Source: Gemmatimonadota bacterium
Lineage (GTDB): Bacteria > Gemmatimonadota > Gemmatimonadetes > Longimicrobiales > Gaopeijiaceae
Reading direction: 5' to 3'
DNA: 64,000 nt
Assembly (NCBI GenBank): GCA_022823145.1
Contig: JAJDXS010000031.1
Coordinates: forward strand, 62,001-126,000
Shown here: positions 1 through 64,000 of the stretch, piece by piece
Layout of the letters: every line of letters begins with the position of its first letter
Position numbering within the stretch: position 1 is the stretch's first letter
The notes under the pieces: model-generated
The model's database searches: none
What the model saw: the letters and a program-made list of their open reading frames with translations, nothing else
What the model was told of the DNA's origin: nothing
Program-made: the position numbers and the translations under genes

Positions 1-623
1 TGAAACGCCCACGCATTGGACCCGTCCAGGAGGAAATGGTCGGGGTCCTCGTAAGGCGCGCTGCCGTCGCGATCCCCCTCGTCGGCACCGCCCCCTTCTT
101 CGGCGGCGCGCAGTCGTGCCACGAACCGGGCGGCGTCCCCCCGGCTCCAGCCCTGCACGTCGCGCGCGAGGGCGTCGACGCCGGTGAAGTCGGGCTCGAC
201 CCAGGGCGGGTACTCGTCCGGGTGCAGGCGGATGTAGTGGTTCACGCCCTCCGCAAAGCCGAGGTAGACCTGTTGGGTGCGCACGTTCAGCCGGTGGAAG
301 GTCTCGACGGCGCGGGCGTGCGTCTCGCGGGCAGCAAAGTCGGCGTTCAGCTCCTCCGCACCCAGATGGCGCGCGAGGACGCCGCGGCTCGCCATCATGG
401 CCACCGCGATCGAGGCGCTGTAGGCCTCGGACTGCACGTAGCCGAGCCCGAACCCCATCGCCTTGAGGTCCTCGGCCACGATGTGCGGGACGCCGTACTC
501 GGTGCGGTGGATCTCGACGCGCTGCACCAGGGCGGCAGCCGTGTCGGCGGCGGTATCCCGGGGCGCGGGCGGGGCTGCGACCACGATCGACCAGAATGTA
601 AAGACGAGATTACAACATGTCAT
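1..623 (-). CDS. Penicillin acylase family (peptidase S45) enzyme, 3' part cut by window edge
   Basis: The first 207 residues are visible. They read RVEIHRTEYGVPHIVAEDL near residue 35 and end in GSNAWAF, where the Ser (about residue 202) matches the nucleophile that becomes the N terminus of the beta chain after self-cleavage in Ntn-hydrolases of family S45. The family hydrolyses amide bonds of acylated substrates, usually in the periplasm. The ATG at 623 starts 7 bases after the stop of the upstream HEAT-cyclophilin gene, so the two are probably co-transcribed. The first residues (MTCCNLVFTFWSIVVAA) are hydrophobic but lack the usual positive charge. This start codon lies inside a dyad-symmetric repeat (589-634), so the true start is uncertain. 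The substrate cannot be told from this fragment. Confidence 0.85.
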   Translation of the reverse strand, partial: MTCCNLVFTFWSIVVAAPPAPRDTAADTAAALVQRVEIHRTEYGVPHIVAEDLKAMGFGLGYVQSEAYSASIAVAMMASRGVLARHLGAEELNADFAARETHARAVETFHRLNVRTQQVYLGFAEGVNHYIRLHPDEYPPWVEPDFTGVDALARDVQGWSRGDAARFVARLRAAEEGGGADEGDRDGSAPYEDPDHFLLDGSNAWAF

Positions 624-634
624 GTGTAGTTTAC
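589..634 (-). repeat. Dyad-symmetric AT-rich element, copy 1
   Basis: Read on the minus strand, this 46-base segment runs from GTAAA through a core ACATGACATGTTGTAAT to TTACATTCTGGTC. It aligns with copies at 7324-7370 and 19202-19248 over its whole length and in the same orientation. The core is the least symmetric of the three. It spans the 3' end of the HEAT-cyclophilin gene and the start codon of the acylase gene, and is clearly AT-rich within GC-rich DNA. It could be an operator or a small repeated element. Confidence 0.6.
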
Positions 635-2748
635 CTTGGAACTACTTCGGCGCGCTCGATGACGGCGCCTTCCTGTACGGCGTCGACGATCTCCATTCCC
701 TCCACCACCTCCCCGTAGATGGTGTAGTTGAAGTCCAGGCGCAGATTGTCGGCCAGATTGACGAACATCTGCCCGTCGCCGGTGTCGCGGCCGCGCGTCG
801 AGAGTCCGACGGTACCGCGCCAATGCTGCTGGCTGCTGATCTCGTCGCGGCTGTAGGGGCCCTCGCCGGAGTACTCGTTGGCGTTGGCGCTGCCGCCCTG
901 GATCACGAAGTTTGGCTCGACGCGGTGGAAGGTGCGGCCATCGAGCGCGCCGGTGGCGGCGAGCCGGGCGAAGCGGTCGGCGTTGGCGGCGGCGAGGTCG
1001 GGACGGAGCGCGACGACGATGGGGCCGAGGCCGGACATGTGGAGCACGACGGCGGAGCGCTCGAGCTCGGCGAGGCGCGCGGCGTCCGGGGTGGGGGAGC
1101 GGGGGAGCGGTTGCGGCGCGGCCTGGTGCGCGCTGCCGGTGGCTTCGGTAAGCAGCGCGGCGGCGCGGTTGGCCACCGCCGGGTCGAAATCGGTGAGGTA
1201 GGGGGTGAGGGCGTCGCTCTCGAAGCCTCCCACGGCGCCGACCGCCTCGAGAAGGGCGACGCGGACGTCTCGTTCAGTCTCGCGCTGGCGGGCCGTGAAG
1301 CGGGCCAGCGCGGCCAGGAGCGCGTCGACGGGGGTGTCGGCCGCGGCGTGCTCGACGAGTTGCCGCGTCGCTGTCATAACGAGCTGCGGGTCGTCGGCGT
1401 CAAGCTGGGCGAGGTAGGTGTCGCGGGCGCGTGCACCCGCCACCACCCCCAGCCCCCGCAGCGCGGCCTCCCGCACATTCGGCACGGGGTCGCCGGCCAG
1501 CTGCGCCAGCACCGCCTCGCTGCCGGCCTCTGCCGCCGCCCGCGCTGCCCACCCCCTCACGAAGGGGTTGGCGTGGGCCGCGAAGGCACGGACCTCGTCC
1601 CCCACCTCACCCGGCGCGATCGCCGCGAGGGCAAGAAGCGCCCGCGACGGCCCCCGCCAATCGGCCCCCGTGTCCTCCATCTCCGCGATCTTCGCCCGCA
1701 ACGCCTGCCGTTGCGCATCGAGATCGGGGCATGGGCGGGCGGCCAGGCCGACCGCGGTGGCGACCACGTCCCGGTCCGGATCGCTCATCGCGGCGATGAT
1801 CGCGGCGCATCCCATGCCTGGCCGCAGCTGGCGGTCGTACGCGGCCAGCGCCTCGACGCGCACACGCGGGTCGGGATCGGCGAGAGCGGCCGGGACGATC
1901 GTCTCGGCTCCCACCCCGTGGCGGGTCGCCGCGGCGACCACCTGGCGCCGAACGCCCCAGTCCCCGTCCTGCAGGAGCGATCGCGCGGCCTCCGCGCCGA
2001 GCAGGTCGCCGTGCACCAGCGCGGCTACCGCCAGCCGGCGGACACGCGCGGCCGCGGTCCCGGCCCCTTCAGCGACCCCACCCCCACCAGCCGCCACCAC
2101 CTCCGCCAGCGAACCCGCCACCCCGGCCAGCGCCTCACTCAAGGCGGGCCCGCCGCCGCCAACCCCCTGGCCATTCCTCGCGAAGGCCTCGATCCCCCGA
2201 GCCAGCCCGACGCGGCCCGCCAGGCCCGGATCCTCCTCCACCGAAGGGAGGCGCTCGGCCGCGGCGACCAGCGCCGCATCGGTCTCGGCGCGTGCGTCCG
2301 CGGTGCCGTATGCGAGTCGGCCGAGGCTGGTGGCGATGGCGCCCAGCACGGCCGGATCCCCCTCCGTCGCGATCCGCTCCGCCAGGACCCCCGCAACCGC
2401 CCCCGGGTCCGCCCCTAGGACCGCCTGCGCGATCGCGTGCGCCGCGGCTTCCCGCACCTCGCGCTGCGCGTCGTCGAGCAGGGGGACGATCCGCTCCACC
2501 TGCCCCGGATCCTCCAGGCGTCCGAGCGCACGCACGGCCAACGCACGCAACGCCGGGCTGTCACCTGCAAGGTGCGCCTCGATCCTCCCCAACCCGATCT
2601 CGCCCCGCGCATCCTCTTCGGCGACGATCTCGGCGTAGCCCGCGTACAGGTCCGCCGCGGGCGCCGGGATCGGCGCATCGCACGCACCCGCGCCCCAGAC
2701 GATGCCGGCGCCGGCGAGCAACACCGAACAGGCCCGCGTCGCCCTCAT
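631..2748 (-). CDS. HEAT-repeat lipoprotein with C-terminal cyclophilin-type peptidyl-prolyl isomerase
   Basis: The 705-residue protein starts with a lipoprotein-like signal (LLAGAGIVWGAGAC). HEAT-like helical repeats follow over about residues 45-520, with motifs such as ALAVRALGRLEDP and NVREAALRGLG. A cyclophilin domain fills the last 150 or so residues. The active-site segment FHRVEPNFVIQGG keeps the Arg, Phe and Gln expected for proline isomerisation. It probably folds exported proteins in the periplasm, with the HEAT part acting as scaffold. The ATG at 2748 was chosen because it overlaps the stop of the preceding ATL gene as ATGA and directly precedes the signal peptide; a longer frame exists upstream. 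The acylase gene follows 7 bases downstream. Confidence 0.88.
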   Translation of the reverse strand: MRATRACSVLLAGAGIVWGAGACDAPIPAPAADLYAGYAEIVAEEDARGEIGLGRIEAHLAGDSPALRALAVRALGRLEDPGQVERIVPLLDDAQREVREAAAHAIAQAVLGADPGAVAGVLAERIATEGDPAVLGAIATSLGRLAYGTADARAETDAALVAAAERLPSVEEDPGLAGRVGLARGIEAFARNGQGVGGGGPALSEALAGVAGSLAEVVAAGGGGVAEGAGTAAARVRRLAVAALVHGDLLGAEAARSLLQDGDWGVRRQVVAAATRHGVGAETIVPAALADPDPRVRVEALAAYDRQLRPGMGCAAIIAAMSDPDRDVVATAVGLAARPCPDLDAQRQALRAKIAEMEDTGADWRGPSRALLALAAIAPGEVGDEVRAFAAHANPFVRGWAARAAAEAGSEAVLAQLAGDPVPNVREAALRGLGVVAGARARDTYLAQLDADDPQLVMTATRQLVEHAAADTPVDALLAALARFTARQRETERDVRVALLEAVGAVGGFESDALTPYLTDFDPAVANRAAALLTEATGSAHQAAPQPLPRSPTPDAARLAELERSAVVLHMSGLGPIVVALRPDLAAANADRFARLAATGALDGRTFHRVEPNFVIQGGSANANEYSGEGPYSRDEISSQQHWRGTVGLSTRGRDTGDGQMFVNLADNLRLDFNYTIYGEVVEGMEIVDAVQEGAVIERAEVVPR

Positions 2749-3059
2749 TCGTACGGGTCCCACCCGAACCTCTCCCACGATGCCTCCTCCTTCTCGTCGA
2801 ACTCGACCCCTTCGTGCTCCAGGAGGGCCCTCTGACGCTGCGCCACGCCGGCGATGCGCGAGGTGGAGATTCCTCCCCGCCGATTGACCACGCGCCACCA
2901 GGGAACATCGGTGTCAATCGGGAGGTGACTGAGCGCATAGCCGACTCCCCGCGCGGCGCGCGGCCTGCCCACCAGCGCCGCCACGCCGCCGTAGTTGACG
3001 ATTCGTCCGGGCGGGATTCGCCGCACGCAGGCGTATACGCGTTGGGAGAATTCGGTCAT
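2745..3059 (-). CDS. Alkyltransferase-like protein (ATL, MGMT family without acceptor Cys)
   Basis: A 104-residue protein resembling the DNA-binding domain of O6-alkylguanine-DNA alkyltransferase (IPPGRIVNYGGVAALVG and a helix-turn-helix). The acceptor motif PCHR is replaced by PWWRVV, so it cannot accept alkyl groups. ATL proteins bind O6-alkylguanine lesions and hand them to nucleotide excision repair. It is the first gene of a minus-strand operon with the HEAT-cyclophilin and acylase genes; its stop overlaps the next start. A promoter-like pair TTGGCG/TAGGTT sits just before its ATG. Confidence 0.9.
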   Translation of the reverse strand: MTEFSQRVYACVRRIPPGRIVNYGGVAALVGRPRAARGVGYALSHLPIDTDVPWWRVVNRRGGISTSRIAGVAQRQRALLEHEGVEFDEKEEASWERFGWDPYE

Positions 3060-3067
3060 GGCCGACT

Positions 3068-3097
3068 AACCTATCCGGCGACCGCGGAGTCCGCCAA
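3068..3097 (-). promoter_or_regulatory. Predicted promoter of the ATL operon, possibly leaderless
   Basis: On the minus strand TTGGCG (3097-3092) is followed after 18 bases by TAGGTT (3073-3068), and the ATG begins 8 bases later at 3059. That spacing would put transcription start at or next to the start codon. The same TAGGTT box close to an ATG recurs at 7930 and 63982. Confidence 0.45.
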
Positions 3098-3205
3098 GGG
3101 AACAGATGGCAGTATGGTGGAGGTATCCATATTATCGTCGTCGGACCACGACGTGGTCTCATGGTGGGCCGCGGAAGCGCTCCGGACATCCAATCAGGAG
3201 GATCG

Positions 3206-5464
3206 ATGATCAGAATCGCAGCGGGGGTCCTTGCGGCCTCCATGCTGGCAGCCGGATGCGGCGCGGGAGGCACTTCCAGGGTGACGGTGGACTCGCCGGC
3301 CCCGCCGCCGCAGGCCGACTCCGTACAGCCCGAACCGGAAGACGCACCGGAGGCACGGACGGGTGACCCGGAACCCGCCGCCGCAGCCCCGGCGGCGGCC
3401 GCGATGCCCGACACGGCCACCGCGGCCGCCACGCCCGATCCCGCCACGCCGACCACCGCCGGCGACGAGCTACCCGACCTCGCGGCGACCCCCGGAGGGC
3501 TGAACTATCCGCCCGCCGTTCGGATCGGGGCGCAGGTGGACGATGTGCGCACCGAACCGGGCGAAATCGTCGTCCAGGTCGGCGATTCGCTGGCCACCGA
3601 CGAGGACTACTCGGTGGTCGCCTACGACGCCGATGGCGAATCCGTCCGCGGCGTGCGGATCCTCAGCAGCATCGATTCGCGCTTCGCGATCGTCGAGGAG
3701 GGCTTCATCAAGGGGCTGGAGGAGGGCGACACCGAACTCCGCATGGCCATACGCGTGCCGCCCGCGAGCGGCACCGGACCGCCCGAGATCCGCACCTTCA
3801 CCGCGCCGGTCCGCGTTGTCGGCGCGCCGGTGGTGTCGCTGGAAATCGAGGATCCGGGCGTGCGGTTCCTCACGGGTGCGGTGGTGCAGCTGCACGCCCG
3901 CGCGCTCGCCGACGACGGAAGCGTGCGCGAAACGGTGGCGGTGACGTGGACCAGCAACCGCCGCCGCCTGGCCACGGTCGACGCCCACGGCTTCGTGCGC
4001 GGGATCCGCCCCGGCGACGCGATCATCACGGCCGCGGTGGAGGGGATCGAGGCCACCTTCGCGCTCACGGTGGAAGAGGACCCGGTCGCCTCGGTCGAAG
4101 TGACGGGAGCGTCGCGCGCCCGCACGGGCGACGTCATCCGCTTCGAAGCCGTCCCGCGCGACGCCGAGGGCGGGGAACTCGGCGACATCGCCGTCGACTT
4201 CACGGTCGCGTCGTTCCAGGAGAGGGCGGACATGGGTGCGTCGGTCTACCCCGACGGTGCCTTCGTGGCCGAGCGGCCCGGGCTCTACCGCATCGCGGCG
4301 ACCGTCGGCGGAAGCACCGGACAGGCGTTCATCGAGGTCGTGGAGCGGGGCGTGGAGCACGAAGTCCACGTCGTGGGCCGCGGCGCCGGCGGCGAACACC
4401 CCACCTCGGACCTCTGGGCCTTCACCGGGGTCGACGGACGCGACTACGTCTACACGGGCACGCACCTCGGGGGCCAGCGCATGCTCGCATGGGACGTGAC
4501 CGACCCCGCCAACCCGATCCTCACCGACTACGTGGAGGTCGACGCGCGCGTGGTGAACGACGTCAAGGTCAACAGCAGGGGCACCGTCGCGGTCATCACG
4601 CGCGAGGGCGCATCGGACCGCAGGAACGGCATCGTGGTCCTGGACCTGACCGACCCCGCGCACCCCGTGGTGGCCGACACCTACACCGACGAGCTCACGG
4701 GGGGCGTACACAACGTCTTCTTCTCGGGCGACATCCTCTACGCCATTCACAACGGCACCTTCGACGTCCACATCCTGGACCTCTCCGACCCCACCGACGT
4801 CGAGGAGGTGGGCCGCTGGGGCATCGAGTCGCGCGGCAAGTACCTGCACGACATCTGGGTTCTGGACGGCATGGCCTACGTCTCCTACTGGAACGACGGC
4901 GTCTACATCCTGGACGTCGGCGACGGCCGCTGGGGCGGCACCCCCACCGAGCCCGTCGAGGTCAGCCACCTCGCCTATCCCGAGGGCAACACCCACTTCG
5001 CGTACCCCTACACCAACGCCGACGGGCACCGCTACCTCTTCGTGGGCGACGAGATCTTCGACTGCGAGGACTGCATCTCGCGCAACGCGGTCCCCGGCGA
5101 CGGATCGCGCGGATTCGTGCACATCCTCGACCTCGAGGACCCGGAGAACCTCCGTGAGGTCGCCCGCTACGAGGTCCCGGAGGCCGGCGCCCACAACCTC
5201 TGGATCGAGGACGACAGAATGTACGTCGCCTACTACCAGGCGGGCCTCAGGGTGGTCGACGTTTCCGGCGAACTCCGCGGCGACCTGTACCGCCAGGGCC
5301 GGGAGATGGCGTGGCTCCCGACGGGCTCGCCGGACGCCCGGGTCCCTAATTCTCCCATGGCGTGGGGACCCCAGCCCTTCAAGGGGCACATCTTCGTCTC
5401 GGACATGCACTCGGGGCTCTGGGTGGTCCGGGTCGAACCGAAGAACAGGGCGCCGGTGTCGTGA
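3206..5464 (+). CDS. Lipoprotein with bacterial Ig-like domains and LVIVD beta-propeller
   Basis: This 752-residue protein begins with a lipoprotein signal (MIRIAAGVLAASMLAAGC), preceded by AGGAGG five bases before the ATG. A Pro/Ala-rich low-complexity linker follows. Next come Ig-like Big_2-type domains (about residues 190-390, with VTWTSNRRRLATVD and GIRPGDAIITA). The C-terminal propeller is built of LVIVD-type repeats such as VVLDLTDPAHPVVADTY and VHILDLSDPTDVEEVG. The family is surface-exposed or periplasmic with no established enzymatic role; ligand binding or adhesion is an inference. The next gene starts within its stop codon (GTGA), so the two propeller proteins are translationally coupled. 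Confidence 0.85.
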   Translation: MIRIAAGVLAASMLAAGCGAGGTSRVTVDSPAPPPQADSVQPEPEDAPEARTGDPEPAAAAPAAAAMPDTATAAATPDPATPTTAGDELPDLAATPGGLNYPPAVRIGAQVDDVRTEPGEIVVQVGDSLATDEDYSVVAYDADGESVRGVRILSSIDSRFAIVEEGFIKGLEEGDTELRMAIRVPPASGTGPPEIRTFTAPVRVVGAPVVSLEIEDPGVRFLTGAVVQLHARALADDGSVRETVAVTWTSNRRRLATVDAHGFVRGIRPGDAIITAAVEGIEATFALTVEEDPVASVEVTGASRARTGDVIRFEAVPRDAEGGELGDIAVDFTVASFQERADMGASVYPDGAFVAERPGLYRIAATVGGSTGQAFIEVVERGVEHEVHVVGRGAGGEHPTSDLWAFTGVDGRDYVYTGTHLGGQRMLAWDVTDPANPILTDYVEVDARVVNDVKVNSRGTVAVITREGASDRRNGIVVLDLTDPAHPVVADTYTDELTGGVHNVFFSGDILYAIHNGTFDVHILDLSDPTDVEEVGRWGIESRGKYLHDIWVLDGMAYVSYWNDGVYILDVGDGRWGGTPTEPVEVSHLAYPEGNTHFAYPYTNADGHRYLFVGDEIFDCEDCISRNAVPGDGSRGFVHILDLEDPENLREVARYEVPEAGAHNLWIEDDRMYVAYYQAGLRVVDVSGELRGDLYRQGREMAWLPTGSPDARVPNSPMAWGPQPFKGHIFVSDMHSGLWVVRVEPKNRAPVS

Positions 5465-6651
5465 GAGCGGCGTTTCCCGGTTGGAAGAAGGCCGGCCCGT
5501 GCCGCGCGGCCTCCGCGGCCGTGCGCGCCGGGGCCGCGGCCACGCTGTTCGCCTGCGCGATGCTCGCATCCGTCCGCCCGGCGCCGGCCCAGGCACCGCC
5601 GGACCAGCTCCCGGAGGCCCGGCAGCCCACCTACCGCGTCTATGTGGCCAACGAGTCCTCGGACCTGGTGAGCCGGGTCGCGTTCACGCCCGGCGAAGGT
5701 GCGGTTGTCGAGAGGGAGATCCCGGTCGGGATCATGCCGGGCGACAACGACGGCGCGCACGGGATCAGCGTCTCCCCGGACGGGCGGTACTGGTATGTCA
5801 CCATCGCGCACGGCACGCCCCGCGGCTACCTGTGGAAGTTTCACGCAGGCCCGGACACGCTGGTCGCGCGAACACGGCTTGGCCTGTTCCCCGCAACGAT
5901 GGGCCTGACCCCTGACGGCCAATTCCTCATGGCCGTGAACTTCAACCTCCACGGCGACATGGTTCCGTCGGACGTGTCCGTGGTCTACACCCCCGACATG
6001 GTCGAAGTGACCCGGATCCGGACGTGCATGATGCCCCACGGGAGCCGGGTGCGGGCGGACGGCGTGAAGCAGTACTCCGCGTGCATGCACTCCGAGCGGC
6101 TGGTGGAGATCGACATCGAGTCGTTCGAGGTGACCCGGCGGTTCGACGTGTCGCCCGGTACGCCCGGCGCGGTGTGCAGCCCCACCTGGGTCGAGCCGGC
6201 GACCGGGGAGGGCGCCGACCGTTTCGTCTACGTCGCCTGCAACAGGAACCACGAGGTGCTCGAGGTGGACACGGAGCGCTGGGAGGTGTCGCGCCGGTTC
6301 GCCACCGGGCAGGCGCCCTACAACCTGGAGGTCACGGCGGACGGGGCGCGCCTGATCGTGACGCTCAAGGGCGAACAGGCGGTCGCGGTCTTCGACCTGG
6401 AGACCGGCGGCGAACTCGCCCGCATCGCGACCTCGCGCCCCGTCACGCATGGCGTGGTGGCGAGCCCGGACGGCCGCTACGCCTTCGTGTCGAACGAGTC
6501 GGTCGGGTCGGTGCGCGGCACCCTGGACGTGATCGACCTCGCGGCGCTGGAGGTGGTGGCGAGCATCGAGTTGCAGCACCAGTCGGGCGGAATCGACTTC
6601 TGGTCGGTCACCGGCGCGGACGATCGGCCCGGGTCCCGCGGAACTCGTTGA
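5461..6651 (+). CDS. Secreted YVTN-type beta-propeller protein
   Basis: A 396-residue protein with a GTG start overlapping the previous stop. A cleavable signal peptide probably ends near SVRPAPAQA. YVTN-like blades follow (YRVYVANESSDLVSRV, HGISVSPDGRYWYVTIAHG, NLEVTADGARLIVTLKG, VVASPDGRYAFVSNES). Such seven-bladed propellers occur in surface-layer and cytochrome-d1-like proteins, but the d1-heme ligands cannot be recognised here, so no enzymatic role is assigned. It is coupled upstream to the LVIVD lipoprotein and downstream, by another start-stop overlap, to pcm. Confidence 0.8.
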   Translation: MRAAFPGWKKAGPCRAASAAVRAGAAATLFACAMLASVRPAPAQAPPDQLPEARQPTYRVYVANESSDLVSRVAFTPGEGAVVEREIPVGIMPGDNDGAHGISVSPDGRYWYVTIAHGTPRGYLWKFHAGPDTLVARTRLGLFPATMGLTPDGQFLMAVNFNLHGDMVPSDVSVVYTPDMVEVTRIRTCMMPHGSRVRADGVKQYSACMHSERLVEIDIESFEVTRRFDVSPGTPGAVCSPTWVEPATGEGADRFVYVACNRNHEVLEVDTERWEVSRRFATGQAPYNLEVTADGARLIVTLKGEQAVAVFDLETGGELARIATSRPVTHGVVASPDGRYAFVSNESVGSVRGTLDVIDLAALEVVASIELQHQSGGIDFWSVTGADDRPGSRGTR

Positions 6652-7322
6652 GGGGCTGGTACGACCGGCGGGCAAGCGAGGAGGACAGACTCGCGAAGGC
6701 CAGGCAGCGGATGCTGCGCCGTCACATCGAGGGGCGGGGGATTCGCGATGCCCGCGTGATTGAGGCGATGGGGGCGGTGCCGCGCGAGGAGTTCGTGCCG
6801 CGGGAGCACCTGCGTCGCGCCTACGGCGACGGCCCCCTGCCGATCGGGATGGGGCAGACGATCTCGCAGCCCTACGTGGTGGCGTGGATGGCCGAGGCGC
6901 TCGAACTGGAGCCCGGGGACCGAGTGCTCGAGGTCGGGACCGGGTCGGGATACGCCGCCGCGGTGCTCGGCCGGCTGTGCGAAGCGGTCTACACCGTGGA
7001 ACGCCACCTTTCGCTGGCCGATGCCGCCGGGGAGCGGTTGCGGCGCCTGGGTTGCGACAACGTGCACGTCCGGCACGGGGACGGGAGCGGGGGCTGGCCC
7101 GAACACGCGCCCTACGACGCGATCGTGGCGGCGGCGGCGGGCGCGCGGGTACCGGAGCCGTTGCGGGCGCAGCTCCGAGTCGGCGGCCGCCTCGTCATGC
7201 CGGTCGGGGTGGCAGGACGTGGGCAGGTGCTGGTGAGGGAGCGCCTGGGGCGGTCGGGCGGCTTCACCCGGGAAGAATTGGGGATGGTGCGCTTCGTGCC
7301 GCTGGTGTTGCCCGCGACGTAG
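6648..7322 (+). CDS. pcm: Protein-L-isoaspartate O-methyltransferase
   Basis: The 224-residue protein carries the SAM-binding motif VLEVGTGSGYAAAVL and the family segment PIGMGQTISQPYVVAWM. It methylates isoaspartyl residues in damaged proteins using S-adenosylmethionine, allowing their repair. A TTG start at 6648 overlaps the stop of the preceding propeller gene (TTGA); this is the only start that gives a normal N terminus. It may be cytoplasmic, as no convincing signal peptide is seen. It is the last gene of the plus run and is followed by a dyad-symmetric element. Confidence 0.92.
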   Translation: MRGWYDRRASEEDRLAKARQRMLRRHIEGRGIRDARVIEAMGAVPREEFVPREHLRRAYGDGPLPIGMGQTISQPYVVAWMAEALELEPGDRVLEVGTGSGYAAAVLGRLCEAVYTVERHLSLADAAGERLRRLGCDNVHVRHGDGSGGWPEHAPYDAIVAAAAGARVPEPLRAQLRVGGRLVMPVGVAGRGQVLVRERLGRSGGFTREELGMVRFVPLVLPAT

Positions 7323-7323
7323 C

Positions 7324-7370
7324 GATCTGAAATGTAATATTCACATGACATTATGTCATGTTGACATTAC
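7324..7370 (-). repeat. Dyad-symmetric AT-rich element, copy 2 (best palindrome)
   Basis: The core at 7343-7361 is a perfect palindrome, ACATGACAT-T-ATGTCATGT. The outer arms ATTAC and GTAAT are also in dyad symmetry. On the minus strand the 47-base copy runs from GTAAT to TTACATTTCAGATC and aligns with copies 1 and 3. It lies between convergent genes (pcm and a membrane protein). That position fits a protein-binding site or a small repeat better than a promoter, although a terminator role cannot be excluded. Confidence 0.7.
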
Positions 7371-7387
7371 ATATCCAGCCGCAAAGA

Positions 7388-7930
7388 CTACGCCAGGCCC
7401 ACTCCAAGAACACTCCGCACCAGGGTCACCGCCGCCCGCACGCCGAACAGGAGCATGGGAAGGAGGAAGGTGACACCGACGGAGAGGGCCAGCCCCGCCC
7501 GGAACAGGTGGGGCCCCACCGGCAACACGTCCCGTCCCCAGATCCTGTGCAGGATGGACTCGGTCACCGGGCCCAGGGTGTAGCATACGTTGGCGACCGC
7601 GAGGAGCCAGAAGAGCGCGGGCAGGAGGATCGGATCGTCGCCCTCGAGCCATCCCAGCGCCCCGTGGGCGAGCAGGGACGCGCCGCCGCCCGCACCCACA
7701 ATGAGGCTGAAGGCCAGGCGCCTCCGCTCCCACCACTTGAAGATGCCGCCGACGCTGCGCCTGGCCGGACGGGGGTAGAGGAAGCGGGCGAGTTTGGAGC
7801 CCAGCGAGCGGTTGCTCCCGGTGGCCGGAGCGACTTCGTCGCCTTGTGAACGCGGCTTTGCCGCGGGCGCCGGGTGATAGTCGTGGGGCACGGCCTTCCT
7901 TGTCGCTGGAGCAATCCGGTTTGTGAACAT
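7388..7930 (-). CDS. Small integral membrane protein of unknown function
   Basis: A 180-residue protein starting MFTNRIAPATRKAVP. The N-terminal third is Pro/Arg-rich and cytoplasmic. Three or four hydrophobic segments follow in the C-terminal two thirds (FSLIVGAGGGASLLAHG, LLPALFWLLAVANVCYT, AGLALSVGVTFLLPMLLFG). No family was recognised. Its ATG lies only 10 bases from the start of the divergent creatininase gene and no ribosome binding site is visible, so either a leaderless transcript or a start further inside is possible. Confidence 0.65.
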   Translation of the reverse strand: MFTNRIAPATRKAVPHDYHPAPAAKPRSQGDEVAPATGSNRSLGSKLARFLYPRPARRSVGGIFKWWERRRLAFSLIVGAGGGASLLAHGALGWLEGDDPILLPALFWLLAVANVCYTLGPVTESILHRIWGRDVLPVGPHLFRAGLALSVGVTFLLPMLLFGVRAAVTLVRSVLGVGLA

Positions 7931-7935
7931 AGGTT
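7930..7935 (+). promoter_or_regulatory. Possible -10 box (TAGGTT) immediately before the creatininase start
   Basis: TAGGTT followed by GCCGC leads directly into the ATG at 7941. The same hexamer precedes the ATG of the ATL gene and of the gene starting at 63994. No good -35 box is visible at the usual distance here, so the call is tentative. Confidence 0.3.
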
Positions 7936-7940
7936 GCCGC

Positions 7941-8705
7941 ATGGCAGACACAAAGTTGCTCCTGGAAGAGATGACCTGGCCCGAGGTCGAGCGCGCAATC
8001 GGGGCGGGATTCACGACGGTCGTGGTCGCGGCGGGGGCGGTGGAGCAGCATGGACCGCACCTTCCGCTTCTCGTCGACGCGGTGCGTGGTGACCGGCTCG
8101 CGCTCGAGGTGGCGCGGCGGCTCGGCAACGCCCTCGTCGCGCCCACCATCCGGGTGGGTTGCTCGGAGCACCACATGGGATTCCCGGGAACGCTCTCGCT
8201 GAGGCCGGAGACACTTCGCGCGATCTGCGTCGACTACGCGGCGAGCCTCTCCCGGCACGGCTTCCGGATAGTCTGCTTCGTGCCCTCGCACGGGGGCAAT
8301 TTCGCGCCTCTCGCGGAGATGCTCGACGACCTGCGCGACGCCGCCGGTCCGGGCTGCGACGTGCGCGCGTACACCGATCTTCACGGCTTCGTCACCCTCT
8401 GGGAGTCGGCGGTGCGGGACATCGCCCCCGGGCTCGTCGAGCGGGTTGGCGGGCATGCGGACATCGCGGAGAGCTCCGAAATGCTCTGCATCCGGCCGGA
8501 TCTGGTGCGCGGAGAACTCGCGGTTCCCGGGTACGTCGCCGCGTTCGACGACGAGGTGGCCGCGCGGATCTTCACCGACGGGTTCCGGTCCGTGACGCCG
8601 AACGGGGTGCTGGGCGATGCGCGGGGGATGAGCCGCGAGATCGGTGAACTCTGCATCGCCCGCGCGGCGGACGGGGTCGCGGCCGCGCTGAGGGATCGGT
8701 CATGA
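7941..8705 (+). CDS. Creatininase family amidohydrolase
   Basis: A 254-residue protein with the family's metal-site signatures VEQHGPHLPLLVDAV (residues about 34-48), SHGGNF and SSEML. Members are zinc- or manganese-dependent amidases acting on creatinine or related cyclic amides, or on formamide intermediates; the substrate here is unknown. The start at MADTKLLLEEMTW is preferred over an in-frame ATG 18 bases earlier because homologous proteins begin near this segment. Its stop overlaps the start of the PLP dehydratase gene (ATGA), suggesting a shared catabolic role for an amide and an amino acid. Confidence 0.85.
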   Translation: MADTKLLLEEMTWPEVERAIGAGFTTVVVAAGAVEQHGPHLPLLVDAVRGDRLALEVARRLGNALVAPTIRVGCSEHHMGFPGTLSLRPETLRAICVDYAASLSRHGFRIVCFVPSHGGNFAPLAEMLDDLRDAAGPGCDVRAYTDLHGFVTLWESAVRDIAPGLVERVGGHADIAESSEMLCIRPDLVRGELAVPGYVAAFDDEVAARIFTDGFRSVTPNGVLGDARGMSREIGELCIARAADGVAAALRDRS

Positions 8706-9670
8706 GACCGGTACGGCCGGTTGCGCTGGACGACATCCACGCCGCCAGGTCGCGCATCGAGGACTCGGCGATCCGCTCCCCGCTGATTCGCGTGGACATC
8801 CCCGAATCTCCGGTGGAACTCTGGGTCAAGCTCGAGTGCCTCCAGCCGATCGGGTCGTTCAAGGTGCGCGGGGCCGCCAACGCGATGGCGCTCGCCGACG
8901 ACGCCCTCCTGGCGCGCGGCGTCTACACGGGGAGCGCCGGCAACATGGCGCAGGGCGTGGCGTTCGCGGCCCGGCGGCTCGGCGTGCCCTGCAGGGTGGT
9001 GGTGCCCGACACGGCTCCCCGCGCCAAGCTGGACGCGATCGCGCGGCTCGGAGCCACGGCCGCACCGCTTCCCTTCGACGAGTGGTGGAGCGTCTTGCGC
9101 GATCACGGTCACCCGGCCGAGCAGGGCTACTTCGTCCACCCGGTCAGCGATCCGGCGGTGATCGCGGGAAACGGCACCATCGGCCTCGAGATCGTCGAGG
9201 AGCTGCCGCGGGTGCGCGCGGTGGTGGTGCCGTACGGCGGCGGCGGACTGTCGTGCGGAATCGCGGCCGCGCTTCACGAACTCGCCCCCGACGTCCCGGT
9301 CTTCGCGGCCGAGGTCGAGACTGCCGCCCCCTTCGCCGCGTCGCTGCGGGCCGGCCGTCCCGTCGAAGTGCGGTATCGCCGGTCCTTCGTCGACGGAATC
9401 GGTTCGTCCAGCGTGCTCGAAGAGATGTGGCCGCTCGCGAGCGAGTCACTTGCGGGGTCGTTGGTGGTCTCGCTGGAGGAGGTATGCGAGGCCATCCGCG
9501 TGCTGGCCGGCGGCGCCCATATCGTGGCCGAGGGCGCGGGGGCCACCGGTGTGGCGGCCGCCCTGCGCGGTCTGCCCGGGATCGGGGATGGTCCGGTCGT
9601 GGCCGTAGTCTCGGGGGGCAACATCGACCCGCACGTCTTCCAGGCGATCATGGAGAGGCGTTCCTCCTGA
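8702..9670 (+). CDS. PLP-dependent threonine/serine dehydratase-like enzyme
   Basis: The 322-residue protein is a fold-type II PLP enzyme. The Schiff-base lysine is in GSFKVRGAANAM (about residue 58), a cofactor loop reads SAGNMAQG, and the C-terminal phosphate-loop region reads VVSGGNIDP. Family members deaminate threonine or serine to 2-oxoacids, or racemise serine. There is no C-terminal ACT regulatory domain, so a catabolic or racemase-type enzyme is more likely than biosynthetic IlvA. It is translationally coupled to the creatininase. Confidence 0.85.
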   Translation: MRPVRPVALDDIHAARSRIEDSAIRSPLIRVDIPESPVELWVKLECLQPIGSFKVRGAANAMALADDALLARGVYTGSAGNMAQGVAFAARRLGVPCRVVVPDTAPRAKLDAIARLGATAAPLPFDEWWSVLRDHGHPAEQGYFVHPVSDPAVIAGNGTIGLEIVEELPRVRAVVVPYGGGGLSCGIAAALHELAPDVPVFAAEVETAAPFAASLRAGRPVEVRYRRSFVDGIGSSSVLEEMWPLASESLAGSLVVSLEEVCEAIRVLAGGAHIVAEGAGATGVAAALRGLPGIGDGPVVAVVSGGNIDPHVFQAIMERRSS

Positions 9671-9743
9671 CGCCCATTCGCCCACGCGCCCCGCGCGCCG
9701 TAGCTTCCCCGGTCACCACGAATCCACCGACACCGAGGTCCGA

Positions 9744-11219
9744 ATGACGACAGCAACAAGGGTCAGGCACCCACGCGGGCTGATGACGCTCTTCTTCACG
9801 GAGATGTGGGAGCGATTCTCCTACTACGGGATGCGGGCGCTTCTGATCCTCTACCTCTCGGAGGCCACGACGGGCGCGAATCCGGGGATGGGACTGGCCG
9901 AAGCACCGGCCGGCGCCATCTACGGACTCTATACCGGGCTAGTGTATCTGCTCGGGCTACCTGGGGGGTGGGTCGCGGACCAGCTGTGGGGACAGCGCAA
10001 GGCCGTCTTCGTGGGGGGATGCATCATCGCGGCCGGACACTTCAGTATGGCCGTGCCCAATGACTTCAACTTCTTCCTCGGACTGATACTGATCGTCATC
10101 GGGACGGGTCTGCTCAAGCCCAACGTCAGTTCCGTGGTCGCAGACCTGTACCCGGAAGGTGGAGCGAGGCGGGACGCGGGGTTCTCCATCTTCTACATGG
10201 GGATCAATGTCGGGGCCTTCGCCGGTCCCCTGATTTGCGGCTGGCTGGGGCAAAACTGGAACTGGCACTGGGGCTTCTCGGCGGCCGGCTTCGGAATGGT
10301 GCTCGGGCTGATCCAGTTCCGGCTCGGCTATGGCCGCCTTGGCGATGCCGGGGTGTTGCGGGGCGACCGCACACCGGAGCAGCGCGCCGCCCTGAGCCGC
10401 CGTTTCTTCGGCGGGTGTGCCGCACTCGCGCTTGGGCTGGTCGGCTTCGGCTACCTGGTGTCGAGCGGTGCGATTCCGGTGTCCCTGACCCAGATCGCGA
10501 CGGGACTGGCCGCGCTCATCCTCGGGGTCGTGGTCGTCTACTTCGTCTACCTGATGTTGTTTGGCGGGCACGACGTCGTCGAGAAGAAGAAGATCGTCGC
10601 AATCTTCTGGTTTGCGCTCCTGGCCGTGCTCTTCTGGTCGGGGTTCGAGCAGGCGGGCTCCTCACTCAACCTCTTTGCCGAAAACTACACGGACCGTACC
10701 ATCGGGGACTGGAGCTATCCGGCGTCCTGGCTCCAGTCGGTCAACGCCTTCTTCATAGTCTGCCTGGCGCCGGTCTTCGGCTGGCTCTGGGTATGGCTCG
10801 CCAACCGCAACGCGAACCCATCCACCGCGGTGAAGTTTGCGCTCGGGCTCCTGCTGCTCGCCGCCGGGTTCTTCGTGATTGCCTGGGGTGCCGCCAACGC
10901 GACGCCGGATGCGCCGGCTTCGGCATCGTGGCTCATCGTCATGTACTTCCTGCACACGGTGGGCGAACTGGCGCTGTCACCGGTCGGGTTGTCGGCGGTC
11001 ACCAAGCTCGCGCCCCCGCGCCGCATCAGTCAGATGATGGGGCTGTGGTTCGTGGCGACGTCGCTGGGCAACGTGGTGGCCGGGCTGGTGGCCGGAAGGC
11101 TCGAAGCGCTGGAGCCCTCGCCGCTCTTCTTCACGGTGGCGCAGATCATCGGTTTCGCGGGCATTATCGCGCTCGCGGCAAGCCCGCTGATCAAGCGCCT
11201 CATGGGCGACGTGAAGTAG
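9744..11219 (+). CDS. POT family proton-dependent oligopeptide transporter
   Basis: A 491-residue inner-membrane protein of the POT/PTR2 branch of the major facilitator superfamily. The N terminus carries the family ExxER-type motif in FFTEMWERFSYYGMRALL. About 12-14 hydrophobic segments follow, and a later helix contains FWSGFEQAGSSLNLFAE. It would import di- and tripeptides with protons. A TAGCTT -10-like box lies at about 9701-9706, 38 bases before the ATG. Transcription probably ends at the strong hairpin at 11246-11295. Confidence 0.92.
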   Translation: MTTATRVRHPRGLMTLFFTEMWERFSYYGMRALLILYLSEATTGANPGMGLAEAPAGAIYGLYTGLVYLLGLPGGWVADQLWGQRKAVFVGGCIIAAGHFSMAVPNDFNFFLGLILIVIGTGLLKPNVSSVVADLYPEGGARRDAGFSIFYMGINVGAFAGPLICGWLGQNWNWHWGFSAAGFGMVLGLIQFRLGYGRLGDAGVLRGDRTPEQRAALSRRFFGGCAALALGLVGFGYLVSSGAIPVSLTQIATGLAALILGVVVVYFVYLMLFGGHDVVEKKKIVAIFWFALLAVLFWSGFEQAGSSLNLFAENYTDRTIGDWSYPASWLQSVNAFFIVCLAPVFGWLWVWLANRNANPSTAVKFALGLLLLAAGFFVIAWGAANATPDAPASASWLIVMYFLHTVGELALSPVGLSAVTKLAPPRRISQMMGLWFVATSLGNVVAGLVAGRLEALEPSPLFFTVAQIIGFAGIIALAASPLIKRLMGDVK

Positions 11220-11245
11220 GCGACTCGCCCGCTGACTCAAAGAGA

Positions 11246-11295
11246 GAACCCCCGGCCCCTTCGAAGCGTCGCCGCACCGACGGGGCCGGGGGTTC
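11246..11295. terminator. Bidirectional rho-independent-type terminator hairpin
   Basis: A perfect 14-base inverted repeat (GAACCCCCGGCCCC at 11246-11259 and its complement at 11282-11295) encloses a 22-base loop. It lies between the convergent POT transporter and triple-repeat genes. The arm ends give short T runs on either strand (TTCTT after the plus-strand arm). Confidence 0.85.
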
Positions 11296-11318
11296 TTCCG
11301 GAGTGCGCTTGTCCGGCG

Positions 11319-12554
11319 CTACCTGTCCAGCCTGAGCTCCCGGAAGTTCTCCCACTCCACGACGTACTCGCTTCCGCCCGCGGTCACCAGGATGTCCCGG
11401 TTACCGGAGTCGACGTCGTTGCTGCCCTCCAGGTCGTAGGCCCGGCCATCGCGCAGAATCACCGTCGAACCGGTGCCGTTCTTCACTATCCGCTCGATCC
11501 TGGAGAACTCGACGTCGAACTCGATGCCCGCGCTCGTGCCGTTGAGCATCTCCCAGCTCGAGTACTCGTCGCGGTCCCACCTGATATCGCCCGAGAGCTC
11601 GTCCCCCGACGTGGTGATCACGGTGCCGCGCAGGGGCCGCCCGCCGTCGAAGTCGCTGCGTGACTGGTCGCGGCGAGCCCCGTGGAAGCGCACGCTTCCC
11701 AGGTAGTCCCACGGAACCTTGACCTGGCCGAGTCCCGGATCCGAAACCGTGATGCCGCGGTTGCTCCGGTCGACGTCGTTGGTCCCGAACAGAGTGATCC
11801 TCTCGCCCGTGTGCAGGGTCACATGTGCGCCCACGGGGCCGTACTGCTCGATCTCGCTGATGGCCCCGAACGGGATCTGGTAGTCCCGCCCGTCCGCTTC
11901 ACCGTCGAGGAAATCGGTCGAGTGGATTTCGTCGACATCCCAGGTGATGTACCCCGTGAATTCGGCGCCGCGCCCGGTGCTCAGGGTTCCGTACAGGCGG
12001 CCCGCGGCGGGGCGGACGTGCCGGGGCGCCGCCTCGAAGTCGACGCGACGGATTTCGCGCCACTCCAGGGTGGTCGGATCACCCTTTGCGCCGGTTACGA
12101 CCAGGGACCGCATTCCGAGCCCCAGATCGGTGGATTCTCCCTCCATCCCGATCATCTGGCCCGAACGCAGGTGGAAGATCGCCTGGCTGCTTCCCACCGG
12201 CCGGATGCGGTCGACGTGCCCGAAACGGATCCCGGAGAGTCCCCGGAAGCCCCGGTCAAGCTTGCTCACGTCCAGGAGGTCGCCCCAGCTGCCCTCGTTC
12301 CGGTCCCACCGCAGGAATCCCCGGTGCACCGCGCCGTCACGGGTCCGCACCGACCCGTACAGCTGGTTCGTGCCCGCCAGCGGCTGCTTCAGCGTGTAGC
12401 TCTCGGGCCAGGGCGAGGCCGCGGGCACGGGATGCGACCGGGATACCGGGGCTCCGTTGACGAGCGCGAGCGTGGCGACCGCCGCGACCAGTGCGGAGCC
12501 GGTGATCACGGCGATGTTCCTGGCGTCTTCGTTCAGCTGTCGGCTGTGCCTCAT
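11319..12554 (-). CDS. Membrane-anchored protein with three tandem ~110-residue repeats, unknown function
   Basis: The 411-residue protein has one N-terminal membrane segment (residues about 13-33), then three homologous units at about 65-186, 187-307 and 308-411. Each begins L-x-G-T/S-V/L followed by a WDxxE-type motif (RWDRNEGSW, TWDVDEIHS, RWDRDEYSS). Units 2 and 3 contain a later L-x-G-x-NDVD box (FGTNDVDRSNRGI, EGSNDVDSGNRDI). The repeats look beta-rich and are probably exported. The start at 12554 is supported by AGGGGAGGA seven bases upstream. No named family was recognised. It faces the TPR gene divergently. Confidence 0.75.
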   Translation of the reverse strand: MRHSRQLNEDARNIAVITGSALVAAVATLALVNGAPVSRSHPVPAASPWPESYTLKQPLAGTNQLYGSVRTRDGAVHRGFLRWDRNEGSWGDLLDVSKLDRGFRGLSGIRFGHVDRIRPVGSSQAIFHLRSGQMIGMEGESTDLGLGMRSLVVTGAKGDPTTLEWREIRRVDFEAAPRHVRPAAGRLYGTLSTGRGAEFTGYITWDVDEIHSTDFLDGEADGRDYQIPFGAISEIEQYGPVGAHVTLHTGERITLFGTNDVDRSNRGITVSDPGLGQVKVPWDYLGSVRFHGARRDQSRSDFDGGRPLRGTVITTSGDELSGDIRWDRDEYSSWEMLNGTSAGIEFDVEFSRIERIVKNGTGSTVILRDGRAYDLEGSNDVDSGNRDILVTAGGSEYVVEWENFRELRLDR

Positions 12555-12666
12555 GGTCTTTCCTCCCCTTGCATCGCGGCGTGTTCGCATCGCGGCGGGT
12601 GCCTCCCGGGCCCGTACGGATTTCGGACACGTCTACATACGCACAAGGTTGCACTTCGTGTCGGTC

Positions 12667-12694
12667 TTGTCACAAGAGCCGAATCCGATAGCTT
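12667..12694 (+). promoter_or_regulatory. Predicted promoter of the TPR-OsmC-acyl-CoA synthetase run
   Basis: TTGTCA (12667-12672), a 16-base spacer and TAGCTT (12689-12694) lie about 65 bases before the TPR gene. The -35 box is part of a small palindrome, CTTGT-C-ACAAG (12666-12676), in the region between divergent genes. Confidence 0.45.
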
Positions 12695-12759
12695 GGAACG
12701 ATATGACTGGCTGGCGACGCGCGGGCCAAGCCCCACAAAAGGGACGGTGACATTCGTCC

Positions 12760-13197
12760 ATGTCCATCTGGAGCAAGATATTCGGCGGATCCGCACGCGC
12801 GGAGCAGGTCGACTATTACAATGAGGCCCTGGCCCTTTCCAACGAGGGCAAGTTCCACGAGGCCCTGACGTCCCTTCGCCTCGCGCTAAAGGAATCCCCC
12901 GGGGATCCCGTCGTCCTTCAGCAGATCGCGATAGCCTACACTCGCATGGGCATGGAGTCGGAGGCCGTCAAGACGTACCGGCACGTCCTCCAGAGGAACC
13001 CGCAGACGCCCGGTGCCCACTACGGACTCGCGTTTCTGCTGTTGCGCCAGGACGCGCGAGGCGAAGCGATCGAGCATCTGGAAGCGTTTCTGGCCAACAG
13101 CCCATCGGAAGACGAGGCGAAGGAGCACATCGCCCACGCCCGGGAAACGCTTCAGGAGCTTCGAGGCGATACGGACGGGGAAGGCGACGCGCCCTGA
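12760..13197 (+). CDS. Small TPR-repeat protein
   Basis: A 145-residue soluble protein with about three tetratricopeptide repeats (residues 20-125): ALALSNEGKFHEALTSLRLA, DPVVLQQIAIAYTRMGMESE and GAHYGLAFLLLRQDARGEAI. TPRs mediate protein-protein contacts, and nothing indicates the partner. It heads a tightly spaced plus-strand run with OsmC-like, acyl-CoA synthetase, CutA and TerB-like genes. The C terminus is acidic and probably unstructured. Confidence 0.8.
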   Translation: MSIWSKIFGGSARAEQVDYYNEALALSNEGKFHEALTSLRLALKESPGDPVVLQQIAIAYTRMGMESEAVKTYRHVLQRNPQTPGAHYGLAFLLLRQDARGEAIEHLEAFLANSPSEDEAKEHIAHARETLQELRGDTDGEGDAP

Positions 13198-13222
13198 CCC
13201 GAATTGGGGGAGGCGATCCGGA

Positions 13223-13636
13223 TTGAAAGCGGACAGGCAGGTTCGACTTGGATGGACGGGCTCCGGGCTCGTGTTCGACGGCGGTTCCGCCGGGGGTCCG
13301 CAGATCGTGGTCGACGGGGATTCGGCCACCGGGCCGTCGCCGATGGACCTGACCCTCATGGGCGTGGCCGCCTGCATGGCGATCGACGTGCGGGTGATTC
13401 TCGAAAAGGGCCGTGTTCCGTTCGACAGCCTGGATGTGACCGCCGAGGGGGAGCGTCGCGAATCCCCGCCTCGCCACTACACGGGGCTGCGCCTGGTCTT
13501 CAGCGTGACCGGAGTGCCGCCGGGGGAGCGCCCGAAGGTGGAGCGCGCCCTTGAGCTGTCGCGTGAGAAGTACTGTTCCGTCCTCTTCTCTCTGAGACAG
13601 GACATACCGGTGGAAGTCGTCCTCGAAGGAGGGTAG
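13223..13636 (+). CDS. OsmC family peroxiredoxin-like protein
   Basis: A 137-residue protein matching the OsmC/YhfA fold, including the two conserved cysteines in GVAACMAIDV and SREKYCSV that reduce organic hydroperoxides in this family. The TTG at 13223 is taken as start because GGGGGAGG lies about ten bases upstream and the next in-frame candidates remove the first strand. It probably acts in the cytoplasm. The acyl-CoA synthetase start follows 4 bases after the stop. Confidence 0.85.
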   Translation: MKADRQVRLGWTGSGLVFDGGSAGGPQIVVDGDSATGPSPMDLTLMGVAACMAIDVRVILEKGRVPFDSLDVTAEGERRESPPRHYTGLRLVFSVTGVPPGERPKVERALELSREKYCSVLFSLRQDIPVEVVLEGG

Positions 13637-13640
13637 CCGC

Positions 13641-15476
13641 GTGCCCGAGACCGTACACTACTACGCCACCAAGGCCGATGTCCCGACGGGAACGCTCGTG
13701 GACACCTTCTTTCGCGCCGTGAACCGGTTCGGCGACAAGCTTGCCTACAACGTCTCCGGAGAGGGCGCGCCGACCTATTCCTACAAACAGGTACAGGACG
13801 TCGCGCGACGCGGAGCCTCGGCGCTCGCACGGTCGGGGGTGCATCGGGGCGATCGTGCAGCCATCCTCTCCGAGAATCGCGTGGAGTGGCCGCTCGCGGA
13901 CTGGTCCTGCCTGTGCGCGGGGGTCGTCGACGTGCCCATCTACAGCACGCTGCCCGCCGCGCAGGTCCGCTACATCGTCGAGGATTCGGGGGCGTCGCTG
14001 ATCTTCGTGTCGGACGCCGAGCAGCTCGAGAAGGCGCGAGAAGCCCGGGCCGGGCTGGCCAGGGAGGTCGAGATCGTCGTCTTCGACGAGGATGCTGCGG
14101 GCGACGGGGCTGTCGGCTGGAGCGACTTCCTGGCGCGGGGCGACGACGCGGACCCCGAAGCGTTCCACGCGGAGGCACGGCGTGCGCAGCCGGAAGATGT
14201 GGCCACCCTGATCTACACCTCTGGGACCACGGGCACGCCCAAGGGCGTCATGCTCACCCACAACAACGTGGCGTCCAACATCTGGGCCAGCGAGCAGCAA
14301 CTGGCGACGGGGCCCGACGACTCCAGTCTATCGTTCCTCCCGCTGTCACACGTTCTGCAGCGGATGGTCGACTATCTGTTCTTTGCCACGGGATGCTCGA
14401 TCACGCACGGTTCGATCGAAACCGTGGCGGCGGACATGCGGCGGTTGCGCCCGACGGTTCTGGTATCGGTTCCGCGACTCTACGAAAAGGTCTACCAGAA
14501 GGTGCTCGACGCCAGCGGCGTCAAGGGCAAACTGGTGGCCTGGGCGGCGAGAGTCGGACGGCAGGCCGCGCTGTGCCGGGAACGTGGTGCGAAGTTCCCG
14601 TTCATGCTGCGGTGGCAGCACGCGATCGCGGATCGGCTGGTGTTCTCGAAGCTCCGGGAGGGGGTCGGAGGGCGACTGCGGTTCTTCGTCAGCGGTGGAG
14701 CGGCGCTGGCTCCCGAGATCAACCGCTTCTTCCTTGGCGCCGGAATCACGATTCTCGAGGGCTACGGGCTCAGCGAGACCTCGCCGGTGACCAACGTGAA
14801 CACCGACGAGCACTTCCGGATCGGGACGGTGGGACGGCCCGTGCCGGGGACCGAGATCCGCATTGCCGACGACGGGGAGATCCTTGTCCGCGGCCCGCAG
14901 GTCATGAAGGGGTACTACGGGCTTCCGGAGATGACCAGCGAGGTGATTTCGGCGGACGGCTGGTTCAGCACGGGGGACATCGGTGAGCTGAGCAGCGACG
15001 GGTTTCTGAAGATCACCGACAGGAAGAAGGACCTGATCAAGACTTCAGGTGGCAAGTACGTCGCCCCACAGGCGATCGAGAATCTGCTCAAGAAGAACGC
15101 CTACGTCGACCAGGCGGTGGTGATCGGCGAGGGTCGCAAGTTCTGCGCGGTATTGGTCGTGCCCGCCTTCGAACGCCTGCGGGCCTGGGCTGCGGATGCC
15201 GGAGTCGACGCGGCGGACGAGCAGTCGCTCCTTGGCGATGCCAGGTGCCAGGCTCACCTGCAGGAGCAGTTCTTCTCCGAAATGCGCGACCTGGCCCGCT
15301 TCGAGACTCCGAAGAAGGTGGGGTTGATCAGCGATGCCTTCACGGTCGAGAACGGCATTCTCACTCCGACACAGAAGGTGAAGCGCGCGGTCGTCGCCGA
15401 GCGCTACGCGGCGCTGATCGAGTCGTTCTACCGTGCGGACTCCGTGGAACAGACGATGTTCGTGGCGTCCGGGTGA
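13641..15476 (+). CDS. Long-chain acyl-CoA synthetase (AMP-forming)
   Basis: A 611-residue member of the ANL superfamily. It shows the phosphate-binding motif YTSGTTGTPKGVMLTH (about residue 190), GYGLSETSP in the core, the hinge segment GWFSTGDIGEL and the catalytic-lysine region DRKKDLIKTSGGKYVAP. Size and motifs fit FadD15-like long-chain fatty acid activation with ATP and CoA. It has a GTG start. It activates fatty acids for beta-oxidation or lipid synthesis; the acyl-CoA dehydrogenase gene at 31615 could act downstream, but is not linked to it. Confidence 0.92.
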   Translation: MPETVHYYATKADVPTGTLVDTFFRAVNRFGDKLAYNVSGEGAPTYSYKQVQDVARRGASALARSGVHRGDRAAILSENRVEWPLADWSCLCAGVVDVPIYSTLPAAQVRYIVEDSGASLIFVSDAEQLEKAREARAGLAREVEIVVFDEDAAGDGAVGWSDFLARGDDADPEAFHAEARRAQPEDVATLIYTSGTTGTPKGVMLTHNNVASNIWASEQQLATGPDDSSLSFLPLSHVLQRMVDYLFFATGCSITHGSIETVAADMRRLRPTVLVSVPRLYEKVYQKVLDASGVKGKLVAWAARVGRQAALCRERGAKFPFMLRWQHAIADRLVFSKLREGVGGRLRFFVSGGAALAPEINRFFLGAGITILEGYGLSETSPVTNVNTDEHFRIGTVGRPVPGTEIRIADDGEILVRGPQVMKGYYGLPEMTSEVISADGWFSTGDIGELSSDGFLKITDRKKDLIKTSGGKYVAPQAIENLLKKNAYVDQAVVIGEGRKFCAVLVVPAFERLRAWAADAGVDAADEQSLLGDARCQAHLQEQFFSEMRDLARFETPKKVGLISDAFTVENGILTPTQKVKRAVVAERYAALIESFYRADSVEQTMFVASG

Positions 15477-15480
15477 GGTG

Positions 15481-15858
15481 ATGAGCGACACCGGCGGCGG
15501 CGACGACGCCACGGTCGTCGACGAACGGGCCGAGGTCGTCACGGTTCTGATGACCGCGCCGGGGGCGGGCGCGGCGGCGGAGGTGGTGGGGCGGCTGGTC
15601 GAGGAGCGCCTGGTGGCCTGCGGGAACATCCTCCCCGGTGCGGTGAGTATCTATCGGTGGGAGGGAGAGGTGCATCGCGACGATGAATCGGTCGTCATTC
15701 TGAAGACGACCCGGCGGCTGCTTGCCAGAGTGCTGGCGAGGGCCGAGCAGCTTCATCCCTACGATGTGCCCGAACTGCTTGTGCACGAGGTGGCGGACGG
15801 TGCCGGTGCCTACCTGGACTGGGTTCGGCGCGAGTGCCGCCCGGGGGCCGGAGGATAG
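15481..15858 (+). CDS. cutA: Divalent cation tolerance protein CutA
   Basis: A 125-residue protein with the CutA core: VTVLMTAPG, LVEERLVACGNILPGAVSIYRWEGEV, ESVVILKTT and HPYDVPELL. CutA forms very stable trimers and has been linked to copper tolerance, although its biochemical role is unsettled. The N-terminal 18 residues before the first strand are extra and acidic. The ATG at 15481 lies right after the acyl-CoA synthetase stop, with GAGG just upstream. Confidence 0.92.
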   Translation: MSDTGGGDDATVVDERAEVVTVLMTAPGAGAAAEVVGRLVEERLVACGNILPGAVSIYRWEGEVHRDDESVVILKTTRRLLARVLARAEQLHPYDVPELLVHEVADGAGAYLDWVRRECRPGAGG

Positions 15859-15865
15859 CCAGAGC

Positions 15866-16369
15866 ATGATCGATCGGCTGAAGTCGTTCTTCCTGCGTGA
15901 GATGGCGATGCCTGACGAGGAGACGCAGGATGACGGCACCGAGGCGCTTCGCATCGCGGCGTGCGCGCTGCTGCTCGAGGTGGCGCACGCCGACGACTAC
16001 CTGAGCGAGGGAGAACGGCGGCATCTGCGCGGTCTGGTCCGGCGGCACTTCGGGCTCCAGCGGGATGCCGCGGACGAGCTGATCGCGTTTGCGGAGGACA
16101 AGCGGCGCGCAAGCGTGGATCTCTGGGCCTTCACGAATCTGATCAACGCCCACTACTCGACCGGGCAGAAGATGGTCCTTGCGGAGGCGATGTGGGGAAT
16201 CGTCCTTGCCGATGGTGAACTGGCCACGCGCGAGGACTACCTGATGAGGAAGATCTCGAATCTGATAGGTTTGAAATCCGGGTATCTGGCGGAAGCGCGG
16301 AGGCGGCTCGACGCGGGTGCCACGGGACGACCGGACGACACCGGGAGCGCAAGATGTCAACCCTCATGA
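15866..16369 (+). CDS. TerB-like (tellurite resistance TerB fold) protein
   Basis: A 167-residue, mostly helical protein. Two TerB-type half repeats contain acidic motifs in ALLLEVAHADDYLSEGERRH and MWGIVLADGELATREDYLMR, with the D-x-x-x-S/T-x-x-E pattern suggesting metal binding. TerB-like proteins occur at membranes and in stress responses; the role here is unknown. It starts 8 bases after cutA and overlaps the next small membrane-protein gene by 16 bases. Confidence 0.85.
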   Translation: MIDRLKSFFLREMAMPDEETQDDGTEALRIAACALLLEVAHADDYLSEGERRHLRGLVRRHFGLQRDAADELIAFAEDKRRASVDLWAFTNLINAHYSTGQKMVLAEAMWGIVLADGELATREDYLMRKISNLIGLKSGYLAEARRRLDAGATGRPDDTGSARCQPS

Positions 16370-16662
16370 TGATCCTGATCGGCGTGGTTGCCGTGCTGCT
16401 CGGCGTGCTGCTCGGGATGCCGGGCAGGGTTGGCCGCGACCCGCGGCGGGCGGGACGCAAGAACATCGGCGAACACAACGAGAAGCGGATCAAGGAGCTG
16501 GAGCTCGCGCTGGGGAGAGTCGCCAGGCGAAGCGCCGAGGCGAAACGCTACTTCACCCCTCTGGACCTCTTGCGGCGCGACAAGCGCGCCTCTCAGCGGC
16601 GTCGTCAGCGCAGGTACTTCAAGACCGCCGCGCCGTCCTCCCGCGACAGGTCCGACGGCTAG
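16354..16662 (+). CDS. Small single-pass membrane protein with basic tail
   Basis: A 102-residue protein with one N-terminal membrane helix (MILIGVVAVLLGVLLGM). A highly charged, coiled-coil-prone cytoplasmic part follows (EKRIKELELALGRVARRSAE), then an Arg-rich C terminus. It overlaps the TerB-like gene by 16 bases, suggesting joint translation. No family was recognised. The stop is 11 bases from that of the convergent DUF445 gene, and a short TAGCCG/CGGCTA hairpin lies between them. Confidence 0.65.
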   Translation: MSTLMMILIGVVAVLLGVLLGMPGRVGRDPRRAGRKNIGEHNEKRIKELELALGRVARRSAEAKRYFTPLDLLRRDKRASQRRRQRRYFKTAAPSSRDRSDG

Positions 16663-16673
16663 CCGCCGCGCGG

Positions 16674-18239
16674 CTACAGGAAGCTGTTGACCAGCACGAG
16701 GATGCCCCCAATGAAGGCCCCGAGGGCGTAGCCCAGGTACACGATCAACCGCAGCTCGCGGTCGGTCACCCGGCGCACCAGCTCCTCCATCCTCGCCACC
16801 GGGAAATCCCGGACCTTTTCCTCGACACGGCGCGCAACGTCCAGCTTGCCGGTCACGGACGGGATCTGTGACTGCAGCCACTGCCACAGCGGTTCGCTGA
16901 TCGCCGCCTGAATGGCGCGGGTCGCGTTGGCGGGGAGCCAGCGGGCGGGCCGGCCGATGGGGCGCTCCAGCAGCGCGGCCGCGAGACGCCGTCCGGCTTC
17001 TCGATACACGTTCCCGGCCACTTCGCTCCTGGCGGCGCTCACAACCCACCCGGACACCCGTTCCGGAGGCACGTCGTCGAGCAGCTCTCCCCAGGTCTTT
17101 CCCGACGCGCGATTCAGGGATGCCTGGACGCGCTCCCCGACGAAGTCCTGCGCGGAAGGGTCCCGCACCAGTTCGACCAGCCACGCGGTGAGGGTCTCGG
17201 ATGTCTCCGTGACGGCGGGATCGCCGGGGTTGCCCAGCACCTCGGTGACCGGGCGGTCGAGGAGATCCTCGATGGCGTCCCTGATGCCCACGGCCATCGC
17301 TTCCTCGACCTTCCGTTCCCGGAAGAGGACCGCGATTCGCTCCGCTCCCTCGACCCGGATGGTATCGAGAACCCGCTTCACCGCATCGCCCGACAGCACG
17401 ACCCGTGCAACCACCCGCTGGTGGAACTTCAGGTCCTGGAGGAACCGTCCCAGGACGTCGTGGATGGCCCGCTCCACTCGCTCCCGTGCACCGGGGTTTT
17501 CCAGCACGCCGGCTATGCGGCGTATGGCGAGCGGCACGAAGTCGGCGATGGCGCTTTCCAGCGTGCCGATGACCCCCGGGGGGAGCATGTCCCGAATCGT
17601 GAGGTTGGGAACCAGCAGGCGGTCGGCTGCGTGCTCCAGGTACTCGGAGACCGTGCGGTGGAATCCGTCGCTCGAGACCGCGCCCTGCATCCACTCCTCG
17701 GCCGCCCGCGACAGCCGGGCCTCCCGGGATGGCGTCAGGACGTCCGAGACCGGCCGCTCGGCGAGGAGTTCCGTGAGCGTGGCGGCTCGTTCCTCGACCG
17801 CTTCCTCGAAGGCGTCCGACTCCAGGTGCTGCTCGATTCGCGAAACCGCGTGGTCCAGCACGTCTTCAACCACGGGGTCGGCCATGGCCATGACTTCCGG
17901 GCCGAGGAGGTCCCGCACGGAGCCGCGCTCCACTTCGAGCACCTCGTGCAGGAACCGCTCCAGCCCCTCGTCGAAGGCCTGCCTGAACTCCGGCTCCGCC
18001 AGAACCCTGCTGAGGTCCTTCTCGGTAAGGAGGCGGTCTCCCACGGCGCGGCCGATGGCGCCGGCGAGGCGAACCTGGTTCTTGGGAACGGCACCCTGGA
18101 GAATGCGGATCCGCCAGCGCCAGAGTCGAGGGGGACGGTACGGGTGAAAGAGCATCCAGATCGCCACCGTATTGGTGAGGCCGCCTGCCAGCGCGCCGCT
18201 CACGACGGTAACGATGGCGCGGAAGAGAGCCTCGTTCAT
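16674..18239 (-). CDS. DUF445 family membrane protein
   Basis: A 521-residue protein with the DUF445 N-terminal signature GALAGGLTNTVAIWMLFHPY in the first membrane helix and the segment VPKNQVRLAGAIGRAVGD. A long helical middle and a C-terminal membrane helix (LGYALGAFIGGILVLVN) complete it. The function of DUF445 is not established. It is the last gene of a minus operon, 13 bases after a lipoprotein gene. Confidence 0.85.
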   Translation of the reverse strand: MNEALFRAIVTVVSGALAGGLTNTVAIWMLFHPYRPPRLWRWRIRILQGAVPKNQVRLAGAIGRAVGDRLLTEKDLSRVLAEPEFRQAFDEGLERFLHEVLEVERGSVRDLLGPEVMAMADPVVEDVLDHAVSRIEQHLESDAFEEAVEERAATLTELLAERPVSDVLTPSREARLSRAAEEWMQGAVSSDGFHRTVSEYLEHAADRLLVPNLTIRDMLPPGVIGTLESAIADFVPLAIRRIAGVLENPGARERVERAIHDVLGRFLQDLKFHQRVVARVVLSGDAVKRVLDTIRVEGAERIAVLFRERKVEEAMAVGIRDAIEDLLDRPVTEVLGNPGDPAVTETSETLTAWLVELVRDPSAQDFVGERVQASLNRASGKTWGELLDDVPPERVSGWVVSAARSEVAGNVYREAGRRLAAALLERPIGRPARWLPANATRAIQAAISEPLWQWLQSQIPSVTGKLDVARRVEEKVRDFPVARMEELVRRVTDRELRLIVYLGYALGAFIGGILVLVNSFL

Positions 18240-18252
18240 GCGCCGGTTCCGA

Positions 18253-19245
18253 TCATCGCTGGAAGTGGCGGAGGAACCCCGCTACATCGATCCGTCCGGT
18301 CTCCAGATCGACCTGGCCCCGAACCTCGTAGACGCCGAACACGGGAAGCCGCGCTCCGGTGCCCGGCGGGGTATGCAGGTGTGAACTGACCGCTTCGAAC
18401 TCTCCTGAAAGGTCGGGCCCCGCGGCATCGATCCGCCAGAGCACCGGGACATCCCGGCGAGCCCTTTCGAAGGTGCGGGTCTCCTGCCAGACGACCTCGA
18501 CCTCGCTCCAGGAGTACGACTCCGTATCCGTGCGCGCCCAGGCGCGATAGAGACCCACCCCCTCCACATCGGCGATCACCAGTTGGAATCCGTCATCCCC
18601 GGTCAGCAGCGCAAGCTCGGTAAACTCGTCGCCGTCGGTTGTTCTGGCGGTGAAGGCGTCCAGTACGAGACCCTGCGTCTCCACTCCCGCGAGGACAGCC
18701 GTGCCGGCGCGCAGACGAAAGGTCTCCCCCCGCTGCCCGCTCCACTCCGCCACAACCTCCCCGGGCCTTACGGAAAGGTCCCGGAGCCCCTCACGGAAAT
18801 AGATCTCGGTAATGGCATCATCGAGCCCGACCACGAGCCTGGCCGATCCGCGGGGTACGATACGCCACGGCGCCCGCGTGAGTTCGGTTGTCCAGTCCTC
18901 TTCAACGAACATGCGCCATTCACCTGCACGGCCGAGCCACCCGCGGGTGGACCTCCTGATTCCATCGGCCTCAACACGGTTCACGAAGTCCCAGGGCACG
19001 AACATGGACGAATCCGGGGACGTCTCCATGAAGATGACCGAACGGCGATAGGTCGTCCCGACCGCTGCGCCGGGTGCTGCCCCGCTGTCTCCGGTCGTGG
19101 CGGTCGGCTCACCTGGCAGCGGAGGAAGGTCTCGATCCTCCGGTTCCGGACGACACCCCGCCGCCATGAGTATGGGAAGCAGCGCAGAGAGAAGGCGCGG
19201 AGACCAGAAATGTATACTACACATTACATTATGTAATGCTTTCAT
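18253..19245 (-). CDS. Predicted lipoprotein of unknown function
   Basis: A 330-residue exported protein with a lipoprotein-like signal ending LLPILMAAGC. The body appears beta-rich (TYRRSVIFMETSPDSSMFVP, SYSWSEVEVVWQETRTF). The first ATG (19245) overlaps the upstream stop as TAATG. An internal ATG at 19224 would give a shorter signal. Both start codons lie within copy 3 of the dyad-symmetric repeat, and no ribosome binding site is visible. No family was recognised. It sits between a small soluble protein and a DUF445 protein in one operon. Confidence 0.7.
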   Translation of the reverse strand: MKALHNVMCSIHFWSPRLLSALLPILMAAGCRPEPEDRDLPPLPGEPTATTGDSGAAPGAAVGTTYRRSVIFMETSPDSSMFVPWDFVNRVEADGIRRSTRGWLGRAGEWRMFVEEDWTTELTRAPWRIVPRGSARLVVGLDDAITEIYFREGLRDLSVRPGEVVAEWSGQRGETFRLRAGTAVLAGVETQGLVLDAFTARTTDGDEFTELALLTGDDGFQLVIADVEGVGLYRAWARTDTESYSWSEVEVVWQETRTFERARRDVPVLWRIDAAGPDLSGEFEAVSSHLHTPPGTGARLPVFGVYEVRGQVDLETGRIDVAGFLRHFQR

Positions 19246-19248
19246 TAC
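19202..19248 (-). repeat. Dyad-symmetric AT-rich element, copy 3
   Basis: The core CATTACAT-T-ATGTAATG (19222-19238) is a perfect 8-1-8 palindrome flanked by GTAAT/ATTAC-like outer arms. On the minus strand the 47 bases run from GTAAT to TATACATTTCTGGTC, matching copies 1 and 2 position by position. It covers the stop of the upstream gene and the start region of the lipoprotein gene. Confidence 0.7.
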
Positions 19249-19655
19249 TTGACTGCGGCAGTGTGTCCAGGGACGGGGGTTCTCTGCAGGATCTGGTGCG
19301 GTTCGGCGGCCAGGTCACGGTCCAGAAAGCGCAGGAGGCGTCGGATTCTGTGCCCGTGGACACCGCGATTCACTCCCCCGCTCCGGCCTCTCGCGCTTGC
19401 ATCCACCCGTGTCTGGGCGTTGTCGTCCAGTTCTATCGAGACCTCCACCCCTGAATGGAAGGGCAGCACCCGACCGTCGACGCGGGCGACGATCAAGCCG
19501 GCGTGCTCGTCCGCGCTGACGATCTTCCAGCCCTTCAGGCGCCCGTCGGCGAGTGAGACCGCCGCGTCCCAGACGGAGCCGAAGGGAATCGCGTATGTGC
19601 GCCCGCAGGGGTCGGGGTCGTTTGCGCGAGCGTCGGTGTGTGTTTCCCTGCTCAT
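19245..19655 (-). CDS. Small soluble protein, unknown function
   Basis: A 136-residue protein (MSRETHTDARANDPD...) with an alternating beta-alpha pattern: IPFGSVWDAAVSLADGRL, GWKIVSADEHAGLIVARVDG and VEVSIELDDNAQTRVDASA. This resembles the small DUF1499-like or lipid-binding-type proteins that act on cell-envelope components, but the assignment is not firm. The frame extends upstream, but the Met at 19655 is the first with a sensible N terminus. Its TAA overlaps the ATG of the lipoprotein gene. Confidence 0.6.
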   Translation of the reverse strand: MSRETHTDARANDPDPCGRTYAIPFGSVWDAAVSLADGRLKGWKIVSADEHAGLIVARVDGRVLPFHSGVEVSIELDDNAQTRVDASARGRSGGVNRGVHGHRIRRLLRFLDRDLAAEPHQILQRTPVPGHTAAVK

Positions 19656-19858
19656 CTTCAAAAGCTGTCGCTCGCTACGGGTAGAGGTCAACAACCGTTG
19701 GCCGGGACGCGCCGACGCCGACGCGGTTACTCCACGGTTACACCCGGTCGCTATCTTCCCCGTATTGCCGCCACACCGCAGTCGCCGCCCGTGCGTGCGC
19801 GCCCCATCGCGGGTTTTGACGCTGCCGGGCCACGGACAAACGGACGACAAAGAGCCGC

Positions 19859-20887
19859 ATGAAAGCCGTCATTCCACTCGCCGGAAAGGGCACGCGCCTT
19901 CGGCCGCACACGCACCTCACTCCGAAGCCTCTGCTTCGGGTTGCGGGCAAACCCTTGCTGGACTTCATCCTGGACGATCTCCTCGCTGCCGGGATCAACG
20001 AGATGATTTTCATTGTCGGGTACCGTCAGGACGCGGTCAGGGCTCATGTCGCCGAGCGCTATCCGCACGTGACCGGCCGCTACGTCGTCCAGGAGGTCCA
20101 GGACGGCACGGCGGGCGCCGTGGGGCTGGCCGAGCCCTGGGCCGACGATGAACTGCTGATTCTCTTTGCCGACACCCTCTTCAAGGTCGACCTGGGCATC
20201 GCCAGGACCCTGGATCGTGCCAGAGCCGGTGTGATCTGGGCAAAGGAGGTCGAGGACTACCAACGATTCGGGGTGATCGTGACGGATGGCGCCGGGGACA
20301 TGACGCGCATCGTGGAAAAGCCCCGCGAGCCCGTCTCCCGGCTGGCCAACATCGGCCTCTACTACATCAGGGACCACGAACTCCTCTTCGAGGGCATCAG
20401 GCACACGCTCGCGGCCGGGCCTGGTCCCTCAGGCGAGTTCTACCTCACCGATGCCTTCCAGTACATGGTCGACGCAGGGGCCAGGATTGCCACCGCGCCG
20501 GTGGAGATGTGGCTCGACGCGGGCAACGTCGATGCGCTGCTCGAGGCGAACCGGCGGCTGGTTTCCGGGACACGTGGCGGCGTCGCACGAGGCGCGCTCG
20601 TCCGGGAGTCGGTCGTTTCGCCGTGCTCGAGGATCGAGGACGGGGCCCGGGTGACCGGAAGCCGAATCGGCGATAACGTTACAGTTGAAGCGGGAGCCCG
20701 CGTGACCGGTTCGGAGCTGCGGGACACGATCGTGGGCGCCGACGCGACGGTCGAGGATTCCCGATTGCGGAAGTCGATCGTCGGCAGGAGCGCCGTGGTG
20801 CGCGGGTTCGAAGGGGCACTCGGCATAGTTGACCATTCGAAGGTGGATGCGCGGAGTCCCAATGGACGAGAGCGGATTGATCCATGA
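19859..20887 (+). CDS. Sugar-phosphate nucleotidyltransferase (glucose-1-phosphate thymidylyltransferase-like)
   Basis: A 342-residue enzyme. The N-terminal nucleotidyltransferase domain has the pyrophosphorylase signature PLAGKGTRLRPHTHLTPKPL and substrate segments EVQDGTAGAV and GVIVTDGAGDMTRIVEKPRE. From about residue 240 hexapeptide-type left-handed beta-helix repeats follow (GARVTGSRIGDNVTVEAGAR). It would transfer a nucleotide to a sugar-1-phosphate to make an activated sugar for envelope glycans; the exact sugar and nucleotide cannot be told. A TATCTT box at about 19751 may be its -10. The next gene starts inside its 3' end. Confidence 0.85.
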   Translation: MKAVIPLAGKGTRLRPHTHLTPKPLLRVAGKPLLDFILDDLLAAGINEMIFIVGYRQDAVRAHVAERYPHVTGRYVVQEVQDGTAGAVGLAEPWADDELLILFADTLFKVDLGIARTLDRARAGVIWAKEVEDYQRFGVIVTDGAGDMTRIVEKPREPVSRLANIGLYYIRDHELLFEGIRHTLAAGPGPSGEFYLTDAFQYMVDAGARIATAPVEMWLDAGNVDALLEANRRLVSGTRGGVARGALVRESVVSPCSRIEDGARVTGSRIGDNVTVEAGARVTGSELRDTIVGADATVEDSRLRKSIVGRSAVVRGFEGALGIVDHSKVDARSPNGRERIDP

Positions 20888-22109
20888 CTGGAACGTAGAG
20901 GAGTTCGACACGCTCGCGTGGGGCCGTCATGTGGAACTCGACGATGAAACGCTGAGGGACGGGCTGCAATCCCCGTCGGTCACGGATCCCCCCATCGAGG
21001 CCAAGATCCAGCTCATCCACATGATGGACGAACTGGGCATTCACTCCGCCGACGTCGGTCTTCCCGCCGCGGGCCCGAGGGCGGTCGCCGACGTCACCCG
21101 ACTCTGCGAGGAAGTGAGGGACTCGCGGCTGTCGCTGGACGTCAACTGCGCCGGCCGAACGGTCATCGGCGATATCGAGCCGATCGCAGGGATCTCCCAG
21201 CGGACCGGTGTCCCCATCGAAGTGGCCGCATTCATCGGCAGTTCGCCCATAAGGCGCTACGCCGAGGGATGGACCCTGGACCACATGCTGAGGAACGCGG
21301 AAGCATCGGTGTCCTTTGCGGTACGGGAGGGGTTGCGCGTGATGTTCGTCACCGAGGACACCACCCGGGCCGATCCCGACACGCTCAAGGCTCTCTACGG
21401 AAACGCGATCAGGTGGGGAGCGAGGCGGATCTGCCTCTCGGACACGGTGGGTCACGCCACTCCGTCCGGCGTGAAGGCGCTGGTTCGCTTCGTGAAACGT
21501 GCGATCATCGACCCTTCCGGCGCGAATGTGAAGCTCGACTGGCACGGCCACCGGGACCGGGGGCTCGGGTTGGCGAACGCGCTCGCGGCAATCGAGGCGG
21601 GGGCCGACCGGATCCACGGAACGGCGATGGGGATCGGCGAGCGGGTGGGGAACGTCGAAATGGACCTGCTGCTCGTGAATCTGGCCCTGGCCGGGGTCCA
21701 CGACGCGGATCTGACGCGGCTGTCCGACTACTGCGAATTCGTGGCCACGGTATGCAATGTCCCCCTGGCACCCCACTATCCCGTGGTGGGGGCGGACGCC
21801 TTCAAGACGGCGACCGGCGTCCACGCTGCCGCAATCATAAAGGCGCAGGACAAGGGCGCCGAATGGCTCGCCGACAGAGTCTACTCCGGCGTCCCGGCTT
21901 CGATGGTCGGGCGCTCGCAGGAGATCGAGGTGGGGCCGATGTCCGGGATTTCCAACGTGCGGCACTGGCTGGCTGGCCGAGGGTACGATCCCGGAGACAC
22001 GGAGCTGTGCAGACGGGTCTTCGACGTCGCGAAGCAGGAGGACCACACGCTGACCGAGGAGGAAATGCTGGCGATCGTGAGCGAATTCGGGGCGGAGCCG
22101 GTGATGTGA
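20862..22109 (+). CDS. 2-isopropylmalate/citramalate/homocitrate synthase family protein
   Basis: A 415-residue HMGL-like TIM-barrel enzyme. It has the metal and catalytic motif DDETLRDGLQSPS near residue 28, and HGHRDRGLGLANALAAIEAG with the metal-binding histidines, followed by GTAMGIGERVGN. It condenses acetyl-CoA with a 2-oxoacid. Without the C-terminal LeuA regulatory domain, the substrate (2-oxoisovalerate, pyruvate or 2-oxoglutarate) cannot be decided. The start at 20862 overlaps the previous gene by 26 bases. An isocitrate/isopropylmalate-dehydrogenase-type gene lies in the same run (30172), so a chain-elongation pathway is possible. Confidence 0.85.
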   Translation: MDESGLIHDWNVEEFDTLAWGRHVELDDETLRDGLQSPSVTDPPIEAKIQLIHMMDELGIHSADVGLPAAGPRAVADVTRLCEEVRDSRLSLDVNCAGRTVIGDIEPIAGISQRTGVPIEVAAFIGSSPIRRYAEGWTLDHMLRNAEASVSFAVREGLRVMFVTEDTTRADPDTLKALYGNAIRWGARRICLSDTVGHATPSGVKALVRFVKRAIIDPSGANVKLDWHGHRDRGLGLANALAAIEAGADRIHGTAMGIGERVGNVEMDLLLVNLALAGVHDADLTRLSDYCEFVATVCNVPLAPHYPVVGADAFKTATGVHAAAIIKAQDKGAEWLADRVYSGVPASMVGRSQEIEVGPMSGISNVRHWLAGRGYDPGDTELCRRVFDVAKQEDHTLTEEEMLAIVSEFGAEPVM

Positions 22110-22858
22110 GCAGCCGCAACGCCCGGGAGCGTGGCCGGCAGCCCCAGGCCCGGATCCTCGTTATCGAGGACGATCCCGGGATCGCCGCTCTGGTTGCCTA
22201 CCAGTTGACACGGGCCGGGTATCGCGTCGAGACGTCGGCTGCCGGAAGCTGGGGGCTGGACACCCTTCACAAGGACATCCCGGATCTGGTGGTGCTGGAC
22301 AGGATGTTGCCGGGACTTTCGGGCGACGACGTGCTTCGCGCCATCCGCAAGGACCCGGCGACCAGGTCTCTGCCGGTCGTCGTTCTCACCGCGAAGCGGG
22401 AAGAGATCGACCGGATCGAGGGACTCGAGATGGGGGCCGACGACTACATAACCAAGCCCTTCAGCCCCCGTGAGCTGGTGCTTCGGGTGGACGCCATCCT
22501 GAGGCGCGCGCGGGCAGACGGTGTCTCCTCGCCTTCGGGCGAGCGGCTGCTGGTGATGGGACCCCTGACTGTGAACCTGGATGCGAGACAGGCCACGCTG
22601 GAGGGAAAGCCGATTGCGGTGACGCCCAGCGAGTTCAGGCTGCTGAGGGCGCTGTTGCAATGGCGCGGACGGGCCGTCACGCGCCAGCGGCTATTGCAGG
22701 AGACCTGGGAAACGGGCCCCGAGGTCGCCAGCCGGATCCGCACCCGCACCGTGGACATGCATATCCGCCGCTTGCGCACCAAGCTCGGGGAAGTCGGGAA
22801 TTGGATCGAGACGGTTCGCGGCTTCGGCTACAGGATGCGCGCCCCGGAGCCCCGGTAG
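22106..22858 (+). CDS. phoB: Phosphate-type response regulator (PhoB-like, receiver plus winged helix)
   Basis: A 250-residue OmpR/PhoB-family regulator. The receiver domain (about residues 14-130) has the acidic pocket VIEDD, phospho-acceptor Asp65 in VVLDRMLPG, Thr in VVVLTAK and Lys in DDYITKPFS. The C-terminal winged-helix domain contains VTPSEFRLLRALL and RTVDMHIRRLRTKLG. The neighbouring phoR-like kinase and pstSCAB-phoU imply phosphate control. The GTG start overlaps the preceding stop (GTGA). Confidence 0.92.
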   Translation: MSSRNARERGRQPQARILVIEDDPGIAALVAYQLTRAGYRVETSAAGSWGLDTLHKDIPDLVVLDRMLPGLSGDDVLRAIRKDPATRSLPVVVLTAKREEIDRIEGLEMGADDYITKPFSPRELVLRVDAILRRARADGVSSPSGERLLVMGPLTVNLDARQATLEGKPIAVTPSEFRLLRALLQWRGRAVTRQRLLQETWETGPEVASRIRTRTVDMHIRRLRTKLGEVGNWIETVRGFGYRMRAPEPR

Positions 22859-22902
22859 ATGCGGTTCGCTGATCGGTCGGCGTCATCGAAAAAGGGGCAG
22901 CC

Positions 22903-24687
22903 TTGAGGCTCCCTCTTCGTCTTGCCACGGCGCTCGCCCTGGGCGGGTGCATCGTTGTGCTCGGCGCCGCGGCCTGGATCGTGGCGCGGGTTGTGGTTGC
23001 GGATGCGATGTACGCACAGGGTCAGCGGGACCTGGCTGCCGCCACCGCACTCGCAACGGAGCGATTGCGGACATCGCAGGACCTGCCCCTCGACAGTGTC
23101 GCCGATGTCCTGGCGCTCTCCACGGGCTACCGGGTGAGCGTCTTCGACTCCGACCGGCGGCTGCTGGTGGATTCCAACCTGGAATCCGTGCCGGCGGCAA
23201 CTTCGGTGGATGCCGACGGGCGCACCGAGGTCGCCGGCGCGCTGAGCCGGGTGACGGCGTCTTCGATACGGGTCAGTGCACTCGACGGTCGCCGCTACCT
23301 GTTCAGCGCCTCGCGTCTCTACAGGGGCGGCGGGCAGGTGGTACTCAGGTTCGGGGCTCCCGCCGAGCCGATTCTGGACGCCGCCTCGCGAGTCGCCCGC
23401 TGGATCGCGCTGACGGTGCTGGCGGGCGGTGGTCTCGGCCTCCTTGTCCTGGATCGTGGGGCTGGCGGAATTGCGAATGTGCTGGGCGACATCCGGCGCT
23501 TCCTTGCGCGCCTGGGCGACAGCCAGCCTGTCGCACGCGTGAAGCTGCCGCAGGTGATCGAGCTTGCGAGGGTCGCCTCCGCCGCCAATCGGCTGCGGGG
23601 CGAGCTGGAGGACCAGGTTGCCCGCGTCACCCGGGAACGGGACGAGCTCGCGCAACTGATGGACGAGGTCGGTGAGGGGCTCATGGCGCTCACCAACGAC
23701 GCGCGCGTGCTCCGTATCAATCCCGCGGCCCGTCAGCTGCTGGGGCTGGCCGACGTGATCCCGTTTTCGCCCGTCGGGTCGATCGTGCGCGATCCGGTTC
23801 TCCGCGACCTGCTGGAGGCTTCCGTGGTCCGTCCGGAAGGACGGCTCGAAGTGTCCGTGGGCGATCGGGAGCTGGAGGTCAGGACGAAGCGGGGAACGGA
23901 GGGCGGCGCGGTGGTTCTCCTCGTCGACATCACCGAGATCCGGCGCCTCGAAGCGGTACGATCCGACTTCGTCGCGAACGCCTCGCACGAGCTCAAGACG
24001 CCGTTGACGGTCATCCGTGCCGCCGCCGAGACGGTGCTCGACGAGGATCTCCCGCCCGACCTTCGCGGCCGGTTCCTGCGTTCCATCGAAGGCAACACCG
24101 TTCGCCTGCAGCGCATGGTGGACGACCTGCTGGATCTTTCCCGCTATGAATCGGGCGCGTGGCGTCCCGAGCGGGAGCCGTTCGCCGTCGCGCGGGCAGC
24201 CTGGGCGGCTTGGGACGAGATGCAGGACAAGTGGGCCGACCGAGGGGTGTCATTCAGGGTGGAAGGCGATGGAGAAGCCCTCGGCGACGAGGCGGCCGCT
24301 TACCAGATCTTCCGGAACCTCCTGGAAAACGCGCTCAGGTACGTGCCGGCCGAAAACGGGCGCATCGTCGTGAACGTCGACCGCTCCGGCGGCCATCTCG
24401 TCGTAGCCGTCGAGGACAACGGATCCGGCATCCCGGTATCGGCGCTGCCCAGGATCTTCGAGCGCTTCTACCGGGTCGACACGGCCCGTTCACGGGATGG
24501 GGGCGGCACGGGTCTGGGGCTTGCCATCGTGCGGCACCTCGTCTCCAGCATGGGGGGACAGGTCGAGGCCAGGAGCGGGTGGGGAGTTGGCACCACGATC
24601 ACCTTCACGATCCCCGCCGCGCACCGGCCCGACTCCGCCCCCGCCGGGGTGGCTGCAGTCAATCGCGCAGACGGAGACCCCGTTTGA
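22903..24687 (+). CDS. phoR: PhoR-like sensor histidine kinase
   Basis: A 594-residue membrane kinase. TM1 lies in residues about 7-30, followed by a periplasmic loop and TM2 near residue 165 (WIALTVLAGGGLGLLVL). A linker leads to a PAS-like region (LMDEVGEGLMALTNDARVLR). The HisKA domain has the phosphorylated His362 in NASHELKTPLTVIRAAA. The ATPase domain shows NLLENALRYVPAENG, VEDNGSGIP and GGTGLGLAIVRHL. It probably phosphorylates the adjacent PhoB-like regulator, with the Pst/PhoU complex as sensor input. It has a TTG start; an ATG at 22859 runs into a stop after 15 codons. Confidence 0.9.
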   Translation: MRLPLRLATALALGGCIVVLGAAAWIVARVVVADAMYAQGQRDLAAATALATERLRTSQDLPLDSVADVLALSTGYRVSVFDSDRRLLVDSNLESVPAATSVDADGRTEVAGALSRVTASSIRVSALDGRRYLFSASRLYRGGGQVVLRFGAPAEPILDAASRVARWIALTVLAGGGLGLLVLDRGAGGIANVLGDIRRFLARLGDSQPVARVKLPQVIELARVASAANRLRGELEDQVARVTRERDELAQLMDEVGEGLMALTNDARVLRINPAARQLLGLADVIPFSPVGSIVRDPVLRDLLEASVVRPEGRLEVSVGDRELEVRTKRGTEGGAVVLLVDITEIRRLEAVRSDFVANASHELKTPLTVIRAAAETVLDEDLPPDLRGRFLRSIEGNTVRLQRMVDDLLDLSRYESGAWRPEREPFAVARAAWAAWDEMQDKWADRGVSFRVEGDGEALGDEAAAYQIFRNLLENALRYVPAENGRIVVNVDRSGGHLVVAVEDNGSGIPVSALPRIFERFYRVDTARSRDGGGTGLGLAIVRHLVSSMGGQVEARSGWGVGTTITFTIPAAHRPDSAPAGVAAVNRADGDPV

Positions 24688-25610
24688 CGCCGCTCAGGCC
24701 GATGCTCGGCGCTGCCACCGTCGGGATGGTCGTTGTCCTCTCCGCAGGGTGTGGCCGCGACTCGCCGGCGGTGTCGGTCGGCGGTGCCAGCAGCCTCTAT
24801 CCGCTGTCCGAGGCGATCGCGGAGGACTTTGTGGGTGAGCGGCCGGACGCTCGCATAGCTGTGATGGCCTCGGGTTCGGCAGGGGGCTTTCGACGGCTCT
24901 GCGCCGGGGAAGTCGATATCATCGGTGCATCGAGACCGATTTCGACGGCCGAGTCCGAACGGTGCCGGATCGCTGGAATCCGGTACCTGGGCGTCCCGAT
25001 AGCGCGGGACGGTATCGCGATCGTGGCCAATCGCGCGAACACCGCGGTGCAATGTCTTACCCTGGACGAACTGCGCCGCCTGTGGGAACCTTCCGGCGCG
25101 GTTGCAACGTGGCGCGATCTGCGGCCTGCGTACCCGTCCGAAGAGATACGCCTGTTCGGACCGGGGCCCGGCTCGGGGACATTCGATGCCTTTACCAGCG
25201 TGGTCATGGGGCGGCCGGGAGCCAGCCGGGCGGACTACTACCGGACGGAGGCGGACAATCTCATCGCGCACGGTGTGGCGGGGAACCGCTGGGCGCTGGG
25301 GTACTTCGGGTCGGCGGCGTTCGCGGCCCACAGGGACCGTCTGCGCACGATCGAGGTCGACACCGGCTTCGGCTGCGTAGGGCCAACCGACGAGGCGGTG
25401 TCGGCCGGCGCATACAGCCCGCTGTCACGTGACCTCTACATCTACGTCGCGTATTCGACCCTGGCGCGGGCGGAGGTCTTCGATTTCGCGCACCACTACA
25501 TCGTTGCAGCCGAGCGGCTCAGCGCGCTGACCGGGTATGTGCCGCTGCCCTCTGCCGAGTACATCCGGAGCTGGCGGCTGCTGGCGGAAGCGAGGGACGA
25601 CGCCCCATGA
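24684..25610 (+). CDS. pstS: Phosphate ABC transporter substrate-binding lipoprotein
   Basis: A 308-residue periplasmic phosphate-binding protein with a lipoprotein signal (GMVVVLSAGC). PstS signatures include VGGASSLYPLSEAIAEDF, GSAGGFRRLCAGEVDIIGAS and GPGSGTFDAFTS. The TTG start overlapping the phoR stop (TTGA) is preferred because it adds positively charged residues; an ATG at 24702 is the alternative. It delivers phosphate to the PstCA channel encoded next. Confidence 0.92.
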   Translation: MTPLRPMLGAATVGMVVVLSAGCGRDSPAVSVGGASSLYPLSEAIAEDFVGERPDARIAVMASGSAGGFRRLCAGEVDIIGASRPISTAESERCRIAGIRYLGVPIARDGIAIVANRANTAVQCLTLDELRRLWEPSGAVATWRDLRPAYPSEEIRLFGPGPGSGTFDAFTSVVMGRPGASRADYYRTEADNLIAHGVAGNRWALGYFGSAAFAAHRDRLRTIEVDTGFGCVGPTDEAVSAGAYSPLSRDLYIYVAYSTLARAEVFDFAHHYIVAAERLSALTGYVPLPSAEYIRSWRLLAEARDDAP

Positions 25611-26536
25611 CAGCGACGGCACTGTCGCGGGCCGCACGCAACCCCCGGAGTCCCGGCGAGCGGTTCGGCAAGCACGTCCTCTTCATCTGTGCGGCGTTGT
25701 CGGCGGTGCTCGGAGCCGCGGTGATCGTCGTGGTGGCGTTGGAAACGTTCCGCTTCTTCGGGCAGGTCTCACCCGCCCGCTTCTTCGGAGGTTTGACCTG
25801 GGCGCCGCTTGCCGAAGAACCCGGTTTCGGCGTCCTGCCACTGATGGCCGGCACCGCTCAGATTGCCGCGGGGGCGACCTTCCTCGCCTTGCCGGTCGGA
25901 TTGTTGACCGCGGTGTTCCTGCGCTACTACGCCGGTGGCCGGACAGCGTCCATCCTCAACGCTGTGGTGACGTTGCTGGCCTTTGTCCCGGCCGTCGTGT
26001 ACGGCTACTTCGCCCTCAACTACGTGACCCCGGCGATCCGAAGCGTCTGGCCCGGTGTGGAAGGGTTCAACGGGATCTCGGCGTGCCTGGTTGTGGGGCT
26101 GATGATCCTTCCGACGATCGTGCTGCTTTCCCGCGAAGCGCTCGGAGCCGTGCCGAACTCGCTGCTGGAGGAGGGTGTGGCCCTGGGGGCGACCAGGCGC
26201 CGGGTGCTCGTTCGGCTGGTCGTGCCCGCGGCGGCGATCGGGATTGCGGGATCCGTCGTGATGGCAGCCGCGAGGGCGGTTGGAGAGACGATGATCGTGA
26301 CTCTGGCCGCCGGAAATCCCACGGGTCCGACGTGGAATCCGGTGGAGGGTGTGCGCACGCTGACCACCTTCCTGGCGCAGGCAAGCCTGGGTGATATCCC
26401 GACGGGGAGTATCGAGTACGGTGCCTGCTTCGCGGTGGCGGCGGTCCTTTTCCTTCTTACCTGCGGGATGCACGCGGCCGGTGGGGCGCTGATGGCGCGC
26501 GGCCAACGCGGCAAGCCCGGCGCGGTCCGCTCGTGA
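25607..26536 (+). CDS. pstC: Phosphate ABC transporter permease PstC
   Basis: A 309-residue inner-membrane permease with about six helices. The cytoplasmic EAA-type loop is GVALGATRRRVLVRLVVPAA followed by AARAVGETM, which contacts the ATPase. It forms the channel with PstA. It starts within the pstS stop (ATGA) and ends overlapping pstA (GTGA). Confidence 0.93.
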   Translation: MTATALSRAARNPRSPGERFGKHVLFICAALSAVLGAAVIVVVALETFRFFGQVSPARFFGGLTWAPLAEEPGFGVLPLMAGTAQIAAGATFLALPVGLLTAVFLRYYAGGRTASILNAVVTLLAFVPAVVYGYFALNYVTPAIRSVWPGVEGFNGISACLVVGLMILPTIVLLSREALGAVPNSLLEEGVALGATRRRVLVRLVVPAAAIGIAGSVVMAAARAVGETMIVTLAAGNPTGPTWNPVEGVRTLTTFLAQASLGDIPTGSIEYGACFAVAAVLFLLTCGMHAAGGALMARGQRGKPGAVRS

Positions 26537-27396
26537 GCGAGTCCAGGGGGGCGAGAGCCGGGGTCGCCATTCGGGGCCCGATCGGCGCGATGGGAGTCGC
26601 TGCGGCGCTCGTCACGATGGCGGCGCTGATCCTGCTGGCCGGTGTGCTGCTGGTCGAGGCCCGTGAAGTCCTCGATTGGCGGTTCTTTCTCAATCCCCCC
26701 TCCCGCGTGGCCGCCGAGGGGGGTGTCGGACCTGCCCTGGCGGGGAGCCTGTGGCTGACACTCATCGTCGCCGCGATCGCCGTGCCGCTGGGCGTCGGCA
26801 CCGCCGTCTATCTGGCGGAATACGCGCCCCCAACCAGGCTGGTCAAGGCGGTCGAGTCCGTCCTCACAAACCTGGCCGGTGTGCCGTCGGTCGTCTACGG
26901 CATCGCCGGCCTTGCGCTGTTCGTGCGCGGCCTGGGCCTTGGCCCCAGCATTCTCGCCGGCGCACTGACCCTGACCGCTCTGACCGTTCCACTGGTCGTC
27001 GTCAACTGCCGCAAGGCCCTTCAGGCCGTGCCCGACGAGTTTCGCTGGGCGGCGTTCGGCCTCGGGGCGAGCCGGTGGCAGGTGGTGCGCGACCAGGTTC
27101 TTCCGGCGGCGGCCCCCGACATCGTGGCCGGGTGTTGCGCCGCGCTGCTGAGGGCCGTCGGTGCGGCGGCGCCGCTGCTGATGCTGGGCGCGGTCTCGTT
27201 CACGACCTTCGCCCCGGGCAGCCCGCATGATCCGCTCACCGCGCTGCCGACCCAGATCTTCGCCTGGGCTGCGCGCCCGCAGGAGGGGTTTCTCGCCCTT
27301 GCCGCCGGTGCCAGCGTCGCGCTCCTTTTGCTGATGGCAGCGATGCACCTGGTCCTGTTCGCCAACCGGCGACGGCGGAAGGGGACATTGACATGA
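26533..27396 (+). CDS. pstA: Phosphate ABC transporter permease PstA
   Basis: A 287-residue permease with six predicted helices. The EAA-type loop FGLGASRWQVVRDQVLPAAA and the segment GVPSVVYGIAGLALFV are typical for PstA. It pairs with PstC. The GTG start overlaps the pstC stop, and the pstB ATG overlaps its own stop, so all Pst subunits are translationally coupled. Confidence 0.93.
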   Translation: MSESRGARAGVAIRGPIGAMGVAAALVTMAALILLAGVLLVEAREVLDWRFFLNPPSRVAAEGGVGPALAGSLWLTLIVAAIAVPLGVGTAVYLAEYAPPTRLVKAVESVLTNLAGVPSVVYGIAGLALFVRGLGLGPSILAGALTLTALTVPLVVVNCRKALQAVPDEFRWAAFGLGASRWQVVRDQVLPAAAPDIVAGCCAALLRAVGAAAPLLMLGAVSFTTFAPGSPHDPLTALPTQIFAWAARPQEGFLALAAGASVALLLLMAAMHLVLFANRRRRKGTLT

Positions 27397-28160
27397 GCGC
27401 ACCCGGCCCGGCGCTCCCCGTGCTTTCCACCGAGCGGCTGACGGTACGCTTCGACGGAAAGGCCGTCCTGAAGGACGTGAGCCTCGAGATTCCATTCGGC
27501 CAAGTCGTTTCGATCATCGGGCCCGCGGGGTCCGGCAAGACCACGCTGCTCCGGTCCTTCAACCGCATGAACGAGCTCATGCCGGGAGCGAAGACCGCAG
27601 GGACGGTGCGCTTCCAGGGAGTCGATCTGTACGCTGCGGACATCGACCCGGCCGAGGTGCGCAGGAGGATCGGAATGGTCTTCCAGAAAGCCACGCTCTT
27701 CCCCAAGTCGGTGTTCGACAATGTCGCCTTCGGACTGCGCGCCAAGGGTGTAGAGGGGGATCTGCACGACCTCGTGGAAGAGGCGCTGACGGTCGTCGGC
27801 CTCTGGTCCGGGGGCGCCGAGGTTCTTGATGCGCGGGCCCTGGACCTGACGGCGGGTGAGCAACGACGACTCTCCATCGCCCGGGCGCTGGCGCTCAAGC
27901 CGGATTGCCTTCTGTTGGACGAGCCGACCGCGGCACTCGACCCCGCCGCGTCCGCGAAGGTCGAGTCCATCATCCATGCACTGCGGCACGAATGCACGAT
28001 CGTCCTTGCCACCTCGGACCACACGCAGGCCGGGCGCCTCTCCGATCTGACAGCCTATCTGGATTCCGGCCGGCTGATGGAGTACGGTGCCACACAGGAG
28101 CTTTTCACCAACCCGCGCAACGAGCGCACCGAGTCCTACCTGACCGGCCGCCTCCCATGA
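27393..28160 (+). CDS. pstB: Phosphate ABC transporter ATPase PstB, divergent
   Basis: A 255-residue ATPase at the normal position and length for PstB. The P-loop reads GPAGSGKTTLLRSFNRM, the Q-loop GMVFQKATLFPKS and Walker B LLLDEPTAALDP. Two key elements are altered. The ABC signature, normally LSGGQQQR, is LTAGEQRR (residues about 149-156). The H-loop region usual in PstB (THNMQQAAR) reads TSDHTQAGR, moving the histidine by two positions. It may still hydrolyse ATP, perhaps slowly, or serve mainly in sensing with PhoU and PhoR. Confidence 0.88.
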   Translation: MSAPGPALPVLSTERLTVRFDGKAVLKDVSLEIPFGQVVSIIGPAGSGKTTLLRSFNRMNELMPGAKTAGTVRFQGVDLYAADIDPAEVRRRIGMVFQKATLFPKSVFDNVAFGLRAKGVEGDLHDLVEEALTVVGLWSGGAEVLDARALDLTAGEQRRLSIARALALKPDCLLLDEPTAALDPAASAKVESIIHALRHECTIVLATSDHTQAGRLSDLTAYLDSGRLMEYGATQELFTNPRNERTESYLTGRLP

Positions 28161-28855
28161 CGGACCAGATCCTCCCGGGAAGTCATTTCGACGCCAAGCT
28201 GACCGCCCTTCAGAATCTGCTTCTGGAGATGGCCGGCCGAAGCGAGGAGATGGTGCGGCTGGCCGTGAACGGCGTCGTACACAGGGATCCGGCCCGGGCG
28301 GGCGAAGTGCGGGCGGCCGAAGACCGAATCGATCAGCTGGAGTTGCAGATAGACGAGCGGGTCATGGAGTTGCTGGCCCTTCAGCGCCCGATGGCCGGCG
28401 ACCTTCGCTTCGTCTTCGTCGTGCTCAAGGCGTGTCGCGACATCGAGCGGATCGGGGACCACGCGGTGAACATCGCAGGGGCGGGCGAACGCGCCGCGGT
28501 GCACCCTCCACTCCCGGAAATCCTCGAGATCGCCGAGATCGGCGACCTGGTGCGGCGGATGCTCGGCAGGGCGCTCGGAGCCCTGGTCAACCGCGACGCG
28601 GACACGGCCAGGGCCGTCATCGCCGAGGACAAGGTGGTTGACGCGCTCCGCTACTCGACGTTCGATATCATCATGTCCTACATGTCGCACCAGGCCAGGT
28701 ACATTCCGGCGGGGATGAACATGATCCTGGCGGTCCAGAACCTGGAGCGCATCGGGGACCTCGCGACCAACATTGCCGAGGAGGTCGTCTTTCTCGTGGA
28801 GGGACATTCGATCAAGCATAACAGGAGTGCCGGACACGATGAGCACGGACCCTGA
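28157..28855 (+). CDS. phoU: Phosphate signalling protein PhoU
   Basis: A 232-residue protein made of two PhoU three-helix repeats. The metal-binding motifs are in VFVVLKACRDIERIGDHAVNIA and MILAVQNLERIGDLATNIAE. PhoU links the Pst transporter to PhoR and prevents Pho activation when phosphate is plentiful. Its start overlaps the pstB stop (ATGA), and its last 17 bases overlap the next gene. Confidence 0.95.
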   Translation: MTDQILPGSHFDAKLTALQNLLLEMAGRSEEMVRLAVNGVVHRDPARAGEVRAAEDRIDQLELQIDERVMELLALQRPMAGDLRFVFVVLKACRDIERIGDHAVNIAGAGERAAVHPPLPEILEIAEIGDLVRRMLGRALGALVNRDADTARAVIAEDKVVDALRYSTFDIIMSYMSHQARYIPAGMNMILAVQNLERIGDLATNIAEEVVFLVEGHSIKHNRSAGHDEHGP

Positions 28856-29729
28856 CCGGAGCCGGGCGGCGAGTGGTCCCGGTGACGTGGACCAGGCCGT
28901 CGGAGGTGCCGTCGCAGAGCTTCTGAGCGAGGTCACGACGCGCACCGAGGCCGAGCCGCTGCGGGAATCCACGTCACTGCGAGGCCAGTGCGCCATCGTC
29001 ACCGGCGGCTCCAGCGGGATCGGTCGCGCAACCGCCCTCACGCTGGCCGAAGGGGGCGTCAACATCGCCTTCAACTATCTGGACACCGGTCCGGAGAGCC
29101 GCGCGGCCGCACGGGAGCTGCAGGATCTGCTGGCGCAGCTGGAAGTGAAGGTGTTCGCCCAGGCGGGAGATGTACGCGATGCGGACGCCGTCACGGGTTT
29201 CGTGACGGAGGCCAACGCACGGCTCGGAGGTCTGCACATCCTGGTCAACAACGCGGGGGTGGGACGGGACCGGGCCCTGTGGCGCATGTCCGACGAGGAG
29301 TGGCAAACGGTCATCGACACCAACCTTTCCGGCGCATTCTACTTCACTCGCGCTGTCGCTCCGTACTTTCGGGCGCAGGAGTTCGGCAAGATCGTCAATG
29401 TGTCGTCGGTTCACGGCCTTTCCAGCGAGTTCGGACTCGCCAACTACTGCTCCTCGAAAGCCGGGATGATCGGCCTGACCCGAAGCACCGCGGTGGAACT
29501 CGGGCCCTCGAACGTGAACGTGAACGCGGTGGCTCCGGGCTACATCCGCACGACCCAGCTCACCGAACACGTCCCGGCCGAGATGATCGATCGCGCCCGC
29601 GAACGGAGCGCGCTGGGCCGTCTGGGCGACCCACAGGACGTGGCCTCCGTCATCCTGTTCCTCTGCTCCGAGGTCGCGCGCCATATTACAGGGGCTGTGA
29701 TTCCCATAGACGGTGGATACCTGATATGA
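28839..29729 (+). CDS. Short-chain dehydrogenase/reductase (FabG-like) with N-terminal extension
   Basis: A 296-residue SDR. The NAD(P)-binding motif [10 protein letters not shown] is at about residue 53. NNAGVG, the catalytic Ser in VSSVHGL and the YCSSKAG Tyr/Lys pair follow, and it ends with [11 protein letters not shown] as in 3-oxoacyl-ACP reductase. About 45 extra residues precede the Rossmann fold, Asp/Glu-rich with [17 protein letters not shown]. SDRs cover many substrates, so FabG activity is only a best guess. The start is supported by AGGAG eleven bases upstream. Confidence 0.85.
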
Positions 29730-30175
29730 AGATCGACACCAAATCCGACACCAGGGCCAACGAGACGGCGATCCGCAAGAGCGACCGCGAATGGCGCGGT
29801 CAACTGACCCGCGAACAGTACCGGGTCGCCCGCAAGGGAGGGACGGAACGCGCGTACACGGGCGAATACTGGGACCACAAGGAGGACGGCACCTACATTT
29901 GCGTGTGCTGTGGCCTGCCGCTGTTCGAGTCCGACGCCAAGTTCGATTCCGGGACGGGCTGGCCCAGCTTCGAGCGCCCGGCGGAGGCCGAAAACGTTGG
30001 CGAGCGAGAAGACCGCAGCTTCTTCATGCGGCGCACGGAAGTGATCTGCAACCGCTGCGACGCCCACCTCGGCCACGTCTTCCCCGACGGCCCGGGCCCC
30101 GAGGGTCTGCGCTACTGCATCAACTCGGCTGCGCTGGACTTCGAGGGGCGGGACCAGGGGCGGGACGAGGCGTGA
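29726..30175 (+). CDS. msrB: Peptide-methionine (R)-S-oxide reductase
   Basis: A 149-residue MsrB. The zinc site comes from CVCC and CNRC pairs. The family core is [10 protein letters not shown], and the catalytic Cys is in [12 protein letters not shown]. It reduces methionine-R-sulfoxide in proteins. No second (resolving) Cys apart from the zinc ligands is obvious. No signal peptide is seen, so it is probably cytoplasmic. It is coupled by ATGA and GTGA overlaps to its neighbours. Confidence 0.95.
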
Positions 30176-31191
30176 GCGACCCAATCATCACGGTCATCCC
30201 GGGCGACGGGATCGGCCCCGAGGTCACCGACGCGGTGCTGGGCGTGCTTCGGGCCGCTGGCGCAAGTCTCGAATACGAGCGGCAGTCCGCCGGAGTCGGC
30301 GCCGTCGCCACCCACGGCAGCCCGCTCCCCGGCGAAACGGTCGACTCCATCGAGCGGAACCGGGTCGCGCTCAAGGGCCCGCTGGCCACGCCTTCCGGCT
30401 CGGGCTTCCGCTCGGTGAACGTCGCGATCCGCAAGACCTTCGACCTGTTCGCCAACGTCCGCCCCGTGCGCACCATCCTCCCCGGCGGGCGCTACGAGGA
30501 CATCGACCTGGTCCTGATCCGCGAGAACACGGAAGGGCTCTACGTCGGCGTCGAGCACTTCATCGGTATGGAGCGCGATCCCAAGGCGGCCGCCGAGTCG
30601 GTCATGATCACCACCCGTTTCGGCTCCGAGCGCATCGTCCGCTTCGCCTTCGACTACGCCGCCGCGAACGGACGCGGCAAGGTCACGCTCGCGCACAAGG
30701 CCAACATCCTCAAGCACACGCAGGGGCTGTTCCTGGAGGTCGGACAGCGCATGGCCGCCGACTATGCGGACCGCGTCGCCTTCGAGGACAGGATCATCGA
30801 CGCCACCGCCATGTACCTCGTCCTCGACCCCTACCGGTTCGACGTGCTGGTCATGGAGAACATGTTCGGCGACATCCTGAGCGACCTCATGGCGGGACTC
30901 GTGGGCGGGCTGGGCTTCGCGCCGGCCGGGAACATCGGGGAGAGCCACGCGGTCTTCGAGGCCGTGCACGGGTCGGCGCCCGACATCGCGGGACAGGGCG
31001 TGGCGAACCCGACGGGGCTGCTCCTCTCGGCCTGCCTCCTGCTCGACCACGTGGGCCAGGGCGAAACCGCGACCCGGATCCGCGACGCGGTCACCACCGT
31101 CATCCGCGACGGCACCGCCCGCACGCGCGACATGGGAGGCAACCACGGCACGTCCGAGTTCGCCGCGGCGGTGACGGGGGCGCTCGCGTGA
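30172..31191 (+). CDS. NAD-dependent isocitrate/isopropylmalate dehydrogenase family protein
   Basis: A 339-residue beta-decarboxylating dehydrogenase. Conserved parts are [11 protein letters not shown], the substrate loop [33 protein letters not shown], the lysine region [24 protein letters not shown] and [10 protein letters not shown]. The [10 protein letters not shown] form and the Ser in the substrate loop favour NAD-isocitrate dehydrogenase. Homoisocitrate dehydrogenase is an alternative, given the synthase-like gene at 20862. The GTG start overlaps the msrB stop. Confidence 0.88.
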
Positions 31192-31251
31192 CGGGGGCGC
31201 CAGCCTCACGGTGTGCCGGTGCAGGGGGAGCAGGGTGACGAGGGCCGTCCC

Positions 31252-31578
31252 GTGAAGAAGTCCGCACTCCGGCACGATCTGGCCTCCGACATCGCCTGCG
31301 CGAATTGCGGCCGCACCGACCCGGCCTCGAACCTGGACCGGCATCTCTGGTGTGAACGCTGCATCGCGGTGGCACGGGAACGGGCCAAGCGCATCGGATG
31401 GGTCTGCGGCGCCCTTCTGGCCGCCGCGCTTGCGCTGTGGATCTACCTTGTGCAGCGACCGTCCCGCATGCTGATCGGCGGGTGGCTGGGCGCCGTCCTC
31501 GCCACCTTCTGGCTCGGAGGCCGCGCGGGCATGGAGTTGACGTACGGCGTTCTGCGCTTCCGCGGCCGCCCGCAATAA
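31252..31578 (+). CDS. Small zinc-ribbon membrane protein
   Basis: A 108-residue protein with an N-terminal zinc ribbon (CANCGRTDP and WCERCIAVAR) followed by two membrane helices (WVCGALLAAALALWIYLV and MLIGGWLGAVLATFWLGG). The GTG at 31252 with GAGG upstream was chosen; a GTG at 31213 has no ribosome binding site. No function is recognised. It lies 60 bases after the dehydrogenase gene in the same orientation. Confidence 0.65.
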   Translation: MKKSALRHDLASDIACANCGRTDPASNLDRHLWCERCIAVARERAKRIGWVCGALLAAALALWIYLVQRPSRMLIGGWLGAVLATFWLGGRAGMELTYGVLRFRGRPQ

Positions 31579-31614
31579 CCACCTGACCATCCATCCCCCA
31601 CGGAGACCACACAC

Positions 31615-32799
31615 ATGGCCGCCAGGTTCGAGGGCTCGGACTTCTACGACATCGACGCCCTTTTTTCAGAAGAAGAACGCATGGTACGCGACACGATCCG
31701 CGATTGGGTCGAGGACCGGCTCCTGCCGATCATCGGTGACGCGTACGTGGCGCAGCGCTTCCCCACCGAGCTGATCCCCGAGATCGGCGAACTGGGCGTG
31801 CTCGGCGCCAACCTGCCCGAGGAATACGGGTGCGCGGGGCTGAACAACGTCGCCTACGGGCTGATCATGCAGGAGCTGGAGCGCGGCGATTCGGGGGTGC
31901 GCTCGTTCGTCTCGGTGCAGGGCGCGCTCGTCATGTACCCCATCCATGCCTTCGGGAGCGAGGAGCAGCGGAGAACGTGGCTGCCGGGCCTGGCGTCGGC
32001 CGAGAAGATCGGCTGCTTCGGCCTGACCGAGCCCGACTACGGATCGAATCCCGCCGGCATGATCACGCGAGCGCGCGAGACCGGCGACGGATGGGTGCTC
32101 AACGGCACCAAGATGTGGATCACCAACGGCTCGATGGCCGATGTCGCGGTCGTCTGGGCGCAGACGCGCGAAGCCGGGGACACGAAGGGCATTCGCGGGT
32201 TCGTCGTGCCGACCGACACCCCGGGGTTCAGCGCCCGCGACCAGAAGGGCAAGCTCTCACTGCTCGCGTCCGACACGAGCGAACTTGTGCTCGACGACGT
32301 GCACCTGCCCCACGACGCCGTCCTCCCCCGCACGACGGGCCTCAAGAACGCCCTGATGTGCCTGACGCAGGCGCGCTACGGCATCTCGTGGGGCGCCGTG
32401 GGGGCCGCCATGGCCTGCTTCCACGAAGCGTCGAGCTACGCCGGCCAGCGGGTGATGTTCGACGGCACCATCGCCGGAAAGCAGATCCAGCAGGTACGGC
32501 TGGCCGACATGCTCACGGCGATCACCCAGGGGCAACTGCTCTGCTACCGTCTGGGGCGGCTGAAAGACCAGGGCACGATGACCCCGCAGCAGGTCAGCCT
32601 CGCCAAGCGCGCCAACGTGAACATGGCCTGTGACATCGCCCGCGAAGCCCGCCGCCTGCTGGGCGCCAACGGCATCCTCGCCGAGTACTCGGCCATGCGC
32701 CACATGGCGAACCTGGAGTCGGTCTACACCTACGAGGGCACCCACGATGTCCATTCGCTGATCCTCGGGCAGACGATTACGGGGGTTTCGGCGTTCTGA
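31615..32799 (+). CDS. Acyl-CoA dehydrogenase, glutaryl-CoA dehydrogenase type
   Basis: A 394-residue flavoprotein. FAD and substrate segments read GCFGLTEPDYGSNPAGM and WITNGSMADV. The catalytic Glu is in YTYEGTHDVHSLILGQTITG, the arrangement typical of glutaryl-CoA dehydrogenase, which oxidises and decarboxylates glutaryl-CoA to crotonyl-CoA. A general short-chain acyl-CoA dehydrogenase remains possible. It ends the long plus run, 18 bases from a convergent transporter gene. Confidence 0.88.
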   Translation: MAARFEGSDFYDIDALFSEEERMVRDTIRDWVEDRLLPIIGDAYVAQRFPTELIPEIGELGVLGANLPEEYGCAGLNNVAYGLIMQELERGDSGVRSFVSVQGALVMYPIHAFGSEEQRRTWLPGLASAEKIGCFGLTEPDYGSNPAGMITRARETGDGWVLNGTKMWITNGSMADVAVVWAQTREAGDTKGIRGFVVPTDTPGFSARDQKGKLSLLASDTSELVLDDVHLPHDAVLPRTTGLKNALMCLTQARYGISWGAVGAAMACFHEASSYAGQRVMFDGTIAGKQIQQVRLADMLTAITQGQLLCYRLGRLKDQGTMTPQQVSLAKRANVNMACDIAREARRLLGANGILAEYSAMRHMANLESVYTYEGTHDVHSLILGQTITGVSAF

Positions 32800-32817
32800 G
32801 CCGGGGAACCCTACCAG

Positions 32818-34110
32818 CTATGAGGCCGTGGCCGGCTTCCCGGCCAGCACCGTCTGCCTCCGCCCCAGCCACAGCGCCACCACCAGCCACAAGCCGGCCA
32901 GCGGCACCATGAACCACGCCAGCGCGGCAGTACCCAGCCCCAGCGCGCCCAGCCCCGCGAACGACCACGCCCCCACCTGGTCTCCGGCCCGATAGACGAA
33001 GGTGTCGTTGAAGTTCTTGGCCTTGTACTTGTCGCGCCGCGGCAGGACGGTGTAGAGCACCTCGCGCGTGGGCACCGCGACCGCGAAATTGCCCGCGCGC
33101 CTCAGCACCTGAAACACCACGAAGACGGCGAAGACCGGCGCCGCCCCGAGCGCCAGAAAGCCCGCCACGCTCAGAAGCGGAAGCAGCGCGAGGGTGACGC
33201 CCACCCCCAGCCATCGCATGATGCGGCCGGTGAGGAAGAGTTGGGTGAAGAGCGTCAACACGTTTACGGCGAGGTCGATGCGCGCGAAAACGGAAGTCCT
33301 CTCCGCGGGATCGGAAAAGGTTCGCGACATGATCTCGGCCTGGATGTTGTACAGGAACGTAGACCCGACCGTGAAGAGCAGCATGAAGGCGCAGATACCG
33401 AGCAGGTAGGGGGAGGCCACCACCCGTCGGATCCCGTCCAGGGCGGAACCGCCGATGACGGGGTCGGGCTCGGACGCCTGGGCGGGCTCGGCGCTGCCCG
33501 AACGCATCCTGCTGACCCGCCGGTCCAGTCCCCTCACGCACGCGACTGCGCACTCGAGCAGGACGATCGAGAACCACAACAGCGCTGCGGGGCTGAGCTC
33601 CCCAACGAGAAACGCCGTGATCGACGACCCTACGATACCGCCAAGGGTGCCACCCACCCCGATCAGCCCGAAGAGGCGCCGGCTCTGGCGCTCCCGGTAG
33701 ATGTCGGTCATGAACGACCAGAAGACCGACACCACAAAGAGGTTGAAGACGCTGATCCACACGAAGAAGGTGCGTCCCACCCAAACGGCCGCGGTGGAGC
33801 CTTCCGCCACCCCGCTCAGGACAAAATAGTAAACAAAAAGGTTTAGTATGAAGAAACGATAGGTGATCGAAACGAAGCGCTTCCGGGGCCACCGCGAGAC
33901 GATCGACGCGAAGATCGGGTGCGCGACCAGCATCGCGGCCAGGGTCGCCGTGAACAGCCACGGGATATTCTCGACGCCGCCGGCGACACCCATCTCCTCC
34001 CGGATCGGGCGCATCACGTAATACGCCGAGAGGATGAAAAAGAAGTACGCTGCCGAGAGGAGGACGATCCCGGTCTCCTCGGCACGAGCGCCGGTCAGGC
34101 GCGCGATCAC
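32818..34110 (-). CDS. NTT/ADP-ATP-carrier-like MFS transporter, paralogue A
   Basis: A 430-residue membrane protein with about 12 helices. Family-type segments are AYFFFILSAYYVMRPIREEMGV, FNLFVVSVFWSFMTDIYRERQSRRLFG and GVGGTLGGIVGS. It resembles Npt1/Npt2-like nucleotide exchangers, which in free-living bacteria have unknown substrates. It is divergent from a clear paralogue at 34283 that shares the YYVMRPIRE/FFLRPVREAMGV and FG-x-IG-GGTLG patterns. The pair may arise from an inverted duplication. Confidence 0.8.
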   Translation of the reverse strand: MIARLTGARAEETGIVLLSAAYFFFILSAYYVMRPIREEMGVAGGVENIPWLFTATLAAMLVAHPIFASIVSRWPRKRFVSITYRFFILNLFVYYFVLSGVAEGSTAAVWVGRTFFVWISVFNLFVVSVFWSFMTDIYRERQSRRLFGLIGVGGTLGGIVGSSITAFLVGELSPAALLWFSIVLLECAVACVRGLDRRVSRMRSGSAEPAQASEPDPVIGGSALDGIRRVVASPYLLGICAFMLLFTVGSTFLYNIQAEIMSRTFSDPAERTSVFARIDLAVNVLTLFTQLFLTGRIMRWLGVGVTLALLPLLSVAGFLALGAAPVFAVFVVFQVLRRAGNFAVAVPTREVLYTVLPRRDKYKAKNFNDTFVYRAGDQVGAWSFAGLGALGLGTAALAWFMVPLAGLWLVVALWLGRRQTVLAGKPATAS

Positions 34111-34282
34111 GCTGGCCCGCTCGGCTTTCGAGGATGTGTTCAGTGTGAGCTCCCGTGCTCTTGCTGGTCCCTGTTCGCTTGCCTCTGATGGACGATGGGC
34201 TTCTTTTCGGGATCGTCAATCCCGGGCGGCGCACGTCCCAGGCGAGTCCAACAGCGCAGAGCGATTCTCAGGAGCTTCAATC

Positions 34283-35641
34283 ATGCCGGGTATGCTCAAC
34301 ATGAAGCGCGGTGAACTTCCCCTTGCGGTGATGTCCGCCCTCTTCTTCTTCCTCGTCCTCTGCGGCTACTTCTTCCTCCGTCCCGTGCGCGAAGCAATGG
34401 GGGTCGCGCGGGGGATGGACGAACTGCGGTGGCTCTTCGTTGCGACTTCGGTGACGTCGCTGGCTGCGGTGCTGGCCTTCGGCGGCGTAGTGGCGCGCAT
34501 GAATCGCCGCCGCTTCATTCCGATCGCATACCTGTTCGTGATCGTCTGCCTGATCGGGTTCGCGGCGCTGCTGATCCAGGACGTGCGGGCCGGGGGCGGG
34601 CTGATCGGGACCGACGCCCAGACGGGGCTGTCGCGGGGGGTCGGGTACACCTTCTACATCTGGCTGACGGTCATCAACCTGTTCACCACCAGCGTCTTCT
34701 GGGCGTTCATGGTGGACATCTTCGACGTGGACCAGGGGAAGCGGCTGTTCGCCTTCGTCGGGATCGGCGGGACGCTCGGCGCGCTTGCGGGCGGCTGGGC
34801 GACCAATCTGATCAGCGGCATGACCGAATCGCCGTACCTGCCCGCCGGGCTGATGCTGATCGGGGCGGGGTGCTTTGCGCTGGCTATCGCGGTGATGCTG
34901 ATGCTGGACAGGATGGCGGTGCGGTCGGATGCCTCGTCCCTGGGTGCGGCGGGAGGCGGGCCGGCCGGCGGCGGCGCGACGGACGCGGATTCGGCGGCGG
35001 CAAACGACGGCGGCGAGATCGGAGGTTCCTTCTGGGAGGGGGCGCAGGCCGTCCTGACATCTCCCTACCTGCTCGGGGTCGGCCTCTGGGTCGTGTTCAT
35101 GGCCATCTCGAACACGATGATCTACTTCACCCAGGCGAACATCATCCTCAACGACTCCGACACCTTCAGCCAGCTGGTTGGGAGCTTTGCCCAGTTCGAC
35201 TACGTGGCGCAGATCGTGACGCTGATCACGCAGGTCTTCATCACCACCCACCTGATCCGGAAGGTCGGTGTGGGTTGGACGCTGGCGGTGCTGCCGCTCG
35301 TCACGCTGGCCGGCTTCGCGGTGCTGGCGGTGTGGCCCGTCTACGGGGTAATGCTGCTCTTCCAGGCCATCCACCGCGCGACCCGCTACGCGATTTCCAG
35401 GCCCTCCCGGGAGACGCTCTTCAGCGTTGTGACCCCGTCGGAGAAGTACAAGGCCAAGCCGGTCGTGGACGTCTTCCTTTACCGCTTCGGCGACGCGGCC
35501 GGCGCGGGGATCGACGGGATGTTCGCCGCACTGGGGCTGACGCTGGCCTGGGTAGCGATGTCGACTGCGCCGCTGGCGGCCATGTGGATCGCGCTGTCGA
35601 TCGGGATGGGGAGCGCGCAACTGCGGAAGATGGCCGGCTAG
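34283..35641 (+). CDS. NTT/ADP-ATP-carrier-like MFS transporter, paralogue B
   Basis: A 452-residue membrane protein. Its N-terminal half matches the divergent neighbour (FFLRPVREAMGVARGMDELR, INLFTTSVFWAFMVDIFDVD, GIGGTLGALAGG). A Gly/Ala-rich cytoplasmic loop sits between the two halves (around residues 210-245). The start is supported by AGGAGC nine bases before the ATG. The substrate is unknown. The short gap between the two paralogues (172 bases) must hold both promoters. Confidence 0.8.
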   Translation: MPGMLNMKRGELPLAVMSALFFFLVLCGYFFLRPVREAMGVARGMDELRWLFVATSVTSLAAVLAFGGVVARMNRRRFIPIAYLFVIVCLIGFAALLIQDVRAGGGLIGTDAQTGLSRGVGYTFYIWLTVINLFTTSVFWAFMVDIFDVDQGKRLFAFVGIGGTLGALAGGWATNLISGMTESPYLPAGLMLIGAGCFALAIAVMLMLDRMAVRSDASSLGAAGGGPAGGGATDADSAAANDGGEIGGSFWEGAQAVLTSPYLLGVGLWVVFMAISNTMIYFTQANIILNDSDTFSQLVGSFAQFDYVAQIVTLITQVFITTHLIRKVGVGWTLAVLPLVTLAGFAVLAVWPVYGVMLLFQAIHRATRYAISRPSRETLFSVVTPSEKYKAKPVVDVFLYRFGDAAGAGIDGMFAALGLTLAWVAMSTAPLAAMWIALSIGMGSAQLRKMAG

Positions 35642-35657
35642 CGGACGATTCGGCGGC

Positions 35658-36677
35658 ATGTACCGGACGTGCATGTTCTGCAAGAAGCCCCTCGGCTCCA
35701 ACGAGGTGGTGGAGAGCTTCCCCGTCGGCCGGCGCCTCGCCTTCGACGGCGTCAAGGGTCGGCTCTGGGTGGTGTGCACCAGGTGCCAGCGATGGAACCT
35801 GACCCCGCTGGAGGAACGCTGGGAGGCCGTCGAAGACTGCGAGCGCCTGTTCCGGGAAACCCGGACTCGGGCGACCACCGAGAACATCGGGATTGCGCGG
35901 CACCGCGAGGGACTGGATCTGGTCCGGATCGGGAAGCCACCGCGTGGGGAGTTCGCGGCCTGGCGGTACGGAGATCAATTCCGCAGGCGACTTCGCAGGC
36001 AGCTGACCTGGGCCGGTGCCATGGGAGGATGCGTGATGCTCGGGGCATCAGGCCTGGTATCACTCCCGGTCGTGGTGGGCACGGCAGTCGGCTTCGGAGC
36101 CTATCCGGCCCTGGCATGGGAATACCTGCGTCCGCGCACGAAGGTCCGTCTGAAATCGGAGAATGACGGTTCAGACACCGCGAGCCCCGTTGTGAAGTTC
36201 AGCCTTCGCGACCTGCGATCCGTCCGGCTGATGCCCGAAGACGATGGGCCCGGGTTCAGCGTCGAAGTGCTCAGGGGAGTGCGAAAGGCCCGGTTTCGGG
36301 GTGAGCGTGCGCAACGGGTGGCCGCCGCCCTTGTACCACACCTCAATGGATGGGGCGGCTCGAAGCTGGCGGTACAGCGTGCCGTCCACGAAATCGAGTC
36401 GGAAGGTCACCCCGGTCGCTTCGTCTCCCATGTGGCCGGGTTGGGCTACCGGGACTGGAGGGGTCGTTCGGGGTACATAAGGAGCATGCCCGACTCGACC
36501 AGGCTGGCGCTGGAAATGGCGCTGCACGAAGAGCGGGAGAGGCGGGCCCTGGAAGGCGAGCTCTGGATCCTGGAGAAGGCGTGGAAAGAGGCGGAAGAGA
36601 TCGCTGCCATTGCGGACAGCCTCCTGCTCCCCGCGGGAACGGACGCGTTCTTCGATCGGTACGGGGACGACGCTTGA
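35658..36677 (+). CDS. Zinc-ribbon protein with two membrane helices, unknown function
   Basis: A 339-residue protein with an N-terminal zinc ribbon (CMFCKKPLG and CTRCQRW). A hydrophobic hairpin lies near residues 120-155 (WAGAMGGCVMLGASGLVSLP, VVVGTAVGFGAYPAL). A large soluble C-terminal part is rich in charged helices at the end (ALEGELWILEKAWKEAEEIA). No family was identified. It sits 16 bases after transporter B and overlaps the next outer-membrane gene by TTGA, implying coupled expression. Confidence 0.65.
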   Translation: MYRTCMFCKKPLGSNEVVESFPVGRRLAFDGVKGRLWVVCTRCQRWNLTPLEERWEAVEDCERLFRETRTRATTENIGIARHREGLDLVRIGKPPRGEFAAWRYGDQFRRRLRRQLTWAGAMGGCVMLGASGLVSLPVVVGTAVGFGAYPALAWEYLRPRTKVRLKSENDGSDTASPVVKFSLRDLRSVRLMPEDDGPGFSVEVLRGVRKARFRGERAQRVAAALVPHLNGWGGSKLAVQRAVHEIESEGHPGRFVSHVAGLGYRDWRGRSGYIRSMPDSTRLALEMALHEERERRALEGELWILEKAWKEAEEIAAIADSLLLPAGTDAFFDRYGDDA

Positions 36678-38935
36678 CGCCGAGGTTGGTGCGCGCACTG
36701 GTCCTGGCCGGCACCCTGTCCAATACGATCGCCGCACAGACGCCCGACAGCCTTCCCGCCGGTACGGTCGCCAGCGATCCCACTCGGGATGCCTACCTGG
36801 ACGACACCGCCCGGCGCCTCGTTCTCGGAGTGAAGGCGGCCCGTGACACCGCCGGACAGAGTCTCGCCTCGTACACGGCCGTGATTCGGGAGCGGCTGGG
36901 TGCGGAGTTCCCCTCCTTTCGGCGCGACCGGCCGTGGTTTCACGGCGAGCGCGCGGCCCGTGTCCGGTGGTCCAGGGACGAGCCCGGCGTCGTGCATGTG
37001 CTGGGAGCGCGTTTCCGGGATCCGTCCATGGGCCCGGACCATCGGCAGTTCTTCCCCGGCCTGCGCACCGAACGATTCGCGACCGACCCGTTCGTTGACC
37101 CCTTCACCTTCGGCTACTCGGTCGTCGCGCCGGCGACCTTGCCGAATGCCACCACGCTCAGCCCGCTCGAGCCCGGTTCCGAGCGACACTACCAGTTCCG
37201 TTCCGGGGACACCATCTCCGTGCAACTGCTCGGCGGCGGCACCAGGCAGGCGGTCGAGGTGACGGTGACACCGCGTTACGCGAGCATCCGCCTGGTGTCC
37301 GCGATCATGTGGATCGACCCGGAGTCCTTCGGCCTCGCGCGCGTCGCCTATCGACTGGCCAAGCCGGTCGACCGTGAGATCTCCTGGCAGCTCAGGACGG
37401 GCGGGCGCTGGCGCCCGGGGTTTCGTGTGGATCTCGGCCCGGGTGATCCGGCGGACAGCACACTCGCTGCGGATTCAACTCCCACGGGTCCCGGCGTCTT
37501 CGATCGGCTGGTCAACGGCGCGTTCAACAACGTGTTCCCCCGCTTCGAGATGGATATCTCGGCGGTCGTCGCGGACTACGGATTCTGGGAGATGCGGCAT
37601 TGGCTGCTCCGGGGCGTGACCTGGAGGGGACACATCGTAGCCGAGGAGGTGACCGCCTCCGGGGTGGCTCCGCCCGCGGTCCCGGTAACGATCGACTGGA
37701 CGCTGGAAATCGAAAGAATCCGTGAGAGCGGCGCGGAAGCGATGCCCGGCACACCCGCCACGGCCGCCGAAGCTCTTGAGGTGTGGCAACAGGAGGGAGA
37801 CAGTATCAGCGGGGAACTGGCGGCGGCCGGCCCGGATGAAACGGTTACCATCACGTCCGCAAACCGGGATGCCCTCACGACCAGCGACCTGCTGCCCCCA
37901 AGCCTGTGGGAAGGAGACCGGGCGGTGGACGACGCCACCATCGAGCGGATCGCCGCGGAACTGGCGTCTATCGGCACGGGCGAAGGCGGCGACCGCGCCG
38001 TAGCGCCAAGCCCGTGGCTCCTGGATCCCCCGGGCAAGACGCTGAGGCTGCTGCGGTACAATCCCGTGGAACACGTGTCGGTGGGAACCCGCCTGCGGCG
38101 CGACTTCGGATGGGGCCGCGCGGCGCTGACCGCGAGGGTCGGCACCGCGGGTCTGGAGCTGCCGGACGTCGACCTCACCGTGCAGAGGAACCACCCCGGC
38201 CACAGGATGCTCGTCTCCGTCTACCGGACGCTGCGGGACGGGCATCCGGGAGAGCGCGGCGCTGGCAGGCCCGGCATCTACGTCACGGGGGACCCGGCCG
38301 ACTTCCATTGGTCGCACGGAGCCGCGATCCGGTTCCTGCCGCCTGCGGGTGAGAGGAACTGGCTGTCGCTCCGTCTCTTCGCCGAGCAGGACGCCGATAT
38401 CGGGACCGACACCAGGCGGAACCGGGTCGGCGCGAGCGCGGCCTGGCGACCGTGGTGGGGCGGGTTCGAGTCCGGGTCGTTCGGTGGGGGTGGCCGCGCC
38501 AGCGTCCGCGCATCGGCTGGTGACAACCCGCACGTAAGGGCTGTCCTGGAGGGCGCGCTGCTGACCCCTCTCCCGTCCCGGCTATCGCTGGGCATTCAGG
38601 CAGGGACCGCACGGGTCTGGGGCGACCCGGCGCCGCCGGACCTCTGGCGCATCGGTGGCAGCGGTCGCTGGCTCCGCGGACACGCGGAGTCGGTGCGAGG
38701 ATCGCGAATCCACATGGCCAGGATCGATCTGCAGCGCCCGATAACGTTCCTGCGCCTCTCGGCATTCGGCGACTGGGCCAGGGCTTCGGGCCGGGACCTC
38801 TTCGCGGCAGGCCTGGGGCTCGTCTTCATGGACGGGATGATGCGACTCGATGTGGCCAGAGGCCTGCGATGGGACGGGGAGGGCGGTCCCGATGCCGTCC
38901 TGAGGCTGCATTTCCTGGGCGACACGTTCTTCTAG
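36674..38935 (+). CDS. Predicted outer-membrane beta-barrel protein
   Basis: A 753-residue protein with a signal peptide (LVRALVLAGTLSNTIAAQ) and a TTG start overlapping the upstream stop. The first half is a periplasmic domain with strands resembling lipid- or ligand-carrier folds (EPGSERHYQFRSGDTISVQL). The second half (from about residue 450) alternates amphipathic strands (RLRRDFGWGRAALTARVGTA, ARIDLQRPITFLRLSAFGDW). It ends in aromatic residues (LGDTFF), as barrel proteins recognised by the BAM machinery do. It resembles DUF5686- or BamA/TamA-like barrels, but this is not proven. Confidence 0.7.
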   Translation: MTPRLVRALVLAGTLSNTIAAQTPDSLPAGTVASDPTRDAYLDDTARRLVLGVKAARDTAGQSLASYTAVIRERLGAEFPSFRRDRPWFHGERAARVRWSRDEPGVVHVLGARFRDPSMGPDHRQFFPGLRTERFATDPFVDPFTFGYSVVAPATLPNATTLSPLEPGSERHYQFRSGDTISVQLLGGGTRQAVEVTVTPRYASIRLVSAIMWIDPESFGLARVAYRLAKPVDREISWQLRTGGRWRPGFRVDLGPGDPADSTLAADSTPTGPGVFDRLVNGAFNNVFPRFEMDISAVVADYGFWEMRHWLLRGVTWRGHIVAEEVTASGVAPPAVPVTIDWTLEIERIRESGAEAMPGTPATAAEALEVWQQEGDSISGELAAAGPDETVTITSANRDALTTSDLLPPSLWEGDRAVDDATIERIAAELASIGTGEGGDRAVAPSPWLLDPPGKTLRLLRYNPVEHVSVGTRLRRDFGWGRAALTARVGTAGLELPDVDLTVQRNHPGHRMLVSVYRTLRDGHPGERGAGRPGIYVTGDPADFHWSHGAAIRFLPPAGERNWLSLRLFAEQDADIGTDTRRNRVGASAAWRPWWGGFESGSFGGGGRASVRASAGDNPHVRAVLEGALLTPLPSRLSLGIQAGTARVWGDPAPPDLWRIGGSGRWLRGHAESVRGSRIHMARIDLQRPITFLRLSAFGDWARASGRDLFAAGLGLVFMDGMMRLDVARGLRWDGEGGPDAVLRLHFLGDTFF

Positions 38936-38939
38936 CCCG

Positions 38940-39584
38940 ATGTCGCGACGCTTCGAATCGGCTGGAGGTGGGACCGAGCACGCTCGGGCGCTTGTCGCGA
39001 AGGCGTGGCGGGCCCGTCGCGAGGCGTTGCAATTGTCGTCAACCGACGAGGTGAACTTTGTGGCCGTGATGGCAGGGGTCGAGGCTGACCTGGTCAGGGC
39101 CTGCGAGATGTACGAGCAGGCGGGTGCGAGGAAGGGGCTTTCCGCCGCATTGGGGAAGCTCGGTCACGTCGCGCTGGACCTGGACGACACGGACAGGTCA
39201 CGGACTCTGTTCGAGCAGTCGGTTGCGGTCGCTCGGGAAGCCGACGATCCCCTGCGGCTCGCGCACGCAGTAAGGCACCTGGGCCAGGTGAACTACCGCC
39301 TGGGTCGGCTCGATTCAGCGGGGAGCTGTTACGAGGAGGCGCTTGACCTGTATGACCGGGCCGGGACGGCGCATCCGGTGGACCATGCCAACGCCCTTCG
39401 GCCCATGGCCGCGCTACGGGAGGAGCTCGGCGACGTGCAGGGGGCCCGGCTTATGTGGCGCAGGGCGGCAGAACTGTACCGGTCCGCCGGCGTCGAGGAG
39501 GGCGTGCACGAATGCGAAGCGCGCCTGACAGGGCTTGCGCGGGCCGCACGAGGGGATCGACGGGGTGGCGAGCAGGGGAGATGA
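38940..39584 (+). CDS. TPR-repeat protein
   Basis: A 214-residue soluble protein with tetratricopeptide-type helix pairs (KGLSAALGKLGHVALDLDDT, AVRHLGQVNYRLGRLDSAGS, NALRPMAALREELGDVQGAR). The ATG follows the barrel-protein stop by 4 bases. TPRs bind partner proteins; the partner is unknown. It converges on the DinB gene. Confidence 0.7.
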   Translation: MSRRFESAGGGTEHARALVAKAWRARREALQLSSTDEVNFVAVMAGVEADLVRACEMYEQAGARKGLSAALGKLGHVALDLDDTDRSRTLFEQSVAVAREADDPLRLAHAVRHLGQVNYRLGRLDSAGSCYEEALDLYDRAGTAHPVDHANALRPMAALREELGDVQGARLMWRRAAELYRSAGVEEGVHECEARLTGLARAARGDRRGGEQGR

Positions 39585-39605
39585 CGGCGATGAGGAGGGG
39601 CGGGA

Positions 39606-40124
39606 TCACCGTCCCCGCTCAAGCACCATGTCCCCGATTACGTGCGTCGCGTGCTCCCACGCGTCGAGTGGCGCCGCCCAGGTGCGGTCGCGGATTCGCC
39701 GCAGGTAGGTCATCTGGGCCAGGTGATAGAGATAGTGCTGGGCGATGTGCACCACATCCACCCCCAGCCGGGCACCGATCTTGCCGTCGAGCGAGGTCCG
39801 CTCGGCCATGAGATCCGCGTCGCTCTCACACCCCTCAACCTCCGCCAGAATCTGCTTCTGGATCGTGCGCATCCGCCCGGCGACCTCGTCGACCGGCCCC
39901 GGGGCGTCGTGGCTGATCACGGGCTCAATCCCCAGCCGCTTCAGGAACCAGACGTCGACGCGGTACATGTGACGGCACATCTTGCCGATTCCGCGCGATC
40001 CCGGCGCCGGGTTCCAGTCGAAGTCCTCCTGCGCGATTCCGTCGAGCACCATGAACAGCGGCTTGCGCGCCGCCTCGAAGATCTCGAGGGTGCGGGCGAT
40101 TCGGGTGCGGTCGGTGTTGCTCAT
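39606..40124 (-). CDS. DinB superfamily protein
   Basis: A 172-residue four-helix protein with the DinB/YfiT metal triad: His in CRHMYRVDVWFLK and two in VVHIAQHYLYHLAQMTYLRR. Members include thiol-dependent transferases such as those using bacillithiol or mycothiol; the substrate is unknown. It lies 8 bases after a small protein gene in the same minus-strand group as the PQQ-M28 fusion. Confidence 0.85.
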   Translation of the reverse strand: MSNTDRTRIARTLEIFEAARKPLFMVLDGIAQEDFDWNPAPGSRGIGKMCRHMYRVDVWFLKRLGIEPVISHDAPGPVDEVAGRMRTIQKQILAEVEGCESDADLMAERTSLDGKIGARLGVDVVHIAQHYLYHLAQMTYLRRIRDRTWAAPLDAWEHATHVIGDMVLERGR

Positions 40125-40132
40125 GCGTGTCC

Positions 40133-40450
40133 TCAGAGTCCGTGCGCGTGCTTGAGACGCTCCACCGTCTCGTCGAAGGTGTGCACCGGCACGATCCGGA
40201 GCATGTTGAAGGAAGCGAGGCCCGTATCGACCGCGAATCTCTCGATCTCGGTGGGATCGTCCGCTTCGACGATCCAGAGAAACGTGTGTTCCAGCGCCGA
40301 GTGGTACCGGGGCCCGATCCGGCGGATGCCGTATTCCGTGGCGAGTCGGGCGGGGTCGAGCCCGGCGACGTCCACAAAGACCTGGGCGTACTTCGCCAGG
40401 TAGATCGGACAGGTCTCGGGGGTGTGACTGCCGTAGATTCCGAATTGCAT
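40133..40450 (-). CDS. Small conserved-looking protein, unknown function
   Basis: A 105-residue protein with a ferredoxin-like alpha/beta pattern (MQFGIYGSHTPETCPIYLA, EHTFLWIVEADDPTEIERFA, MLRIVPVHTFDETVERLKH), resembling small dimeric alpha-beta-barrel or DUF3303-like proteins. No active-site motif is clear. It starts 5 bases after the PQQ-M28 stop, so it belongs to that operon. Confidence 0.65.
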   Translation of the reverse strand: MQFGIYGSHTPETCPIYLAKYAQVFVDVAGLDPARLATEYGIRRIGPRYHSALEHTFLWIVEADDPTEIERFAVDTGLASFNMLRIVPVHTFDETVERLKHAHGL

Positions 40451-40455
40451 TGATG

Positions 40456-43400
40456 TCAGGGCCGGTGTTCCTTTCGCGGCACCTTCACGTCGTCCATCGC
40501 CGCGTTGTAGACGAACGACGCCACAATGACGGCGTTCTTGACAAGGTCGTCAATGGGCAGGGTGTCATAGAAGTCGAGGTTGGTGTGCCCGCCCGTGCCC
40601 CCCACGCGCGCCTGCAGGAACTGGAAGCCCGGCAAGCCTGCGCGATCGAAGGGAATGTGGTCCGTCGAGCCGACGCTGCGTGGTGAAATCGTGGTCATGC
40701 CGAGGTCGCGCAGGGGCTCCATCCAGGATGCGAACAGCGAGCGAGCGTGCTCGTTGCCCTGCAGCCAGATCCCGCGGTACTGGCCGGGGCCGTAGTCCTG
40801 GTTGAAGTAGACGGAGAAGTCGTCGTACGCGGGCGTGGTGCCGGGGGGGCCGCCAGGCCCGTCGGCGCCGCCGGGCCCCACTTCGCCGCCCGGGCTGCCG
40901 AAGTGCTTCACCACATACGCCGTCGACCCGAAGATGCCTTGCTCCTCGCCCGACCAGAGCGCGATGCGGACCGTGCGGCGGGGCCGGGCACCGACCGCCT
41001 TCAGGATGCGCATCGCTTCCAGCATCACGGCCGTGCCCGAGGTGTTGTCGCTGGCGTTCGGGCTGGCGTGCCAGGTGTCGAAGTGCGCGCCCAGCATGAC
41101 GACTTCGTGGGCGAGGTCGGTGCCGGGGATCTCGCCGAGCACGTTGGTGGCCTCGCGGGCACCGGCGCCGTGCACGTTGCGCACCTCGGCCTCGACGGTG
41201 ACGGGGATGCCGCGTCTCAGGATCCTGTACATGCGGTTGTAGTGCTCGGGCGTGACCGCGACGATCGGGACCGACGACAGTGTGGCGTCCCGGTCCCAGC
41301 GGTCGACCTTCGCTCCCGGCCGCGCGAACCCGCGCACCGCCCCGGGCCAGCCGCTGTTGGATTCGAGGACCAGCGCGACCCCTTCCTCCACGTAGAACGC
41401 CAGCCGTTCGGCGGCGGTGAGCACTTGCGGGTTCGCCGGCGGGCGGGGACCGGTCGGCGGCGGGATCACGTCCTCTTCGAGCGCGCGCATTTCGGCGTCG
41501 GTGCGGCGGGGTGTGCCGGTGGCGAAGCGCTCCAGGTTGATGACCGGCGGCGGCGTCGACATGACCGCGAGGCCGCGCAGCCTGCCGCGCAGCGGCTCCA
41601 GCTGATCGCGGGTGCGGACGTCGGCGAGCACCACGTCCAGACGCTGCTTCCCGTCCGTCCCCGGCGTGTGCGCGATCGGGTAGGCGACCAGGGGCTGGTA
41701 GTCCGGCGCCATCATGTGGACCGAGACGTATTCGTTGTCCCAGCTCGCGCCGTAGTTCATGAAGGGCTCGCGGTGGGCGTTCTCGAGGCCGATTCGCCGC
41801 ATCTCGTCCAGCGCCCACTCCTGCGCCCGGTCCATCGCGGCCGAGTTGGTGAGCCGGGCGCCGACGACGTCTGTCATGTAGGACAGGGTGTTCGGAAGCT
41901 GGGAGCGCTGCAGCCCCTCCTCGCGGATCCTGGCCAGCATGGCGAGGTCCACGGGACGGTGGGCGGGCTCCGTGCCACCGGCCTCCGCCCCCTGCCCGCC
42001 GCCCGCCCCGCCCCCGCCGGCCTCCGGCAGCCCGAACACGAACATCGTCCCACCCGCCGAGTTCACGATCCGCTGCTGCCCGTCGATCTCGTAGGACATC
42101 GGCCCGCTCCGCACCGCCGCGCCCGCCTGGAAGTTCCAGAGCGGCTCCCCGGTCTCGGCATTCAGCGCGAAGATGTTCCCCTCGTCGCTACCGCCGAACA
42201 CGAGGTTGCCGGCCGTCGCCATCACGCCCGCCCATGGGGGCGACTGCAGCGGAAACTCCCATACCAGCTCGCCGGTGAGCACGTCCAGCGCCTTCACCGC
42301 ACCGCTCGCCTCCTCGCCGCGCAGCGCCTGTTCGCCGCCGCCCATGAACGGCTGGCCGGGCTCGTACTCGACCTCGGCCTTGTAGTAGATCGCGCCCATG
42401 ATCCGCGTCGGCTGGTAGAACAGACGCGTCATCGGGCTGTAGCTGGGGCTGAACCAGTTGGCCGCGCCCTGCAGACTGGGCCAGACCAGGACGCCCTCCT
42501 CGGTCGGATCGGTGCCGGGGATCACGATCGGCCGGCCGTTCTCGTCCAGTCCCTCGGCCCAGGTCTGTTTGGAGTACTCCGCACCGTGCAGGAATTCGCC
42601 GGTTTCGCGGTCCAGAACGTAGTAGAACGCATTTCGGTTGGCTGTGACGACGAGCTTGCGGGACTCGCCTTCCCACTCGGCGTCGACCAGCACCTGGATC
42701 TGGTTGGCGTCCCAGTCGTGGGTGTCGTGGGGCGTGAACTGGAACCACCACACGATCTCGCCCGTGTCGGGATCGAGCGCGAGCAGGCAGTCCGTGTAGA
42801 GGTTGTCGCCGGGGCGCAGATCGCCGTTCCAGTCGGGGGCCGGGTTGCCGATCGGCCAGTAGAGCAGGTCGAGCTCCGGGTCGTACGAGCCGGTCAGCCA
42901 CGTCGAGCCGCCGCCCGTCTCCCAGCTGTTGCCGCCCCAGGTGTCGCTGCCGAACTCGCCGGGCGCCGGAATGGTGTACGTGCGCCAGACCAGCTCGCCG
43001 GTCTCGGGGTGGTACGCGTCGATGAAGCCGCGCACGCCCGCCTCGGCGCCCGACACGCCGACGATGATCTTCCCGTCGAGCGCCAGCGGGGCCAGCGTGA
43101 GCGCGAAGCCGATCGCGTTGTCGGCGACTTCGACGTCCCACCGCACCGCCCCCGACCGTGCGTCGAGCGCGACCAGGTGCGCGTCGAGCGTCCCCACGTA
43201 GACCGTAGAGTCCAGTACCGCCACGCCCCGGTTCACCTCCGGGAAACCGATGTGGAGGACGTCCGACCCCATCTGCGGCGTCCACTTCCACAGGCGCTTG
43301 CCGGTGCGCGCGTCCAGCGCGGTCACCGTGCTCGGCGGCTCGGTCACGTACATGACCCCGTCCGCCACGATCGGTGTCGTCTCGATCAGCCCCTCGTCCA

Positions 43401-43656
43401 TCTGGTACGCCCACACCACGCGCAGATCCGCCACGTTGCCCGCTTTGATCTGGTCCAGCTGCGAGAAGCGGTGCGACGCGTAGTTGCCCGAGTAGGTGAG
43501 CCAGCTTTCCGGCTCGGAGTCGGCCGCGAGGATGCGCTCGTAGGGGACCTGCGCGGTGGCCGGTTGGGCCATTGTAATGCCCAATGCGAAGGCCGCCCAC
43601 AGGGCCATTGCAACGCCCGGCGCTGCCGCGGCCGCCGTGCGACTCCACTTGTTCAC
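40456..43656 (-). CDS. Fusion of PQQ-dependent dehydrogenase and M28 zinc aminopeptidase
   Basis: One uninterrupted 1066-residue frame. A signal peptide ends near PATAQ36. Residues 38-543 form a quinoprotein propeller of the alcohol/glucose dehydrogenase type: WLTYSGNYASHRFSQLDQI, GGGSTWLTGSYDPELDLLYW, catalytic Asp in THDWDANQ (314-316) and WAGVMATAGNLVFGGSDEGN. A Gly/Glu linker (545-562) leads to a PA-like insert and M28 peptidase (570-1066). The peptidase has zinc ligands and catalytic residues in AHFDTW (858-860), ASDNTSG (Asp870), GEEQG (Glu904/905), NQDYG (Asp953) and STDHIPF (His1000). Both halves look intact. It is coupled to the upstream diheme cytochrome, a likely electron acceptor. 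Acting on a peptide and oxidising a product of it is an inference. Confidence 0.9.
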   Translation of the reverse strand: MNKWSRTAAAAAPGVAMALWAAFALGITMAQPATAQVPYERILAADSEPESWLTYSGNYASHRFSQLDQIKAGNVADLRVVWAYQMDEGLIETTPIVADGVMYVTEPPSTVTALDARTGKRLWKWTPQMGSDVLHIGFPEVNRGVAVLDSTVYVGTLDAHLVALDARSGAVRWDVEVADNAIGFALTLAPLALDGKIIVGVSGAEAGVRGFIDAYHPETGELVWRTYTIPAPGEFGSDTWGGNSWETGGGSTWLTGSYDPELDLLYWPIGNPAPDWNGDLRPGDNLYTDCLLALDPDTGEIVWWFQFTPHDTHDWDANQIQVLVDAEWEGESRKLVVTANRNAFYYVLDRETGEFLHGAEYSKQTWAEGLDENGRPIVIPGTDPTEEGVLVWPSLQGAANWFSPSYSPMTRLFYQPTRIMGAIYYKAEVEYEPGQPFMGGGEQALRGEEASGAVKALDVLTGELVWEFPLQSPPWAGVMATAGNLVFGGSDEGNIFALNAETGEPLWNFQAGAAVRSGPMSYEIDGQQRIVNSAGGTMFVFGLPEAGGGGAGGGQGAEAGGTEPAHRPVDLAMLARIREEGLQRSQLPNTLSYMTDVVGARLTNSAAMDRAQEWALDEMRRIGLENAHREPFMNYGASWDNEYVSVHMMAPDYQPLVAYPIAHTPGTDGKQRLDVVLADVRTRDQLEPLRGRLRGLAVMSTPPPVINLERFATGTPRRTDAEMRALEEDVIPPPTGPRPPANPQVLTAAERLAFYVEEGVALVLESNSGWPGAVRGFARPGAKVDRWDRDATLSSVPIVAVTPEHYNRMYRILRRGIPVTVEAEVRNVHGAGAREATNVLGEIPGTDLAHEVVMLGAHFDTWHASPNASDNTSGTAVMLEAMRILKAVGARPRRTVRIALWSGEEQGIFGSTAYVVKHFGSPGGEVGPGGADGPGGPPGTTPAYDDFSVYFNQDYGPGQYRGIWLQGNEHARSLFASWMEPLRDLGMTTISPRSVGSTDHIPFDRAGLPGFQFLQARVGGTGGHTNLDFYDTLPIDDLVKNAVIVASFVYNAAMDDVKVPRKEHRP

Positions 43657-44513
43657 GATTCCCTCCCGAGGGTCGTCAGGTACGCCACCAGGTCCTCGAT
43701 GTCGTCTTCGCCCAGGTCCTGTGCCACCGGCATCAGCGAGTGGCCTACGCGTTTCTCCATCTCGGCGACGTCACTCTTGCGCAGCGAGACGAAGGTGCCG
43801 GAAACCGTCATCAGCTGGATGGTGAACGCGTCCTCGTTCATCCGCATGCCGTTGTAGATGTCGCCGTCGTGCGTGACGATCCGCACCGGCAGATACTCGA
43901 AGAATCCGCTCCGCGAACCGGCTCGCGCGACGGGCAGCCGGGCGGCGGGCGCCCGCAGGGATTCGCGCAGGTAGTCGGCACCGCGGCGAAGCCCGATGAT
44001 CGTGAGTTCCGGCCCGACGGCCGTGCCGCGCCCGGCGACGATGTGACAGGAGGCGCAGTCGCCCGCGGCCCAGAAGAGATCGTGGCCCCGCTCGGCGTCG
44101 CCGGTGACCGCCGAAGCGCCGGCGGTGGCCTGCACACCGAGCCACAGCACGTAACCGGCCACCAGCGACACCGCGTCGTCGTCGAGGACCGTGGTGCTCG
44201 CGCCGGGCATGCCGGTGCCGTCGATCCCGTCGCGGATGATCTGCTCGAGCTGCGCCCGGTCCGCGACCCTGGGCAGCGCGAGCTGGGCCAGTTCGGGGCC
44301 TTCGCCACCCAGCCCCTGAACGCCGTGACAGCGCGCGCAGTGGGCACGGAACAGGCGCTCGGCGCGCTCGGAATCCTCCAGTGCGATGACTTCTGCGCCG
44401 GGCTCCTGCGCCGTGACGGGAATGGCGGGTCCGGTGAGTGTGGCGAGCAGCAGCGGGAGGGTCGGTGGCGGTGCCCGCAGGGGCAGCGGCCAGGTGGCCT
44501 TCAGGGTGCGCAA
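43653..44513 (-). CDS. Diheme cytochrome c, partner of the PQQ dehydrogenase
   Basis: A 286-residue exported protein (signal ending near PAIPVTAQ) with two CxxCH heme sites, CARCHG and CASCHI. The second is followed by a heme-binding segment AVGPELTIIGLRRGADYLRE and a small beta domain. The TTG at 44513 is chosen because GGAGGG lies five bases upstream; longer frames have no ribosome binding site. Its stop overlaps the ATG of the PQQ-M28 gene (ATGA). It likely takes electrons from PQQ. Confidence 0.88.
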   Translation of the reverse strand: MRTLKATWPLPLRAPPPTLPLLLATLTGPAIPVTAQEPGAEVIALEDSERAERLFRAHCARCHGVQGLGGEGPELAQLALPRVADRAQLEQIIRDGIDGTGMPGASTTVLDDDAVSLVAGYVLWLGVQATAGASAVTGDAERGHDLFWAAGDCASCHIVAGRGTAVGPELTIIGLRRGADYLRESLRAPAARLPVARAGSRSGFFEYLPVRIVTHDGDIYNGMRMNEDAFTIQLMTVSGTFVSLRKSDVAEMEKRVGHSLMPVAQDLGEDDIEDLVAYLTTLGRES

Positions 44514-44558
44514 CGGTCCCTCCTTCCACGGAAGGGTGGGGTGAGAAGGATGACCGTT

Positions 44559-44588
44559 AGGATACGGCTCGCGCTGTTTTGCGGACAA
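44559..44588 (-). promoter_or_regulatory. Predicted promoter of the cytochrome c/PQQ-M28 operon
   Basis: On the minus strand TTGTCC (44588-44583), an 18-base spacer and TATCCT (44564-44559) lie 45 bases before the TTG start at 44513. Confidence 0.45.
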
Positions 44589-44634
44589 GGCGGATTTGGG
44601 CGCTGGGGCCGGGGGATGGTCCGGGACCCCGCAG

Positions 44635-45585
44635 CTACCCAGGTCTGCCCAGCGGTCTCCCGTCCAGCCCCCAGGCCGGGTCGATCTCGAAGCCGAGGTG
44701 TTCGAGCGCGGTGGCGGCGATGTCGACAATGTACGCGGGCCCCGGGGGCGGCCAGTCGCGGGTGGTGGCGCCTGCGCCGCCGGCCCCCAGTCCGCTCGCC
44801 AGGATGAAGATCGTCATCTCTTCGGGCGTGTCCCCGCCGTGGCCGCCGTCCTCGCGCCGGCCGTGGTCCGTGCTGATGAGCACCAGCCACTCCTCGTTCG
44901 CGAAGCCGGGCCGGGCGCGCACCGCGTCGATCAGCATGCCGACGTGCTCGTCGGAGAGCGCGATCGCGTCCCGGTACTCGACGCCGATCGAGCCGTGCCG
45001 GTGGCTGGTCTCGTCGGGATTGCCGAGGTAGACGAACATGGCGTCGGGGTCGGCTTCGCCCAGGTGACGCACGGCGCTGGCGGTGACCATGCCGTCGGCC
45101 TCGGCCCAGCCGTGATCGTAGCCGTCGAAGATGGCGCGCTCGTCGACGGTCGCCGGGACCACGGGGCCGCCTTCGGGGAGCTCCGCGAGCGGAAGCCAGT
45201 CCAGTGCGGCAAAGGTGGAGAGCTCGGGGCGCTCCCGTTCCACGCGGGTGAGGAAGCCGGGCCAGGTGGCGTAGTCGCGGCCGGCGAAGGTGTTGTCCGT
45301 GACGCCGTGCTTCTCGGGCCAGACACCGGTCAGCATCGAGGACCACGAGGGGCCGCTGACGGAGGGGGTGGTGGTGCGGGCCTCCGCCGTGTACCAGCCG
45401 CTTGCCGCCAGCGCGTCCATGTTGGGTGTGGCGACCTCGGCGAGTACGTCCGGGCGCACGCCGTCGATGCCGATCAGGAGAACCTTGGGGCTGGGCTGCG
45501 CACCCGAATCCAGGCAGGCGATCCATGCGGCGCAGGCGAGTGCCGCGACGACGACCGCGACCGCCCGGCCTGCCGCACCCCTCAT
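44635..45585 (-). CDS. Exported type I phosphodiesterase/alkaline phosphatase family protein
   Basis: A 316-residue protein with an N-terminal hydrophobic signal or anchor (AVAVVVAALACAAWIAC). Metal-site motifs of the superfamily follow: LIGIDGVRPDVL, the nucleophile Thr region RTTTPSVSGPSWSSMLTG, DETSHRHG and STDHGRREDGGHGGDT. It hydrolyses phosphate mono- or diesters of an unknown substrate outside the cytoplasm. It is the last gene of the ArsR-SRPBCC operon; its start overlaps the SRPBCC stop. Confidence 0.85.
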   Translation of the reverse strand: MRGAAGRAVAVVVAALACAAWIACLDSGAQPSPKVLLIGIDGVRPDVLAEVATPNMDALAASGWYTAEARTTTPSVSGPSWSSMLTGVWPEKHGVTDNTFAGRDYATWPGFLTRVERERPELSTFAALDWLPLAELPEGGPVVPATVDERAIFDGYDHGWAEADGMVTASAVRHLGEADPDAMFVYLGNPDETSHRHGSIGVEYRDAIALSDEHVGMLIDAVRARPGFANEEWLVLISTDHGRREDGGHGGDTPEEMTIFILASGLGAGGAGATTRDWPPPGPAYIVDIAATALEHLGFEIDPAWGLDGRPLGRPG

Positions 45586-46031
45586 CGGCCGCCCACCTGG
45601 TCGCCCAGCGTGCCCAGCCTGTCCAGGCACATGGTCCATCCCTGCTCGTGACCGTCCCGGTCGTCGCCGGTCGGGAAACCCGTGTGGGTCAGCCGGATCT
45701 CGGTCCCGTCCTCGACCGGCACGAAGTCGACCGCTACGACCGTCTCCGCCTTCATCGGGTGCGGCTGTTCCCACGCCCAGGTGTAGACCAGCCGGTGCGG
45801 CGGATCGATCTCCCGGTAGGTGCCGTGGGCGACGAACGGGCCGCCCTCGACATCCATCCGAATCGTGTAGCGCCCGCCTACGCGCAGATCGATCTCCACG
45901 TCTACCCTCGCGGTGGGGTCCGGGCAGGTCCAGAGCTTCATCTGCTCGCTGGTCGTCCATGCCTCGAAGACCCTCTCGGGACTCGCGGCCAGGGTGCGGA
46001 CCATGCGCAGTGCCTTTGTCATCGCGGCCAT
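45582..46031 (-). CDS. SRPBCC (AHSA1-like) protein
   Basis: A 149-residue START-like protein typical of the activator-of-Hsp90 AHSA1 group: RTLAASPERVFEAWTTSEQM, VGGRYTIRMDVEGG, FVAHGTYREIDPPHRLVYTW and GWTMCLDRLGTL. In bacteria such genes are very often paired with an ArsR regulator exactly as here, and may bind small hydrophobic ligands. Its start lies 5 bases after the ArsR stop. Confidence 0.9.
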   Translation of the reverse strand: MAAMTKALRMVRTLAASPERVFEAWTTSEQMKLWTCPDPTARVDVEIDLRVGGRYTIRMDVEGGPFVAHGTYREIDPPHRLVYTWAWEQPHPMKAETVVAVDFVPVEDGTEIRLTHTGFPTGDDRDGHEQGWTMCLDRLGTLGDQVGGR

Positions 46032-46036
46032 CGGGG

Positions 46037-46381
46037 TCACTCCGCGTCCTTGAAGTAGCGCGCCAGCGCGTCCAGCTGCGCCGACCAGTACCGCTGGTGG
46101 GTCTCGATCCAGTCCTTCGCTTCGTCGAACGCGGCCGGTTCGAACCGGCACTGCCGTGCGCGCCCGTCCTTCCTGCGCGTGATCAACCCCGCCTCCTCCA
46201 GCACCCTGACGTGCCTGGACACCGCAACCAGCGACATGTCGAAGGGCTCGGCCAGCGCGGTCACCGACGCCACTTCGCCCCTTGAGAGGCGGCCGAGGAT
46301 GGCCCGGCGGGCCGGATGGGCAAGGGCGGCGAAGGTGCGGTCGAGGGCTTCGTCGAGAGTGTCTTCGTGCAAGGCGACCAT
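46037..46381 (-). CDS. ArsR family transcriptional regulator
   Basis: A 114-residue winged-helix repressor. ALAHPARRAILGRLSRGE and the recognition helix region FDMSLVAVSRHVRVLEEAGL, then RKDGRARQCRFEP, fit the ArsR type associated with SRPBCC proteins. Metal-binding cysteines of classical ArsR are absent, so the signal is probably not a metal. It likely represses its own operon through the inverted repeat at 46423-46442. Confidence 0.9.
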   Translation of the reverse strand: MVALHEDTLDEALDRTFAALAHPARRAILGRLSRGEVASVTALAEPFDMSLVAVSRHVRVLEEAGLITRRKDGRARQCRFEPAAFDEAKDWIETHQRYWSAQLDALARYFKDAE

Positions 46382-46422
46382 GGCGGCGTCCAGTAGCGGG
46401 TAAGACCGGGTAAGGCGTCGAT

Positions 46423-46442
46423 ACTAAACATAATTGTTTAGT
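46423..46442. promoter_or_regulatory. Predicted ArsR operator (inverted repeat)
   Basis: A perfect inverted repeat ACTAAACA-TAAT-TGTTTAGT lies 41 bases before the ArsR start and 100 bases before the divergent TonB-receptor gene. AT-rich dyads of this size between divergent genes are usual ArsR sites. It may also affect the receptor gene. Confidence 0.7.
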
Positions 46443-46542
46443 GTCGTGGTGGCCACGCTGCTCCGCGTCCAACCCGGCGGACCTCCTAACAATCGGAAAC
46501 CGGACACTGTCCCACCGACGGACCTCAGACCGGAGAGTGCCG

Positions 46543-49020
46543 ATGCACCCAAGTAGCCGTCCCAACCGACCATTCCTTCGTCTTTCCGTTTTCTTCCTGT
46601 TCGCCTCGCAGATCGTCCCCCTGTCCGCGCTTCGGGCCCAGGACACCCGTACCATCCAGGGCGTCGTCCGCGATTCCGTCAACGGCGAGGCCATCGTGCA
46701 CGCCGCCATCGCGATCGCCGGTACCGAGCGCCAGGTCAACACGAACGCCGACGGCTTCTTCGCCGTCGTGGGCGCCCCCCTCGAGACCTTCAGCCTCCGC
46801 ATCGTCCACATCGGCTACACGCCCACCGAAGTGATCGTGGACGCCGGCTTCGGCGGACGGCTCAGCATCGAGATCCCTCCGCTGCCCATGGAGCTGGAGG
46901 GAGTCGAGTTCGTAGCTGACGAGTACCGCCTGGTGAAGGCCACGGACGGCGTCAGCCGCGTCTCGGCTTCGCCTGCGGAGATGGCCGTGCTCCCATCCGT
47001 CGGGGAGGTCGACGTGTTCCGGTCGCTACAGCTCCTGCCCGGGATCAGCGGCACCCGGGAGTCCTCTTCCGGGCTCTACGTCCGGGGCGGCACCCCCGAC
47101 CAGAACCTCGTGCTGCTCGACGGTATCACCGTATACCACGTCGACCATTTCTTTGGCTTCTTCAGTGCCTTCAACGCCGAGGCGATCAAGGACATCCAGG
47201 TCTTCAAGGGTGCATTCCCCGCCCAGTACGGCGGGCGCGTTTCCAGCGTCGTCGACATGACCGGAAAGACCGGCGACCCCGAACAGATGCACTACGGCGG
47301 CGGGCTCAACCTGCTGAGCGCCAGCGGCACCTTCCAGACGCCGATCGGTTCCAGCGCCAACCTGCTGGTGACCGGGCGCCGCTCCTATACCGATGTCGTC
47401 CGCACCGGCCTGTACAGCAGCATCTTCGACGTCTTCAACATCGGCACCGGCCCGCAGGCGCCCGCAGGCGGGGGACCCGGAGGGGGACGCGGATTCGGCG
47501 GCCCCGGCGGGCTGTTCGGTTCCGCGAACCAGGATGTCGCGACGCCGGATTTCCACTTCTACGACTTCAACGCGAAGCTGACCTGGCTGCCGGGAGACCG
47601 GGACGTCGTCGCGCTCAGCCTCTACGGAGGACGCGACTACCTGGACAAGTCGCAGGAGCGGTCCCTGTCGTTCACGCCCAGGGGCACGGCCGGCACGCGC
47701 AACTTCACTACCGCCGTCGGCGATCTGACCGATTGGGGGAACCGGGGCCTGTCGGGGCGCTGGGGCCGGCAGTGGGAGAGCGGGCTGACCAGCAACGTGC
47801 TCGCCGCCTACTCCGAGTACACGTCGGACTATGGACGCAACACCCAGGTCACGATCCTGGATCCCGAGACCTCCCAGACCGACCTCACCCGCGACCTACG
47901 CTCCAGCGAGGACAACTTCCTCACCGACCTGAACCTGCGCGCCGACAACGCGTGGCGGCTCTCGCCGAATCACAGCCTCGACTTCGGCGCCTGGCTCAGC
48001 GCGACCGGCGCCGAGTACCGCTACGTGAGGAACGACAGCACCACGATCCTGGACCAGTCGCAGTCGTCGACGCGGCTGGCGGCCTACGCACAGGACACCT
48101 GGGACGTCACGGACCGCTTCTCCGTCATGGCGGGAGGGCGCGTCTCCTACGACCAGGCCACCGCGAGGAGTTACCTGGAGCCCCGCGCGTCGGCGCGCCT
48201 GGCCCTGACCGACCGGATCACGCTCAAGGCGGCGGCCGGGCGGTACCACCAGTTCGTGAACCGGGTCGTCAACGAGAACGTCACCGAGGGCTCGCGCGAC
48301 TTCTGGCTGCTGGCCGATGGCGATCTGGTCGACGTGACCGCTTCGGACCACCTGGTTGCGGGCGTGTCGTACGAGACCGACGGCTACCTCTTCGATGTGG
48401 AGGTGTACCGCAAGGAGACCACGGGGCTGTCGGAGTTCTCGCTGAGATTCCGTCGCAACGACATCGACCCGCTCAACCTCTTCTACGCGGGGACGGGGAC
48501 GGCGCAGGGCGCGGAGTTCCTGGCCCAGAAGAAGTTCGGCGCCTTCACCGGCTGGCTGTCCTACACGCTGGCCGAGGCGCGCAACACGTTCCCGGAGTTG
48601 AACGACGGACATTCGTTCCCGGCTCTTCACGACCAGCTTCACGAACTCAAGGCCGTCGGAACGATGTCGCTCGGGCGCTGGGACCTGGCGTCCACCTGGA
48701 CGTACGGATCGGGCACCCCCTACACGGCCCCGCAGGCCGAATACAGCGTCGAACTGCTGGACGGAAACGCCTTCAGCTACATCAACGTGAGCGCGAAGAA
48801 CGGCCTGCGGCTGCCGGCCTATCACCGGCTGGATCTGAGCGCGCGCTACGGGTTCTCGCTCGGCGACTACGGTGGCGACGTGGGCCTGTCGGTGTTCAAC
48901 GCCTACGACCGCGCCAACGTCTGGTACCGCCAGTTCGAACTGGACGCGACGCCGGCGATCGTCACCGATGTCAACTATGTCGGACGGGTCCTCAATCTCT
49001 CCGTCCGCTTCAATCGATAG
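46543..49020 (+). CDS. TonB-dependent outer-membrane receptor with carboxypeptidase-regulatory-like domain
   Basis: The 825-residue protein has a signal peptide (LFASQIVPLSALRAQ). A carboxypeptidase-regulatory-like domain (RTIQGVVRDSVNGEAIVHAA, residues about 35-115) and a plug follow (about 130-240, SSGLYVRGGTPDQNLVLLDG, GAFPAQYGGRVSSVVDMTGK). The barrel ends in NLSVRFNR. A Gly/Pro-rich loop (PAGGGPGGGRGFGGPGG) is inserted near residue 310, probably on the outside. The architecture is SusC-like, but a DUF4249 lipoprotein rather than SusD follows. Substrate unknown. GGAGAG precedes the ATG. Confidence 0.92.
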   Translation: MHPSSRPNRPFLRLSVFFLFASQIVPLSALRAQDTRTIQGVVRDSVNGEAIVHAAIAIAGTERQVNTNADGFFAVVGAPLETFSLRIVHIGYTPTEVIVDAGFGGRLSIEIPPLPMELEGVEFVADEYRLVKATDGVSRVSASPAEMAVLPSVGEVDVFRSLQLLPGISGTRESSSGLYVRGGTPDQNLVLLDGITVYHVDHFFGFFSAFNAEAIKDIQVFKGAFPAQYGGRVSSVVDMTGKTGDPEQMHYGGGLNLLSASGTFQTPIGSSANLLVTGRRSYTDVVRTGLYSSIFDVFNIGTGPQAPAGGGPGGGRGFGGPGGLFGSANQDVATPDFHFYDFNAKLTWLPGDRDVVALSLYGGRDYLDKSQERSLSFTPRGTAGTRNFTTAVGDLTDWGNRGLSGRWGRQWESGLTSNVLAAYSEYTSDYGRNTQVTILDPETSQTDLTRDLRSSEDNFLTDLNLRADNAWRLSPNHSLDFGAWLSATGAEYRYVRNDSTTILDQSQSSTRLAAYAQDTWDVTDRFSVMAGGRVSYDQATARSYLEPRASARLALTDRITLKAAAGRYHQFVNRVVNENVTEGSRDFWLLADGDLVDVTASDHLVAGVSYETDGYLFDVEVYRKETTGLSEFSLRFRRNDIDPLNLFYAGTGTAQGAEFLAQKKFGAFTGWLSYTLAEARNTFPELNDGHSFPALHDQLHELKAVGTMSLGRWDLASTWTYGSGTPYTAPQAEYSVELLDGNAFSYINVSAKNGLRLPAYHRLDLSARYGFSLGDYGGDVGLSVFNAYDRANVWYRQFELDATPAIVTDVNYVGRVLNLSVRFNR

Positions 49021-49039
49021 AGATGCAGGGAGGAAGAAC

Positions 49040-49933
49040 ATGAAGACAGTGAGATCTCCAACGAGCGCCAGGCTCGCGAACATAGGCCTCCGTCTCGGCG
49101 TCTGGCCCAGGCATGACCGGGTGATCGCCATCCTCGTCGCGTTGGGCAGCATTTCAGCGTGTTCCGACACAACCGGCCCGGAAGAGGACGCCCGGCAGGT
49201 GGTTGTGGAGGCGTTCCTGTTTGCGGGCGAGCCGGTGGACGACATCCGGTTGACCGAGACCGTGCCCCTGGGGGAGGATCCAGCGCTCGCGCCGACGGTG
49301 GACGATGCCATCGTGACGCTCGTGCGCGGCGGTGATCGGTGGGTCCTTTCGCGCCTGGAAGAGCCCGGCGCCTACGGCTACCCGGGCGACGATCTGCGGG
49401 TACGCGAAGGCGACCTCTTCCGCATCGAGGTCGAGGCGTTCGGCCGCACCGCGACAGGCGAGACAGTTGTTCCCGCGCCCCCCGACGGCGTGGAACTCGA
49501 CAAGGACAGGCTGGATGTCCCGGAACTCGGGCCAGGCAACTTCCAGCCGGGCGCGCTGCAGTCCCTGCAGATCACCGTCACCTGGGAGAATCCGGAAGCC
49601 AGCCTTCACTTTGTCGACGTGGAGGGACTGGATCCCGAGGCCGAGCCGATCCTGCCCGGTTTCATCGGTGAACGGGCCGGCAGGTTCCGTATACGAAGCG
49701 CCCCGACCGAAGAGGGTTTCCACACGATCAACCTCCCCCAGCTGGAGTACCTGGGTCCCCATCGGGCGATCGTCTACCGGGTCAACAAGGAGTATGCCGA
49801 CCTTTACGACAATCGGGTGCAGGACTCGCGAGACCTGAACGAGCCGCCCAGCAACATCCGCGGCGGGCTGGGCGTATTCAGCGCCTTCAATTCGGCGGCA
49901 GGCGAGTTCGTGCTGGTGCGGGCCGAGGGTTAG
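49040..49933 (+). CDS. DUF4249-type lipoprotein, partner of the TonB receptor
   Basis: A 297-residue protein with a lipoprotein signal (ILVALGSISAC). The DUF4249 pattern shows early strands VVVEAFLFAGEPVDDIRLTE, then DDAIVTLVRGGDRWVL, VREGDLFRIEVEAFGRTATG, and the end RGGLGVFSAFNSA. These proteins follow TonB receptors and are thought to act with them at the outer membrane. GGAGGA lies upstream of the ATG. Its stop abuts the stop of the convergent propeller gene with no gap. Confidence 0.8.
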   Translation: MKTVRSPTSARLANIGLRLGVWPRHDRVIAILVALGSISACSDTTGPEEDARQVVVEAFLFAGEPVDDIRLTETVPLGEDPALAPTVDDAIVTLVRGGDRWVLSRLEEPGAYGYPGDDLRVREGDLFRIEVEAFGRTATGETVVPAPPDGVELDKDRLDVPELGPGNFQPGALQSLQITVTWENPEASLHFVDVEGLDPEAEPILPGFIGERAGRFRIRSAPTEEGFHTINLPQLEYLGPHRAIVYRVNKEYADLYDNRVQDSRDLNEPPSNIRGGLGVFSAFNSAAGEFVLVRAEG

Positions 49934-51187
49934 TTACTCACCGCCCGCCTCGATCCGGAAGCGAACCACCCGCTGAATGCCCAACTGGTCTCTCGTCAAC
50001 GCCCAGACGTGGTCCCCGTCGAATATCGGGTCGGGGAAGGCCGAAAACCCGTCCGGCGGCACCACGACCCCCAGGTAGGTCCCGTCGGGCTCGAACACGT
50101 CGTAGCGTGTGGGCTCTTCCCAGATCACGGGCGACGAATCGGGATCCTCCGGGTCATGATCCACGTTCTCGACCGGGTGTCCCTCGGTCTGCAGGCGCAC
50201 CCAGATCCGTCCGTCGCGGCCGGCCAGCAGCTCCTGGTAGAAGGGCTTGTGGTCCGGGATCGGCGGGCCGTTCCAGGTCCAGTCGGGGATCCTGACCCGC
50301 CGCATCCGGCGCACTATGCGTTCCCGGTGGTAGGCACGCTCGTCGTCGTGTACTGGAGGCGGATCGGCGCTGCGTTCGATTCTGAGCACGCCGTCGTCCC
50401 GCTCGACGTCGATCCGGTACTCGCCAGAAAGCCCGGTGACGAGATGCCCGCTGGGGTGCACCGTCCACAGGAGGACGGGGCTGAAGGGCACGACCAGGGT
50501 CGTCGTCCCCTGCCGCTCGGCTGTCACAACGGGAGGCTCGTACGCGCGCGAGGGCTCGGAGAGAGTGTCGACCTGAACTCCGTCGGGCCCGAACACGACG
50601 AAGTGCGTGACCAAGCCTTCCTGTGACGGGTCGACGGTATGCACAAGCGTGCGGCCGCTTGCATCGGTGTACAGCGAGGCCGCTGAATACAGACCGCGGG
50701 AGTTGTACGCCCACTGTTCCGTCTCTCCATCGCCGGGCCCGAAGACCTCGAGCCGCATGTTGCCGGGGGCGCGCACCACAAGCCTTCCGTCCGGCAGAAG
50801 GGCGATGGCTTCGGCGCGGCTGAACTCACCCGGTCCTTCCCCCCGCCTGCCCAGCGTCTTCACGTACACGCCCGCCGAGTCGAAGACGCGGACGTGCTGG
50901 GCCTGCCCGTCGAGCGCGTAGACGTTGCGGTTATCGTCGACGGCGATCGACCGGATGCTGCCGAGGAGGTATTCGTCGGGCCCGTCCAGCTCGCCGATCG
51001 AAACTTCCGGCACGAGACTGGCCTCGCCGTCCCAGACGCTGCCCGACAGGGTCCGCACCACGGTCGTGTCGCCGATGGTCTCGACTACGGTCTGCGGTAC
51101 GGCGCCGGAAGGGTCCTTATCGGCTCCGCAGGCCGTGAGGATGCAGGTGACTGCTGCGCCGGCCATCCACCGCAAATCGGCCCTCAT
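49934..51187 (-). CDS. 6-bladed beta-propeller lipoprotein
   Basis: A 417-residue lipoprotein (signal ending CILTAC). It has NHL/6-bladed-type repeats: LGSIRSIAVDDNRNVYALDG, HVRVFDSAGVYVKTLGRRG and GPGEFSRAEAIALLPDGRLV. Members are exported scaffolds or binding proteins of unknown ligand. An AT-rich stretch 65-80 bases upstream (51251-51265) resembles half of the repeated dyad-symmetric element. It is convergent with the DUF4249 gene. Confidence 0.82.
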   Translation of the reverse strand: MRADLRWMAGAAVTCILTACGADKDPSGAVPQTVVETIGDTTVVRTLSGSVWDGEASLVPEVSIGELDGPDEYLLGSIRSIAVDDNRNVYALDGQAQHVRVFDSAGVYVKTLGRRGEGPGEFSRAEAIALLPDGRLVVRAPGNMRLEVFGPGDGETEQWAYNSRGLYSAASLYTDASGRTLVHTVDPSQEGLVTHFVVFGPDGVQVDTLSEPSRAYEPPVVTAERQGTTTLVVPFSPVLLWTVHPSGHLVTGLSGEYRIDVERDDGVLRIERSADPPPVHDDERAYHRERIVRRMRRVRIPDWTWNGPPIPDHKPFYQELLAGRDGRIWVRLQTEGHPVENVDHDPEDPDSSPVIWEEPTRYDVFEPDGTYLGVVVPPDGFSAFPDPIFDGDHVWALTRDQLGIQRVVRFRIEAGGE

Positions 51188-51271
51188 GGTTCAATCCTCC
51201 GTGAGACCATCCCTGCTCTGGCCCTCCTGCCCCAGCGGAGTAAGCCAGAGATTACATAATGACAACTACGC

Positions 51272-51301
51272 TTGACAGTGTGCTCCATTACCGCCTATCC
51301 C
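51272..51301 (+). promoter_or_regulatory. Weak promoter candidate upstream of the dioxygenase-like gene
   Basis: A perfect TTGACA (51272-51277) is followed after 18 bases by TATCCC. This lies 140 bases before the gene start. A TACAAT at 51367-51372 is an alternative -10 without a good -35. Confidence 0.3.
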
Positions 51302-51440
51302 CGGACCCGTGTCCCCGGGTCCCAGGGTTCCGCGTCTAGCGGATGTGGGAGACGACTTGTCAGAAGTACAATGAGGCACAGACGAGGCGCGAATCTGCAT
51401 CCCCGGAGCAGCATCCCCCAACGCACGGCAGGAGAGCATC

Positions 51441-52055
51441 ATGGATCACAACGACTATGGCGGCCTTCATGACGATCTGAAGCTCACCAGCGCCGCAATG
51501 AAGCGCCGCGATGCGCTGAAGTTTGCCGCGGGAGGGATGGGTGCACTGTACCTGTTCGGGTGCGCGGACGGGCTTGTCGGGAACGACGGTGTCGCCGGAG
51601 CCTGCGAGGCAATCCCCGAAGAGACGGCGGGCCGCGCGGTGTATGTTTGGCACTGTGACGCCGCCGGTCGCTACTCGCTTTACAACAGCGGCGCCACCGA
51701 TCAGAACTACCTGCGGGGCGTTCAGGAGAGCGACGCCAGCGGCGAGCTGTCGTTTGTGACCATCTTCCCTGGCTGCTACCAGGGCCGCTGGCCGCACATC
51801 CACTTCGAGGTGTTCCCCAGCCTTGAGGCTGCAACCGACGAGCAAAAAAGAATCGCGACCTCCCAGCTCGCGTTTCCAGAGGCCGCTTGCGACGAGACGT
51901 ACGCGACGGAGGGCTATGAGGACAGTGCTCGCGCAATGCAGGGGGTCTCCTTGGAGCGGGACACCGTGTTCCGGGACGGCGTGGCCCGGCAGATGGCCGC
52001 GATGACCGGGGATGTGAGGTCGGGGTTCGCTGCGAGGCTGACGGTGGCGGTGTAA
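51441..52055 (+). CDS. Tat-exported intradiol dioxygenase-like protein, shortened
   Basis: A 204-residue protein with a twin-arginine-type signal (MKRRDALKFAAGG) and a possible lipid-attachment Cys41 (LYLFGC). The intradiol ring-cleavage core keeps all four iron ligands by position: Tyr78 in DAAGRYSLY, Tyr113 in PGCYQGRW, His119 and His121 in PHIHFEV. The stretch between EAIPEETAG and RAVYVWHC is about 40-45 residues shorter than I would expect, removing the segment with early core strands. The enzyme may be altered or inactive; the substrate is unknown. AGGAGAG lies before the ATG. Confidence 0.75.
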   Translation: MDHNDYGGLHDDLKLTSAAMKRRDALKFAAGGMGALYLFGCADGLVGNDGVAGACEAIPEETAGRAVYVWHCDAAGRYSLYNSGATDQNYLRGVQESDASGELSFVTIFPGCYQGRWPHIHFEVFPSLEAATDEQKRIATSQLAFPEAACDETYATEGYEDSARAMQGVSLERDTVFRDGVARQMAAMTGDVRSGFAARLTVAV

Positions 52056-52088
52056 GGGGCCAGGTGTAGCGGCCGCGAATGTTCCCCG

Positions 52089-52123
52089 ACCATATCACCA
52101 TATGCGATATATGGTGATATGGT
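52089..52123. repeat. Perfect 15-base inverted repeat
   Basis: ACCATATCACCATAT (52089-52103), a 5-base loop GCGAT and the exact complement (52109-52123) lie between the convergent dioxygenase-like and SNF2 genes. The repeat is AT-rich and internally repetitive (ATATC/GATAT), with no T run after it, so it may be a binding site rather than a terminator. Confidence 0.75.
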
Positions 52124-52226
52124 CTGACAGCGATTCCGAACATCGACGATTCGGTCATGCGGAGGCCACTGGCGAAGCAAGGGAAGTCTCGCCGAAGATT
52201 CGGCGGCGATCAGAGGTGTCGGCGGG

Positions 52227-55200
52227 CTAACTCACCCCTTGCAACAACTCCAGCAGTTCCTCCGCGCTCAGCCGCGCGGGTGAGTCCGCCCCCTCCAGCA
52301 ACCGGTCCGCGAGTTCCCGCTTGTGGCGGTGGAGCTCCACGATCTGCTCCTCGATGGTCCCCTTTGTGACGAGCCGGTAGATGGTGACAGGGCGAGTCTG
52401 GCCGATCCGGTGGGCGCGGTCGGAGGCTTGGTCCTCCGCGGCCGGGTTCCACCACGGATCCATGTGAATGACGTAGTCCGCCGCGGTCAGGTTGAGTCCC
52501 ACGCCACCGGCTTTCAGCGAGATCAGGAAGGCGTCGCCCTCGCCCGCCTGGAATGCTGCGATGCGTTCGGCCCGCACCTTTGCGGGGGTGGAGCCATCGA
52601 GGTACTGGTAGGGGACTCCGGCCTCGGTGAGGTGCTCCTCGATGAGCTTGAGGTGGCGCACGAACTGCGAGAAGACGAGGACCTTGTGCCGACCCTGGCG
52701 CAACTCGTCGAGGGTGGTCGCAAACGTCTTCATTTTGGAGCTGGCCGGTCCCTCTGGATGTACCAGACGCGGATTGCAGCACGCCAGGCGCAGCCTCGTC
52801 AGGTGGGCCAGTACCTGCAGGCGGCGCTGGCCGGCCTGGGACCCGGTGCTTGCCGGCCCGCTCTCCCCCGCCAGGGCCTCCAGGTCTTCCATCGCCCGCA
52901 GCCGCAAAGCCTCGTACAGGGCGGCCTCGTCGGGCGACATCTCGACGTGCAGGGTGACCTCGGTGCGCGGAGGCAGATCGTCGAGCACGTCGGCCTTGAT
53001 CCGCCGCAGAACGAAGGGGGAGACCAGGCGGCGAAGGCGCGTCCGCGCGGCGGGGTCGCCGTCGCGTCCGATCGGCAGGGCGAAGTTCTCGCGGAAACTC
53101 TTCCGAGATCCCAGCATCCCCGGATTGAGGAAGCTGAAGAGGGAAAACAGATCGACCACGTTGTTCTGGATGGGCGTGCCGGTGGTGACCACCCGGAACT
53201 CCGCCTTGAGCTTGCGGGCGGCGCGGGCGCGCTTGGTGGCCGGGTTCCTGATGGCCTGCGCTTCATCGAGGACGACGGTGTCCCAGTCGATCGCGGCCAG
53301 CGCCTCGGCATCGATGCGCAGCAGGCCGTACGTGGTGATCACGACATCGAATGGGGCGAGGTCTTCGAGGCGGGCCGCGCGCGAGGCGGCGGGGCCGGTG
53401 TACGATCGCGTGTTCAGCGTCGGCGCGAAGCGGCGGGCTTCGTCGAGCCAGTTGGCGACGACCGATGTGGGGGCCACAATCAGCGCCGGGCCGTTCGCCG
53501 CGCGGTCGAGCAGGAGCGCAAGGGTCTGCACGGTCTTCCCCAGACCCATGTCATCGGCGAGACAGGCCCCAGCTCCCATGCGGCTGAGCCGCGCAAGCCA
53601 GGCGAACCCTTCCTCCTGGTAGGGCCGCAGCTCGGCTTGCAGCGTACCGGGCAGGCGGGGCACGAAGGACCGGGCCTCGCTGAACTTGCGGAGTTGGTTG
53701 TGCCAATTCTCGTCGGCGGTGAGCCGGGTAGCGTCGAAGAAATCCCGGAGCGCGACCGCGGCCAGGCCGTGGAGGCGAACCCGCTTCTTTCCGCTGAACG
53801 CGGACACGCTGCGCAGATCGGCCAGTTGGCGGCGGAACGACGCAGTGAGCGCGACGAAAGCGCCCTCTCCGAGCGGTACGAACCGTGACGACGGATTCCG
53901 GTCGATCAGTTCGAAGAGGGTGCGCAGATCGAGGGCGTGGTCCGCATCGATATCGAGCGTGCCCGAGGCGCTGAACCAGTCCGCCGCCGCCTTGACCGAA
54001 AGCTGCAGCGACGATGTATCCGCCCGCGCCAGAACCCGTAAGGGCTGACCCCTGGGCCATAGACAGCGGGCATTCGCCGCCTCGAGCTGGTCGACCAGCT
54101 CCAGGCAGTCGCCCGGATCGGGAAGGGTCAGCGACGCGTCCGGTCCGAGCGTCGACATCACGGGGCAGGCGATGACCAGCTCCAGCGCCGCATGCACCTC
54201 GGCGTCGAGGTCGCGCCGTGCCTGCACTGCTCCCCCGTTTACCGTAGCGAAAGCCGTGGTCCCGCCTGCGCCGGGTTGGAAAAACGTGCCCGAATCCGGC
54301 ACAGGTTGGACCAGCAGGGTCACAACCAGCCCCGGACCGCTCGGTTCCAGCCGAACCCAGGGTCCGGGATCGGCTTCGATCCGGCTCGCAACGCCGGCGG
54401 CATCTCCGATGATACCCTGCACCCGAATCTCTTCGGCGAGTGCCGAGACCGCATCGACGAGGCGGTCCCTCGCCTCGGCGGGCAACTGGATCCCCCGTTC
54501 CGGTATTGCCGAACAGAGCGTCTTGTGGCCGGCGGCAAAGTGGGTCACCTCGAGGCGCACATCGCTCGTGAACTGAACATGGTGACTGTGAGGAGCGGCA
54601 ACGTCGGCGTGCGGCGCGACCTGCACCTGGAGCACTCCGTCCTCTTCCTCCAGCAGCAGTTCCGGGTCGCGCTGCACCACCTCGACCGGGTCGCCCGCTT
54701 CGTTGAAGACATAGGGGTGGCCCGCCAGCGCGAACACCCCCGAGATGGGAAGCTCGTACTCGGGCCGGCCTCTCCAGCGGTAGTTGTGTTGAACGATCTC
54801 TCCCGCGGCAGCCCGGTCCTGGTCGATGAGGAAGTCCATCTTCACGGCTTGTGCCTGCAGCCTCTTCAGCGCGACCACGCGGCCCTTGCTCCACTTTCCG
54901 TTCTTGTATCCACGCTGCTCCCTGGGCGACGCCGTGACGTCTCCGTAGTCGTCGATCGCCAGAATCCATGCCAGGCGCCGTAGCGGAGCGCCCGCGGCCT
55001 TCTTGCGTTTCCGTCCCTTCTTCCGCGTCTCGTGAGCGACCTGTTCGATCCCCTGGAGGATGTACTCCCAATCCGGCACGGGAGTGACGAGCGAGGCAAG
55101 CGAGGCCGTGCCCATCTCCTCGTGCATCGCTGCGGCGAACTCCGCAGCCGTGGTTGCGTCATCCCTGGCGGGAAGCCCGAGCATCTTCCACAGTTCGATG

Positions 55201-56423
55201 TCCTCACGCCCGCAGGCGCGCCACCACCGCGCGCACACCCCCAGGCACTCGGTCCCCATCCACCTGTATCCGTTGCCGGCCGCCTTGGCTCCGAAGTGAA
55301 GCAGGGTGGCGAAGTCATTGCTATCCGCGGGCTCGGGAAACTCGCCGGTCCAACAAGCCGCCAGTCCTTCGAAGAGGAGGCCGATGCTCGCCTCCCGGGC
55401 ATGGTGGTGCCGGACCATGCCGCCTCCGCCACGGACATGGTCGGCCAGGTCGACCACTTCGAGCACGAGACGATCGGCTTCAACCTGCCGCGCGACCTGA
55501 AACAGGTGCTTCAGCTTGGCCGCGTGGGCCGGCGAATGGTCCCTGACCAGCGAAAGCAGCGACAGCGTGAAGGCGCCGCACAGGGGAAAGACGTTGCGCT
55601 TGCGGGTTCCCGCCTTCTCGCACGCGATGGCCTCGTCGATGTACCTGATGGCTTCCGCGTCATCGCCCCGGAGCGTGGCCACGAGAGCACGCGTGGACGC
55701 CAGTCCGGTGCGCGCGGGCTTGCTCTCGCGCAGGTCTTCCGGGAGCTCGGAGAACACCGCCAGGGCGTCGTCGAAGGCGCCCTGCATGACGTGGACCAGC
55801 GCCGCGCCGGCCGCGTGAACCGCCCGGTCGGCGCGGCTGGCGGCGTAGGCTTTCAGAATCGGTCCGGGCCGCTCGGCCGTCCGGACGACCTCGGCGAAGC
55901 AGCCGGTGAACGCCGCGTCGGTGTACCGTTCCGGCAGCCTGGACAGGACGCCCTCGACCCCCGGACACGTCAGCCAGCGCCATTCGTCCGCGTCGATGTC
56001 ATCCAGCTCGCGGTCGATCCGGGCGAACCGCCGCGCCACGGTATGGTTGCGCAGTGCCATCGCCCTGTCCTGTGCGTCGGCGGTCCAGCTTACCGGGTAA
56101 TGGTGGCGGAAGGCCTTCTCGATCCTGACGAGGCGGCGTTGCCGGTAGGCTTCCAGCGTCAACCAGGGCGCCCACTGTCCGGCCGCGATCAGCTTTCCGC
56201 GGACCCGGGACTCGTATGCGATGCCCGCCGCGACCACGGCCTCGCACGCAGCCCTGTGATTCTTGAGGCCGATCGCCCGGCGTCCGTGCTTGAACTTCGC
56301 CCGGCCCAGCACGTGAGCCACCTGTGACGGTGTGAGGGTGTGCGGAAACACGACCCCGAACGTCATGGCGACGAGGCGCTCGACCGGTTTCAGAGAGCGG
56401 TAGGGCTCGAAGAAGTCATACAT
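52227..56423 (-). CDS. Giant SNF2-family ATPase with helical N-terminal region
   Basis: The 1398-residue protein has a SNF2/RapA-type motor at the C terminus (about 924-1398): RPYQEEGFAWLARL, Walker A DDMGLGKT, DEAQ box (about 1053), VVTTGTPIQNN, FVLRRIKADV, VLVFSQFVRHLKLIE, LISLKAGGVGLNLT and RAHRIGQ. It translocates on double-stranded DNA using ATP. Residues 1 to about 480 look helical and TPR-like (AGAALVHVMQGAFDDALAVF). The middle (500-900) is mixed and unassigned, with an internal Lys/Arg patch (RKKGRKRKKAAG). Role unknown; SNF2 motors of this size occur in genome maintenance and in defence systems. No helper genes of known defence systems lie next to it. Confidence 0.85.
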   Translation of the reverse strand: MYDFFEPYRSLKPVERLVAMTFGVVFPHTLTPSQVAHVLGRAKFKHGRRAIGLKNHRAACEAVVAAGIAYESRVRGKLIAAGQWAPWLTLEAYRQRRLVRIEKAFRHHYPVSWTADAQDRAMALRNHTVARRFARIDRELDDIDADEWRWLTCPGVEGVLSRLPERYTDAAFTGCFAEVVRTAERPGPILKAYAASRADRAVHAAGAALVHVMQGAFDDALAVFSELPEDLRESKPARTGLASTRALVATLRGDDAEAIRYIDEAIACEKAGTRKRNVFPLCGAFTLSLLSLVRDHSPAHAAKLKHLFQVARQVEADRLVLEVVDLADHVRGGGGMVRHHHAREASIGLLFEGLAACWTGEFPEPADSNDFATLLHFGAKAAGNGYRWMGTECLGVCARWWRACGREDIELWKMLGLPARDDATTAAEFAAAMHEEMGTASLASLVTPVPDWEYILQGIEQVAHETRKKGRKRKKAAGAPLRRLAWILAIDDYGDVTASPREQRGYKNGKWSKGRVVALKRLQAQAVKMDFLIDQDRAAAGEIVQHNYRWRGRPEYELPISGVFALAGHPYVFNEAGDPVEVVQRDPELLLEEEDGVLQVQVAPHADVAAPHSHHVQFTSDVRLEVTHFAAGHKTLCSAIPERGIQLPAEARDRLVDAVSALAEEIRVQGIIGDAAGVASRIEADPGPWVRLEPSGPGLVVTLLVQPVPDSGTFFQPGAGGTTAFATVNGGAVQARRDLDAEVHAALELVIACPVMSTLGPDASLTLPDPGDCLELVDQLEAANARCLWPRGQPLRVLARADTSSLQLSVKAAADWFSASGTLDIDADHALDLRTLFELIDRNPSSRFVPLGEGAFVALTASFRRQLADLRSVSAFSGKKRVRLHGLAAVALRDFFDATRLTADENWHNQLRKFSEARSFVPRLPGTLQAELRPYQEEGFAWLARLSRMGAGACLADDMGLGKTVQTLALLLDRAANGPALIVAPTSVVANWLDEARRFAPTLNTRSYTGPAASRAARLEDLAPFDVVITTYGLLRIDAEALAAIDWDTVVLDEAQAIRNPATKRARAARKLKAEFRVVTTGTPIQNNVVDLFSLFSFLNPGMLGSRKSFRENFALPIGRDGDPAARTRLRRLVSPFVLRRIKADVLDDLPPRTEVTLHVEMSPDEAALYEALRLRAMEDLEALAGESGPASTGSQAGQRRLQVLAHLTRLRLACCNPRLVHPEGPASSKMKTFATTLDELRQGRHKVLVFSQFVRHLKLIEEHLTEAGVPYQYLDGSTPAKVRAERIAAFQAGEGDAFLISLKAGGVGLNLTAADYVIHMDPWWNPAAEDQASDRAHRIGQTRPVTIYRLVTKGTIEEQIVELHRHKRELADRLLEGADSPARLSAEELLELLQGVS

Positions 56424-56495
56424 TGGGGGGAACGCTGATTCCGTGAGTGAGACGCGTCAAGGCTGGTATTGGAAGCCCGGAAACATGCCACTTCA

Positions 56496-56524
56496 TTGCC
56501 TCGGTGTATAGCAAATGCTAGGAT
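56496..56524 (+). promoter_or_regulatory. Promoter and operator of the toxin-antitoxin pair
   Basis: TTGCCT (56496-56501), a 17-base spacer and TAGGAT (56519-56524) lie 37 bases before the antitoxin start. A perfect inverted repeat TAGCA-AA-TGCTA (56509-56520) overlaps the -10 box, fitting autorepression by the antitoxin. Confidence 0.6.
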
Positions 56525-56560
56525 TGGGCCCACCGATACCACCAAACCGAGGAAGACGAG

Positions 56561-56785
56561 ATGGGCAAGGTGCAGATCAACGTCAGGGTGGACGAAGCCC
56601 TGAAGGGGGCGGTCGTCGAGTTCTGCAGATCCCGGGGATTGGTCGTGGGCCACTTTGTCCAGGAGGCTCTGCTGGATCGACTCGAGGAGCTTGAGGACAT
56701 CGACGATCTCAAGCGAATTCGACACGAGCCCACTCGGCCGTTGGCCGATGTGATCCGGGAGCTCCAGCTCGATGGGACACTATGA
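56561..56785 (+). CDS. Antitoxin of a RelE-type pair (ribbon-helix-helix-like)
   Basis: A 74-residue protein with an N-terminal strand and two helices (MGKVQINVRVDEALKGAVVE, GLVVGHFVQEALLDRLEEL) as in ribbon-helix-helix DNA binders. The C-terminal tail RPLADVIRELQLDG is typical of toxin-wrapping antitoxins. Its last 14 bases overlap the toxin gene. It should neutralise the toxin and repress the shared promoter. Confidence 0.85.
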   Translation: MGKVQINVRVDEALKGAVVEFCRSRGLVVGHFVQEALLDRLEELEDIDDLKRIRHEPTRPLADVIRELQLDGTL

Positions 56786-57041
56786 GATCGAGGTCTCCCG
56801 CACGGCGGAAAAGCAGTTGCGCAAGCTCCCTCGGGACGATCAGGAGCGCGTCGTCCGCAGGATGCTGCTCCTGGCAGAAGACCCGATTCCGCGGGGGTCA
56901 AGAAAGCTGACGGGATACGACGATGTCTACCGCGTTCGCGTGGGGCGATACCGGATCCTCTACAGCGTCTCCCGACACCGCCTTGTGATCGTCATTCTCA
57001 AGATCGGGTACCGGAGGGACGCCTACCGGCGGCATCGCTGA
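56772..57041 (+). CDS. RelE/ParE family toxin
   Basis: An 89-residue toxin: YEIEVSRTAEKQLRKLPRDD, the core VYRVRVGRYRILYSV and the basic C-terminal active region ILKIGYRRDAYR, all characteristic of RelE-type mRNA interferases acting at the ribosome. Overlap with the antitoxin gene indicates co-translation. Confidence 0.9.
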   Translation: MGHYEIEVSRTAEKQLRKLPRDDQERVVRRMLLLAEDPIPRGSRKLTGYDDVYRVRVGRYRILYSVSRHRLVIVILKIGYRRDAYRRHR

Positions 57042-57137
57042 CTAGACACCAGTCGGGACATGCGTGCGGCTCACCGCCGCTGTCGGCCCCGGAAGTACGG
57101 GCATGTTTGCCACCTCCAACCTTCCAGGGCCCCCGGC

Positions 57138-58496
57138 TCACGGGCGCGGCAGTGAAGCGCCGCGGCTCGCGAATTCGTCTATCACCGCCTCCAGATCCCG
57201 CGTCGCGATGAACTCCTGCCGACGGCCGCGCCGTGTGGCCGCCAGAAGTCCGGCCGCGGCCAGCTTGACCAGATCGGCCCTGGCCGTGTTGGCCGTGACG
57301 CCGTGAACAGTGCCGTGGGACTTGACGGTGTAACGGAATCCGGGGTGTAGCAGGGCATGGCCCAGCAGCCTGATCTGCCGGTGGTTCAGCCCCGGCGTGT
57401 GATGCAGCCGGTCCTCCATTGCCCGGAAGTCCGACATCTGGCTCTCGACATATGACGCCAGCGCGTCGATGCTGCGGATGATCACACCGATGTGGTAGTC
57501 CACGAAGTAGGTGAGATCTCCGTCATCGGTCTCCGTGTGCAGGTAGGCGCGCGCGTACTTGACCGGAGCGTTGTGCAGGATTTCGGACACGGCCAGGCAT
57601 CGGGCGAGGGAATAGCCCTGTCGGACCATCGACCAGTAGAACAGCGCGCGCGCCACGCGTCCGTTCCCGTTCGCGAACGGATGGTCGTATCCGATCATGA
57701 AATGAAGGAGTATCGCGCGGATCACCGGATGGACCCAATCGCCGGGTGTCCGATCGTTGGCGAACGCCACGAGCCGGTCCAGGCGGGCGGGCAGCTCCTC
57801 GGCGTGAGGCGGGACATGAGCGGTCTCGTCCGAATGAAGCAGTGTGACCACGATGTCGTCCGGCCCGCTCCTGAACCGTCCGGCAGTTCCGGAGCCCCGC
57901 GTGCCATCCATGACGATTCTATGGAGTTCGAATACGTCGGCCGCGCGGAGGTCCCGTCTGGCCATTTCGCCGACCCGTTCCATCGCGTGATAGTTGTTGA
58001 AGATCATGCGCTCGCCATGAGTCCTCGGCTGTCGGCCCCTGCGGATCATCTCCGTGGCCACCCGCCGGGTCGTCGATGCTCCCTCCAGCTGGCTTGAACG
58101 GATTGCTTCCTCCGCGATCGAATGCGCCAGGAGGTGTTTCCTGCCGTGCCCCTCCACCAGGTCTCGCACCTGGGACTGCGGGCCGGACATTCCCAGCTTC
58201 CGGTCGATTTCGTGGAGACCCCGCCGAACTGGTGCGGCGTGGACCAGCGAAAAGGGGTATCCCTCCCTGCTGCTGAAGGGCATGATCTCCCGCGCGGAGA
58301 GACGGGCCATTCGCGTGCCCAGCCACCATTCGTCGTGGGACAGACCCTCCGGAGGATCCCTGTGGCGGATGTTGTCCCAGTGGAGGTATCGGCCGGCGAC
58401 CAGCATCGTGGTCCCGCGGATGATCCGGTTGAGGCGTTGCGGGGGTGTGCAGCCGAGTAGAGACAGGACGTCAGGTGGCGTTGCGGGGATCTTCAT
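57138..58496 (-). CDS. Fic family AMP-transferase with C-terminal winged helix
   Basis: A 452-residue protein. The Fic active-site motif HPFANGNGRVAR (272-283) binds ATP and metal. Upstream, SSQLEG (Ser134...Glu138-Gly139) is the autoinhibitory S/T-xxx-E-G/N motif of class II Fic proteins, so activity is probably self-controlled. The C-terminal part (TVKSHGTVHGVTANTARADL, LAAAGLLAATRRGRRQEF) looks like a winged helix that may bind DNA or recognise targets. GGAGAG precedes the ATG at 58496. A dyad operator lies upstream. Confidence 0.9.
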   Translation of the reverse strand: MKIPATPPDVLSLLGCTPPQRLNRIIRGTTMLVAGRYLHWDNIRHRDPPEGLSHDEWWLGTRMARLSAREIMPFSSREGYPFSLVHAAPVRRGLHEIDRKLGMSGPQSQVRDLVEGHGRKHLLAHSIAEEAIRSSQLEGASTTRRVATEMIRRGRQPRTHGERMIFNNYHAMERVGEMARRDLRAADVFELHRIVMDGTRGSGTAGRFRSGPDDIVVTLLHSDETAHVPPHAEELPARLDRLVAFANDRTPGDWVHPVIRAILLHFMIGYDHPFANGNGRVARALFYWSMVRQGYSLARCLAVSEILHNAPVKYARAYLHTETDDGDLTYFVDYHIGVIIRSIDALASYVESQMSDFRAMEDRLHHTPGLNHRQIRLLGHALLHPGFRYTVKSHGTVHGVTANTARADLVKLAAAGLLAATRRGRRQEFIATRDLEAVIDEFASRGASLPRP

Positions 58497-58517
58497 TCCG
58501 GGTCTCTCCTGCAATAA

Positions 58518-58542
58518 CTATCAATTTGCTAGTAATTGATAG
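58518..58542. promoter_or_regulatory. Predicted operator of the fic gene
   Basis: An inverted repeat CTATCAATT-7-AATTGATAG lies 21 bases upstream of the Fic start, in an AT-rich pocket. The winged helix of the Fic protein itself is a candidate binder. Confidence 0.6.
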
Positions 58543-58647
58543 ATCAAAGGGATGAGCCGGTCAACTAACCCGGGGGAACCTCGAAACAATCGCGCACGGT
58601 CCGTGTACCGCATCATACCTGAGTCTCATCGACAGGAGGCGACGATC

Positions 58648-59643
58648 ATGAACACCCATAGACGTGACGCAATCATCTCACTTGCTCTGCTCGCGGTCGG
58701 CACCGCGTCGTGTGACACCCTGCCCTTCGCGCCCGAAGTGGCCATGGTCACCACCGCTGCAACAGCCGACGCCGACCCGAATGCCTACCCGACAGTCACC
58801 GTCGGCAGCAGCGATCCCCACCGATTCCAGTTCGAAATCGCTCTGGTGGACCAGGGCGCACGCGAACTGCGCTCCCGTATTCTTGCCCAGGCGGAGCGCT
58901 GGGCCAGAATCGTGGATGGCAGCGACCTGGAGGACATCGATTGGGAACCGGGCACAGTCAGTTGCGGCGGCCTCGAGCACGATTATCAGCGGGACGTGCT
59001 GGACGATGTCATGGTGATGGTCTCCGTAAAGGACTTCAAAGGTGGCGGCGGACTGAAGACCGCGATCTGCGGATACCGCGAGTCCTCCAGTTTGCCCATG
59101 ATCGGGGCCGTTGTGCTTGACGTGGACGGGCTTCCCCAGGGACAAGTGGACGATTTTTTCCTCCACGCGTTCGGGCACATGCTGGGATTCGGCTTCTCCT
59201 GGCGGTACCGGGATCTTCTGCGCAACCCGTCGTCGGAAGACGTGGGCGCCGATACGCACTTTCCGGGAGTCGGGGCGATCGCAGCTTTCGTAGCCGCGGG
59301 GGGCGCCCATTACCCAGGCCCCAAGGTACCGGTCGAGAACGAAACGACCTGGGGTTCGGTGAACATCCACTGGAGGGAGTCGGTGTTCGGTGAAGAGCTG
59401 ATGACCTCGGGGCTGAGAGACGGGGTCGCGGATTACTTGAGCGCCATCACGATTCAATCCCTGGCGGACATCGGCTACACGGTCGACGTGGAGGAGGCCG
59501 ACGGCTACACCCTGCCGGGCGCCAGCGCGGTCGGGAGCTCGATCGCGGCTGCGTCCGCCATCCATATCCGCGAAGAGGTGGTGACCGGCCCGGCCGTCTT
59601 CTACGACCGGCAGGGGAGCGCGGTGAGGGTGGTGCGAGACTGA
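58648..59643 (+). CDS. Leishmanolysin-like (M8) lipoprotein lacking the catalytic Glu
   Basis: The 331-residue protein has a lipoprotein signal (LALLAVGTASC). The metzincin-type zinc motif, normally HExxH...GxG, reads HAFGHMLGFG (His173-Ala174-Phe-Gly-His177). The rest of the site is kept: a third-ligand region IHWRESVFGE (His241) and Met-turn ELMTSGL. The Glu to Ala change (codon GCG at 59167-59169; GAG would differ by one base) should abolish peptidase activity, so this is probably a pseudo-enzyme that may still bind zinc or substrates. AGGAGG lies before the ATG. It is convergent with the BNR propeller gene. Confidence 0.82.
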   Translation: MNTHRRDAIISLALLAVGTASCDTLPFAPEVAMVTTAATADADPNAYPTVTVGSSDPHRFQFEIALVDQGARELRSRILAQAERWARIVDGSDLEDIDWEPGTVSCGGLEHDYQRDVLDDVMVMVSVKDFKGGGGLKTAICGYRESSSLPMIGAVVLDVDGLPQGQVDDFFLHAFGHMLGFGFSWRYRDLLRNPSSEDVGADTHFPGVGAIAAFVAAGGAHYPGPKVPVENETTWGSVNIHWRESVFGEELMTSGLRDGVADYLSAITIQSLADIGYTVDVEEADGYTLPGASAVGSSIAAASAIHIREEVVTGPAVFYDRQGSAVRVVRD

Positions 59644-59654
59644 GTCGTCCCGCC

Positions 59655-62600
59655 TCAGCCCGGCGGCACCCTCCTCCCCGGCGTCCACGGCGCGCCGGCG
59701 GCTTCCATGTCGGCCTCCAGTTCGGCTAGCGCCTGGTCCACAAGCGCCCGCAGGGCCATGGACACGCGCATGAACCCTCCCTGTGCGATCTCGAAGCTCT
59801 CCCGCTGGGTCGCGGTGGGTGGCTGGCGCGTACCCCAGTGCCCGCCGGCGACCTGCCCGAGCCGTCCAAGGATCGACGGCGAACTCGGCTCGTTGAGGGC
59901 GCCGCAGACGGGATCGCCCTGGAGCCGCACCGCGATGCCGGCGAGCCGCTGTTCGATGCCCTCCAGGCGCGTGTAGAGGTCGTCGCCGCCGGCGGGCGTC
60001 TCGTCCAGCGCGGCGCGCATGTGACGGAGGCGGTCGCGCACGGTCCCGATCTCGGCGGCGGCGCCCCGGGCGCGGCGCAGAAGGTCCGCGGTCTCTTCCG
60101 CGAAGGCCATCGCCGCCGTGAAGTCCGTCGCCGCGCCGATGTTGGGCACGGGCTTCACGGTGAATGGCTGCGGCGCGCCGATCCGTTCGACCCCGTCCTC
60201 CGTGATCAGCGCCATCTCGACAGTGTAGTCACCCGGCGGGGCCAGGGGGCCGCGCGGGGCGCCCGCCCACGGGGGCGTGAACCCGGGGGCGCGCAAGTCG
60301 ACGGGGTCGGGGGCGGGGCGGCGGAGGTCCCACGTGACGCGGTGGAGGCCCTCGGTCGCTGGGCCCATGACGCGCCGCACGGCGTCGCCTGCGGCGTCCC
60401 GTACGACCATTGCCGCGCGCGGGCCGCTCTCCAGCGCCTCGGCCCGGAGCGCATCGTAGCCGGGGAATGCGATGTCCTCGCCGCGCTCGGCGGCCGCGCT
60501 CTCCGTATCGCGCCGCTCGGCGCGCGCCGTCTCGGGCGGGTCGGCGAGCCAGTAGGTGAAGGTGGCGCCGAAGTCCGGATTGGGCGAGACGAACGAGGTC
60601 GTGCCCAGGGTCGGCTGGCCCGGTGCCTGCAATGGGGCGTTGGGGACGTACCACCACGCGTCCCGCACGGGGAACAGGACCGCTCCCGCGGCAAGCGCAC
60701 CGCCGGCCATGTCTCTCAGGGGCGCGTAGTCGTCCAGGACGTAGAAGCCGCGGCCGAAGGTTGCTCCCACCAGATCATCGTCGCGGCGCTGGATCTCCAG
60801 GTCGCGGAACGAGATCGTGGGTGCGCCCGTGCCCAGCAGGATCCAGTTGGCGCCGCCGTTCGGCGTGAAATAGATGCCGTTCTCGGCGCCGAGGAATAGC
60901 AGATCGGGACGCACGTGATCCTGCTCGACCGACCAGATGATGACGCCGCCGGGCAGGTCGCCGGCGATCGAGCGCCAGCTGCGCCCGGCGTCGTTCGTCT
61001 CGAAGAGATAGGGGGTGTAGTCGCCCTCCTTGTGGTTGTCGGGCGCAACAAAAAACGTTGCGCGGTCGTGTTGGGACGCCTTGACGTCGTTCATGAAAGC
61101 GCGCTCGGAGAGGCCGGGAAGGGGAGCGGCCTGGCGCCAGTTCGCGCCCCCGTCCTCGGTCACCTGGACGAGCCCGTCGTCGGTGCCGGCGATGATGACG
61201 CCCTCGTCGAGCGGCGACTCGGAAATGGCCGAAATCGTTGAGTACCAAGACATTGCGGTGTTGCCCCAGAGCGCGTTTACGCTGCGGACACGTCCGGCCA
61301 CCGGCAGCTCGTAGCGGTTGTCGTCGCGGGTCAGGTCACCGCTCACGGCTGCCCACGAACTGCCCCGGTCGTCGCTCCGCCACACGCGCTGCGAGGCGTA
61401 GTAGATCCGGCCTTCCGCGTGGGGGCTCGCAACAACGGGGCTGTCCCAGTTCCAGCGCTCGGGCGGGTCGCCGGGGGCCGGAAGGGGACGGATGCCGATC
61501 AGCTCATGGTTGCTCAGGTTCACCCGCTGCAAGTTGCCTTGCTGGGACTGGATATAGGCAATGGCTGGATCGGTCGGGTCGAAAGCCAGCGCATACCCGT
61601 CGGCGCCCAGCGGAGCGTACCAGTCGCGGTTGCGCACGCCCTCCATGTTCATCGTGCGCGCGGGCCCGTAGAGCGTGCCCAGGTCCTGCGCGCCGCCGAG
61701 GATGTTGTAGAAGGGCGCGGAGTTGTCGAGCGCGAGCTTGTAGAACTGCGAGATCGGCATGTTGGGGAAGTGCCGCCAGGTGATGCCGTCGTCGAAGGTC
61801 TCGTAGAGGCCCGCGTCGGTGCCGGCGAGCAGGTGGCGGCCGTTGGCGGGATCGATCCACAGCGCGTGGTTGTCGCTGTGCTTCTCGCGGCCGGTGCCCA
61901 GCTCGGTGAAAGTGGCGCCGCCGTCGCGGGTGACGTGGATGAAGACGTCCATCTGGTAGACGAGGTCGGGATCGTGCGGCGAGGCCTCGATCTCCTGGTA
62001 GTAGTGCGGGCCGGTGCCGCCCGAGATGTAGGAATTGCGGCGCTCCCAGCTCTCGCCGCGATCCGTCGAGCGGTAGAAGCCGCGGTCGTCGGGCCCGCCC
62101 TCGATGGTGGCGTAGACGATGTTGCGGTCGGCGCCCGACACGTCGATGCCGATCTTGCCCATGTCGCCATTGGGTAGCCCGGCGGTTATGCGCCGCCATG
62201 TGCGGCCGCCGTCGGTCGACTTGTGGATGCCCGAGCCCGGCCCGCCCGCCAGCAGCGACCAGACGGTGCGGCGACGCTCGTAGGTGGCGGCGTACATGAT
62301 GTCCGGGTCGACGGGGTCGAACTCGACGTCGGTCACACCGGTGTTTTCGTCGACGGTCAGCACCGCATCCCAGGTCTCACCCCCGTCCTCGGTGCGGTAA
62401 AGGCCGCGCTCGCCGCCTGCCGACCAGAGCGGACCCTCGGCCGCCACGAACACGGTGTTGCCGTCGCGCGGATCGACCAGGATCCTGCCGATGTGTTCGG
62501 AGGCGGCGAGGCCCGCGTGCTCCCAGGTGCGCCCGCCGTCGCGGCTCCTGTAGACGCCGTCGCCCCAGGCCACGTGCCGTCCGCTGACGTTTTCGCCAGT

Positions 62601-62990
62601 ACCGGCCCAGACAATGTCCGGATCGGACGGATCGATCGCCACGGCCCCGATGGAATACGACGGCTGATCGTCGAAAACCGGCGTCCAGGTGACGCCCGAA
62701 TTCGTGGTCTTCCAGACGCCGCCGGACCCGACCGCGATGTACCAGGTCGTGGGGTCGCCGGGGTGCACCGCGATGTCCGCGATCCGCCCGCCCATCAGCG
62801 CGGGACCGATGCCGCGGAGCGCGAGGCCTTGCGAGGCCTGGCTGATGAGGGCGGGGTCGGCTTGCGCGGCCTGGGCGGTCGCGTGGTGCGGGAAGGCAAG
62901 CGTCGCGGCGAGCGCGGTAGCGCGGGAGAAAGCCGCGATCGTCGTGCGGGCGAGGTGGTCGGACATGGGTCGGGTCATGGTGCGGGTCAT
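59655..62990 (-). CDS. Exported BNR/VPS10-like beta-propeller protein
   Basis: The 1111-residue protein has a signal peptide (ATALAATLAFPHHATAQA) and many BNR/Asp-box repeats with S/T-x-D-x-G-x-TW: RDGGRTWEHAGL, EDGGETWDAVLT, TDGGRTWRRITAG, DDGITWRHFP and EDGGANWRQA. It resembles sortilin-like/VPS10-type propellers common in this group. The C-terminal 250 residues form a fibronectin-like and helical module (ETADLLRRARGAAAEIGTVR). It is extracytoplasmic; sialidase-like activity cannot be claimed. The start could also be at 62966. No clear ribosome binding site is visible. Confidence 0.83.
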   Translation of the reverse strand: MTRTMTRPMSDHLARTTIAAFSRATALAATLAFPHHATAQAAQADPALISQASQGLALRGIGPALMGGRIADIAVHPGDPTTWYIAVGSGGVWKTTNSGVTWTPVFDDQPSYSIGAVAIDPSDPDIVWAGTGENVSGRHVAWGDGVYRSRDGGRTWEHAGLAASEHIGRILVDPRDGNTVFVAAEGPLWSAGGERGLYRTEDGGETWDAVLTVDENTGVTDVEFDPVDPDIMYAATYERRRTVWSLLAGGPGSGIHKSTDGGRTWRRITAGLPNGDMGKIGIDVSGADRNIVYATIEGGPDDRGFYRSTDRGESWERRNSYISGGTGPHYYQEIEASPHDPDLVYQMDVFIHVTRDGGATFTELGTGREKHSDNHALWIDPANGRHLLAGTDAGLYETFDDGITWRHFPNMPISQFYKLALDNSAPFYNILGGAQDLGTLYGPARTMNMEGVRNRDWYAPLGADGYALAFDPTDPAIAYIQSQQGNLQRVNLSNHELIGIRPLPAPGDPPERWNWDSPVVASPHAEGRIYYASQRVWRSDDRGSSWAAVSGDLTRDDNRYELPVAGRVRSVNALWGNTAMSWYSTISAISESPLDEGVIIAGTDDGLVQVTEDGGANWRQAAPLPGLSERAFMNDVKASQHDRATFFVAPDNHKEGDYTPYLFETNDAGRSWRSIAGDLPGGVIIWSVEQDHVRPDLLFLGAENGIYFTPNGGANWILLGTGAPTISFRDLEIQRRDDDLVGATFGRGFYVLDDYAPLRDMAGGALAAGAVLFPVRDAWWYVPNAPLQAPGQPTLGTTSFVSPNPDFGATFTYWLADPPETARAERRDTESAAAERGEDIAFPGYDALRAEALESGPRAAMVVRDAAGDAVRRVMGPATEGLHRVTWDLRRPAPDPVDLRAPGFTPPWAGAPRGPLAPPGDYTVEMALITEDGVERIGAPQPFTVKPVPNIGAATDFTAAMAFAEETADLLRRARGAAAEIGTVRDRLRHMRAALDETPAGGDDLYTRLEGIEQRLAGIAVRLQGDPVCGALNEPSSPSILGRLGQVAGGHWGTRQPPTATQRESFEIAQGGFMRVSMALRALVDQALAELEADMEAAGAPWTPGRRVPPG

Positions 62991-63152
62991 CGGCGCGGCT
63001 TCGTGGCAGGGTGAGGCGCGGCGGTCGGGCGGGGGTGCCGCGTGGGGTGGAAATGGACCGCGCAGGGGTGGTGGCCGCAAGGAGGGGCGCTGGTTCGCGT
63101 GGTGAGCGCTTGCTGAACTACGGCTCACACCGGCACTCGCTTAGAATGAAGG

Positions 63153-63674
63153 ATGAGTGCAAAGCGGATCATCATCATCGCCGGCCCCAACGGCGCTGGA
63201 AAAACGACCTTCGCTCGCGAGTACCTGCCGAAGGAAGGCGACTGTCCAACGTTCATCAACGCCGACCTGATTGCGGAGGGCCTGTCGCCGTTTCGCCCTG
63301 ATGTCGCAGCCATTCGCTCCGGGCGGGTGATGCTATCCGAGATCAAGCGTCACGTCGCCGCCGGGCGCAGCTTTGCCTTCGAGACGACGCTCTCTGGCCA
63401 GGCATACGTCGCGAGAATCAGGAGGTGGCGTGCCGAAGGGTATCGCGTCACCCTAATGTTCCTGGCACTCCCAACACCGGAAGAGGCGATTGAGCGTGTC
63501 AGACTGCGGGTGTCACAGGGCGGGCACGATGTTCATGAAGATGTGATTCGACGGCGGTTCGCATCGGGATGGCATAACTTCCGAGACGTCTACCGCCACG
63601 AAGTCGACGAGTGGTTCTGGTACGACAACAGCAACTCCGTACCCGTCCTGATCGAGCAAGGAACCAGGCGCTGA
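63153..63674 (+). CDS. Zeta-toxin-like P-loop kinase
   Basis: A 173-residue protein with Walker A IAGPNGAGKTTFAREYLP and FINADLIAEGLSPF. The later elements FAFETTLSGQAYVARIRRWR and RVRLRVSQGGHDVHEDVIRR fit COG4185/zeta-type kinases that phosphorylate nucleotide sugars or other small molecules. A small protein follows 3 bases downstream. In classical epsilon-zeta systems the antitoxin precedes the toxin, so the order here is reversed and toxicity is not proven. Confidence 0.82.
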   Translation: MSAKRIIIIAGPNGAGKTTFAREYLPKEGDCPTFINADLIAEGLSPFRPDVAAIRSGRVMLSEIKRHVAAGRSFAFETTLSGQAYVARIRRWRAEGYRVTLMFLALPTPEEAIERVRLRVSQGGHDVHEDVIRRRFASGWHNFRDVYRHEVDEWFWYDNSNSVPVLIEQGTRR

Positions 63675-63677
63675 CCG

Positions 63678-63881
63678 ATGCCCGACGATACAAGGAAGCA
63701 GGACAAGGCCACGACCGATCCCGCTGGCGTGATGGCTGCGCTGCTCCGCGCGGCCAGGCGAGCCCACGAGATCGCTCGCGCGCACGGCACCAAGGTCGTC
63801 GTTCACGTGGACGGAAAGACGGTGGAGATTGAGCCCAATCCGGAGATGTTCGACGACCTGGACCCGGTTGACGGCCGTTGA
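63678..63881 (+). CDS. Small partner protein of the zeta-like kinase
   Basis: A 67-residue protein (MPDDTRKQDKATTDPAGV...) with a helical first part (ALLRAARRAHEIARAHG), strand-like VVVHVDGKTVEIEP and an acidic tail. Its tight spacing to the kinase gene suggests a two-gene module in which it could be the antitoxin or a regulator. Confidence 0.65.
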   Translation: MPDDTRKQDKATTDPAGVMAALLRAARRAHEIARAHGTKVVVHVDGKTVEIEPNPEMFDDLDPVDGR

Positions 63882-63957
63882 ACTAACGGAGCAACCACGG
63901 ACGTCCGCATCTGTCCGATCTGCAGAACTGGGAGCGGCTGTGGACGGCCCGGGCGGA

Positions 63958-63987
63958 TTGCCGCACGGACCGGCGTCATTCTAGGTT
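63958..63987 (+). promoter_or_regulatory. Promoter of a gene running off the right edge, possibly leaderless
   Basis: TTGCCG (63958-63963), an 18-base spacer and TAGGTT (63982-63987) precede an ATG at 63994 by six bases. Only ATGACCG of the following frame is inside the window. Confidence 0.4.
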
Positions 63988-64000
63988 GCGCCCATGACCG

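What the first reader, a model, noticed from the sequence alone, without database searches (positions are those of the whole stretch)
40456..44513. PQQ dehydrogenase fused to M28 aminopeptidase, coupled to a diheme cytochrome c
One 1066-residue frame joins a complete quinoprotein propeller (catalytic DWD, Trp-rich propeller motifs) to a complete M28 peptidase with all metal ligands, through a Gly/Glu linker. The upstream diheme cytochrome overlaps it by ATGA. I know the two families as separate proteins; a single exported protein that could hydrolyse a peptide or amide and oxidise a product with PQQ, passing electrons to the cytochrome, would be a new arrangement.
Basis: partly seen in the sequence, partly recalled or inferred. 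Interest (0 to 1): 0.7.

Follow-up and report, generated by a model that had tools for sequence, protein, structure and literature searches.

The report
Quinoprotein dehydrogenase fused to M28 peptidase
In one genus of uncultured Gemmatimonadota an exported alcohol-dehydrogenase-like protein and an exported peptidase, separate genes in sister bacteria, are really joined into one protein; the joined form comes and goes between close relatives, and nothing yet shows that the two halves work on the same substrate.

Summary
ORF 40456-43656(-) is one 1066-residue frame: leader, quinoprotein propeller (TIGR03075 over cut-off), Gly-rich linker, complete M28 peptidase. The same unbroken frame occurs in 6 of 23 genomes of the genus, one a single contig; no other was found among 395 Gemmatimonadota genomes. 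Both halves are under purifying selection (dN/dS 0.045-0.080 and 0.075-0.166).

In 10 of 11 sister-genus genomes the halves lie on different contigs. In 4 of 23 genus genomes the dehydrogenase stands without M28; a single fused clade is rejected (p-AU 5e-5). One fusion with repeated loss, or exchange, of the M28 half fits best. The genus lacks PqqC and PqqE over cut-off but has a PqqU-like importer (23 of 23), so PQQ would be scavenged. The propeller has the lanthanide-type D-x-D but not the usual Cys pair.

The only other alcohol-type quinoprotein among six scanned is fused to a serine esterase/beta-lactamase-fold domain in 20 of 23 genomes. Most likely: two independent exported enzymes on one chain. 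Coupled catalysis is unsupported.

The parts
43653..44513 (-). Diheme cytochrome c (286 aa from the TTG start; CARCH at residue 59, CASCH at 153); presumed electron acceptor
   Evidence: start codon uncertain
40456..43656 (-). Whole fusion gene, 1066 aa, GTG start, GTGA overlap with the cytochrome
43549..43656 (-). Signal peptide, about residues 1-36 (hydrophobic stretch, then ATAQ-V)
   Evidence: sequence reading; hydropathy maximum at residue 15; no signal-peptide predictor was available
42028..43548 (-). Quinoprotein alcohol-dehydrogenase propeller, residues 37-543; D314-W-D316 (lanthanide-type D-x-D), E205, W253, N271, R341 aligned with the PQQ/metal site; G137-F138 where the aligned solved homologues have Cys-Cys
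41962..42027 (-). Gly-rich linker, residues 544-565; differs in length and sequence between the fused genomes
   Evidence: pLDDT under 50 for 547-564 (a poor model)
40459..41961 (-). M28 metallopeptidase half, residues 566-1066; H858, D870, E904, E905, D999, H1024 invariant in 40 of 40 aligned rows, D860 in at least 90%
40133..40450 (-). 105-aa conserved protein, no Pfam family; by inference part of the locus before the block came in
39606..40124 (-). DinB-superfamily protein; directly follows the dehydrogenase gene (ATGA overlap) in the M28-less genomes G017 and G022
44635..45582 (-). Type I phosphodiesterase/nucleotide pyrophosphatase-like protein (PF01663); upstream border of the cytochrome-dehydrogenase-M28 block

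Best explanation
It is a lineage-specific fusion of two ordinary exported enzymes. An alcohol-type quinoprotein dehydrogenase gene, overlapping its diheme cytochrome c gene, has no stop at its end and runs in frame through a Gly-rich linker into an M28 metallopeptidase that lacks a signal peptide of its own. The protein is exported once and folds as two separately working domains. The propeller, loaded with imported PQQ and probably a lanthanide, oxidises an unknown alcohol or aldehyde and passes electrons to the cytochrome. The M28 half, an aminopeptidase/dipeptidase-like two-metal enzyme, cuts small peptides on its own. The gain is joint expression, export and location, not a shared reaction. 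Shown: architecture, recurrence, selection on both halves, patchy history, PqqC and PqqE not found, importer homologue. Inferred: export, co-transcription, cofactor loading, metal, substrates, independence of the two sites.
Against: The missing Cys pair and a near-equal score against TIGR04528, a subfamily named 'acido-empty-quinoprotein' (534 against 544 bits), leave PQQ binding in doubt. That the genome's other TIGR03075-level quinoprotein is also fused to a hydrolase hints that pairing a dehydrogenase with a hydrolase may be selected, which favours the coupled rival. No expression, proteomic or activity data exist here. The full-length model is poor (mean pLDDT 62.1, pTM 0.44), so domain geometry is unknown.
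Confidence: 0.6

Rival explanations
1. Coupled bifunctional enzyme: the M28 half hydrolyses a peptide or amide and the product, for instance an amino alcohol or aldehyde, is oxidised by the tethered quinoprotein, electrons going to the cytochrome.
For: Real fusion with purifying selection on both halves. Of six propeller genes of the genome that I scanned, only two reach the TIGR03075 cut-off and both carry a C-terminal hydrolase; the other four do not. In the second one the hydrolase domain's best NCBIfam hit is methyl acetate hydrolase AcmB, 211 bits, far under its cut-off of 550; an esterase that frees an alcohol next to an alcohol dehydrogenase would make sense.
Against: The dehydrogenase is kept without M28 in 4 of 23 genus genomes, and in 10 of 11 sister-genus genomes the genes are on different contigs. 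M28 relatives are widespread as stand-alone genes; of 80 loci kept only the genus's own carry both halves in one gene. M28 products are amino acids or peptides, not typical substrates of this dehydrogenase family (general knowledge).
Confidence: 0.15
2. The propeller is an empty quinoprotein: it keeps the fold but binds no PQQ and is not a dehydrogenase; it may serve as a binding or scaffold module for the peptidase or the cytochrome.
For: No PqqC and no over-cut-off PqqE in 23 of 23 genomes; no Cys-Cys in 17 of 17 aligned propeller rows; 534 bits against TIGR04528; an Ala where 6zcv/6zcw have the Trp of a Gly-Trp-Gly near the end of the propeller.
Against: E205, W253, N271, D314, D316 and R341 are kept in 17 of 17 rows; TIGR04528 cut-off of 650 not reached, TIGR03075 cut-off reached; a cytochrome homologue adjacent in 12 of 12 close orthologues; PqqU-like importer in 23 of 23; PQQ scavenging by non-producers is documented, with PqqU reported in Gemmatimonadetes (PMC12124388, abstract and passages).
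Confidence: 0.2
3. Neutral by-product: the stop codon was lost by chance when the genes came together, and the fusion itself brings no gain; the domains are simply tolerated as one chain.
For: Patchy presence and repeated loss or exchange; linker variable in length and letters; the same M28 is fused to a different partner in G057.
Against: Both halves stay under purifying selection over synonymous divergence of 0.16-0.62, though that shows selection on the domains, not on their junction; a second quinoprotein-hydrolase fusion is kept in 20 of 23 genomes.
Confidence: 0.3
4. Assembly or frame error at the linker.
For: GC-rich low-complexity linker; in G015 two contigs end there.
Against: Same frame in 6 separate assemblies, one a single 4.09-Mb contig, with different linker lengths, each without a stop.
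Confidence: 0.01

Closest known systems
PQQ-dependent alcohol dehydrogenases, methanol/ethanol family (TIGR03075); nearest solved: PDB 6zcv/6zcw (quinoprotein ethanol dehydrogenase), 1kv9, 1yiq, XoxF 6dam
   Same: Propeller by sequence, metal/PQQ site residues, D-x-D as in XoxF 6dam and in 6zcv, adjacent c-type cytochrome
   Different: No vicinal Cys pair; C-terminal M28 domain; PqqC and PqqE not found in the genus
Stand-alone M28 family peptidases; nearest solved: PDB 3iib (Shewanella amazonensis peptidase M28), also B. subtilis BSAP 6hc6
   Different: No signal peptide of its own; tethered behind a dehydrogenase
Multi-domain quinoproteins: quinohemoprotein alcohol dehydrogenases (PDB 1kb0, 1kv9, 1yiq; propeller plus cytochrome c, recalled) and fungal PQQ pyranose dehydrogenase (cytochrome b - PQQ domain - CBM1; PMC6472588, passages)
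   Same: A propeller fused to another module in one chain
   Different: There the partner is an electron carrier or a binding module; here it is a second enzyme, a hydrolase
The genome's own second fusion P0003 (G000 contig C41, 185052-187910, minus)
   Same: Alcohol-type quinoprotein (TIGR03075 549.7 bits) with a C-terminal hydrolase domain in one frame; in 9 of 11 sister-genus genomes both halves are found, on different contigs
   Different: Partner is PF00144 (serine beta-lactamase/esterase fold); has the Cys pair; lacks the second Asp of D-x-D (my reading); near-universal in the genus (20 of 23) and not patchy

Membership tests
PQQ-dependent dehydrogenase, methanol/ethanol family (TIGR03075) | Curated score cut-off (480 bits) | tested here: met
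   544.3 bits, residues 34-532
PQQ-dependent dehydrogenase, methanol/ethanol family (TIGR03075) | Metal/PQQ site residues (Glu, Asn, catalytic Asp, Arg, stacking Trp; roles recalled) | tested here: met
   E205, N271, D314, R341, W253 aligned with 6zcv and 6dam (1kv9 has Lys at R341); kept in 17 of 17 rows
PQQ-dependent dehydrogenase, methanol/ethanol family (TIGR03075) | Vicinal Cys-Cys disulphide at the PQQ site (recalled as typical of the alcohol type) | tested here: not met
   G137-F138 in place of Cys-Cys in the alignments; 0 of 17 propeller rows have it
PQQ-dependent dehydrogenase, methanol/ethanol family (TIGR03075) | Binds PQQ and oxidises alcohols | not testable with these tools
   needs protein
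Lanthanide-type quinoprotein | Second Asp two residues after the catalytic Asp (D-x-D) | tested here: met
   D314-W-D316, 17 of 17 rows; motif as given in PMC11996626 (passages); metal itself not tested
Acido-empty-quinoprotein group A (TIGR04528) | Curated score cut-off (650 bits) | tested here: not met
   533.9 bits; orthologues L022 548.6 and L091 547.9
Peptidase family M28 (PF04389) | Curated score cut-off (21.3 bits) | tested here: met
   96.7 bits, residues 838-1048
Peptidase family M28 (PF04389) | Two-metal ligand set and catalytic Asp/Glu (roles recalled) | tested here: met
   H858, D870, E904, E905, D999, H1024 invariant in 40 of 40 rows; D860 in at least 90%
Peptidase family M28 (PF04389) | Fold of a solved member | tested here: met
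Diheme cytochrome c | Two CxxCH motifs | tested here: met
   residues 59 and 153 of P0002

The most novel reading that the evidence does not exclude
This genus builds exported dehydrogenase-hydrolase tandem enzymes on a scavenged cofactor: both of its alcohol-type quinoproteins (the two of six scanned propeller genes that reach the TIGR03075 cut-off) carry a C-terminal hydrolase, an M28 peptidase here and a serine esterase-fold domain in P0003, that frees the alcohol or aldehyde which the tethered propeller oxidises, so that breakdown and electron delivery happen at one place outside the cytoplasm.
Probability: 0.15. Interest if true: 0.7.

Novelty: new variant of a known kind. Interest (0 to 1): 0.45.

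Why it matters
Fusions of quinoproteins known to me join them to electron carriers or binding modules; a fusion to a hydrolytic enzyme is a different idea, and this genus has two. The close relatives give a natural experiment: near-identical dehydrogenases with and without the peptidase, and the peptidase with another partner. That makes it directly testable whether gene fusion here means coupled chemistry or just joint export. It also adds a lineage whose quinoproteins, if they use PQQ, most likely live on imported PQQ.

Tried and rejected
Rejected: assembly error (six separate assemblies). Rejected for the loci seen: fusion of two genes that are neighbours elsewhere. In L105 and L107-L110 an M28 relative and a PQQ protein of 28-29% identity lie about 1.5 kb apart; in L108, the one read gene by gene, another gene lies between on the other strand. 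That propeller is not the orthologue. Rejected: a close stand-alone M28 inside the M28-less genus genomes; at E up to 1e-25 they have none closer than 39%.

Inconclusive: the full-length structure (mean pLDDT 62) says nothing about how the halves sit. The direction of change (one fusion plus losses, against spread of the M28 half by recombination) is not settled; G012, fused, branches first in the protein tree (96/90) but the DNA tree leaves that fork open. The rpoB tree lacks G000 and G018, where no rpoB was found. In one search none of the tool's 14 control genomes held PqqC either, so the absence rests on the positive genomes. In one search 21 of 23 genus genomes had weak PqqE-model matches (20-74 bits, partial), which I read as other radical-SAM proteins, as in all 14 control genomes.

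Literature: no paper in the held library has all of the terms 'M28', 'PQQ', 'Gemmatimonadota', 'PF01011' with 'PF04389', 'quinoprotein' with 'fusion protein' and 'peptidase domain', or 'empty quinoprotein'; 'PQQ-dependent dehydrogenase' with 'domain fusion' gave one review about cytochrome fusions. Passages were read in PMC11996626, PMC12124388 and PMC6472588, and a term search of PMC10469786 found nothing; the other papers were seen as search listings only. This library lacks most subscription journals, so absence there is weak. What TIGR04528 stands for beyond its name is not taken from any call.
Full report
WHAT IS THERE. It holds, in order, a signal-peptide-like leader, an alcohol-type quinoprotein propeller (PF01011 274.9 bits, TIGR03075 544.3 bits against a cut-off of 480), a Gly-rich linker (544-565) and an M28 peptidase (PF04389 96.7 bits). 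The cytochrome has two CxxCH motifs.

IT IS REAL. The window lies in a 4.49-Mb, 83-contig genome, 92.8% complete. The genus group held here has 23 genomes. The frame is unbroken in 6 of 23: G000, G012, G013, G023, G026 and G032, the last a single contig of 4,091,820 bases. In G015 the propeller runs off one contig end and the M28 starts at another contig's start, so it is probably a seventh. In a phylum sample of 395 genomes, with the two best candidates of each scored and matches listed to E 1e-120, no further fused frame appeared.

SELECTION. Over all 15 pairs of the 6 fused genes dN/dS is 0.045-0.080 for the propeller and 0.075-0.166 for the M28 half. Neither half is decaying.

THE PROPELLER. 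E205, W253, N271, D314 and R341 align with the metal/PQQ site of 6zcv and 6dam (1kv9 has Lys at R341), and the second Asp of the lanthanide-type D-x-D (D316) is present in 17 of 17 propeller rows (motif in PMC11996626). Against this, the Cys-Cys pair of the aligned solved homologues is G137-F138 here and absent from 17 of 17 rows, and the score against TIGR04528, named acido-empty-quinoprotein, is nearly as high (533.9 bits, under its cut-off of 650). PqqC gave no match in 23 of 23 genus genomes, while the same model was over its cut-off in 34 of 298 phylum genomes. PqqE was over cut-off in 0 of 23 genus genomes, 21 of which had weak partial matches of 20-74 bits; of the three PqqC-bearing controls in that call two were over the cut-off and one (G048) was not. 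A homologue of E. coli PqqU was found in 23 of 23, in two pieces in G016 (30-37% identity; own genome E 8e-64). PMC12124388 reports PqqU in Gemmatimonadetes and finds that only 23% of bacteria with PqqU also encode PQQ synthesis (passages). So PQQ, if used, is most likely imported. That the homologue carries PQQ is inferred.

HISTORY. In the sister genus (11 genomes) 10 of 11 carry a propeller of 82-85% identity and an M28 of 76-81% on different contigs; for the eleventh (G004, 67% complete) one weaker match was counted but its row was not listed. In the window's genus 4 of 23 (G016, G017, G022, G029) have the dehydrogenase without M28 and without an orthologous M28 elsewhere, and 12 of 23 have neither orthologue. 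Six of those 12 were examined and in 6 of 6 the phosphodiesterase-like gene, the 105-aa gene and the DinB gene are contiguous: the empty site. In G017 and G022 the dehydrogenase stop overlaps the DinB start as ATGA. The M28-less genes end in Gly-rich tails of different length (G017, G022, G029, G016), unlike the sister-genus genes read, which end at the propeller, and G114, of another genus, shows a Gly-rich stretch in frame after its stop. In G016 the cytochrome-dehydrogenase pair lies on the other side of the phosphodiesterase-like gene. A DNA tree of the propeller rejects one fused clade (p-AU 5.4e-5) and one M28-less clade (p-AU 8.3e-11); G022 (without) pairs with G023 (97/98), and G017 (without) with G015 (98/98). 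In the rpoB tree G022 pairs with G023 too (100/100), but G017 pairs with G026 (99/95) and G114 lies outside the genus, so the locus itself has also moved between strains. Fused M28 halves form one clade (100/99) that also holds the M28 of G057. I read this as one fusion followed by repeated loss, or exchange between strains, of the M28 half. In G057 the same M28 follows the phosphodiesterase-like protein in one 840-aa frame with no dehydrogenase between; its phosphodiesterase part groups with four genomes of the window's genus (99/97), so a transfer with an internal deletion is likely, although that row is on a long branch.

A SECOND FUSION. The next best quinoprotein of the genome, P0003 (953 aa), is also one frame: TIGR03075 549.7 bits plus PF00144 225.6 bits at 588-933. 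It matches full length without a stop in 20 of 23 genus genomes, in G057 and once in G010 (a sister-genus genome, 96% identical there); of the other three, G024 has no match and G027 and G030 match over the hydrolase half only (E up to 1e-100). In 9 of 11 sister-genus genomes both halves are found, on different contigs; G001 and G004 show only the propeller half. Four further propeller genes of the genome (L003, L005-L007) are under the TIGR03075 cut-off, score best against the glucose type TIGR03074 (also under its cut-off) and carry no other Pfam domain; a seventh, weaker hit on contig C2 was not scanned.

MECHANISM. Two exported enzymes on one flexible chain is the least that the evidence needs. 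Coupling is not excluded, and P0003 makes it more thinkable; but retention of the dehydrogenase without its peptidase in near relatives, and the peptidase's wide life as a single gene, speak against a shared reaction.

NOVELTY. Both families are known; I found no report of the combination in the searches listed under Tried and rejected. I call it a new variant of a known kind.

Noticed in passing
G000 contig C41:185052-187910(-) (locus L002; outside the window): Second alcohol-type quinoprotein of the genome fused in frame to a C-terminal PF00144 serine beta-lactamase/esterase-fold domain; full length in 20 of 23 genus genomes, halves on different contigs in 9 of 11 sister-genus genomes.
   Followed up: partly
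L206 359-2881(-) (G057): Single 840-aa frame of phosphodiesterase-like protein plus M28, the same M28 clade with another partner.
   Followed up: partly
window 46441-49020(+): TonB-dependent receptor divergent from this locus; an orthologue lies beside the cytochrome-dehydrogenase block in 7 of 11 other block-bearing genomes whose stretches were fetched, and none was hit in the stretches from 6 genomes without the block. In NCBIfam it has only weak hits to receptor families and none to PqqU.
   Followed up: partly
L241 (G010 C63:4838-7708): A sister-genus genome holds a 96% identical copy of P0003 besides its own separate halves: recent transfer or a contaminating contig.
   Followed up: no
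L068, between the dehydrogenase and the 105-aa gene (G029): About 600 bases of unrelated DNA follow the M28-less dehydrogenase; the opposite strand reads like a small MerC-type membrane protein (my reading, no search).
   Followed up: no
window 40133-40450(-): 105-aa protein without any Pfam family, found at 69-79% identity in the fetched stretches of 12 of 16 other genus genomes, in one of them only in part; not hit in those of G013, G015, G017 and G022.
   Followed up: no
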